Of a stretch of 38,631 bases of DNA, positions 1 to 38,631 are shown in pieces. The position numbers were made by a program, and so were the translations under genes. The stretch comes from Desulfobacterales bacterium. Its GTDB lineage: Bacteria > Desulfobacterota > Desulfobacteria > Desulfobacterales > JANQIE01. The notes under the pieces are model-generated. The model worked only from the letters and a program-made list of their open reading frames with translations. It was not told the DNA's origin and searched no databases. The DNA is taken from positions 1 to 38,631 of the forward strand of contig JANQIE010000123.1 of assembly GCA_028282295.1 (NCBI GenBank), written 5' to 3'. How positions within the stretch are numbered: the stretch's first letter is position 1; every line of letters begins with the position of its first letter.

Positions 1-99
1 TTTTGGCCCAGGACGGCGTTCTCGCCCAGTTGCGATCCTCGACGTAGCCCTGCTACGCCTGCGGTCGCAACTGGGCTGCGGCCTTGTCCTGAACCAAAA
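1..99. repeat. ~99-bp imperfect palindrome at the window edge
   Basis: Nested complementary arms are visible: 1-6 with 94-99, 10-14 with 86-90, a perfect 12-bp pair at 24-35 and 65-76, and 43-48 with 52-57 around a 3-base loop. It lies just past the stop of MCP-A, so it could act as a 3' structure or terminator, but no T-run follows the stem on the minus strand. A dispersed palindromic repeat is the other reading. It may extend beyond the window. Confidence 0.6.
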
Positions 100-128
100 T
101 CTACTATTTCCGGATGGACACATCCTAA

Positions 129-2456
129 TCAGTAACGCTCAAATTCTTCGTCACTCCGGCCTGGGCCGCTGTCGGCCAGATCGAGTGTCACGCCGGCGAT
201 GTTGCCGCCTTTGCGCCCATTGCCGCCGGCATCGTGGACAATCGTTTCAGCCGGTTCGACATGTGCGTTTGCGGTTTTCGCGGTCGCTTGCAGCGCGTGG
301 CGAGGGGCGGTCAAATGCGCCGGTTGCGCAGACACTGCCCCCGGCCGTTGCTGTGTGTTGCCGTTGTCTTCCACTTTGAAAAACGCAATGGTGCCCTGGA
401 GTTGTTCGGCCTGGCCGGCCAGTTCCGCGGATGTGGACGCCATTTCTTCGGATACGGACGCATTTTGCTGAATGACCTGATCGAGCTGTTGAATGGCATT
501 GTTGATCTGACCGGCGCCGGAATTCTGTTCGTTGCTGGCGGCCGATATCTCCTGGACCAGTTCGGCGGTTTTCTCAATGTCCGGCACCAGTTGCGCCAGC
601 ATGGCCCCCGCCGATTCGGCGACTTCAACGCTTTCCACGGACAGATCGCTGATTTTACCGGCCGCGGTTTGACTGCGCTCGGCCAGTTTGCGCACTTCCG
701 AGGCGACCACGGCAAAGCCTTTGCCGTGTTCACCGGCCCGGGCCGCTTCGATGGCCGCGTTGAGCGCCAACAGGTCGGTCTGGCGCGCAATCTCCTCGAT
801 GATCGAGATCTTCTGGGCAATCTCCTTCATGGCCTGCACGGTCCTGGAAACGGCCTCGCCGCCTTTGGCGGCGTCCGCGGCCGATTTCAAGGCGATCTGC
901 TCCGTTTCCATGGCGTTGTCGGCGTTTTGTCTGATGTTTGCCGCCATTTGCTCCATGGACGAAGAGGCCTGCTCGGCGGCCGCCGCCTGCTCATTGGCCC
1001 CCTGGGACATTTCCTCGCTGCTGGAGTTCATCTGCTGGCTGCCGGCGGCCACCTGATCGGCGGCTGTTTTGACACCGGTAACAATTGCATTGAGCTGCCG
1101 GATCATCTCATCCAGGGATTTGCCCAAGGTATCCTCGGCCGACAGGATCTTCACGTTGACGGCCAGATCGCCGGTGGCGATCTGCGCGGCAACCTGCGCG
1201 GTCACCTTCAGGTTGGCGACCATGGCCGCCAGCGATTTACCCAACGTGTCCTGCTCGGACAGAAGTTTGACGGTCACGGCCAGATCGCCTCGGGCGATCT
1301 TTTCGGCCACGGCCACCGTGGCCTTGAGGTTGGCAACCATGGCATTGAGCGCTTTGCCCAGGGCGTCCTTTTCGGAAAGTAAAGCGACTTTAGCCGACAG
1401 ATCTCCCTGGGCGATCTGGCCGGCCACGTTTACCGCCCCTTGCAGGTTGGCAACCATCGCCGTGAGCGATTGGCCCAGGGTATCGTGTTCCGACAGAACG
1501 TTTACGGTAACATCCAGATCACCCTGGGCGATCTGTTCGGCCACGCTCACGGTGGCTTGCAGGTTGGCCACCATGGCTGCCAGGGCCTTACCCAGAGCAT
1601 CTTTTTCGGAAAGCAGGTCGATCTTGACCGACAGATCCCCTTCGGCGATTCGGCCGGCAATCTGCACGGCCCCTTTCAAGTTGGCCACCATTTGCTTCAT
1701 GGCGTCGAGCAACTGAGCGGTTTCATCCTTACCGTCGACCTTGACCTCGACGGACAGATCGCCTTCGGCAACCCTGTTCGAGACTTCAACCGCGTAGTGC
1801 AAGGGGCGGGTGATCGCCCTGGTGATAAACCAGGCGGCGGCGATGCAGAAAACCAAAGCAAACACCCCCATCAGCAAGATGCGCTGATTCAGGCTTTGCA
1901 CGGCGGTAGTGACTTGCGTCAATGCGGCCTCGCCCTCTTTGGTCTGACGCGCGATAAAAGGTTCGATGGCGGCCGACAGCGCCTCGGCGGCCTGATCGAA
2001 AGACGCCATGAACTGGTTCCCCTCACGGGCCCCCCCCTTGATATACGCTTGCGCCATGGTTTTGCCGGCCTCATAATAGGCATCAAAAGCCGACCCAATC
2101 TGATTTAGTTCGGTTAAATAGGCCGTGTTTTGCTCCCCGGCATATCTTTGTTTGAACCTGTCCAGGGCCGCCAAAAAAGAGGCGCCACTGGCTTCGGCGT
2201 TTTCAAAGCCGTCGTTGAGTCCATCAAGCCCGCGCGTGGCCGAAATATCGGTCAGCCACTGCTGGACCTGTACAACATCCAGTTTCATTTTTTGAGCGAC
2301 CAGCGCAAAATCAAAATTTGTGCTGCTTGCGGTCTGGGCGCGCTGCACATTGCCACTGGCCATATAGGTCCCCAGAACGATCCCCAAAATTATCAATAGC
2401 GGAACGGCAAAGCCGACAATCAATTTACTGCCGATTTTCATGTTTTTTATCTGCAT
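129..2456 (-). CDS. Methyl-accepting chemotaxis protein with six HAMP units (MCP-A)
   Basis: Inner-membrane chemoreceptor of 775 residues. A transmembrane helix at about 13-32 and another at 193-213 enclose a helical periplasmic sensor of about 160 residues, probably a four-helix bundle. A canonical HAMP (GDL near 232) is followed by five further HAMP-like units at exact 39-residue spacing (GDL at 273, 312, 351, 390 and 429). The signalling hairpin follows, with the conserved tip [20 protein letters not shown] near 562-581, then a flexible tail ending DEEFERY. The ATG at 2456 is chosen because GGGAG lies 5 bases upstream; an in-frame ATG at 2468 has no good ribosome site. It is 30 bp downstream of MCP-B and probably co-transcribed. 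The ligand is unknown. Confidence 0.95.
1103..1691 (-). repeat. Intragenic 117-bp repeats encoding five extra HAMP units
   Basis: Five consecutive units of 39 codons lie within MCP-A. Each encodes roughly IAxGDLxVxVxxLSExDxLGxxLxAMVANL. The constant spacing and visible DNA similarity suggest tandem duplication, and such an array could change copy number by recombination. Confidence 0.85.
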
Positions 2457-2486
2457 GGAAACTCCCATTATTTACTAAAGGTTTAA

Positions 2487-5400
2487 TTAGTACTGCTCAA
2501 ACTCCCCGTCGTTAAAATCAATATCCTTGGGCGTGCTTCTAAGGTCGAGAATCACGCCATCGGCCGGTTTGCCGGCATCGCCATTCGATCTGGAGGTCAA
2601 ATGCGGGCTTTTTGTGCCGCCGGAAGCGTCGGCCGGGGGTTGCCCGTTCATATGGGCCACCTCACCGGTGATCGCCGGATGCGCGGGTGCATTTGAGGGC
2701 ACCGGGCTATGGCGACGGTGCGACCGGCCGTTGTCTTCAACTTTAAAAAATTCGATGGTGCCTTGCAGTTGTTCGGCCTGGCCGGCCAGTTCCTCGGAAG
2801 TCGAGGCCATTTCTTCGGAGACCGACGCATTTTGCTGGATAACCTGGTCGAGCTGCTGGATGGCATGGTTGATCTGTTCGGCGCCGGAATTCTGCTCGTT
2901 GCTGGCGGCCGATATCTCCTGGACCAGTTCGGCGGTTTTTTTGATATCCGGCACTAGCTGCGCCAACATATCGCCCGCGGTTTGGGCCACCTCGACGCTT
3001 TCCACGGACAGGTTGCTGATCTCGCCGGCCGCGGTCTGGCTGCGTTCGGCCAGTTTGCGCACTTCGGAAGCGACCACGGCAAAGCCTTTGCCGTGCACGC
3101 CGGCCCTGGCCGCCTCGATGGCCGCGTTGAGCGCCAGCAGATCGGTCTGGCGGGCAATCTCTTCGATAATCGATATTTTCTGGGCAATCTCGCTCATGGC
3201 CTGCACGGTGGCCGAGACCGCGTCACCGCCCTTGGCGGCATCCTCGGCCGATCGCAAGGCGATCTTCTCGGTTGTCATGGCATTATCGGCGTTTTGCTTG
3301 ATGTTGGCGGCCATCTCTTCCATAGAGGAGGAGGCCTCTTCGGCGGCAGCAGCCTGTTCGTTGGCACCCTGGGACATCTCTTCGCTGCTGGAACTCATCT
3401 GCTGGCTGCCCGCGGCCACCTGGTCGGCGGCCGTCTTGACATCGACAACAATCAGATTGAGCTGCTGGACCATGGTCGCCAGGGCCTTGCCCAGGGCATC
3501 CTTGTCCGAAAGAACATTCACGGTTGCGGTTAAATCGCCCCCGGCGATCTTTTCGGCCACCTGCACGGTCGCTTGCAGGTTGGCCACCATGGCTTCAAGC
3601 GATTTGCCCAGGGTATCTTTTTCGGACAGAACGTTGACGGTGACGTCCAGGTCCCCCAGGGCGATCTGTTCGGCCACACCCACCGTGGCTTTCAGGTTCG
3701 CCACCATGGCCGTCAGGGCATGGCCCAACGTGTCTTTGTCGGAAAGCAGGTTGACTGTGACCGCCAGATCCCCTGCGGCAATCCGCTCAGCCACCCGGAC
3801 CGTGGCCTGCAGGTTGGCCACCATGGTTTTCATGGCCTCGGCCAGAACACCGACTTCATCTTTTTGATCCAGATCGATGGAGACTGCAAGGTCGCCCCGG
3901 GCCACAGCATTGGTAAAGGCAACGCCCTTTTCCAGCGGCCGGGCGATCTGCCGGGCGATAAACAGGGCCACCAGGGCCACGATCACGGTAATGATCGCCG
4001 CGGTTACAACCACCGATACGATCAGATCCTTGATCGGTTCCTGTACTTCGGCCTGGTCGATCTCGGCCATCAGGGCCCAGGTGACCCCCGCCAGTTTGAC
4101 CGGTGTGTAGGCCGACAACACCGGATGGCCGTTGTAATCGATGACGACTTTGTTGGCGGTATTGCCGCTGAGCGCATGACGGGCAGCCTCGGTATCGACG
4201 CTCCCTTTGGACGGATCGGCAAAGGACGCTTTGACGGAATGATGGGTGGCGTCGAGATACGAATCCGAGCGCATCAGTTTGTCCGGGCCCACCAGGTAGG
4301 TCTCGCCGGTGCGGCCCATGCCGTCACGCTGCTGCATGATGCTGTTGATCGCTTCCAGGCTCAGTTGCAGGGCCACCACCAGTTCGACCCGGCCGTCGTG
4401 AACCAACGGTTGCGCGATAAAGGCGGCCGGTTCGTTGTTGCTGGGCGCATACGGCGCAAAATCGGCCAGAGCAAAGCGGCGCGAGTTCAGCACCTGCTGG
4501 GTCAACTGTCCCAGGCCGGAATCGGCATACGGGCCCGTGACAAAATTGGTCTGATAGTCGGTTTCCTTGGCAACGGTATAAAAACAGTAGCCGTCCGGAT
4601 TGATCAGAAACAGATCGTAGTAACCGTATTTTTTGATGTACTTGGCGTAAAAGTCGTTGCCTTTGGCGTCCACCGGTGAGAAGGCTTCGGCCACATCGAT
4701 TTCAGCCAGAACCGCCCAGTTCATATCACCGTAACGAATGGGGGCATACGCCGACAGGACCGGGTTGCCGTTGTAATCGATGATCACCCCGGCGCCGGTG
4801 CGCCCGGCCAGGGCCTCGTTGACGGCATGGGTGTCGACCTTGCCTTGGCCGGGATCGCGAAACGACGCGGCCACGCTGTGGTGGTGCGGATCGAGGTAGG
4901 AGTCGGAGCGCATCAGTTTATCGGCGCCCACCAGATAGGTCTCGCCGGTTTTGCCCAACCCGCTGCGTTCGCTCATGATGGTGTTGAGCCGGTCGATGGG
5001 AAATTGGAAAATGGCCACGCCGATTTTCTCCGGTCCGTCGTAAATCGGCGCGGCGACAAAACCGGCCGGGGCTTCATAGGAGGGGAAATACTTGCGGTAG
5101 TCGACCATGACCACATGATCCTTGTCGGCCACGGCACTGGCCCGGCGAAAGGCTTCGCCGATGCCGGACTGGGCATAGGGGCCATCGGCCAGGGAGGTGG
5201 CGTAATCGACTTCCTTGAACACCGAGTAGACAATATGCCCGCTTTGGGCATCAACCAGGAAGATATCATAGTAGCCGAATTTCTCCAGGTACTTGCGGAT
5301 AATCGGATGCACCTTGCCGTGGCGGTCGTTGTAGCGGGTGCGCTCGCCGGCCCGGTCGAGGTTGTGCTTGGCGCCCAAAGGATGGCGATTGGCGCGGATA

Positions 5401-5975
5401 TAGGCATACTGCAAGGCGACCGCTTCCGGGTCGAGCCGGCTCACCAGCGCTTCCACGGCGGGATTCCGGCCGTTGCTGCGGGTGCGGTATTCAGCCCTGA
5501 ATTCACCGGAATAATAGGTTGCCAGTTCCCGGCGCAGCAGTGCCAGTTTGTCCTTGGTCAGCCCGCGTTCGGTTGGATAGCTGCGAAACGCCTCCTTGAA
5601 CGTTGCCATGGCGTCGACCACCATTTGATCCTCGCTGAAAGTGACGATCTGGCCCCGGATCGAATCGAAGTAACGGGCCACGGCGGCCCGCTTTACTTCG
5701 CGCACCGCCGCAAGCTTGTCAAAGGCTTCCTTGCGCAGGGTATCCACGGTATCGATCAGCACCCCCATATCGCCCTGGCGTTCGGCAAAGAACTTTTCGA
5801 TCTGGGACTTCTTGATTTCACGCACCGCTGTCAACTGGGCATATGCGTTGTTCATGAGCGCTTTGGTGGCAAGGCGTGTGCTCCACCAACCCACCAGGGC
5901 AATGGGAATCAGACCCACCAGTAAAAAAAGACTTATTAATTTCGGTTTCATTCGAACGTCTTTTAGTCTAAGCAT
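2487..5975 (-). CDS. Methyl-accepting chemotaxis protein with duplicated double-Cache sensor and four HAMP units (MCP-B)
   Basis: Very large chemoreceptor of 1162 residues. After a transmembrane helix at about 12-32 come two helical repeats (43-75 and 85-118, AVREIKK / AVREVKR). Two homologous periplasmic modules follow, about 225-430 and 443-640, each with [24 protein letters not shown] and YNG-PVLSAY motifs typical of PDC/Cache sensors. After a second membrane helix (about 650-673), HAMP units have GDL at 694, 735, 774 and 813. The signalling hairpin has the same tip as MCP-A except AGVHGKGF for AGEHGKGF. The C-terminus is DGEFEQY. The start is supported by GGGAG nine bases upstream. The ligand is unknown; Cache domains usually bind small organic molecules. 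Confidence 0.95.
3477..3836 (-). repeat. Intragenic 117-bp repeats encoding three extra HAMP units
   Basis: Three consecutive 39-codon HAMP-like units in MCP-B, the same unit type as in MCP-A. GDL motifs fall at residues 735, 774 and 813. Confidence 0.8.
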
Positions 5976-6163
5976 GATTCGATTCTCCCGTAATTCAGTT
6001 CGAGTTGCAGCAATCGTAGCGATTCGCTGAGTATGTATATCGATAGAATAAGCTGAACAATTGGATTTGTCGGATTAAATGCCGATCAAAATGGTTCGCA
6101 GTATTCTAGAAAACGGTTGGCTGTTCCTCCTTTGCCCCGCGTTCCCCGCGCATGCCCTGACGG

Positions 6164-9091
6164 TTAATAGCGTTCAAATTCTTCGTCGCCCCGGCTGTCG
6201 GGCCGTTTGTTGTCGGCCATATCGAGTGTCACACCAGGGGGACCGTCGATGGGCCGTCCGTTGCCGTTGGCATCATAAACCGCTGATTCTCCCGGTTCGA
6301 CATGGGCAATCGCGGTTTTCTCGGCCGTCTTGACTACCTGCCGGGTCGCGGCCAGGTGCCTGGTTTGGGTGTGCGCTGCTGCCGACCGGTTTCGTTGGTC
6401 GCCGTTGTCGTTTACGTTGAAAAACGCAATGGTGCCCTGGAGCTGTTCGGCCTGACTGGCCAGTTCTTCGGAAGTGGAGGCCATTTCCTCGGATACGGAC
6501 GCGTTCTGCTGGATCACCTGATCAAGCTGTTGAATCGCCTTGTTGATCTGCTCGGCGCCGGAATTCTGCTCGTTGCTGGCGGCGGAAATCTCCTGCACCA
6601 GCTCGGCGGTCTTTTCAATATCCGGGACGATGCGGGTGAGCATCTCACCGGCGGTTTCGGCGATTTCAACGCTGGAGCCGGACAGTTTGCTGATCTCGGC
6701 CGCCGCGGTCTGACTGCGTTCGGCCAGTTTACGCACTTCCGAGGCGACCACGGCAAAGCCCTTGCCGTGCTCGCCGGCCCGCGCGGCCTCGATGGCGGCG
6801 TTAAGCGCCAACAGATCGGTTTGACGGGCGATCTCCTCGACAATGTTGATCTTCTCGGCGATATCTTTCATGGCCGACACGGTCTGGGTTACGGCCGCGC
6901 CGCCCTTCTGGGCGTCTTCGGCCGCTTTTAAGGCGATCTTCTCGGTCTGCATGGCGTTGTCGGCGTTCTGGCGGATATTGGCGGCCATCTGCTCCATGGA
7001 AGAAGAGGCTTCCTCGGCCGCGGCGGCCTGCTCGCTGGCGCCCTGGGACATCTCTTCGCTGCTGGAGCTCATCTGCTGACTGCCGCTGGCCACGTTGTCA
7101 CCGGCGCCCTTCACGTCGGCGACAATGTCACTCAGGCGCACAATCATTTTTTGCAGGGCTTCGGCCAGCATGCCGACTTCATCCTTCTGGTTTACATCGA
7201 TCCGGGCGGTAAGGTCGCCCTGGGCCACGGCCTTGGTAAAGGCCACCCCTTTTTCCAGCGGTGCGGCGATCTGCCTGGCGATAAACAGTGCGATCAAGGC
7301 GACCACGGCGGTGATGATCAGCGCCGCGACAAGAACTGAAATGACCAGATTATTGATCGGTTTACGCACTTCCGCCTCATCGATTTCGGCCATCAACGCC
7401 CAGGTGGTGCCGTTCAGGTTTACCGGCGTGTAGGAGGACAGCACCGGATTGCCGTTGTAGTCGATGATTACTTTGTGAGCCGTTTTGCCCGCCAGCGCTT
7501 CGCGGACAGCTTCGGTGTCGACGCTCCCTTTGGCCGGATTGGCAAAGGAGGCTTTGACCGAATGGTTGACGGTGTCGAGAAACGAGTCGGAGCGCATCAG
7601 CTTGTCCTGCCCTACCAGGTAGGTTTCGCCGGTCTTGCCCATGCCTTCGCGTTGCTGCATGATGCTGTTGATGGCGTCCAGGCTCAATTGCAGGGCCACC
7701 ACCATATCCACTTTGCCGCTGTGCATCACCGGTTGGGCGATAAAGGCCGCCGGTTCATCGTTGCTGGGGGCGTACGGTGCAAAATCGGCCAAACCGAATT
7801 TTTTACTTTCCACCACATCCCGGAACAGATGGCCGAGGTTGGAATCGGCGTACTTTCCGTTTTTTAAATTGGTCTGGTAGTCGGCTTCCTTGACCACGGT
7901 GTAAAAACAGTAGCCGTCCGGATTGATCAGGAACAGGTCGTAGTAGCCGTACATTTTGATGTACTTGGCATAAAAATCGTTGCCGCCTTCATCCACCGGT
8001 ACAAAGGCTTCGGCCAGATCGATCTCGGTCAGCAGGCCCCATTTGAGCCCTTTGATATTGATGGGCGTGTAGGCCGACAGGACCGGGTTGCCGTTATAAT
8101 CGATGATCACATCGGCGCCTTTGCGCCCGGCCAGGGCCGCCCGGCCGGCTTCGGTGTCGACGCGTCCTTTTTCCGGATCGGCAAACGACGCCTTGACCGA
8201 GTGGTGGGTGGGATCGAGGTGGGAGTCGGAGCGCATCAGCTTGTCCGGGCCAATCAGATACGTCTCACCGGTTTGACCCAATCCATCGCGGGTCTGCATG
8301 ATGGCGTTGATATGATCGATGGATAACTGAAAGGCGATGACACCGGCCAGGTTGCCCCCGGCATCGGTGATCGGATAACCGGCAAACGCGGCCGGTTCAT
8401 TGTTGCTGGGCGCATACGGCTTGAAATCGACGATTGCGGGACTGCGCGATTGCACCACCTTGGACCACAATTCGGCCAGGCCGCTGTCTTTATACGGTCC
8501 GTACACCAGGTTCGTCCCCAGGTCGCTTTCCCGGGTGGCGGTGTACATGACGTGCCCATGCTTGGCGCCGATCAGGAAAACATCGTAGTAGCCGCTGTCC
8601 TGCCGGAAACGGTTGATCCTGCCGCCATGGCGATCGTAAAGTTGTTTATACGCGTTGGTCGACACATCATAGGCCCCGGTGCTTTCAACACCAATGTCAT
8701 TGTGATATTTCACCAGGTGCCGGTAAAGTTCCGACACATCCGCACTGCGGGCAAAGACCCCCATCTGGACGAACGCATTTGCAAAATAGTCTTCAATCTG
8801 TTTTTTCTTGATTTCCCGCACCGCCGTCAGTTTGTTGAATGCTTCGGTTCGCAAAGTAGCGACGGTCTCCATGAGGACGCCCATGTCGCCCTGGCGTTCG
8901 CCGAAGAACTTTTCAATCTGGGCTTTTTTGATTTCCCGCACGGCGCTCAACTTGTCGTAGGATTTTTCCATCAGCGCGCCGGTGGCTGCGCGCGCACTCC
9001 ACCAACCGACAAAGGCCAACGGAATCAGTCCCACCAGAAGAAAAAGGCCCATGAGTTTCGGTTTCATGCGAATGTCGTTCAGCTTTATCAT
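6164..9091 (-). CDS. Methyl-accepting chemotaxis protein with duplicated double-Cache sensor (MCP-C)
   Basis: Chemoreceptor of 975 residues and the closest relative of MCP-B. Transmembrane helices lie at about 12-32 and 580-604. Two AVREIKK helical repeats (49-70 and 89-111) are followed by two Cache-type modules, about 163-365 and 377-573, each with [14 protein letters not shown] and YNGNPVLS motifs. Only one HAMP is present (GDL near 625), unlike the four of MCP-B. The signalling hairpin carries the standard tip and the C-terminus is DEEFERY. GGGAGG lies seven bases before the ATG. It starts 93 bp after cheA ends, on the same strand. A hairpin overlaps the cheA stop (9167-9190) but has no T-run, so co-transcription is plausible. 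Confidence 0.95.
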
Positions 9092-9184
9092 TTTGTTTTA
9101 CCTCCCTGTAAAACTATGGACACGCAGCCATCGCATTGACTAACCGGGTGCTTGTTGCAGCGGCACGCCTGAAGAAAAGATTTC

Positions 9185-11311
9185 TCAGGCCGCCTGAGAT
9201 AAGGTTTGCTGCATGGTCTCCACCAATTGTTGGACATCCAGAATAAGCGCCACGGTCCCGTCGCCGAGAATGGTCGCACCGGAGATTTCACGGATATCCT
9301 GATAGGTTCTGCCTAAAGATTTGATAACGGTTTGATGCTGTCCGATAAACCGGTCCACGCCGAAACCGATGCGCATCCCATTGGATTCCGCCACCACGAC
9401 CTGCTCAAATTCCGGCGCCGCTTCTTCCACGGCGAACATCCGGCGCAGGCTCATGTAGGAGACGACGTCTCCACGCAGGTTGATCATGGTGCGATCCTGG
9501 GCTTGATCGGCCTGCGCGCGGGTCAGTTCCAGGCATTCTTCCACCGACGCCAGCGGCATGACGTACATGCCGTCGCCGATCTTAACCAGAAACCCGTCGA
9601 TGATGGCCAGGGTCAGCGGCAGCTTCAGCGTCATCACCGTGCCCTGCCCCGGTGTACTTTCCACGTCCACTTGACCGCGCAAGGCCTCGATGCTTTGTTT
9701 GACCACATCCATGCCGACACCACGTCCGGACACACCGGAAATCTCACCAGCAGTGGAAAAACCGGGCGCAAAAATCAGGTTGTAGATCTCTTTGTCGCTC
9801 AGGTCGGCGTCCGCCGTGATCAAGCCTTTTTCCAGGGCCTTGGCGCGAATTTTGTCCACCGACAACCCGGCCCCGTCATCGGCGATGCGGATCAACACAT
9901 TGGCGCCGGCATGCGAGGCCGACAGGTTCACGGTGCCATGGGGCGGTTTGCCGTCGGCCTGGCGTACATCGGGAGCTTCGATGCCGTGGTCGATGCTGTT
10001 GCGGATGATATGCACCAGGGGATCACTCAGTTGCTCGATAACGGTTTTATCCAATTCGGTTTCCCCGCCGCTGGTGTTCAATTCGACCTGTTTGCCGAGT
10101 TCCTTGGACAGATCACGGACCAACCGCTTGAATTTGGCAAAGGTGGTGCTGATCGGCAGCATGCGAATGCTCATGGTATTGTCGCGCAGTTCGGCGGTGA
10201 GCCGCTCGACTTCCTCGGAAATGGTGAGCAGTTCCGCATCCATGTTTTGACTCGCCTTTTGCGACAACCGCGCCTGCACCGTGACCAGTTCACCCACCAG
10301 GTCGACCAGCGTGTCGAGCTTGTCCGCGGCGACACGGATGCTGGACGCGGTTTTGGCGGCCCGCCGCTCCTGGCGTTTGGTTTTGACCATGTCCTGCTCA
10401 AGCAGGGCCGACTCGATTTTACCCGGATCGACCAGATCGGACTCCACCAGCATCTGGCCGATTCGTTTTTGTCCGTTCAATAATCCCGTCAAGTCTTCGG
10501 ACGACACATCGCCGCGCTCGACCAGGATTTCGCCCAACCGTTTATAGTTTTCTTCACCTAGACCTTCTTCGTCCACCGGTTCGATGGTCAGGTCACAATC
10601 ATCTTCGACAAAAATGAACACGTCGCGAATGGCGTTGACGCCTTGGTCGGTCACCAGAACAATATCCCAAAAGGTGTAGCAGGCCTCCGGCTCAAGGGCG
10701 TCGAGTTCGGGTATGTTGTCGGTCTGCGCCAAATAACTGCACTGCCCCAAGTCGGCCAGTTCCTTGAGCAGCAGTATCGGATTACTTCCGTTGGCGAGCA
10801 GTTCAGGGTGAGGCCGGAACCGAATGCGGTAGATCGTCTCCACCCGTTCTTCTTCCGGTGCGTTGTCGATCCCGGCCAAGGCGCCGGCCCCGGTTGCGGC
10901 CATGGCGTCGGCATCCGGCGCGCTGTCATTGTCGCCGCCATCTTGCAGGGCTTTAAAGGCATCGATGATTTCACGCCCGCGCACCGTGTCCACCGCCGAG
11001 CCGTCTTCATCGGCTTCGAGCAGCAGTTTGATGTGATCGCGGGCCGCCAGGCCCAGGCTCATCAATTGGGGGGTTACCGTCAGTTTACCTTCCCGCACCA
11101 GGTCGAAAGTGGTCTCCACCTCGTGGGTAAATTCGGCGATATCGTCAAACCCGAACATGGCGCCGGACCCCTTGATGGTGTGCATGGCGCGAAATACACG
11201 GCCGACCAGCTCCATGTCTTCCGGTTTTTCTTCGAGCTCCAGCATGGCCTCTTCCAGTTCGGCCAGCAGCTCATAGGCTTCTTCTTTAAAAATCGCTTTT
11301 TGGTTGTCCAT
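9185..11311 (-). CDS. cheA: Chemotaxis histidine kinase CheA
   Basis: Cytoplasmic kinase of the receptor array, which autophosphorylates under MCP/CheW control and passes phosphate to CheY. Length is 708 residues. The HPt domain has the phosphoacceptor H44 in MHTIKGSG. A regulatory region follows at about 158-245. A paired repeat at about 257-306 (RLGEILVERG ... RIGQMLVES) resembles MshEN/GspE-N repeats. Next are the dimerisation helices (about 322-388), the HATPase with N box around HIIRNSIDHG (434-443), G boxes ADDGAG and GRGVGMD, and the CheW-like P5 domain to the C-terminus. The ATG at 11311 follows GGAG by seven bases; a GTG four codons upstream overlaps that site and is less likely. It lies 35 bp after cheY. 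Confidence 0.97.
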   Translation of the reverse strand: MDNQKAIFKEEAYELLAELEEAMLELEEKPEDMELVGRVFRAMHTIKGSGAMFGFDDIAEFTHEVETTFDLVREGKLTVTPQLMSLGLAARDHIKLLLEADEDGSAVDTVRGREIIDAFKALQDGGDNDSAPDADAMAATGAGALAGIDNAPEEERVETIYRIRFRPHPELLANGSNPILLLKELADLGQCSYLAQTDNIPELDALEPEACYTFWDIVLVTDQGVNAIRDVFIFVEDDCDLTIEPVDEEGLGEENYKRLGEILVERGDVSSEDLTGLLNGQKRIGQMLVESDLVDPGKIESALLEQDMVKTKRQERRAAKTASSIRVAADKLDTLVDLVGELVTVQARLSQKASQNMDAELLTISEEVERLTAELRDNTMSIRMLPISTTFAKFKRLVRDLSKELGKQVELNTSGGETELDKTVIEQLSDPLVHIIRNSIDHGIEAPDVRQADGKPPHGTVNLSASHAGANVLIRIADDGAGLSVDKIRAKALEKGLITADADLSDKEIYNLIFAPGFSTAGEISGVSGRGVGMDVVKQSIEALRGQVDVESTPGQGTVMTLKLPLTLAIIDGFLVKIGDGMYVMPLASVEECLELTRAQADQAQDRTMINLRGDVVSYMSLRRMFAVEEAAPEFEQVVVAESNGMRIGFGVDRFIGQHQTVIKSLGRTYQDIREISGATILGDGTVALILDVQQLVETMQQTLSQAA

Positions 11312-11346
11312 TTTTTTCTCCACGTATCGTCATGGGATGACTTATT

Positions 11347-11712
11347 CTAGCCGAGTATTTTTTTAACCACCGCCAATAGCTGGTCCGGCTTGAAGGGTTT
11401 TACGATCCAGCCGGTGGCGCCGGCGGATTTACCCTCCTGTTTTTTGCTGGCCTGGGACTCGGTGGTAAGCATCACGATCGGAACGAATTTGTGCGCGGCC
11501 AGGCCCCTGACACTGCGAATTAAACCGATTCCGTCAAGATTGGGCATGTTCAAGTCGGTTATGATCAGGTGTACTTTGCTGCCGTTGAGTTTGGACAGGG
11601 CATCCTGGCCGTCGCAGGCTTCCAGCACATCATATCCGGCGCCTTTGAGGGTGAAGCCGACCATCTGGCGCACGCTGTTGGAATCATCTACCGTCATAAT
11701 TGTTTTTGCCAT
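11347..11712 (-). CDS. cheY: Single-domain response regulator CheY
   Basis: Receiver protein of 121 residues with all catalytic positions: acidic pair D9/D10, phosphoacceptor D53 (ITDLNMP), T83/T84 and K105 (VKPF). There is no output domain. It is probably phosphorylated by the CheA encoded 35 bp downstream. The STAS gene ends 12 bp upstream on the same strand, so STAS, cheY and cheA probably form one operon. A GGGGGG-type ribosome site precedes the ATG. Whether its target is a flagellar switch, a pilus motor or another output cannot be told, because no motor genes are in view. Confidence 0.95.
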   Translation of the reverse strand: MAKTIMTVDDSNSVRQMVGFTLKGAGYDVLEACDGQDALSKLNGSKVHLIITDLNMPNLDGIGLIRSVRGLAAHKFVPIVMLTTESQASKKQEGKSAGATGWIVKPFKPDQLLAVVKKILG

Positions 11713-11724
11713 GGATATCCCCCC

Positions 11725-12060
11725 TTAGCTATTCCATACACAAGTGTGTGCCGGACTCGAACAACATTCCCGGTTCCGCACAAAGCCGGCGTCCTTATGA
11801 AAATCAAGGAATCTTTGCGACTTTATTTCACCCAGTTTCATCGTCTTGCCCGTCTTGATGGCGGTTTGATGGGCCGAGCAGATGATCTGCAAAAAGGTCA
11901 AGTCGACACTTTCAACCGCACCAATCTCGATAATTACTTCATCATGACCGGCAAACACCTGTGTAAACTGCCTTGCGATTGAGCCGGCTTCGGAAATGGT
12001 CAGTTCCCCCTGTAACAGAATCTTTTGCGTTTGCGCCTTTTTCTTCGCTTTTACTGTCAT
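11725..12060 (-). CDS. STAS-domain protein (anti-sigma-antagonist-like)
   Basis: Small cytoplasmic protein of 111 residues with a single STAS-like fold. It has a basic N-terminus, an ILLQGELTI strand, and VESVDLTFLQII at the position where SpoIIAA-type proteins carry their phosphorylatable Ser/Thr; here T55 follows D53-L54. STAS genes next to cheY and cheA occur in other chemosensory loci, but their role there is not settled. No anti-sigma kinase or PP2C phosphatase gene is in the window. The C-terminal 15 residues are rich in Cys and Ser and do not look like part of the fold. AGGGAG lies upstream of the ATG. This appears to be the first gene of the STAS-cheY-cheA unit. Confidence 0.85.
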   Translation of the reverse strand: MTVKAKKKAQTQKILLQGELTISEAGSIARQFTQVFAGHDEVIIEIGAVESVDLTFLQIICSAHQTAIKTGKTMKLGEIKSQRFLDFHKDAGFVRNRECCSSPAHTCVWNS

Positions 12061-12133
12061 ATGTGTCTCCCTTTACCAGTTTCGCATCAGTGTCATCGAC
12101 TTAGAGCCGTTTACGTTGTTGTCCATTGCGGTT

Positions 12134-12473
12134 ATCCATAAGACCCAAGTGGGTTCGGCCATGGTAAAAGTTGCCTGCCGGGGATTTTTCCCTTCAAGGC
12201 ATCGCCGTCAGGCTAAGAAAAAAATGAATAACAATGTGAGCAAAATTGCATGTCGAAGCCTGACAATAACACTTAAGCATTTTTGCAATATTTCCTGGAT
12301 TCCCGCGCAGGCGGGAATCCAGGAGATGTCCCCAAATGCGTAAATTGCTTGTTCCGACGGCTCGCCGCAACGCTAGTGCGATTTACAAATTCCCTTGGCC
12401 TGACGGCGATGCCTTCAAGGGGAAATTCCAGGAAACATTTTTGTCTTCCTGCGCTAACTTGGGTTTTATGGAT
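12134..12473. repeat. 340-bp nested inverted-repeat element (MITE-like)
   Basis: Long imperfect arms, 12134-12217 and 12394-12473, are inverted copies. Both outer ends read ATCCATAARACCCAAGT and both inner ends carry TTCAAGGCATCGCCGTCAGG or a near match (one arm has TTGAAGG). Almost centred between them is a second perfect palindrome, TCCTGGATTCCCGC/GCGGGAATCCAGGA at about 12292-12325. The element fills the 429-bp gap between the STAS gene and the next gene and has no convincing reading frame. It could be a non-autonomous mobile element or two REP-like units in opposite orientation. Confidence 0.7.
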
Positions 12474-12489
12474 GAGCGCATTGTCCTTT

Positions 12490-14535
12490 TTAAAATAGCT
12501 CGACGTTGTCACCCAGGTCATCGTCTTTCTCTTCCTCCGATCCTTTGCAGGGTATTATTTCGGCGATGTTATCCTCCGCCGGTGGCGACAGGTTCGGTTC
12601 GGAAGCTGTTGTGTCCGAACCGGTTGCAGGCTCGTCGCAGTCAAACAGCACGACATCATCCGCTTCGTTTGCGGGCTCGTCGTCAAACAGGTCGATTGCA
12701 CCGGCCTCGGTGCTGATCGTTCCGAGCATTTGCTCATGTACTTTGCGTTCCTGGTCCATGGTGTAGCTGGCCGCCAATTTGGCGGCTTTGTCATGACCGC
12801 CGGCCACGCCGGCTGCGGCCCAGGGCGCCAGACAGTGCTCCAGCTCGGTGAACAACGCCAGACTCCGGTCAAATTCCTGCCCCAGGGTGTCGAAAAAAGC
12901 CATGTGATGCTGCACCGAGTCGATGCGCGCTTTCAGCGTTTTGCCGACGTCAAGTCCCTTGGCGGTTTCTTCCCGGTAACCGTCATAAGCTTGCGCAAAG
13001 CAGGTCATACCGTCTTCTACCGACTGCTTGCTTTCATCGGTTTCACTTGCGCTTGCTGTACCCACCTTGGCCCGGGCAGCAGAAATTGCCTCGATTTCCA
13101 CCTGCACTTTGTTGACGAAATTATTGCAATCCGAAGACAACTGCCGCACCTGACGTGCCAGCACCTCCAGGGTGCGGCCCTTTTCCCCCATGTGGGCCGC
13201 CTTGATAATGGCGTTCAGGGCCATGATGTGAACCGCCAGGCTGATCCGGCGCACCTTGCCGGCCTCGCCTTGCAACACCTGGGCGCTACGTTCGGCGTTC
13301 CCCAGGGTGCCGCGTACCCGCTGGAGCATATCGGCGCCGCCACCCAATAACCGGTGCAGGGTGTCCAGGGTACCGTGCAGGCGTTTAAATGCGTCTTCAA
13401 AGCTATCGGTCTGATCACCGGCAAGGGGTTGCGGTTGCTCCAGACCCTTTAAATCGGCCAACAGCCGCTGGACTTGATCATTGATTGACGTGAACGCATC
13501 GCGGTTTTGGCCGTAGACCTGTCGCGTTTCGTCGATCACCTGTTCAAGCTGCGCTTTTTGAAGGGTGACAACCGTGTGGGCGGTCATTAAACGTTCGGTG
13601 ACCTTGGCGGGCGCGCCTGGGGAAGAGGTATTCCGGCACAGGTTCAAAATGTCGGTCAGCGCCGCGACCATATGCTCCAGGCGCTGGGCCATGTTGTCAT
13701 GAAACTGGATGCCGGCGACAACTTCACCGACCTGGGCGGAGATCGCCGTGGAATGCTCGGCCGCCTTGTCCAGGGTCTGTACGGCCAATGCCGTCATGTG
13801 CTGCACGTTGTCGGCCGCTGCTTTCACGGCCTGATGGGCCTTCTGGGCCAACTGGTCGGCTTTTTTGAAACCGAGGGAAACTTCCCAGTGCGCTTTTTGC
13901 TGATCTTTCAGAGCGGTTTCAGATTCATCGCGCAACTCGATGACGATACGGTTGATCTTACCGGAAAGCTTTTGAATTTCCTCGGCCAGCACCTGGAACA
14001 TGGTGCGGCCTTCTTCACTGCGGGCGCACTCGACACCGATATTAAAACCGATTATGCGGAAAAACAGCGCAACTTTTTCTACCTTGGTGCAATACAGATT
14101 CAGTTCCGCAAGGTGTTCGATGCTGTCGTTCAAAGCGTCCAGGTTGAAGGTCATGGCCTGCCGACTTTTCTCCAGCTCTTCTTCGGCATCGGCCGCCAGG
14201 GCGGTAATGCGTGCCGGTAGATCACCTGCGGTGTCGGCGCCGCTGAAAAACCGTACGGATGTGCGGGTGCGCTCGGCCAGTTGCTGGGCGTCGGCCCAGG
14301 CGGTCTGGAGTTGTTCGCCCAGATCGAGAAAGGGCCGTTCATAGTGCGGCCCGATGGTGTTTAACCGGTCTGCGAGCGTCTCTATTATACTGAGCGCTTT
14401 TCTGGTTCGCCCCGCAGCGATGAATTTGCGCCGCACAGTCTGTATAATTTCAGAACCGCTTCGGCCAAGCGTTGCCGTATGCTTAATGCCGGCCGCGGCC
14501 GTGACATGCATTTTTTCAATTTGCTCGCGTATCAT
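12490..14535 (-). CDS. Soluble coiled-coil protein with two diverged MCP-tip motifs
   Basis: A 681-residue protein with no signal peptide or membrane segment, predicted cytoplasmic and mostly helical. Two stretches resemble the MCP signalling hairpin tip: 161-191 (GFNIGVECARSEEGRTMF, then LAEEIQKL) and 438-468 (MALNAIIKAAHMGEKGRTLE, then LARQVRQL). Each is followed by a shorter motif of like character, GIQFHDNMAQRLEHM at 275-289 and VQHHMAFFDTLGQEFDRSL at 541-559, which suggests an internal duplication. The C-terminal 75 residues are strongly acidic and probably disordered. It starts 14 bp after the pseudo-receiver gene, so the two are surely co-transcribed. It could dock on a CheA/CheW array, but the classic tip residues are altered. 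Function unknown. Confidence 0.85.
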   Translation of the reverse strand: MIREQIEKMHVTAAAGIKHTATLGRSGSEIIQTVRRKFIAAGRTRKALSIIETLADRLNTIGPHYERPFLDLGEQLQTAWADAQQLAERTRTSVRFFSGADTAGDLPARITALAADAEEELEKSRQAMTFNLDALNDSIEHLAELNLYCTKVEKVALFFRIIGFNIGVECARSEEGRTMFQVLAEEIQKLSGKINRIVIELRDESETALKDQQKAHWEVSLGFKKADQLAQKAHQAVKAAADNVQHMTALAVQTLDKAAEHSTAISAQVGEVVAGIQFHDNMAQRLEHMVAALTDILNLCRNTSSPGAPAKVTERLMTAHTVVTLQKAQLEQVIDETRQVYGQNRDAFTSINDQVQRLLADLKGLEQPQPLAGDQTDSFEDAFKRLHGTLDTLHRLLGGGADMLQRVRGTLGNAERSAQVLQGEAGKVRRISLAVHIMALNAIIKAAHMGEKGRTLEVLARQVRQLSSDCNNFVNKVQVEIEAISAARAKVGTASASETDESKQSVEDGMTCFAQAYDGYREETAKGLDVGKTLKARIDSVQHHMAFFDTLGQEFDRSLALFTELEHCLAPWAAAGVAGGHDKAAKLAASYTMDQERKVHEQMLGTISTEAGAIDLFDDEPANEADDVVLFDCDEPATGSDTTASEPNLSPPAEDNIAEIIPCKGSEEEKDDDLGDNVELF

Positions 14536-14549
14536 GTTTCACCCTGCAC

Positions 14550-14969
14550 TCATACCGGCGGATTGTCCGGCGTCAAAATCGCCTCGTTCGCTACCGACGG
14601 CGGACGACTTTGAATCAGTTTGCGTAAAATACGTCCGATGTCCGTATAGTTATCCTGTGCTTCACACATAAAGCGCGGCCACAAGCGAAACCCGGCGGCA
14701 ATGGTCTGGGGATGCTGATCCGGTAAAACCAGGAGCACACACAGATCGGCAAGCAGATCGCGGATGGATACGAGATTGGAAAGATCAGCATGATTCTCGG
14801 CCACCAGGACGGCGGCCATCAGATCATAGGTCGGTTGATGCAACCGGTGAAAAAAATATTCGAAAGTACTGCACATCTCGATCTGGTTTGCCGGCAACAC
14901 CGATTCGATCGCATGACGCAAGGGATCATCTTCGGTTTCCGCTTTTTTGGAGTATAGTAAAAGCTTCAT
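14550..14969 (-). CDS. Receiver-like protein lacking the phosphoacceptor site
   Basis: A 139-residue protein. The order of strands and helices suggests a CheY-like fold: MKLLLYS as first strand, YDLMAAVLVAE where the phosphoacceptor strand would be, and CVLLVLPD as the next. It has neither the acidic pair, nor the Asp, nor the Thr and Lys of an active receiver, so any signalling would be phosphate-independent. The ATG at 14969 is preferred to a start at 15086 because the upstream 39 codons look non-coding and an AAAGG-type site precedes 14969. It is 14 bp upstream of the coiled-coil gene and about 105 bp downstream of a sigma54-like promoter. The fold assignment is inference from sequence pattern only. 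Confidence 0.7.
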   Translation of the reverse strand: MKLLLYSKKAETEDDPLRHAIESVLPANQIEMCSTFEYFFHRLHQPTYDLMAAVLVAENHADLSNLVSIRDLLADLCVLLVLPDQHPQTIAAGFRLWPRFMCEAQDNYTDIGRILRKLIQSRPPSVANEAILTPDNPPV

Positions 14970-15074
14970 TGTATCCGGACCTTTGTGTTTTGCTTCGAAC
15001 AGAATGCCGACTGAAACAGCCAGCGGTGAGAACACTTTCCTGCGTGGTGTAAATGATGGAACGCATCCCTTAAT

Positions 15075-15090
15075 AGCGATAACCATGCCA
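15075..15090 (-). promoter_or_regulatory. Sigma54-like -24/-12 promoter
   Basis: Read on the minus strand this is TGGCATGGTTATCGCT, with GG and GC exactly ten bases apart. Five of the six -24 bases fit, and the -12 element is one base off (TCGC for TTGC). The predicted transcript would start near 15063, about 94 bases before the receiver-like gene. A sigma54-dependent activator is encoded next door. Confidence 0.45.
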
Positions 15091-15109
15091 GGTGCCTGGC
15101 TTTTTTTTT
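15088..15109 (+). terminator. Short palindrome followed by nine Ts (plus strand)
   Basis: GCCAGGTGCCTGGC at 15088-15101 is followed by an unbroken T-run. The loop is only 2-4 bases and there is no plus-strand gene upstream, so the role is doubtful. It overlaps the -24 part of the sigma54-like promoter and might instead be a protein-binding palindrome. Confidence 0.35.
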
Positions 15110-15140
15110 AAACATAATTTCAGGGGGTTATATTTTGAAT

Positions 15141-15235
15141 CAATTGCGGGTGCGGTTCGGACCGGCGCAATTTCCACTAGTGGTGGATGGGGGGTCTAAT
15201 CGGGCTGGATTGTCCAATGAGATTGGAATTTTTTT
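15141..15235 (+). ncRNA. Candidate small RNA with three hairpins
   Basis: Stem 1 pairs AATTGCG (15142-15148) with CGCAATT (15166-15172) and encloses CGGT-TCGG-ACCG. Then comes a perfect CCACTAGTGG palindrome (15174-15183), then a terminator hairpin TCCAAT-GAG-ATTGGA with seven Ts. A -10-like TATATT at 15129-15134, with a weak TTTTAA 17 bases upstream, would start transcription exactly at stem 1. No protein is encoded on this strand here. Four GGA triplets are present. The palindrome could instead be an activator-binding site for the neighbouring sigma54-like promoter. Confidence 0.4.
15213..15235 (+). terminator. Rho-independent terminator (plus strand)
   Basis: Six-bp stem TCCAAT/ATTGGA around GAG, then A and seven Ts. 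It faces away from both flanking minus-strand genes, so it implies plus-strand transcription in this gap. Confidence 0.6.
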
Positions 15236-16648
15236 CTATTCCGGACGGGCGATCTGATACTTCTTCATCAGGCCGTAAAGGCGGGCGCGCCCGAGGCCCG
15301 ATATTTCACAGGCGTTGGCGATATCGCCTTTGGTGCGGCGCATCAACTCGTTCAGGTAGTTCTTCTCGCCATCGGCGATCAGACTGTTGCGGTAGTCTTT
15401 TAACAACGGCAGGCGGCCTTCAAACACCCTTGCCGGTTCAGGCGGCGCACCGGCGGGTTTGGTGGTGCGGCTGACGGTTTCGCGCACGACAAACACCCTG
15501 ATGTTGGTGGGCAGGTGCCGCGGGTACAAGGTGGGCTCCGGGCCGGCCACAGTCAAGGCCCGCTCGATGGTATGGATCAATTCGCGGACATTGCCCGGCC
15601 AGTGGTAGTTGACCAGGGTTTCGACGAATTCGGGGCTGACGCCCTTGGTTTCCAACTGGTAGCGGTCGCACAGCCGTACCAGGTAGTGCAGGGCCAGTTC
15701 ACGGATGTCGGCCTTGCGCACGCGCAAGGGCGGCAGGTCAAGGGTTAGCGATCGAATCCTGAAAAACAGGTCCTCACGGAATTGTCCGGCGGCGATCATG
15801 TGTTCCAGGTTGCGGTTGGTGGCCGCCACAAGGCGAAAATCGCTGGTTTGCTCCTTGTTGGTGCCCAGGGGGCGAAAGCGCCGTTCCTGCAGCAGGCGTA
15901 AAAACGCCTTTTGCAGATGCATGGGCAATTCGCCGATTTCATCCAGAAACAGTGTACCGCCGTCGGCCTCGTGGATGAGGCCGGCCCGGGCTTTGTCGGC
16001 GCCGGTGAACGCACCTTTGTCGTGCCCGAACAGCATGCTTTCGACGAGTGTCTCCGGCAACGCGGCGCAATCGACCACCACGAAGTTGTTCTGGGATCGA
16101 TGGCTGTTGTTATGGATCGAGCGGGCGAAGAGTTCCTTGCCGGTGCCGGTTTCCCCGGTGATCAGCACGTTGCCGTCACTGCACGCCATCTGGGCCAGAC
16201 GCTCCAAACATTCATTCAACCGGACACTGCTGCCGATGATTTCATCCCGATTCAACACCAGTGGTGTGGAGCCGCTGTCTTTTTCCGCCCGGTATTGGAC
16301 CGCCCGTGTCAGGATCAGATCGATTTCCTTGACACTGAAGGGTTTTTGCAGGTAGTCCCAGGCATCGTTTTTAATCGCCAGTTCGGCGCCGTCCGGGTCG
16401 CCTTCGCCGGTGATAATAACCACCTCAGGCGCGCACGGCGCCTGGCGAACCATCGGCAGGGCGTCCAGGCCGTTGCCGTCGGGCAGATTGACATCCAGAA
16501 AAACCACGTCGCAGGGGTGTTTTTCAATCTGCGCCAAACCTTGTTGCAACGTTTGCGCAGACGTGGCTTCATGCCCCAAGCGCACTGCTTTATTGCACAG
16601 CATGGAACATATCGCCGCATCGTCGTCGATGATCAGTACTATCGCCAT
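15236..16648 (-). CDS. Sigma54-dependent response regulator, NtrC family
   Basis: Activator of 470 residues that drives RNA polymerase-sigma54. The N-terminal receiver has phosphoacceptor D52 (FLDVNLP) and K102 (QKPF). The central AAA+ domain has Walker A GETGTGKE (165-172), the sigma54-contact loop GAFTGA (212-217) intact, and Walker B GGTLFLDEIGE (230-240). A Fis-type helix-turn-helix lies near 441-463. No cognate kinase is adjacent; the hybrid kinase at 19901-22195 is a possible partner by proximity only. Two matching promoter-like units lie upstream, and a sigma54-like promoter lies just beyond its 3' end, so it may control the receiver-like and coiled-coil operon. The ribosome site is weak (AAAGATCT before the ATG). 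Confidence 0.95.
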   Translation of the reverse strand: MAIVLIIDDDAAICSMLCNKAVRLGHEATSAQTLQQGLAQIEKHPCDVVFLDVNLPDGNGLDALPMVRQAPCAPEVVIITGEGDPDGAELAIKNDAWDYLQKPFSVKEIDLILTRAVQYRAEKDSGSTPLVLNRDEIIGSSVRLNECLERLAQMACSDGNVLITGETGTGKELFARSIHNNSHRSQNNFVVVDCAALPETLVESMLFGHDKGAFTGADKARAGLIHEADGGTLFLDEIGELPMHLQKAFLRLLQERRFRPLGTNKEQTSDFRLVAATNRNLEHMIAAGQFREDLFFRIRSLTLDLPPLRVRKADIRELALHYLVRLCDRYQLETKGVSPEFVETLVNYHWPGNVRELIHTIERALTVAGPEPTLYPRHLPTNIRVFVVRETVSRTTKPAGAPPEPARVFEGRLPLLKDYRNSLIADGEKNYLNELMRRTKGDIANACEISGLGRARLYGLMKKYQIARPE

Positions 16649-16668
16649 AGATCTTTACAGATTTTGAC

Positions 16669-16701
16669 CGGATTATAGCCGCCCTTTTTATTCTATTTCG
16701 G
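16669..16701 (-). promoter_or_regulatory. Promoter-like unit, proximal copy
   Basis: On the minus strand it reads CCGAAATA ... GGCTATAATCCG with a perfect TATAAT -10. The -35 is poor (CCGAAA, 18-bp spacing). It matches the distal copy in length and at both ends. The expected start would leave a leader of roughly 17 bases before the regulator gene. Confidence 0.4.
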
Positions 16702-16814
16702 CCTTAACGCGCTAAAACTATAGTAAAAATAAAGAAACACGGATGCGGAAAATCGCGTTGTAACAAGTAGAATAGAAAAACAGGAAAAACTCGGAAACGA
16801 CCATCGGCAATGGG

Positions 16815-16847
16815 CGGATTATAGCCGACGGGACCCCTTTATTTCAG
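16815..16847 (-). promoter_or_regulatory. Promoter-like unit, distal copy
   Basis: On the minus strand it reads CTGAAATA ... GGCTATAATCCG, with TATAAT and a four-of-six -35 (CTGAAA) at 18-bp spacing. It lies exactly 146 bp upstream of the proximal copy. The repeated 13-mer CGGCTATAATCCG may also be an operator. Confidence 0.4.
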
Positions 16848-16970
16848 TTTTGAAGTATCTTGAAAAACACGTTGATTAAATGACTTACCGTCTATAACAC
16901 TTCAAACGGCTGAATTGCCAGTCTTTTTTGCTTTTGGCGACCGGTCGGCGGCCGGGGTAACTGCATCTGG

Positions 16971-17037
16971 GGCCACGGAAAAAATAAAATGTCCCAACGT
17001 ACGGTCGTATTTGGAATATTTTATTTTTTCCGCGGCC
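16971..17037. repeat. Inverted repeat with 14-bp A/T-rich arms
   Basis: GGAAAAAATAAAAT (16977-16990) pairs perfectly with ATTTTATTTTTTCC (17018-17031), extended outward by GGCC/GGCC. A small TACG-GT-CGTA hairpin sits in the loop. It lies 38 bp past the hisD stop and could end hisD transcription. The rest of the 426-bp gap 16649-17074 holds the two promoter-like units and no gene that I can support. Confidence 0.65.
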
Positions 17038-17074
17038 CTTGGAAATCATCGCAATTGGGCATGCCCCCACCCTG

Positions 17075-18394
17075 CTATTGACCGCGCCCACCGTCCTTTT
17101 CCCCCCGAACGCGCACGGAATTGGCGTGGGCATCCAGGCCTTCAATGTCGGCCAGGCGAATGATGTCGGTGGCGTCCTTGTCAAAAGCGGTCCGGGAGTA
17201 ATGGACGACACTGGTTTTTTTCACAAAGGTATCCACCGACAGCGCCGACGAGAATCGGGCGGTGCCGGCAGTGGGCAGGGTGTGATTGGGCCCGGCGAGA
17301 TAATCACCGACCGGCTCGGGCGTGTAGGCCCCCAGGAAAACCGCGCCGGCATTGCGGATTTGCCCGATGTAGGCAAACGGATCCTTGACCAGCAACTCAA
17401 GGTGTTCCGGCGCCAACCGGTTAGACAGGGCCAGGGCCGCAGGTAAATCGGCCACGCAGAGAATGGCCCCGAAACACTCCAGGGACTCGCGGGCAATGTG
17501 TTGCCGCGAAAGTGTTTTGAGCTGAATCGCCGTCTCCCGGGCCACGGCCTGGGCCAGGGCCGGCGAGTCGGTAATCAGGACCGCCGCGGCCAGCGGATCG
17601 TGCTCGGCCTGTGACAGCAGGTCGGCGGCGACAAAATCCGGCCGCGCGTTCGCATCGGCAATGACCAGCACTTCGCTGGGACCGGCAATCATGTCGATCC
17701 CCACGGTGCCGGCCACGATTTTCTTGGCCAGCGTAACGTACTGATTGCCCGGCCCCACGATCACATCGACTTTGGCAACGGTCGCCGTGCCGTGGGCCAT
17801 CGCGGCGACGGCCCAGGCGCTGCCGAATTTATAAATCGTGTCGATGCCCACCTTGTCGGCCGCCGCCAGCAGATAGGGATTCACACCACCGTCGTTGTCG
17901 GCCGGGGTGGCCATGCAGATGTTGTCGACACCGGCGATCCGGGCCGGAACCGCGCCCATGAGAACGGTTGAAACCAATGGTGTCTGCCCGCCTTTGCCGC
18001 CGGGAACGTAGAGCCCGACGCGCTCCACCGGATTGACCAACTGCCCCAGCACGGTGCCGTCGCGATCGGTGTCGATCCAGGAATTGACCCGTTGCTTTTT
18101 GTGAAACCGTTCGATCTGCGCGACGGCCTTGTCCAGCGACCGCATCACGCCGCGATCGACCTGCTTGCGTGCGGCGGCGATTTCCTCGGGCGTAACTTTC
18201 AACTCGGTGATCTTCAGCCGGGGTGAATCAAACCGGTTGATATAGCTTAAAACAGCGTCATCGCCGTTGTCGCGCACATCGTTAACAATCTGTTCCACCT
18301 GACGATAGGTCTGCTCGGAGAATCCAATCCCGCGCCGCATGATGGTGTCGATACGTTGCTCGGCCTCGGGGGATGGGAATGTGAATATTTGCAT
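17075..18394 (-). CDS. hisD: Histidinol dehydrogenase
   Basis: Catalyses the last two steps of histidine synthesis, the NAD-dependent oxidation of L-histidinol to L-histidine, in the cytoplasm. At 439 residues it has the usual full length. Zinc ligands Q262 and H265 (LLSQAEHD), D364 (GDYLAGPNH) and H423 are present, as are the catalytic pair E330-H331 (LAPEHLE) and the GPSEVLVIAD stretch. No other his gene is nearby, so it is a stand-alone housekeeping gene. Its neighbours are regulatory, and the large inverted repeat downstream probably isolates it. It is divergent from serC across a 274-bp gap. AAGG lies about 11 bases before the ATG. Confidence 0.97.
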   Translation of the reverse strand: MQIFTFPSPEAEQRIDTIMRRGIGFSEQTYRQVEQIVNDVRDNGDDAVLSYINRFDSPRLKITELKVTPEEIAAARKQVDRGVMRSLDKAVAQIERFHKKQRVNSWIDTDRDGTVLGQLVNPVERVGLYVPGGKGGQTPLVSTVLMGAVPARIAGVDNICMATPADNDGGVNPYLLAAADKVGIDTIYKFGSAWAVAAMAHGTATVAKVDVIVGPGNQYVTLAKKIVAGTVGIDMIAGPSEVLVIADANARPDFVAADLLSQAEHDPLAAAVLITDSPALAQAVARETAIQLKTLSRQHIARESLECFGAILCVADLPAALALSNRLAPEHLELLVKDPFAYIGQIRNAGAVFLGAYTPEPVGDYLAGPNHTLPTAGTARFSSALSVDTFVKKTSVVHYSRTAFDKDATDIIRLADIEGLDAHANSVRVRGEKDGGRGQ

Positions 18395-18436
18395 GGCTTG
18401 GGTTACCTTTTGTTTTTTTGACTGTCGGCTTTGTCA

Positions 18437-18464
18437 ATTATGCAATCATATCCGCGTTGTCAAC
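18437..18464 (-). promoter_or_regulatory. Possible sigma70 promoter of hisD
   Basis: Minus strand TTGACA (18459-18464), a 15-bp spacer, then CATAAT (18437-18442). The -35 is perfect and the -10 is five of six; the spacer is short. Confidence 0.4.
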
Positions 18465-18505
18465 CGGTTTGAGGCCATGCGGGTCGTTGGGCGCAAAATT
18501 TCCAT

Positions 18506-18536
18506 TTGACATTCAAAGCCGGTTTATTGCAATTAT
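18506..18536 (+). promoter_or_regulatory. Possible sigma70 promoter of serC
   Basis: Perfect TTGACA at 18506-18511, with AATTAT at 18531-18536. The 19-bp spacer is long and the -10 is weak. A GCGCC/GGCGC hairpin (18611-18630) follows in the leader. Confidence 0.3.
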
Positions 18537-18668
18537 TATCTTTTGTTTTGCGGTGCATTATCGTGGCTACGGCAACTTAGGGCTCGCGCAAAAATAATTT
18601 CACATTTCAGGCGCCCGCTTTACCCGGCGCTTTATCTTTGGAGGACTTTTTGAGGAGGTTTTTTTGAC

Positions 18669-19757
18669 ATGAAAGCAAACCGTATTTTCAATTTTAACGC
18701 CGGTCCTGCAGCCATGCCGCTGCCGGTTTTGGAAGAAATGCAAGCGTCGCTGCTCAACTACGCCGGATGCGGCATGTCGGTGATGGAAATCAGCCATCGC
18801 TCCAAATGGTTCGACGATATCATCAACGACGCCGTGGCCCGGATCAAAAGATTGCTCGGCCTGGGCGACGATTTTACTGTTCTTTTTTTGCAAGGCGGCG
18901 CCAGCATGCAGTTCTGCATGATTCCGATGAATTTTCTGCCCGGTGACGCCACGGCCGATTACGTCAACACCGGCACCTGGTCCACCAAAGCCATCAAGGA
19001 AGCCGAAATCCAGGGCAAACCGATCCGGGTGGCCGCCTCTTCCGAAGACCGCAATTTCGCCTATATTCCCAAGAACATCGAATTCAACGCCGGCGCGGCG
19101 TATGTGCACCTTACTTCCAACAACACCATCAAGGGGACCCAGTGGGCCGAATTTCCGGACACGGCCGGGGTGCCGATCATTTCCGACATGTCTTCCGACA
19201 TTCTGAGCCGGCCGCTCGATGTCAACCGCTTCGGGATGATTTATGCCGGCGCCCAGAAAAACATCGGCCCTTCCGGCGTCTGCATGGTGATCGCACGCAA
19301 TGACCTGCTGGACCGAATTCCGGCCGGCCTGCCGACCATGCTCAACTATCAGACGTTTGCGGCCAAAAATTCCATGTTCAACACCCCGCCGTGCATCGGT
19401 GTTTACGCCATCCAGTTGGTGACCAAATGGCTCGAAGAGACCATCGGCGGGCTGGACCAGATGGACGCCGTCAACCGCAGGCAGGCAGGCCTGCTTTATG
19501 ACACCATCGACGGCAGTGATTTCTACACGGGCACCGCCGACAAGGACAGCCGCTCTTTGATGAATGTCACCTTCCGGCTTCCCTCGGAAGAACTGGAGCA
19601 GACGTTCATCGCAACTGCATTGGAAAACGGTCTGGGCGGACTGAAAGGTCATCGCAGTGTAGGGGGTTGCCGGGCATCGATCTACAACGCCACCACCGAC
19701 GAGGCGATGGCGACACTATGCGATTTCATGAAGACTTTTGAACGCGACAACGGTTGA
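18669..19757 (+). CDS. serC: Phosphoserine aminotransferase
   Basis: PLP enzyme converting 3-phosphohydroxypyruvate and glutamate to phosphoserine and 2-oxoglutarate; it also acts in pyridoxal phosphate synthesis in many bacteria. Length is 362 residues, normal for SerC. Visible motifs are NFNAGPAAMP at the N-terminus, EISHRS (41-46), the cofactor-binding D173 in ISDMSSD, and the PLP lysine K197 in AGAQKNIGPSG. AGGAGG lies ten bases before the ATG. It is the only plus-strand gene in the first 36 kb and is divergent from hisD. serA is not adjacent. A terminator follows it at 19829-19860. Confidence 0.97.
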   Translation: MKANRIFNFNAGPAAMPLPVLEEMQASLLNYAGCGMSVMEISHRSKWFDDIINDAVARIKRLLGLGDDFTVLFLQGGASMQFCMIPMNFLPGDATADYVNTGTWSTKAIKEAEIQGKPIRVAASSEDRNFAYIPKNIEFNAGAAYVHLTSNNTIKGTQWAEFPDTAGVPIISDMSSDILSRPLDVNRFGMIYAGAQKNIGPSGVCMVIARNDLLDRIPAGLPTMLNYQTFAAKNSMFNTPPCIGVYAIQLVTKWLEETIGGLDQMDAVNRRQAGLLYDTIDGSDFYTGTADKDSRSLMNVTFRLPSEELEQTFIATALENGLGGLKGHRSVGGCRASIYNATTDEAMATLCDFMKTFERDNG

Positions 19758-19792
19758 TATTAAACCGGCGACTGAATCTGCAAACCGTCGTC

Positions 19793-19860
19793 ATGCCGGA
19801 CTTGATCCGGCATCCAGAATTGACGCTGGATTCCGGCGCTCGCCGGAATCACAATTTTTT
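19793..19860 (+). terminator. Twin hairpins (REP-like) ending in a terminator for serC
   Basis: Hairpin 1 is ATGCCGGA/TCCGGCAT (19793-19813). Hairpin 2 is a 10-bp perfect stem GATTCCGGCG/CGCCGGAATC (19829-19850), followed by ACAATTTTTT. The second works as a rho-independent terminator on the plus strand. The pair also has the look of a dispersed palindromic repeat. Confidence 0.7.
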
Positions 19861-19900
19861 AAGGTATTTTATTGCCGGGTTGATACCAGCGGTTCAATGA

Positions 19901-22195
19901 TCAACCGGCTTTCGACGCCTTCAGGTCTCCAACAACTCTTCGGATCATCGCATCCAGATCGGTCTTGATGATCGGTTTGAGCAGATAACCGTCGATACCC
20001 AGGGTTTGCGCTCTTTCCGGCGACAGTTTATCGCTGAATCCGGTGCACACAATCACCGGGATACCCGACCGGACAGCCCGCATGGCCTCGATGAGTTGAT
20101 CGCCGGTCATCGCCGGCATGGTCATGTCGGTGATCACCAGATCGTATTTATGCGGCGCGGCCTTGAAAGCGGCCAGGGCATCCGTACTGCTGGTGCAGGT
20201 TGTCACGATATACCCCAGCCGCGCCAGCATGTTGCCCATCATTTTCGCGACGGCGACTTCATCATCCACCAACAAAATACGTTCCGCTCCCCCCACGGCA
20301 TCGTATGTCGTCTGACTGGAGTGTTCATCGCCCATCGCGTCCAGGCAGGGCAGGTAAACGTCAACCACCGTGCCCTGCCCGTTGTTGGCGCGAATGACGA
20401 TTTCCCCTTTGCTGCGTTTGACAATCCCGTGGACCACCGATAACCCGAGGCCGGTGCCCTTGGTTTTGGATTTGGTGGTAAAATAGGGATCGAACACCCG
20501 CTCGATGACATCGGGCGGTATCCCCACACCGGTATCGCTGAACGACAGACAGGCGTAGCAGGCGGCCTTCGGCGAGGGGATCTGGTTCACCAGGTCTGCT
20601 TGCGCCATTTCAGTGAGTTTGATTTCCAGCACGCCGCCGGCATCTTCCATGGCGTGAAAGGCGTTGGTCACCAGATTCATGCCGATCTGGTGCAGTTGGG
20701 TCGGATTGGCCAGCACCGGTTTGCAACGCCTGTCGATCTGCTCTTTGATTTCAATGGTGCTGGGCAGCAACGAGCGGGACAGCTTGATAAGCTCCCTTAA
20801 CACGGTTTGCACCTGCACCGGTTTCACCTCAATGTCCGACTGCCGGCTGAAGGTCAGAATCTGCCCGACCAGTTCCTTGGCCCGCTGCCCGGCTTTGTTG
20901 ATCTGCCGCAAACAGTCGTGGGTCCAGCTTTCCGGTGGGTTGGCATCCATGCCCATTTCGGCGTAGCCCAGGATCGGGGTCAGCATATTGTTAAAATCAT
21001 GGGCAATGCCGCCGGCCAGGACCCCAATGGCTTCAACCTTCTGCATACGGCGCAACTGCGATTCGAGCGACTCGCGCTCCTTTTGATTGCGAATTTTTTC
21101 CGTGCTGTCGAAAACGATCGAATAAAGCAGTTCACGGCCGCCGACCTCAATCGGACCGGCGTGAATTTCAACGTCCCGGATATCGCCGTTTTTCAACCGG
21201 TGCCGGAATTGAAAAAAGGTGCGGTTCTCGCTGTGAAAGCGCTCTAGCTCGATGTCGACCTGCTCTGGTGTCATACAGTTGATTTGATGAATGGTCAGCG
21301 TGATCAATTCTTCATACGAGTAACCGTAAAACTGAACAGCGGCATGATTGGCGTCGACTACCGCGCCGTCGACCAGGTCGATCAACAACATCACGGTATG
21401 ACTGTTTTGGAACAGGCTGCGATAGCGTTCCTCGCTGTCACGCAGGGCGGTTTCCGTGCGCTGTTGCTTTTTTGCCCGCTGTTGGAGTTGGGCGCTCATG
21501 GCATTGACACCGGCCTGCAAATGACCGATTTCATCCCGGCTGCCGCCGTGATCGATCCGAACCGTCAGGTCGCCCTGCTCGATCTGCTTGACGCAGGACA
21601 AGGTGGTGCGGATCCGCCCTGCGAAACGGCGCACAAACAGCGTTGTGATCACCGCCCCGATTCCAAGAATGAGCAACGCCGCGCCACCGACATGCTGCAG
21701 GTAATCGTTGCGGCGGGCAGACAAGGCATCGCGGCTCACCGCCAGACCCACCAGCCAGTTGATCGGATAGATGGTGCCGAATACGGCCAGACACCTTTCG
21801 CCGTCGGCGTTGTATTCAACGCTGCCGTTATTGCGGGCAAACATTTGCCGGATGTGGGGTGCGTCAATCGATTCGCCCATGCGGCGCCCCGGCTGGAAAA
21901 GCACGCGGTTCGGGGCTTCGATGACAAACAGGGTGACAGTTGCGGAAATATCGGGGTTGCGGACCAGGGCCTGTTGAAGTTCACCCGCCTTTTTGACGGC
22001 GGCCCTGACGCCGTTGCGATTGAGGGTTTCGAACAGGATTTGCCGGGAAGAGGTAAGTTCCAGGGCCAGCAACCGTTCCTCCAAACGATAGACAAGTTCG
22101 TTAATAAAAAAGGTCCCGATCAAAATAACCGCCATTGTCATAACCGTTAAAAGTGACAATGAAAAAAGGTTGATTTTGGTCGCAATACGCATCAT
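19901..22195 (-). CDS. Hybrid sensor histidine kinase (HAMP-PAS-kinase-receiver)
   Basis: Membrane kinase of 764 residues. Helices at about 8-32 and 168-190 enclose a periplasmic sensor of roughly 135 residues. Then come HAMP (188-241, with EQGDLTVRID), PAS (250-370), HisKA with H399 in GGIAHDFNNML, HATPase with N507/N511, DTGVGIP (554-560) and GTGLGL (580-585), and a C-terminal receiver with D690 in VITDMTMP. There is no HPt domain, so phosphate must go to a separate protein or the receiver acts on the kinase itself. The upstream gene encodes an LsrB-like binding protein, a pairing that recalls periplasmic-protein-assisted kinases such as LuxPQ and TorTS. Two ATGs in tandem at 22195 and 22192 are both compatible with AAGGAT. 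Confidence 0.95.
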   Translation of the reverse strand: MMRIATKINLFSLSLLTVMTMAVILIGTFFINELVYRLEERLLALELTSSRQILFETLNRNGVRAAVKKAGELQQALVRNPDISATVTLFVIEAPNRVLFQPGRRMGESIDAPHIRQMFARNNGSVEYNADGERCLAVFGTIYPINWLVGLAVSRDALSARRNDYLQHVGGAALLILGIGAVITTLFVRRFAGRIRTTLSCVKQIEQGDLTVRIDHGGSRDEIGHLQAGVNAMSAQLQQRAKKQQRTETALRDSEERYRSLFQNSHTVMLLIDLVDGAVVDANHAAVQFYGYSYEELITLTIHQINCMTPEQVDIELERFHSENRTFFQFRHRLKNGDIRDVEIHAGPIEVGGRELLYSIVFDSTEKIRNQKERESLESQLRRMQKVEAIGVLAGGIAHDFNNMLTPILGYAEMGMDANPPESWTHDCLRQINKAGQRAKELVGQILTFSRQSDIEVKPVQVQTVLRELIKLSRSLLPSTIEIKEQIDRRCKPVLANPTQLHQIGMNLVTNAFHAMEDAGGVLEIKLTEMAQADLVNQIPSPKAACYACLSFSDTGVGIPPDVIERVFDPYFTTKSKTKGTGLGLSVVHGIVKRSKGEIVIRANNGQGTVVDVYLPCLDAMGDEHSSQTTYDAVGGAERILLVDDEVAVAKMMGNMLARLGYIVTTCTSSTDALAAFKAAPHKYDLVITDMTMPAMTGDQLIEAMRAVRSGIPVIVCTGFSDKLSPERAQTLGIDGYLLKPIIKTDLDAMIRRVVGDLKASKAG

Positions 22196-22205
22196 TTGAT
22201 CCTTA

Positions 22206-22268
22206 CAAAAAAAATCAGGATCAGGCCAAGGGCCAATCCATACCAGCTATCGGCCGACCGATCCTGAT
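22206..22268 (-). terminator. Terminator or attenuator directly before the kinase gene
   Basis: On the minus strand, ATCAGGATC (22268-22260) pairs with GATCCTGAT (22222-22214), followed at once by eight Ts (22213-22206). An inner GGCC/GGCC extends the stem. The T-run ends only about ten bases before the kinase start, and the ribosome site lies right behind it. The plus strand also has five Ts after the stem. Confidence 0.7.
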
Positions 22269-22349
22269 GGTTTTTCCTTCGCGGTCGTCAGGCTGCGAGA
22301 TGACGACTGCGGCGCACAGCCAATCGCCCTGCGCTTTGTTATCCCTGCG

Positions 22350-23342
22350 TCAGAAATTGTATTGCCCCACATTTTCCGCGGTAAATTCCATCACCGGCAA
22401 GGCAACCTGCAGGTTGAGCCGGTCCCGGCGCGGTGTGAACCGGCCCAGACGGCCGGCGCTGAACATCTCGCCGGCCTTCAACCCGCCGGTCAACAATTGG
22501 CGGGCGACATAGACGGTCAGGTAGCCATGGTCGGGCGCGTTCCAGAGCAGGACCTTCCTGACAGTCCCTTGCAGCAAATAGCTACGCATCAAATTGGGCG
22601 TGGCATTGCCGACCACGGCAACGTCGCCTTGCCGGCCGGCGTCGTTGACCGCCCTGGCGGCACCGGGCAGATTCGGAACCCCAAGTGCAATAATCCCTTT
22701 CAAAGATGGAAAACTTCTAAGATAGTCCTGGGCAATACGGTAAGACTTTTCAGAGCTTTCATTGGCAGGACGAATGTCGAGAATATTGATGGCGGGATAT
22801 TGTGAATAGATTCGGCGTTTAATGGCCTGAATCCAGCGCACCTGATTGGGGGCGGTAAACGTCGTCGTGATGATGGCAATGTCGGCCTCGGTGCCGACCT
22901 GTGCCACCAGGGCGGCCACCAGGGCGTTGCCGAACTTTTCGTAATCGACGAGATTGACGAAAAACTCACGAAAGTCGGCATCGCCGTCCCAACTGATAAC
23001 GCGGATACCCGCAGCATGGGCTTTTTTCAGAACCGGCACAATCGCCGCCGAATCGTTGGCGGCCACGGCGATCAAATCGGGGCGGGTGGGAATGATTTGT
23101 TCCAACAGAATGATCTGCTGTTCCGTCGTGGCCTCGGTGGGGCCGATCCAGGTGACATCGACATCCGGCAATTCGGCCGTCGCCGCATCGATGCCGGTCT
23201 TGACCGCGTCATAATATTTGATTCCCACAAGTTTGGGCATGATGACGATCCGGTAGCGGGCCGCGCTTGCCGTGACAAGGGGGAATCCAACGAAAAGTAT
23301 GACGAGCGTTAAGGCAAATGAGAGTCTGTGATTGAATCGCAA
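22350..23342 (-). CDS. Periplasmic sugar/autoinducer-binding protein, LsrB/RhaS type
   Basis: Exported solute-binding protein of 330 residues with a signal peptide (about 1-27). It resembles the AI-2 receptor LsrB throughout: MPKLVGIKYY at the start, SWDGD near the middle, VGNATPNLMRSYLLQGTV, and a C-terminal NVGQYNF. By eye against remembered LsrB, the ligand-contacting Lys, the Asp of WDxD and one Gln are kept, while D166 is Asn and the PDA stretch is LGV, so the ligand may not be AI-2. No permease or ATPase gene is adjacent. It is followed by the hybrid kinase gene and may present ligand to it. The start is TTG, supported by GGAG nine bases upstream and no nearby ATG. Confidence 0.85.
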   Translation of the reverse strand: MRFNHRLSFALTLVILFVGFPLVTASAARYRIVIMPKLVGIKYYDAVKTGIDAATAELPDVDVTWIGPTEATTEQQIILLEQIIPTRPDLIAVAANDSAAIVPVLKKAHAAGIRVISWDGDADFREFFVNLVDYEKFGNALVAALVAQVGTEADIAIITTTFTAPNQVRWIQAIKRRIYSQYPAINILDIRPANESSEKSYRIAQDYLRSFPSLKGIIALGVPNLPGAARAVNDAGRQGDVAVVGNATPNLMRSYLLQGTVRKVLLWNAPDHGYLTVYVARQLLTGGLKAGEMFSAGRLGRFTPRRDRLNLQVALPVMEFTAENVGQYNF

Positions 23343-23513
23343 TGGTAATGTCTCCGTATAAAATAAAGATTACGTCAACAAAACAAGTCGATCCAGGATT
23401 TGCCGTGCCGTTCAAATTTTTTTTGTGATCTTTTTTGCGATTTTAATCAAGTACCATATTACCAGAGGCAGTGCAATATAGACACGTTCCAATCCCAAAA
23501 CAACATCGGATAG

Positions 23514-23539
23514 GCCGGCCGCGCCTGCCGGCGGCCGGC
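23514..23539. other. GC-rich hairpin between MCP-D and the binding-protein gene
   Basis: A 9-bp stem, GCCGGCCGC (23514-23522) with GCGGCCGGC (23531-23539), lies seven bases after the MCP-D stop. There is no T-run on the minus strand. It could be a transcript end-protecting structure or a weak terminator. Confidence 0.4.
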
Positions 23540-23545
23540 GCCATT

Positions 23546-26278
23546 TTAATATCGTTCGAACCCGGAGTCCGAAATCGTATCGCCGGACACCTGCGAATTC
23601 ATGTCAATGGCATACCCTGCAGCCGGGTCGACGGACTCGTCACCATTGCCGTTTTTCCGGGAAGCGCAAACATCTTCCGATTTGAACTGCAACGTATCGG
23701 CCTGCGGCACGGCCTTGGCCGGACGATTACTTCTTTCGGCCGTAAAGCGATCGACTTTAAAATATGCAATGACACTTTGCATCGATTCGGCCTGTCCGGC
23801 AAGTTCCTCGGCGGTCGACGCCATTTCCTCTGAAATTGAGGCATTTTGCTGAATCACCTGATCGAGTTGCTGGATGGCTTTGTTCACCTGCTCGGCCCCG
23901 CTGTTCTGCTCATTGCTGGCCGCGCTGATCTCCTGGACCAGGTCGGATGTTTTCTGAATATCCGGAACAATCCGGGCCAACAAGTCACCGGCTTGCTCGG
24001 CCACCTCGACACTGGAGCCGGAAAGTTTGCCGATTTCCCCGGCCGCCGTCTGGCTGCGTTCGGCCAGTTTGCGAACCTCGGACGCCACCACGGCAAAGCC
24101 CTTGCCGTGTATTCCGGCCCGCGCCGCCTCGATAGCGGCATTCAGGGCCAGCAGATCGGTCTGCCGGGCGATCTCTTCCACAATGGAGATCTTTGCGGCA
24201 ATCTTCTTCATGGCGGTAACCGTTTCAGCCACGGCTTTGCCTCCCTGCTGAGCATCCTCGGCCGACTTCTGCGCGATTTTCTCGGTTTGCAGCGCGTTAT
24301 CGGCATTCTGGCGAATATTGGCCGCCATCTGCTCCATTGATGAAGAGGCCTCCTCGGCCGAAGCGGCCTGTTCACTGGCGCCCTGGGACATTTCCTCGGA
24401 GCTGCCGCTCATTTGCTGACTGCCTCCGGCGACATTGCTTGCGGCTGCAATTATATCACCGACAATATCGCTGAGCTTGGTCACCATAACATCCAGCGCC
24501 CGGCCGAGAATATCCCTGTCGGACAATATCGTCACCTTGGCCGTCAGATCGCCGCCGGCGATTTTTTCAGCCATGGCCGCCGTGGCTTTCAGGTTTTCAA
24601 TCATAGCCGTGAGCGACTTGCCCAGCGTGTCTTTCTCAGACAACAACGTCACTTCGGCATCCAGGTCACCCACCGCGATCTTCTCGGCCACCCGCACCGT
24701 CCCGCCCAGGTTTGCCACCATGCGCTTCATGGCTTGCAGCAATTGCGCGGTTTCGTCCTTGCCCTGGGCTGCGACTTCAATCGACAAATCACCCTCGGCG
24801 ACTTGTCTGGATACATCAACCGCGTAATGTAACGGCCGGGTGATGATCCGGGAGATGAAAAAAGCCAGCAGCATGCCCGCCAAAAGGGCAAACACGGTCA
24901 ACAGGATCAACGCCACGTCGGCCTCGCCGACCATGCTGTCGGCCTTGCGGCCGGCGCGATGTGACATTTCAGTGCCGATGGCCTTGATCCTGCCGATCAA
25001 CCGGTTCATTTCAGCGGTATTTTTTTCGATCAAGGCTTCATCGCGCAGCAGTTTCACCAGTCCGGTCTGATAATCCTCCACGGCCGCCTTAACCCTGCGG
25101 ATGCGGGCCTGCTCGTCCGCGTTGCGAAGTTCAATTTCAATTGTATCCACGTAGCCTTTCAACCAGCCCAGTTCGCGGGTCATGGTTGCAATCCGCGTTG
25201 CGTTTTTATCAAGCATGAATTCGACCTCGGCACGGGCCAGCTTGAGGGCATGAATTTCGGCCTTGTTCAGGTGTTCGACCAAAAGGGTCTGATAGGTAAT
25301 CCCGGCCATATCGGTACCGGATTTTTCCATTACAGCCAGTTCCGTTTCATGATGGGCGGCCATTTCCTCCAGGGCTTCGTTCACCTGATGGCCCAGATGG
25401 TCCAGCTCTCCCTTGAGCGTTTCAATCTCATGGTAGCTGAGTACAACGGCCTCGAATTCTTTTTTATAATCAACAACCGCCCTGGCCGCTTCATCCAACA
25501 GTTTTTTTTCTCCGGCGCTTAAATACCCCGATTTCTCGATACCAGCGAAATCGGCCGTGTAATCATGCAATAATTCCCGGACCACCTTCACCTTCTTTTC
25601 GCCGTACGCCTTGTTTGCAAGCCCGTAAAGTAAAAACTGATTCTGGGCCGTCAACATCTCGCCGGCCATCAAGTCCAGGCCAAGAAAGGCGGTTTCCATA
25701 TGCGCGGTTTTATTGACGTTGTTCAGGTAAAAATACGCGGCCAGACACAACATGACCGCCAGCAACACCAAGGCGCCGAAACTCGTGTAAAGCTTCATTT
25801 TAATACCGAAGTGCCGGTAGGTCCTGCCTGCGAATAAAAACACACCACCCAGCAGGAACAACGCGACGGCGGCCAGAATGAACCAGAAGAGACTGGTCAG
25901 GCCGGTCTTTTCAGGAGTAAAGTGTTCTTCAGCGGCATCCTGCAGCCAGTCGGTCTGCAGTATTTTCAAGGTGGCGTCATCAGTCAGTTTCACCGCCACC
26001 GGTTCAATGGCGCCATGCTCCCCGGCAGATAAAGTGCTCAATTGGCCGTGCCCGGCAGCGTCGTGTGAACCACCGGTTTGTGCCGTCCGCCCGCGGATGC
26101 CCCCGTGAAGGTCGCCGGATGAAGCAATGGCGCTCAACATCAAACGGTCGGCGGGTCCCTGAGTGCCGGCATATCCCCAGTTTGCGCCGCTACCGTCTCC
26201 CTTTGCGGCGGTGGCAATGCCGACCGCGATCATACCCGCCAGTAAAAAAAATACGAAAATCTGCGTTGCTTTTTTCAT
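23546..26278 (-). CDS. Methyl-accepting chemotaxis protein with extra N-terminal module (MCP-D)
   Basis: Chemoreceptor of 910 residues with an unusual front end. It has a cleavable-looking signal peptide (1-26), about 100 periplasmic residues, a membrane helix (129-150) and a short cytoplasmic loop [11 protein letters not shown]. The normal receptor follows: helix 164-185, a long helical periplasmic sensor of about 270 residues (186-455, possibly helical bimodular), helix 455-477, HAMP units with GDL at 496, 537 and 576, the standard signalling hairpin, and the tail SGFERY. The true start is the ATG at 26278 with AAGGGAG seven bases before it; a TTG two codons upstream is not needed. It has its own transcription unit. 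The ligand is unknown. Confidence 0.93.
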
Positions 26279-26651
26279 TATCAAACTCCCTTCCGAAATA
26301 GTTGATCTTATGACAACGCGTTACATGAATAGGCAATAGTGAAAATGAACACCTTGCAGCCGACAAGAGCCCAAATCGGTCCACGCGGTAATTTCCACGG
26401 CAGCCAAAAAATAAACGCGGGTGCTAAAACCTGCCACATTCTTAAAATACGAACCGGAATCCACCATTTTCGGATAAACAGGAGCAATGTTCATTTACGG
26501 CCGGCGGGTTTGGCTGTCGATAGGGTGATAGAGGAATTTCCTGAGGGTTTTAAAACCAACAGCACCTGAACAATCATGGATGAGATCCGTCTCCCAAAAG
26601 ATCCCGATATACCCCGGTAAGTAACTATTCGGCCCAAATGCAAAAAACTGA
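26279..26651. other. Intergenic stretch with no supported gene
   Basis: I see no convincing reading frame. Short frames of about 80 codons on either strand lack ribosome sites and any recognisable composition. It must contain the promoter of MCP-D, but I could not identify one with confidence. Confidence 0.5.
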
Positions 26652-26701
26652 ACAAAAAAAAGACTGCCGGTCCGCTCCAACACCCTGTCGGAGCGGACCG
26701 G
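26652..26701 (-). terminator. Rho-independent terminator of MCP-E
   Basis: Perfect 12-bp stem CCGGTCCGCTCC (26667-26678) with GGAGCGGACCGG (26690-26701) and an 11-base loop, followed on the minus strand by CAGTC and a run of eight Ts. It starts five bases after the MCP-E stop. Confidence 0.92.
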
Positions 26702-26705
26702 GGTG

Positions 26706-28532
26706 CTAATACCGTTCAAATTCCGCGTCGCCTTCGGTGTCATCTCTGTCCGTCACCGGCATATCATACGTGTAACCGTTCTCGGGATAGGAGTCCTGCC
26801 CGTTGCCGCCGTTGTGTCCGGCCAACGGTTGGCCGTTGTCGGATTCCACTGGTGCGGCATGATGCAACGCAGGGGTTTGAGCGGGCTTGTGTCCGGTTCG
26901 AACCGGCCGGCCGGCGCTTTGATCGATCTTGAAAAACGCGATGGTCGCTTGCAGCATGTCGGCCTGGCCGGCCAGCTCTTCGGCGGTCGAGGCCATCTCT
27001 TCGGACGCGCTGGCGTTTTGCTGGGTGATCTGATCGAGTTGCTGAATCGCCGTGTTGACCTGGTCGGCGCCGCTGTTTTGTTCGTTGCTGGCGGCGCTGA
27101 TCTCCTGGACCAGATCGGATGTTTTCTGAATATCCGGAACGATCTTGGCCAAAAGATCTCCGGCTTTTTCCGCCACTTCCACACTGGAACCGGACACCTT
27201 GCTGATCTCAGCAGCAGCGGTCTGGCTGCGTTCGGCCAGCTTGCGCACCTCGGAGGCGACAACGGCAAAGCCTTTGCCGTGTTCGCCTGCACGGGCCGCT
27301 TCGATGGCGGCGTTGAGCGCGAGCAGGTCGGTCTGCCGGGCGATCTCCTCCACGATGGAAATCTTCTCGGCAATCTTCTTCATGGCGGTAACGGTCTGAG
27401 CCACGGCGTCACCGCCTTCGTTAGCGTCGTCAGCCGATTTCTGGGCGATCTTTTCCGTTTCCAGGGCGTTTTCGGCGTTCTGGCGAATGTTCGACGCCAT
27501 TTCTTCCATGGACGAGGAGGCTTGCTCGGCCGAAGACGCCTGGGCACTGGCGCCTTGCGACATCTCTTCACTGCTGGAACTCATCTGCTGGCTGCCGCCG
27601 GCCACGTTGTTGGCCGCGCCGATGACATCGGCGACAATGGCGCCCAGCTTGGTCACCATGGCGTCCAGGGACTTGCCTAACACGTCCTTGTCCGACAACA
27701 GGTTGACTTTCACGGTCAAATCACCGTCGGCGATCTGTTCGGCCACCCGGGCCGTGCCCTTTAAATTGTCGACCATTTTCTTCATGTTCTCCAATAGCTG
27801 GCCGATTTCATCCTGGCCGGTAATCCGGACATCGGCGGAGATGTCGCCCTGGCTGATGGCATTGGCGACGTCGACAGCCCGGGCCACCGGTCCGGTGATG
27901 CTGCGGGTCATGAAAAAGGCGAGCAGCGCGCCCATTAAAATGGCCAGCCCAATCACCACGTACATCACGGTCAGGGTTTTGTCCCGCGTAGTGCCCGCGT
28001 TTGTCAAAAAGCCGTCGGCCTTGCCCTGGGCAAAATCGATAAAACTTTTGATGGCCGCATCGAGTTTCTGAACGTGCGCCGCCCCCTTGCCTTTGGTGAT
28101 GGCGGCGGCTTTGGATCGTTTCCCCGCCTGCATCAGAGCGATGACTTCTTCGCGAATCGGCCGCCAGTCGGTGAACAGGTTGCGAAGTTCTTCCACCTGC
28201 TGTTTGTTGCCGAGAAACCGTTCGTTGATCAAATCGATGTCTGCATACACATTCTTTTCATACGCGCCTACTTTGGCAACAGCGGTTTTGATGCCGGCCG
28301 CGTCTCTGGCCAGCGCCACATCTTTCATGCTGCGGTGAATCTTGATCAAATCGGCGTTAATGCGAAGTGCCGCCGTGCTGACGGTGTACGGATGTTTGTA
28401 GAGCTTGCCGGTCAGCCCGGAGAGCTTGTGCATGTTCTTGATCGCAAAAACACCGATCAGGACGGTCAGTAAAATTGTCAGGCTGAAACTCAGCCCCATG
28501 CGGACGCCGATTTTTAAGTTCTTGAATAACAT
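26706..28532 (-). CDS. Methyl-accepting chemotaxis protein, four-helix-bundle sensor (MCP-E)
   Basis: Compact chemoreceptor of 608 residues. Transmembrane helices lie at about 13-32 and 187-208, with a helical periplasmic domain of about 155 residues between them that fits the 4HB_MCP type ([19 protein letters not shown]). HAMP units have GD at 229 and about 270, the second of the [14 protein letters not shown] type. The signalling hairpin carries the standard tip, and the C-terminus is DAEFERY. AAGGAACGTTCC, itself a 10-bp palindrome, precedes the ATG. Strong terminators on both sides isolate it as a single-gene unit. The ligand is unknown. Confidence 0.95.
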
Positions 28533-28649
28533 TTGGAACGTTCCTTTCTAGTACCTCGTACACGGTGTTACTTTTCCCCACGCAGTGAATCGACTGATCG
28601 CCGTGCGACGTGCCCGGCGCTTCAGGGCCACTGTTGGAGAATGAAGCAA

Positions 28650-28697
28650 AAAAAAATTTATAAAAATCCCGTTCCCGCAACCGCCTGCGGGAACGGG
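28650..28697 (-). terminator. Rho-independent terminator of cheW
   Basis: Perfect 12-bp stem CCCGTTCCCGCA (28668-28679) with TGCGGGAACGGG (28686-28697) and a 6-base loop, followed on the minus strand by ATTTTTATAAATTTTTTTTT. It lies 22 bases after the cheW stop. Confidence 0.92.
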
Positions 28698-28719
28698 TAT
28701 CATTGAACGACTGAAGCAA

Positions 28720-29229
28720 TCAGGCCGCGGCCTCGGTCTCTTCAGCCGGTTTTTGATCCATAAACGCCAGCTCTTCGCCGGTAAACACCCGATCGATGTC
28801 CAAAATCAGGATAAACCCACCATCACGCTTGCCGATCCCCTTGATATATTCGGAACGCCAGCGGGCGCCGATCTTAGGCGGCGCTTCGACGGCCTCGCGG
28901 TCCAGCTCGACCACTTCGTGCACCGAGTCGGCCAGGGCCCCCAGGACAACATCTTCGCCGTCCAGTTCCAGTTCCATGACAATGATCCGCGTGTACTGCG
29001 TGTCTTCAACCTGGTCCAGGCCGAATTTGGTGCGCAGATCGACCACCGGCACCACCGCGCCGCGCACATTGATCACCCCGCGCATGTACTCCGGCGCCCG
29101 GGGCACTCTGGTGATATTGCTGACTTCAAGCACTTCGCGCACCTGGGAGACATCCAATGAGAACATTTCCTGGTCCAGCCGGAACGTCAGGTACAGGGCA
29201 ATCGATTGTTTTGCTTTTTCATTTTGCAT
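28720..29229 (-). CDS. cheW: Chemotaxis adaptor CheW
   Basis: Adaptor of 169 residues that couples MCP tips to CheA. It has the two SH3-like lobes, with YLTFRLDQEMFSLDVSQVRE at the start, the conserved R56 in NVRGAVVPVVDLR, and ILILDIDRVF near the end. The acidic Ala/Glu-rich tail is probably disordered. The ATG at 29229 is chosen over an upstream in-frame start because AAAGGAGA lies seven bases before it and the 36 upstream codons are unlike CheW. It is 94 bp behind MCP-F on the same strand and ends in a strong terminator, so MCP-F and cheW probably form an operon. cheA is about 17 kb away in this window. Confidence 0.96.
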   Translation of the reverse strand: MQNEKAKQSIALYLTFRLDQEMFSLDVSQVREVLEVSNITRVPRAPEYMRGVINVRGAVVPVVDLRTKFGLDQVEDTQYTRIIVMELELDGEDVVLGALADSVHEVVELDREAVEAPPKIGARWRSEYIKGIGKRDGGFILILDIDRVFTGEELAFMDQKPAEETEAAA

Positions 29230-29323
29230 CAATCTCTCCTTTAAGCCGGGGTGCGGGCCGCGAGTCGATGTCGCTGGCACACGCTGGGCAGGTCTGTCTC
29301 CGGTGCGACCCGCACCACGACTG

Positions 29324-31630
29324 TTAATACTGTTCAAATTCCTTATCAGTGGCCACCGGACTGATGGTCGCCGAAGTCATATTCAATTCATAACCGGACT
29401 CCAGGCCGGCCGGCCTGTCATTGTCGTCCGCCGCCATGCGGGCCATCTCACTGACTGTCGCGCTGTATTTTTCCGGCACCGCGGCCGGCGCCGCAGGCAT
29501 TGAGCGACTGCGTGCACCGCCGTTGTCATCAATTCTGAAAAACGCGATCGCCCCCTGAAGTGCTTCGGCCTGGGAAGACAACTCCTCGGCGGTCGAGGCC
29601 ATCTCTTCCGACGCCGACGCATTTTGCTGAATGATCTGGTCGAGTTGCTGGATGGCCTTGTTGACCTGCTCGGCGCCGCCGTTCTGTTCATTGCTGGCGG
29701 CACTGATTTCCTGGACCAGATCGGAGGTTTTCTGAATATCCGGCACAATCTCGGCCAACAGCCGGCCGGCTTTTTCGGCCACGTCGACACTGGATCCGGA
29801 CAGTTTGCTGATCTCCCCGGCCGCGGTTTGACTGCGCTCGGCCAGTTTGCGGACTTCGGATGCCACCACGGCAAACCCCTTGCCGTGCTCACCGGCGCGG
29901 GCCGCCTCGATGGCCGCGTTCAGCGCCAGCAGATCGGTCTGGCGGGCGATCTCTTCCACAATCGAGATCTTCTCGGCGATGTCCTTCATGGCGGCAACGG
30001 TCTGTTCCACGGCTTCGCCGCCCTCTTTGGCATCATCAGCCGATTTCTGGGCGATCTTTTCCGTCTGCATGGCATTGTCGGCGTTCTGGCGGATATTGGC
30101 CGCCATCTGCTCCATGGAAGAAGAGGCTTGCTCGGCCGAAGCGGCCTGTTCGGCGGCGCCCTGGGACATCTCCTCGGAGCTGCCGCTCATCTGCCGGCTG
30201 CCACCGGCCACATTGTCCGCCGCGCTTTTCACATCGGCCACGATGTGATTCAATTTGGCGGTCATGGAAGCCAGCGCCTGACCCAGCGCATCTTTTTCAG
30301 ACAGAATGTTCACCTTGACCATCAAATCGCCCTCGGCGATCTTTTCAGCCACTTGCACCGTTGCCTTCAGGTTGTCGACCATGGTCTTCATGGCGTCGGC
30401 CAACACACCGACTTCATCTTTCTGGTCCAAATCGATGGTGACCTCAAGGTCGCCCCTGGCGACGGCATTGGCCGAATCGACGGCCAGTTTGATCGGTCCG
30501 GTGATGCTGCGGGTGATCAAAAACGCCAGAGCTAAACCGATCACAATCGCCACCAGCGTGCAACCGATCACAATTGTGATCGTTCGGCTCACCGTCAGGG
30601 TGTTTGCTTCCTGACGGGTTTCCATCAGGCTTTCTTCCTCGGCTGCGAATTCGCCCATGAGTTGCCTGAATTCATCAAAATACTTTTTCCCGCGCGCCTC
30701 GCCGATCAGGTCCGCCATGTCGTCCATGGTTTTGGCATCGCCGATTACCCGGCGCAACGCAATCGCTTCACCGATGGCATCGGTCTGCCACTGTTCGATG
30801 GTCGCCCCGGCTTCCTGCAACAACTGCACCTGGGCGGGATTGTCGTCCACCGTCTTGGACAGTGACGTGACAAGCGCCTTGAACTCTTTGTTCCCGCTCT
30901 TATAGGGTTCCAGAAATTCTTCTTCACCGGCCAGCAGAAAGCCGCGCGCACCGGTCTCCATGTTGACGGCGGCGCTGACGATTTTTTCCGCCGTGGCGAT
31001 GACTTCACGGGTATGCGCAATCCACGCCGACGCCTCGGCGACCGCTTTGGCATCGGCATTGTTCGTTGCGGTCAATGCGTCAAGGGCTTGCCGGCGTTGG
31101 GTCATCAATTTGCGCTCACGATCTTTGAAGGTCTGCATATGGCGGCGAAACTTGTCAAAAAAAACTTTCCCTTTGGCCTGCTTGATCAGATCAGCCATAT
31201 CGTTCATGGTTTTGGCGTCGCCGATCTGCCGGCGCAAGGCGATGGTCGGCTCCGTGACGTCCTGCTGCCAATCCCGCAATACTTTCTCGACCCGCTCCAG
31301 ACGTTTTACCTGTCTGGAATTGTCGTTGACGGTTTCCTGCAACGCCTTGATCCGCTTGTAGGTTTCTTTCTCGCCGTTTTTATACGGATCGAGGAAGTCT
31401 TCCTTGCCGGCCAATAAATAGCCGCGCATGCCGGTTTCCATATCCACGGCCGAACCGATAATATTCCTGGCAGTGCCCAGCACGTTGTGGGTGTGTTCCA
31501 CCCAGCCGTTGGTTTTGACAATCGATTTGATGTTGAAGATGCTGACGCTGCCAAGGATCACCAGCAGTACCAAGGGGCAGCATACGCCCAGCATAATTTT
31601 CTTTCCCAGACCTAAATTCTTCAAATTCAA
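29324..31630 (-). CDS. Methyl-accepting chemotaxis protein with tandem CHASE3 sensors (MCP-F)
   Basis: Chemoreceptor of 768 residues. Membrane helices lie at about 12-33 and 350-373. Between them are two homologous CHASE3-type domains, about 41-180 and 200-340, each with a near-identical core ([20 protein letters not shown] and [20 protein letters not shown]) and GDAKTM-DMADLI. HAMP units have GDL at 393 and 434. The signalling hairpin carries the standard tip and the C-terminus is DKEFEQY. The start is taken as TTG at 31630, giving [11 protein letters not shown], because GAGGAG lies seven bases upstream. An ATG at 31663 would add eleven untypical residues and has no ribosome site. Confidence 0.93.
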
Positions 31631-31663
31631 TTTTGACTCCTCTCTGTTATAATTACCGATCAT

Positions 31664-32380
31664 GTGTCAGTCCATGCTTGCGGCAGTCGTTCAGAGAACA
31701 TGACATGTCACGATGCTCAAGCATCAGGTGTGTCGATTCAAAGATTTCGATCCAACGTGAGCGTTTCTTCAGGTTGTTTAACGCTTCCTACGAACTTAGA
31801 CCAAACCACGCTTGCCTGTTTGGCCACCTCCTTTCTCAGGCAAAGTGGGCGTGCGCCCATATCGGCGCGCAGGATCTTAACAATCGGCGTTTCGTGATCA
31901 TCGTCGCAATCCCGAAGCTCATGAACTTCGACTATGTTTAGCGGCAAGGTCTGGTGCGAAGTATTTTAAACGAAGTAAAGATAGCCTCACAGTGCTTTGA
32001 CAGGCAGAACAAGGGGGAAGGATTTTAGTGGTACAAAATTCGATCGGACACCGGGTTTCGGTTTGCAGATGCCGGCAACGGGTACTTGACCCCAATCGAT
32101 TTTGCGGTGGTGCAGCAGTATACTGACCATCCAACCCCGGTGGTCTGCGTCGAGCAATTTACGCAGCCTTACCGTTAACAATCACATTTATACAGAGTTG
32201 GACTGGCAGGTTTTACCGTAAGGAACGAACCAAGGACTGAAAATAACGCGGATGAAAATGATACGCTAGGTGGTAAAAATTAAATTGTAATCAACTCCCA
32301 AATGTTTCCCAATTACCCATGTTACTTTATTCTTCGGAACGTGGCGGGGAAACTTGAGAGAAAAGTTCGGCTTTTTTTCC
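31664..32380. other. Long gene-poor stretch, possible decayed DNA
   Basis: More than 700 bp with no convincing gene. On the minus strand one frame is open at 31738-31947 and again at 31987-32181, interrupted by stops. On the plus strand 32029-32178 encodes a 49-residue stretch with GYLTPIDFA, faintly like the end of an IS3-type transposase. Neither has a ribosome site. Degenerate mobile DNA is possible but unproven. Confidence 0.3.
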
Positions 32381-32405
32381 GCAGCCCTTGGGGTTTAAGG
32401 GCTGC
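32381..32405. other. 9-bp perfect hairpin
   Basis: GCAGCCCTT (32381-32389) pairs with AAGGGCTGC (32397-32405). There is no T-run downstream on either strand. It is the first of three stacked palindromic structures between here and MCP-G. Confidence 0.5.
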
Positions 32406-32408
32406 CAT

Positions 32409-32483
32409 AAAAGGTTATTATCGATTTGATTCTGGACCCCGGCGAACGCCGGGGGCCGGAATCAAATCGAGGTCAACCTTTTT
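32409..32483. repeat. Palindromic repeat, copy 1
   Basis: A nearly complete palindrome: AAAAGGTT and TCGATTTGATTC on the left, CCCCGGC-GAAC-GCCGGGG at the centre, and GGAATCAAATCGA and AACCTTTT on the right. It shares its core GATTTGATTCTGGACCCCGGC with the copies at 36006 and 36131. Confidence 0.8.
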
Positions 32484-32512
32484 CACTTTTTACATGCATT
32501 CCATAAAGCAAG

Positions 32513-32574
32513 AGCCCCGCACGGCCGGTACACTTCAAATCTCGCGACTTAAAGGCAGTCACCATGTCGGGGCT
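32513..32574. other. Possible structured RNA or large-loop hairpin
   Basis: AGCCCCG (32513-32519) pairs with CGGGGCT (32568-32574) around a 48-base interior that contains GACT-TAAAGGC-AGTC. On the plus strand it is followed by TTTTA. It lies 34 bp beyond the MCP-G stop. I cannot match it to a known riboswitch class. Confidence 0.4.
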
Positions 32575-32607
32575 TTTATCCGATCAAAATCTCAACTGCG
32601 GTTACAT

Positions 32608-34578
32608 CTAAAACTCCCGGAACTCATCTTCCTGCAAGGCGATCACCTGATCCGGCGGCACAGCCTGTTGCATTTCCGGCGACGTTTTTTTCAACTCGGC
32701 AACAGGCACGCTTCTTTCCACCTGCTTGGCAGTGGGGCGTCCATTGCCGCTATCGGCAGGCATGTTGCCACGCCCTTTGACCAGGGCAGTCAAATCCTGA
32801 ACGAAATTGCGCATCTGCTCCGCCTGAGCGCTGGTTTGCTCAGAGGCGCTGGCCGATTCTTCCGCATGGGCGGCGGTCTGCTGGGTCACACCGTCCATCT
32901 GCTGAATACTATGGTTGATATCAGTGATTCCCTGCGACTGTTCCGTGGAGGCCGCGGCGATTTCAACCACAATTTCTCCCACGCGGGTGGAACTGGTCGA
33001 TACCAGGTTAAAGGCCTCTTCGGTCTTGACAACGTATTGCGAGCCGGCACGTACTTTGTCGGCCGTTCCTTCAATCAGTACCGTCGTGTCTTGCGCGGCT
33101 TTGGCCGCCCGCAGGGCCAGGTTGCGCACCTCATCGGCCACCACCGCAAACCCGGCACCGGCTTCACCGGCGCGCGCGGCTTCAACCGCCGCGTTCAAGG
33201 CGAGCAGATTGGTTTGAAACGCAATGCCGTCGATGGTTTTGATGATCTTGGACGTCTCTTCACTCGCCGTGGTAATTTGCACCATGGATTCGCTTAAACG
33301 CGCCATCAACTGGTTGGCCTGGCCGATGACCTGCTTGGCGTCCTTCATCAGTTGATCGGCCTGACCGGCGTTGTCCGCGTTCTGCCGAACCATGGCGGCC
33401 ATTTCTTCAATCGAGGCGGACACCTCCTGGATGGTCGATGCCTGTTCCGAGGCTTCCTCGGCTAAACGCTGACTGGTTGTGGAAACCTGTTCGGCGGCCT
33501 CACCGACCTGATCCGCACCGTCGTTCAATCCGCCCACGGCGCGCAGAATCGGCTTGGTAATGGCGGCCGCCGCGAAACCGCCAAACACAACGGCGATCAC
33601 CAAGGCCGCCACACTCAACCCGATCAGCAGCGTCTGCCATTTAACGACCAGATTCGTGGTTTTAACCATGGTCTGGTCGGCCTCGGTTTTCAGGGCATTG
33701 GCGGCGGTCACGGCGGCATTGTCCAATGCCGCCATCTGCGCCAGAATTCGAACCGACGTGCCCCGCAGGCTGGTTTCCGCCCCGAGCATCTCCTGCTTGG
33801 CTTGCAGGGTATTGCCCACCAGTGATTTCAGATTACCGATCTGGGAACCAAGAGCGTCGGTGGTTTCGCCGGCGGCAAGGCTGTCGATGTCATTGGTCAG
33901 GTTGCCGAAAAGGGTCGCCGCTTCCGTCAGGGCATAGTCGACCTCGGCCCCGTCGTCAGCCAGCAACGCATTTTTAACTTTGATATCCAGCGCCAGTGAG
34001 TTGGCCCGGATCGCCATGGCCGCCTTGATGGCGGAAATCGCCTCATCAATGGTCAATGCCACCGTATCGCTGTCCACGGTGGCCGCATTGATCACGTCAT
34101 CGATCTTCAGGGCGGCTTCAAAGGCGGCATCATCCGCGTTTTGCAACGCGAGTTTGACGACTTCCCGGATTGCCGACTGCGTCGCCTTGCTCAACGATTT
34201 AATCTTGGCCGATGCCGCGATCATGTCGCCTTTTTGAACTTGCAGCCGGGTGATGTTTTCAAGTATCTGCCCGCGTTGGGCGTCGGTGGAGTGCGTCTCC
34301 TTGAGCGTGTCGAAGGTTTGCCGGGCATCTTGCAGTTCAGCATCGTCGCGCGCCCGGTTGATGGAAGCAACCAGACTGCGCAGGTGGATCAGATCCTGGG
34401 TCTGGGAAGACTGCTTATCTAATGTTACACTCAGCTCAATGGTGGTTTCTTTCATGCTGCCCTGAATTTGCCTGAGCGACCAGTAACCCGCGCCGCCGGC
34501 GATCCCCGTCAGGACCGCGCACAGCAAAAAACCGGTAAGCATGCGCCATTTAAGTGCCAGCCTATCCATTAATTTCAT
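32608..34578 (-). CDS. Methyl-accepting chemotaxis protein of a longer signalling class, no HAMP (MCP-G)
   Basis: Chemoreceptor of 656 residues. Membrane helices lie at about 13-35 and 315-340. The all-helical periplasmic sensor of about 275 residues fits a helical bimodular type. No HAMP GDL motif follows the second helix; the chain goes straight into the signalling coil. The tip is [20 protein letters not shown] followed by [15 protein letters not shown], a different subfamily from the other six receptors, and each arm is seven residues longer. The C-terminus EDEFREF still fits a CheR-tether pattern. The ATG at 34578 follows TAGGGAG; an upstream in-frame start lacks support. It lies 94 bp after a LivK-type binding-protein gene and is probably co-transcribed with it. 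Confidence 0.95.
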
Positions 34579-34672
34579 ATTGCGTTTCTCCCTACCCGAT
34601 CCGGGACCGGGCAATCACCAATGCGGCCGGCCTCAATGAGCGCTGTCCGTACTGATGGCGTATCTTGTTTCC

Positions 34673-35833
34673 CTATAGAGGCTTGATGGCGCCGTCCTGA
34701 ATCGTGGTCAGGAAAACTTCGTCCATCCCCTGGTGGTCGTTGGCACCGAATTTCAATTGAACACCGCCCAGGTCGAAGGTGCCGCCTTTGGCAACCGCGG
34801 CAAGAAAGTTGTCCCGGTTCAAATCACCGCCCACCGAATCAGCCACCATGCAAAACAGTTTGCCGACCATATAGCCTTCCAGCGAAACAAAGCCGATTTT
34901 GGCGTTCGGCTGATATGCTTTCATGGCCTGTTGGTATTCTCTGACCAAAGCCACGCTTTCATCCCACGGAAAGCGGACCACCTGGGAGATAATCGCGCCC
35001 TCGCCGGCGCTGCCGAGTTCGTTTTTCAGGGCGTCGGTGCCCACAAAGGAAATGTTGCAGTAGATCGTGTCTTTCATGCCGACCTTCTTGGCCAGCTTGA
35101 TAAATTCAGCGCAGGGTTTATAGGCGCCCACCATGATAACCGCATCGGGTTTGGCCCGGCGAATTTTAAGCAGCCCGCCTTTCACGGCCACGGTGTTGCG
35201 TTCGTAGGTGCCCAGGGCGGCCAGTTCCATGCCCCGTTTCTGAAGCGCGATTTTGATCCCGCTGAGTCCGGCCTGACCATACCCGTCGTTCTGATAAAAA
35301 CAGGCGATTTTCTTCAGACCTTTTTCATCCACCAGATACTGGGCCAGTTTTTCCATCTCCTGATAGTAGCTGCCGCGCACGTTGACCACGTATGGTTTGA
35401 AGGGATTGCGTAAAAATTCGGCGCCGGTGAACGGACCGAAGAACGGGATTTTCTCTTTCTCGGCAATGGGGACCACCGCCTTGGAGGTGGGGGTGCCGAC
35501 TTCACCGATCAACAGGAACACGTTTTCCTGCTGAATCAGCTCACGGGTGTTTTTGATGGCCCGGTCCGGTTCATACCCATCGTCTTTGCTGACCAGGGTG
35601 ACCTTGCGGCCCTTGACGCCCCCGTTGGCGTTGACTTTACCGAAATACGCCAGCAGGCCGGCGCGCATCCCCTGCCCCAACGCCTGGGCAGGACCACTGA
35701 GCGCACACGACTGGCCCAGTTTTATCGGCTCGCCGGCAAATACATGCTCACCGATGCCGATGCCGACCATTGCGATTACACCGAAACAAATACATACAAT
35801 TTTGAACATCTTTTCATTCACTAACCTGTTCAT
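34673..35833 (-). CDS. Branched-chain amino acid-type (LivK-like) periplasmic binding protein
   Basis: Exported solute-binding protein of 386 residues of the Peripla_BP_6/LivK family. The signal region is about 1-33 (MNRLVNEKMFKIVCICFG ... VFAG). Family features follow: IKLGQSCALSGPAQALGQGM, YFGKVNANGGVKGRKV, LIGEVGTPTSKAV, and a C-terminal lobe ending in FGANDHQGMDEVFLTTI. The ATG at 35833 is preceded by GGAGGG five bases upstream; an ATG at 35845 overlaps that site. No liv permease or ATPase genes are near. It is directly upstream of MCP-G, so a role as periplasmic co-receptor is plausible. The ligand could be an amino acid, amide or organic acid; the family is too broad to say. Confidence 0.92.
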   Translation of the reverse strand: MNRLVNEKMFKIVCICFGVIAMVGIGIGEHVFAGEPIKLGQSCALSGPAQALGQGMRAGLLAYFGKVNANGGVKGRKVTLVSKDDGYEPDRAIKNTRELIQQENVFLLIGEVGTPTSKAVVPIAEKEKIPFFGPFTGAEFLRNPFKPYVVNVRGSYYQEMEKLAQYLVDEKGLKKIACFYQNDGYGQAGLSGIKIALQKRGMELAALGTYERNTVAVKGGLLKIRRAKPDAVIMVGAYKPCAEFIKLAKKVGMKDTIYCNISFVGTDALKNELGSAGEGAIISQVVRFPWDESVALVREYQQAMKAYQPNAKIGFVSLEGYMVGKLFCMVADSVGGDLNRDNFLAAVAKGGTFDLGGVQLKFGANDHQGMDEVFLTTIQDGAIKPL

Positions 35834-35883
35834 TGGGCCCTCCATGCGTTATTGGCAGTTAACCATCTATAAACCGCGTATCT

Positions 35884-35913
35884 AATATAGAAAACTTGCG
35901 TCCTGGTTGTAAT
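35884..35913 (-). promoter_or_regulatory. Possible promoter of the binding-protein/MCP-G operon
   Basis: Minus strand ATTACA (four of six), an 18-bp spacer, then TATATT. It lies about 50 bp before the start codon. Confidence 0.3.
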
Positions 35914-36005
35914 ATCGACCCGCTATGTGATTTCTTTAGCCCGCGCCCATTCGGAAATGGCATCTTTTGCCCCCCGGCAGTCGCTACTTTTACAGTTCCT
36001 GGAAT

Positions 36006-36055
36006 AAGGTTGTTATCGATTTGATTCTGGACCCCGGCTTTCGCCGGGGTGACAG
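36006..36055. repeat. Palindromic repeat, copy 2
   Basis: AAGGTTGTTATCGATTTGAT, then TCTGGACCCCGGC-TTTC-GCCGGGGTGACAG. It has the same core as copy 1, with the right half diverging after GTGAC. Confidence 0.8.
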
Positions 36056-36130
36056 TTGTTTTTTCTTGTTTTTATTTCGGACCCTCTGATCTGCCGTGCA
36101 CGCGAGTCAGGGTTGTCGGATAAAGGAGGA

Positions 36131-36187
36131 CCTTATTCGCGTCACCCCGGCGAAAGCCGGGGTCCAGAATCAAAACGTCATTAACCT
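36131..36187. repeat. Palindromic repeat, copy 3 (inverted)
   Basis: CGTCACCCCGGC-GAAA-GCCGGGGTCCAGAATCAAAACG, then TTAACCTT. It is the reverse complement of copy 2 in its core, so copies 2 and 3 face each other 75 bp apart. A partial fourth copy, GGTCACCCCGGCGCCCGGCC, lies at 36215-36234. The rest of the 35834-36394 gap holds only promoter-like sequences. Confidence 0.8.
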
Positions 36188-36243
36188 TATTTTGCGCTCC
36201 AAATTACCAAATGCGGTCACCCCGGCGCCCGGCCACGTTTTAC

Positions 36244-36273
36244 TTGACAGATTCAACCACCACGCTGTAACAA
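36244..36273 (+). promoter_or_regulatory. Possible sigma70 promoter of the AOR gene
   Basis: Perfect TTGACA at 36244-36249, an 18-bp spacer, then TAACAA at 36268-36273 (three of six; TAACAAT with a one-base shift is slightly better). Confidence 0.35.
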
Positions 36274-36394
36274 TTAAAAAAGCTGCATCAAGATCTCGCT
36301 TAATACTGTCACGTCTTCTTTCATTCATTATCATCCACCCCCACCCCGCACCGGGCATGGGTACAACTTGCCATAAAGCAAATAGGAGGGCCAA

Positions 36395-38131
36395 ATGGAC
36401 AAGATTGTGAGGATCAACATGAGTGCCGGGGGCGGACCCGAGGTTACGATCACGTCGATGGGTGCATACGCCGGATTGGGCGGACGCGCCCTGACATCGA
36501 CCATTATTGCAACCGAAGTCCCCCCCCAATGTCACCCCCTGGGCGCCGATAACAAACTGGTTATCGCCCCCGGCTTGCTGAGCGGATCGGCCGCGGCCAT
36601 GTCAGGCCGCATCTCCGTCGGCGCCAAAAGTCCGCTGACCGGCGGCATCAAGGAATCGAACTCGGGCGGGCAGCCGTCACAGATGCTCGGCCGGCTCGGC
36701 TACGCCGGCATTGTGTTGGAAGGCAAACCGGCGGATGACACCCTTTATAAAGTTCTGATCAACAAGGACGGTGTAACCGTAACGCCGGACAACAGCCTGA
36801 AGATGCTCGGCAACTATGCCACCGTGAAAAAAATGCAGGGTGAGCATGGTGACAAAATCGCCTGTATCTCCATCGGCCCGGCCGGCGAGATGAAGATGGG
36901 GGCGGCGTCAGTGGCCTTTACCGATATGGAGCAGCGCCCCACGCGCCATGCCGGACGCGGCGGCACCGGCGCGGTCATGGGCGCCAAGGGCGTCAAGGTG
37001 ATCGTTGTCGATGATGCGGGGGTGAAGATGCGGTCACCGGCCGATCCGGAAAAATTCAAGGCCGCCAACAAAGCCTTTGTGGCCGGCCTGCGCAAGCATG
37101 CCGTGACCGGTGAGGGGCTTCCGGCCTACGGCACCAATGTGCTGCAAAATGTCATCAACGAAGCCGGCGGCCTGCCCACGCGCAATTTTCAAAGCGGCCG
37201 GTTTGACGGCGTGGCTAAAATCAGCGGTGAAACCCTGGCTGAAACCGAAACTGCCCGCGGCGGTCTGGCAACCCATGGCTGCCACCGGGGCTGCGTGATC
37301 CGTTGCTCGGGAATTTACCACGACAAAGACGGCAATTTTCTCACCAAGCAACCCGAATATGAAACCGTCTGGGCCCATGGCAGCAACTGCGCCATCGATG
37401 ATCTGGACGCCATTGCCCAGCTCGACCGGCTGGACGACGATTTCGGGTTGGATACCATTGAAATGGGTGCCACCATCGGTGTGGCCATGGAAGCCGGTCT
37501 GGCCGAATTCGGCGATGCCGAAGCCGCGATCAGGCTGATCAAGGAAGTTGGCGCAGGCACCCCTTTGGGACGTATCCTGGGCAACGGCGCCGCCGTCACC
37601 GGCCGGGTGTTCGGGGTGGAGCGGGTTCCGGTGGTCAAGGGGCAAGCCATGCCGGCCTACGATCCGCGCTCGGTCCAGGGCATCGGCGTCACCTACGCCA
37701 CCAGCACCCAGGGGGCCGATCACACTGCCGGGTACGCCGTGGCCACCAATATCCTGGGCGTGGGCGGCAATGTCGATCCCCTCAAGCCCGAAGGTCAGGT
37801 GGAACTGTCGCGCAATTTACAGATCGCCACCGCGGCCATCGATGCCACCGGCATGTGCCTGTTCATCGCCTTTGCCATCCTGGATCAACCCGACACCTTC
37901 CAGGCGCTGATCGATGTGATCAACGGGTTCAGCGGGGCCACCATGACGGCCGACGATGTAACGGAGTTGGGCAAGAAGATCTTGAAGCTGGAGCGCCAGT
38001 TCAACGCCGATGCCGGATTTACCAAGGAACACGACCGGCTGCCGGCCTTTATGAAGAAAGAAAAGCTGCCGCCGCACGATGTTGTCTTCGGCGTCAAGGA
38101 TGAAGAACTTGATGAGGTGTTTAACTTCTAA
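36395..38131 (+). CDS. Aldehyde:ferredoxin oxidoreductase family (tungsten enzyme)
   Basis: Cytoplasmic oxidoreductase of 578 residues, close to the usual length. Family members bind a tungsten or molybdenum bis-pterin cofactor plus one 4Fe-4S cluster and typically oxidise aldehydes to acids with ferredoxin. The N-terminal pterin-binding domain carries APGLLSG (58-64), GRISVGAKSPLTGGIKESNS (71-90) and GPAGE (161-165). Cluster cysteines are C296, C300 and C304 (CHRGCVIRC) with C488 (ATGMC) as probable fourth ligand. The first spacing, Cys-X3-Cys, is one residue longer than the Cys-X2-Cys of the Pyrococcus enzyme. AGGAGG lies five bases before the ATG. The real substrate cannot be told from sequence. 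The next gene, 17 bp on, encodes a MoaD/ThiS-like protein. Confidence 0.95.
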   Translation: MDKIVRINMSAGGGPEVTITSMGAYAGLGGRALTSTIIATEVPPQCHPLGADNKLVIAPGLLSGSAAAMSGRISVGAKSPLTGGIKESNSGGQPSQMLGRLGYAGIVLEGKPADDTLYKVLINKDGVTVTPDNSLKMLGNYATVKKMQGEHGDKIACISIGPAGEMKMGAASVAFTDMEQRPTRHAGRGGTGAVMGAKGVKVIVVDDAGVKMRSPADPEKFKAANKAFVAGLRKHAVTGEGLPAYGTNVLQNVINEAGGLPTRNFQSGRFDGVAKISGETLAETETARGGLATHGCHRGCVIRCSGIYHDKDGNFLTKQPEYETVWAHGSNCAIDDLDAIAQLDRLDDDFGLDTIEMGATIGVAMEAGLAEFGDAEAAIRLIKEVGAGTPLGRILGNGAAVTGRVFGVERVPVVKGQAMPAYDPRSVQGIGVTYATSTQGADHTAGYAVATNILGVGGNVDPLKPEGQVELSRNLQIATAAIDATGMCLFIAFAILDQPDTFQALIDVINGFSGATMTADDVTELGKKILKLERQFNADAGFTKEHDRLPAFMKKEKLPPHDVVFGVKDEELDEVFNF

Positions 38132-38148
38132 CATCTTCATTAAACATC

Positions 38149-38631
38149 ATGCAACATCTTCACCTGCAACTATCTTCCCCCCACATGCCATTCACGGGCC
38201 GTTTGTTCGGCCAGGGCGTGGGTCTTACAGCCGATCTCGGTTGCACAGTCAAAGTACTTCTGTGCGACCAGATCGGCATTGCTTCCGAGTATCTGGCCCA
38301 ACGCATCCAGACCATTTTTTTAAACGGCCGGCCGGTGGACGATGAAGCCGGGGCCGTTGTCACCAACGGTGATGTGCTGGCCCTGTCGGCGGCCATGCCG
38401 GGCCTGGTGGGAACGATGCTGCGCAAGGGCGGTCACCTGGCGGCCATGCGCGCACGGCTGTCCCATCGCCGCGCGGCAACTGAAGCCGGCCGCGCCCGTG
38501 GGCGCTTTACGCTGAAACTGTTCAACATGATCGCGGGTGAAGTCGGACCGGGTCTGCTGCACCGCGGGGTCATCGCCCGGGTGGCGGATGTGATCGAGAT
38601 TATTGACGGGGCCGCCCTTTGCCGGGACCGG
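38149..38631 (+). CDS. MoaD/ThiS-like protein, incomplete at window end
   Basis: An open frame of 161 codons runs off the right edge. Residues 33-88 look like a beta-grasp ubiquitin-like domain: VKVLLCDQIG, a helix around SEYLAQRI, IFLNGRPVDD and VTNGDVLALSAAMPG. In MoaD and ThiS the fold ends in Gly-Gly; here the equivalent point reads GLVG, and the chain goes on with LRKGG and at least 65 more residues rich in Arg and Ala. It starts 17 bp after the AOR gene. MoaD-like genes often accompany AOR genes, so a part in pterin cofactor assembly or AOR function is a fair guess. No clear ribosome site is seen; ATG at 38185 is an alternative start. Confidence 0.7.
   Translation, partial: MQHLHLQLSSPHMPFTGRLFGQGVGLTADLGCTVKVLLCDQIGIASEYLAQRIQTIFLNGRPVDDEAGAVVTNGDVLALSAAMPGLVGTMLRKGGHLAAMRARLSHRRAATEAGRARGRFTLKLFNMIAGEVGPGLLHRGVIARVADVIEIIDGAALCRDR

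Follow-up and report, generated by a model that had tools for sequence, protein, structure and literature searches.

The 681-residue protein P1, encoded in the 38,631-nucleotide stretch of Desulfobacterales DNA analysed here (hereafter the window; contig JANQIE010000123.1), is soluble and consists of two diverged signalling hairpins of methyl-accepting chemotaxis proteins (MCPs) arranged in tandem, and it carries a DxxxQ motif, which is known as the phosphatase motif of CheZ (PMC7750401). Given this CheZ signature and the position of its gene beside cheY and cheA, P1 probably represents an overlooked enzyme that switches off chemotaxis signals. Specifically, we favour, with somewhat better than even confidence, the reading that P1 is a single-chain, receptor-shaped CheZ-type phosphatase of phosphorylated CheY (CheY-P), an activity suggested by comparison with CheZ. 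The initial annotation of this region mentioned neither the DxxxQ motif nor the C-terminal tail, the STAS gene and the multi-copy repeat element that are described below. The features are compiled in Table 1.

Table 1. Features of the P1 locus in the window, and membrane-bound relatives of P1 at other loci (L numbers).
Feature	Position	Strand	Basis or remark
CheA	9185..11323	-	Hpt, dimerisation, HATPase and CheW domains
CheY, proposed substrate of P1 (predicted)	11347..11712	-	D9, D10, D53, T83 and K105 present
STAS_2 protein	11725..12060	-	Pfam, 32.3 bits; synteny
P1, soluble protein of two tandem MCP hairpins; DxxxQ motif resembling that of CheZ	12490..14535	-	681 aa; Pfam, homologues, AlphaFold2
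C-terminal peptide GDNVELF-COOH of P1, aa 675-681	12493..12513	-	proposed CheY-tethering peptide (predicted)
Disordered acidic linker of P1, aa 612-674	12514..12702	-	AlphaFold2 pLDDT <50
YTMxxERxxH motif of P1, aa 591-600	12736..12765	-	common to the MCP-free 180-200-aa relatives
Second MCP-like hairpin tip of P1, aa 438-468	13132..13224	-	hhalign, hairpin 2 vs MCP
QFHDxxxQ of P1, aa 277-284, predicted phosphatase motif D280xxxQ284	13684..13707	-	95/95 homologues; aligned to CheZ DxxxQ
First MCP-like hairpin tip of P1, aa 161-191	13963..14055	-	hhalign, hairpin 1 vs MCP
ExxFxxLG motif of P1, helix 1, aa 66-73	14317..14340	-	predicted opposite DxxxQ motif across hairpin
P2, 139-aa pseudo-receiver	14550..14969	-	ends 14 bp before P1 start; AlphaFold2, Foldseek
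NtrC-type sigma-54 activator, upstream of P2	15236..16648	-	Sigma54_activat and receiver domains
Third-type membrane MCP	L163:2678-3760	-	predicted N-terminal membrane segment, tip, Q[FS]QDxxxQ, terminal (D)xVEFF; just 3' of large cheA
Third-type membrane MCP	L164:5770-6966	-	as L163
Third-type membrane MCP	L165:5679-6794	+	as L163
Third-type membrane MCP	L174:6413-7549	+	likewise, just 3' of large cheA
Third-type membrane MCP	L180:5951-7156	+	likewise, just 3' of large cheA

The open reading frames of P1 and of its upstream neighbour P2 were confirmed. In the Pfam comparison, the whole P1 protein reached 43.1 bits with MCPsignal (PF00015; cut-off 34.6), and a whole-genome scan gave one MCPsignal match in each half (37.0 bits at 12982-13251 and 24.8 bits at 13720-14196). 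The same domain was matched by all 40 P1 homologues tested. Full-length alignment of hairpin 1 with hairpin 2 by hhalign resulted in a probability of 99.6 (E 8.7e-23), and comparison with bona fide MCP hairpins gave 98.5% for hairpin 1 and 99.5% for hairpin 2. Hence, the internal duplication of P1 is far beyond chance. When the P1 family profile was compared to solved structures, the top matches were chemoreceptors only. No sensor or HAMP domain was found in P1 with Pfam, and neither Pfam nor hydropathy indicated a membrane segment (highest 19-residue Kyte-Doolittle mean 1.47). These missing segments do not exclude MCP membership, because soluble MCPs exist. The initial annotation had described a membrane-free protein with two diverged, internally duplicated copies of the MCP tip pattern, and all of this was borne out, including the relationship of both tip regions to MCPs in the profile comparison.

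In the AlphaFold2 model, P1 forms two extended helical hairpins, whose turns lie at residues 171-173 and 449-453, and the chain is disordered from residue 612 onward; with a pTM of 0.57, the packing of the helices is uncertain. Foldseek comparison of P1 with the PDB listed MCPs among the best matches but was uninformative, since such a long coiled coil was superposed as a rigid body (rmsd 10-120). P1 is a natural single-chain, soluble form of the receptor signalling domain. It shares with the MCP signalling domain the hairpins, two of them, with recognisable tips. It differs from MCPs by the lack of sensor, HAMP domain and membrane segment, by its diverged tips, by the lack of an aromatic CheR-type pentapeptide and by the presence of the DxxxQ motif. 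R. centenum is among the microbes for which natural soluble single-chain MCPs of unknown function have already been reported, and Tsr-Tsr fusions made by engineering were found to signal (PMC4692393). P1 resembles these natural proteins in being soluble and in combining two fused MCP signalling hairpins, whereas no enzymatic motif has been described for them.

Residue conservation was analysed in two sets of homologues. In the first set of 40 proteins, which are 20-30% identical to P1 over the alignment and were not fetched with the C-terminal peptide, E66, F69, G73, V273, Q277, D280, Q284, N441, N677 and F681 were invariant. The larger set comprised 95 unique full-length homologues with 20-32% identity to P1. 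Here, F69, G73, Q277, D280, Q284 and F681 were each found in 95/95 sequences, E66 in 92 and V273 in 93. The best-conserved residues of P1 are hence located at the tip-distal end of hairpin 1 and at the C-terminus, not at the hairpin tips. The index sums 66+280, 69+277 and 73+273 all equal 346, which fits the predicted turn at 171-173 and places E66, F69 and G73 opposite to V273, Q277 and D280 across the hairpin. The sequence and the position predicted for the turn would accordingly bring the conserved residues together in one patch approximately 107 residues away from the tip. A further motif is kept at a somewhat lower level (Y591 in 84/95, E596 in 87/95 and H600 in 85/95). The C-terminal tail follows the consensus GDN[VI]ELF, with N677 in 94, E679 in 93 and F681 in all of the 95 sequences; these tail counts are biased, since part of the set was fetched using the C-terminal peptide as query, and the N and F of the peptide were also present in 40/40 members of the first set. 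We also considered the existence of two DxxxQ sites per protein. The second repeat of P1 in the window indeed contains D549xxxQ553, but this second site is not found in the homologues.

CheZ is described as a dimer of hairpins, in which a four-helix bundle carries the DXXXQ motif and a linker leads to a helix at the C-terminus that binds CheY (PMC7750401). The P1 helix 195-310 was compared by hhalign to 16 CheZ proteins from the same order. One run resulted in a probability of 84.8%, and a run with default options in 92.0% (score 41.3), with the D of P1 aligned on the D of CheZ. As controls, the corresponding helix of the second P1 repeat reached 3.1% and bona fide MCPs 3.7%, while the scores were at most 13.2 with column-permuted CheZ, at most 27.5 after permutation in blocks of seven columns and 13.6 with reversed CheZ. 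The signal is confined to P1 residues 272-291, i.e. approximately 20 residues, and masking them abolished it. However, it must be mentioned that P1 itself did not match the Pfam CheZ model (PF04344), and that its homologues stayed below the curated cut-off. Only 5/40 homologues matched at E <= 0.01 (best 1.3e-4), L124 reached 22.3 bits with a cut-off of 30.7, and a whole-genome search with the CheZ profile recovered three P1 homologues (G015, G047 and G175; best 24.9 bits, E 2.7e-5), again below the cut-off. In G015, the D occupies the same profile column as the D of true CheZ. Furthermore, some unrelated coiled-coil models score comparably to or better than CheZ on P1 homologues. Since the tested Pfam cut-off was not reached, we do not file P1 as a member of the CheZ family.

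P1 and CheZ have in common that the DxxxQ lies on the second hairpin helix, that a C-terminal acidic linker carries a short terminal peptide, and that the genes are linked to cheY and cheA. They differ in the origin of the hairpins, which are MCP-derived and two per chain in P1, and in the distance of the motif from the turn, which amounts to approximately 107 residues in P1. In E. coli CheZ, this distance is approximately 40 residues, as estimated in part from the residue numbers in PMC7750401. The P1 tail and the CheZ C-terminus (..LLxxxGF) are alike only in acidity and the final F.

Motif and tail of P1 were also found together on other scaffolds. Proteins of 180-200 amino acids contain a QF[YH]DxxxQ helix that scored 96.8% against the P1 motif helix, and they have in common with P1 a [RK]YTxxxxR motif and a terminal NVELF-like peptide, with a probability of 96.4% against the P1 C-terminus. 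They contain no MCP hairpin (0.2% probability against MCPs) and reached only 2.4% against CheZ; one of them used as query matched P1 homologues at the motif. Members of this family (L263-L272) display QFYDxxxQRLxH, [RK]YxxxxD[RK] and the terminal NVELF-like peptide, and no Pfam or NCBIfam model exists for them. Judging from these motifs, they are candidate stand-alone CheY phosphatases. A third type of 360-520 amino acids combines a well-kept MCP tip with a subsequent Q[FS]QDxxxQ, present in 8/8 proteins, and scored 85.4% against CheZ. Its tails are closely similar to that of P1, mostly DN[VI]EFF with the variants DDVEFF and GGVEFF. Most of these proteins possess N-terminal membrane segments, and several of their genes are situated directly 3' of a large cheA (Table 1). 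These membrane MCPs are apparent MCP-CheZ hybrids. Tentatively, and with less than even confidence, the three types may be combined into one unnamed superfamily of CheY-P phosphatases, characterised by QF[HQY]DxxxQ together with a [DN][VI]E[LF]F-type peptide at the C-terminus. Its scaffolds would be an MCP-free one of approximately 190 amino acids, a membrane-anchored single MCP hairpin and a soluble tandem of MCP hairpins, and the receptor hairpin itself would serve as the body of the phosphatase. If this is true, the CheY-P signal would be produced and removed within one array. As a side observation, the P1 homologue at L094:7323-9222 is split near the DxxxQ region into two adjacent open reading frames (400 and 230 amino acids), by either a frameshift or natural fission.

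In the window, the minus-strand order is NtrC-type activator, P2, P1, STAS, CheY, CheA and MCPs, and the order P1-STAS-cheY-cheA is conserved. The STAS gene is the most constant neighbour, being directly next to P1 in order in 61/97 P1 loci. CheY is encoded within three genes of P1 in 78 and CheA within four genes in 74 of the 97 loci, and many of the loci without a counted CheY or CheA neighbour are interrupted by contig ends. The phosphorylation residues are retained in the 78 distinct CheY proteins encoded near P1; N occurs at position D+2 in 76/78 and E at T+2 in 77/78, as is also true for the CheY of the window. For E. coli CheY, a role of Glu89 in CheZ-mediated dephosphorylation has been reported (PDB 1MIH title).

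On this basis, P1 most likely works like CheZ. The two fused hairpins would fold back on each other, so that one chain corresponds to a receptor dimer. In hairpin 1, E66, F69 and G73 on one helix and Q277, D280 and Q284 on the other would build a single patch far from the tip, where D280 and Q284 would act as the Asp and Gln of CheZ do, placing CheY-P and water for the hydrolysis of the aspartyl phosphate. P1 would dephosphorylate the CheY encoded in the same operon, which may be tethered by the C-terminal peptide on the disordered acidic linker in a manner similar to the C-terminal helix of CheZ. The receptor-like tips may, moreover, put P1 into or near the CheA/CheW array where CheY-P is produced; we hold this docking with lower confidence than the phosphatase activity.

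The initial annotation had suggested a decoy or scaffold for CheA/CheW. In a broader form, P1 might be a cytoplasmic chemoreceptor made of a single chain, or a component of the array with the role of a scaffold, decoy or intracellular sensor, and influence CheA/CheW via its tips, with QFHDxxxQ having a structural role or serving another partner. Such a function would agree with the MCPsignal match of all tested homologues, with the existence of soluble single-chain MCPs and signalling Tsr-Tsr fusions, and with tip 1, in which E169 (90/95) and R172 (78/95) are kept in most members. However, the tips are altogether less conserved than the DxxxQ patch. N165 of tip 1 is found in 48/95 homologues, and in tip 2, where N441 is retained in 94/95, the E and R of MCPs are replaced by K and H/R/K (K445 in 57/95, H448 in 54/95). 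P1 also lacks a sensor domain, and a structural role of the motif would not predict the CheZ profile similarity. Since the conservation peaks off the tips and the CheZ-like signature with the tail occurs also in proteins without an MCP tip, a decoy or scaffold as main function is unsupported, and we regard the array component as an unlikely, though the most serious, alternative. Still less probable is a non-catalytic role in which P1 would only bind CheY or some other receiver, perhaps P2 among them, and act as a CheY sink or array tether. The invariant peptide on its disordered linker, the cheY linkage and the receiver fold encoded 14 bp upstream would be compatible with binding, but a pure binder leaves the invariant D-x3-Q in CheZ register unexplained, and P2 is absent from most P1 loci. 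Finally, P1 could be an adapting receptor and GDN[VI]ELF a form of the NWETF-like tether for CheR/CheB, as N-x-E-x-F equals NWETF at three positions and cheR and cheD occur in some clusters, but this is very improbable and was rejected as the main reading because 0/86 ordinary MCPs of the same loci have the P1-type tail (59/86 end in an aromatic-x-x-aromatic pentapeptide), while the tail also ends the 180-200-aa proteins without MCP domain and has V or I, and no aromatic residue, at position 2 in the sequences listed.

The che clusters of Geobacter are without recognisable cheZ, and a survey of them led its authors to conclude that the mechanism at work must be independent of CheZ (PMC2577667). 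The arrangement P1-STAS-cheY-cheA is present in Geomonas and Geotalea loci, and P1 is a concrete candidate for such a mechanism in Geobacter-type clusters. Among the 194 genomes of the order, P1 was detected in 44 and CheZ above the cut-off in 14, with both in 2. Mutual exclusion of the two is not significant in these genomes (Fisher p 0.74), and CheX is present in 42/44 P1-bearing genomes. Hence, P1 is not required to fill a genome-wide gap, and a replacement of CheZ by P1 genome by genome is unsupported. Phylum-wide, 63/395 genomes match the P1 family at E <= 1e-20, with approximately 40 of the best matches nearly full length. Named P1-bearing records belong to Desulfosarcina, Desulfoluna, Desulfatitalea, Geotalea, Geomonas and Candidatus Magnetobacterium, and P1 relatives occur also in a few metagenome-assembled genomes filed under other phyla. 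An alignment-based contig scan detected 142 P1 relatives, whereas the scan with a single P1 query gave no match. Plasmid searches returned only ordinary MCPs with the P1 query and no match with a 184-aa relative.

No Pfam or NCBIfam model names the P1 family as phosphatase, and no published report on it was found in the open-licence literature. In numerous sulfate-reducing and iron-reducing bacteria, genes of P1-like proteins adjoin cheY and cheA. The family hints at a connection of the receptor hairpin with a CheY-P phosphatase that, to our knowledge, has not been described so far, and it suggests a likely function for proteins which automatic annotation would name methyl-accepting chemotaxis proteins.

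P2 was correctly recognised in the initial annotation as a receiver without any phosphorylation residue. Its AlphaFold2 model shows a (beta-alpha)5 fold (pLDDT 91.6), and the Foldseek matches were receivers as well as the TadZ/CpaE and KaiA pseudo-receivers (probability 1.00, TM 0.5-0.75). Pfam gave no receiver match for P2. The phospho-acceptor Asp, the acidic pair, the Thr/Ser and the Lys of receivers are absent from P2, and the acceptor Asp is also absent from its homologues, a family of approximately 130 amino acids. As judged from the model, P2 is hence a receiver fold without phosphorylation residues. It shares this fold with TadZ/CpaE and KaiA, but differs from them as a stand-alone protein of approximately 130 amino acids that adjoins NtrC and che genes and has its own motif, ILILPD...PRF, which is kept in the family. 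The proposal of a fixed P1-P2 module did not hold, since P2 is directly upstream of P1 in only 5/97 P1 loci; P2 is an occasional partner of P1. More frequent neighbours of the P2 family are an NtrC-type gene together with genes for MCP or CheW. A paralogue in the same genome (L068:5574-6002, contig C181) is situated between an NtrC-type gene and cheW plus MCP, which indicates that P2 tracks NtrC/che loci more than P1. Speculatively, P2 may relay the state of the array to the NtrC-type activator. In three other loci (L090:8931-9398, L097:3799-4155 and L098:7088-7408) a small thioredoxin-like protein (SPTFILFYNGEEKGRLLGKAD) is encoded at the P2 position instead.

A sigma-54 promoter upstream of P2 was considered and rejected; the best match was within one mismatch, and the window contains fewer matches than expected by chance. 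Scans for sigma-70 promoters and terminators were near or below chance. In Geomonas (L262:2375-5476), the P1-che cluster lies 3' of feoB and an iron-dependent repressor/FeoA gene, and Geotalea (L235) has open reading frames of similar size at the position of these Geomonas genes. The gap between P1 and STAS in the window (12124-12483) contains a nested inverted-repeat (MITE-like) element, which has many related copies in the genome (101 matching segments) and parts P1 from STAS-CheY-CheA here, whereas the corresponding genes of the relatives are close together.
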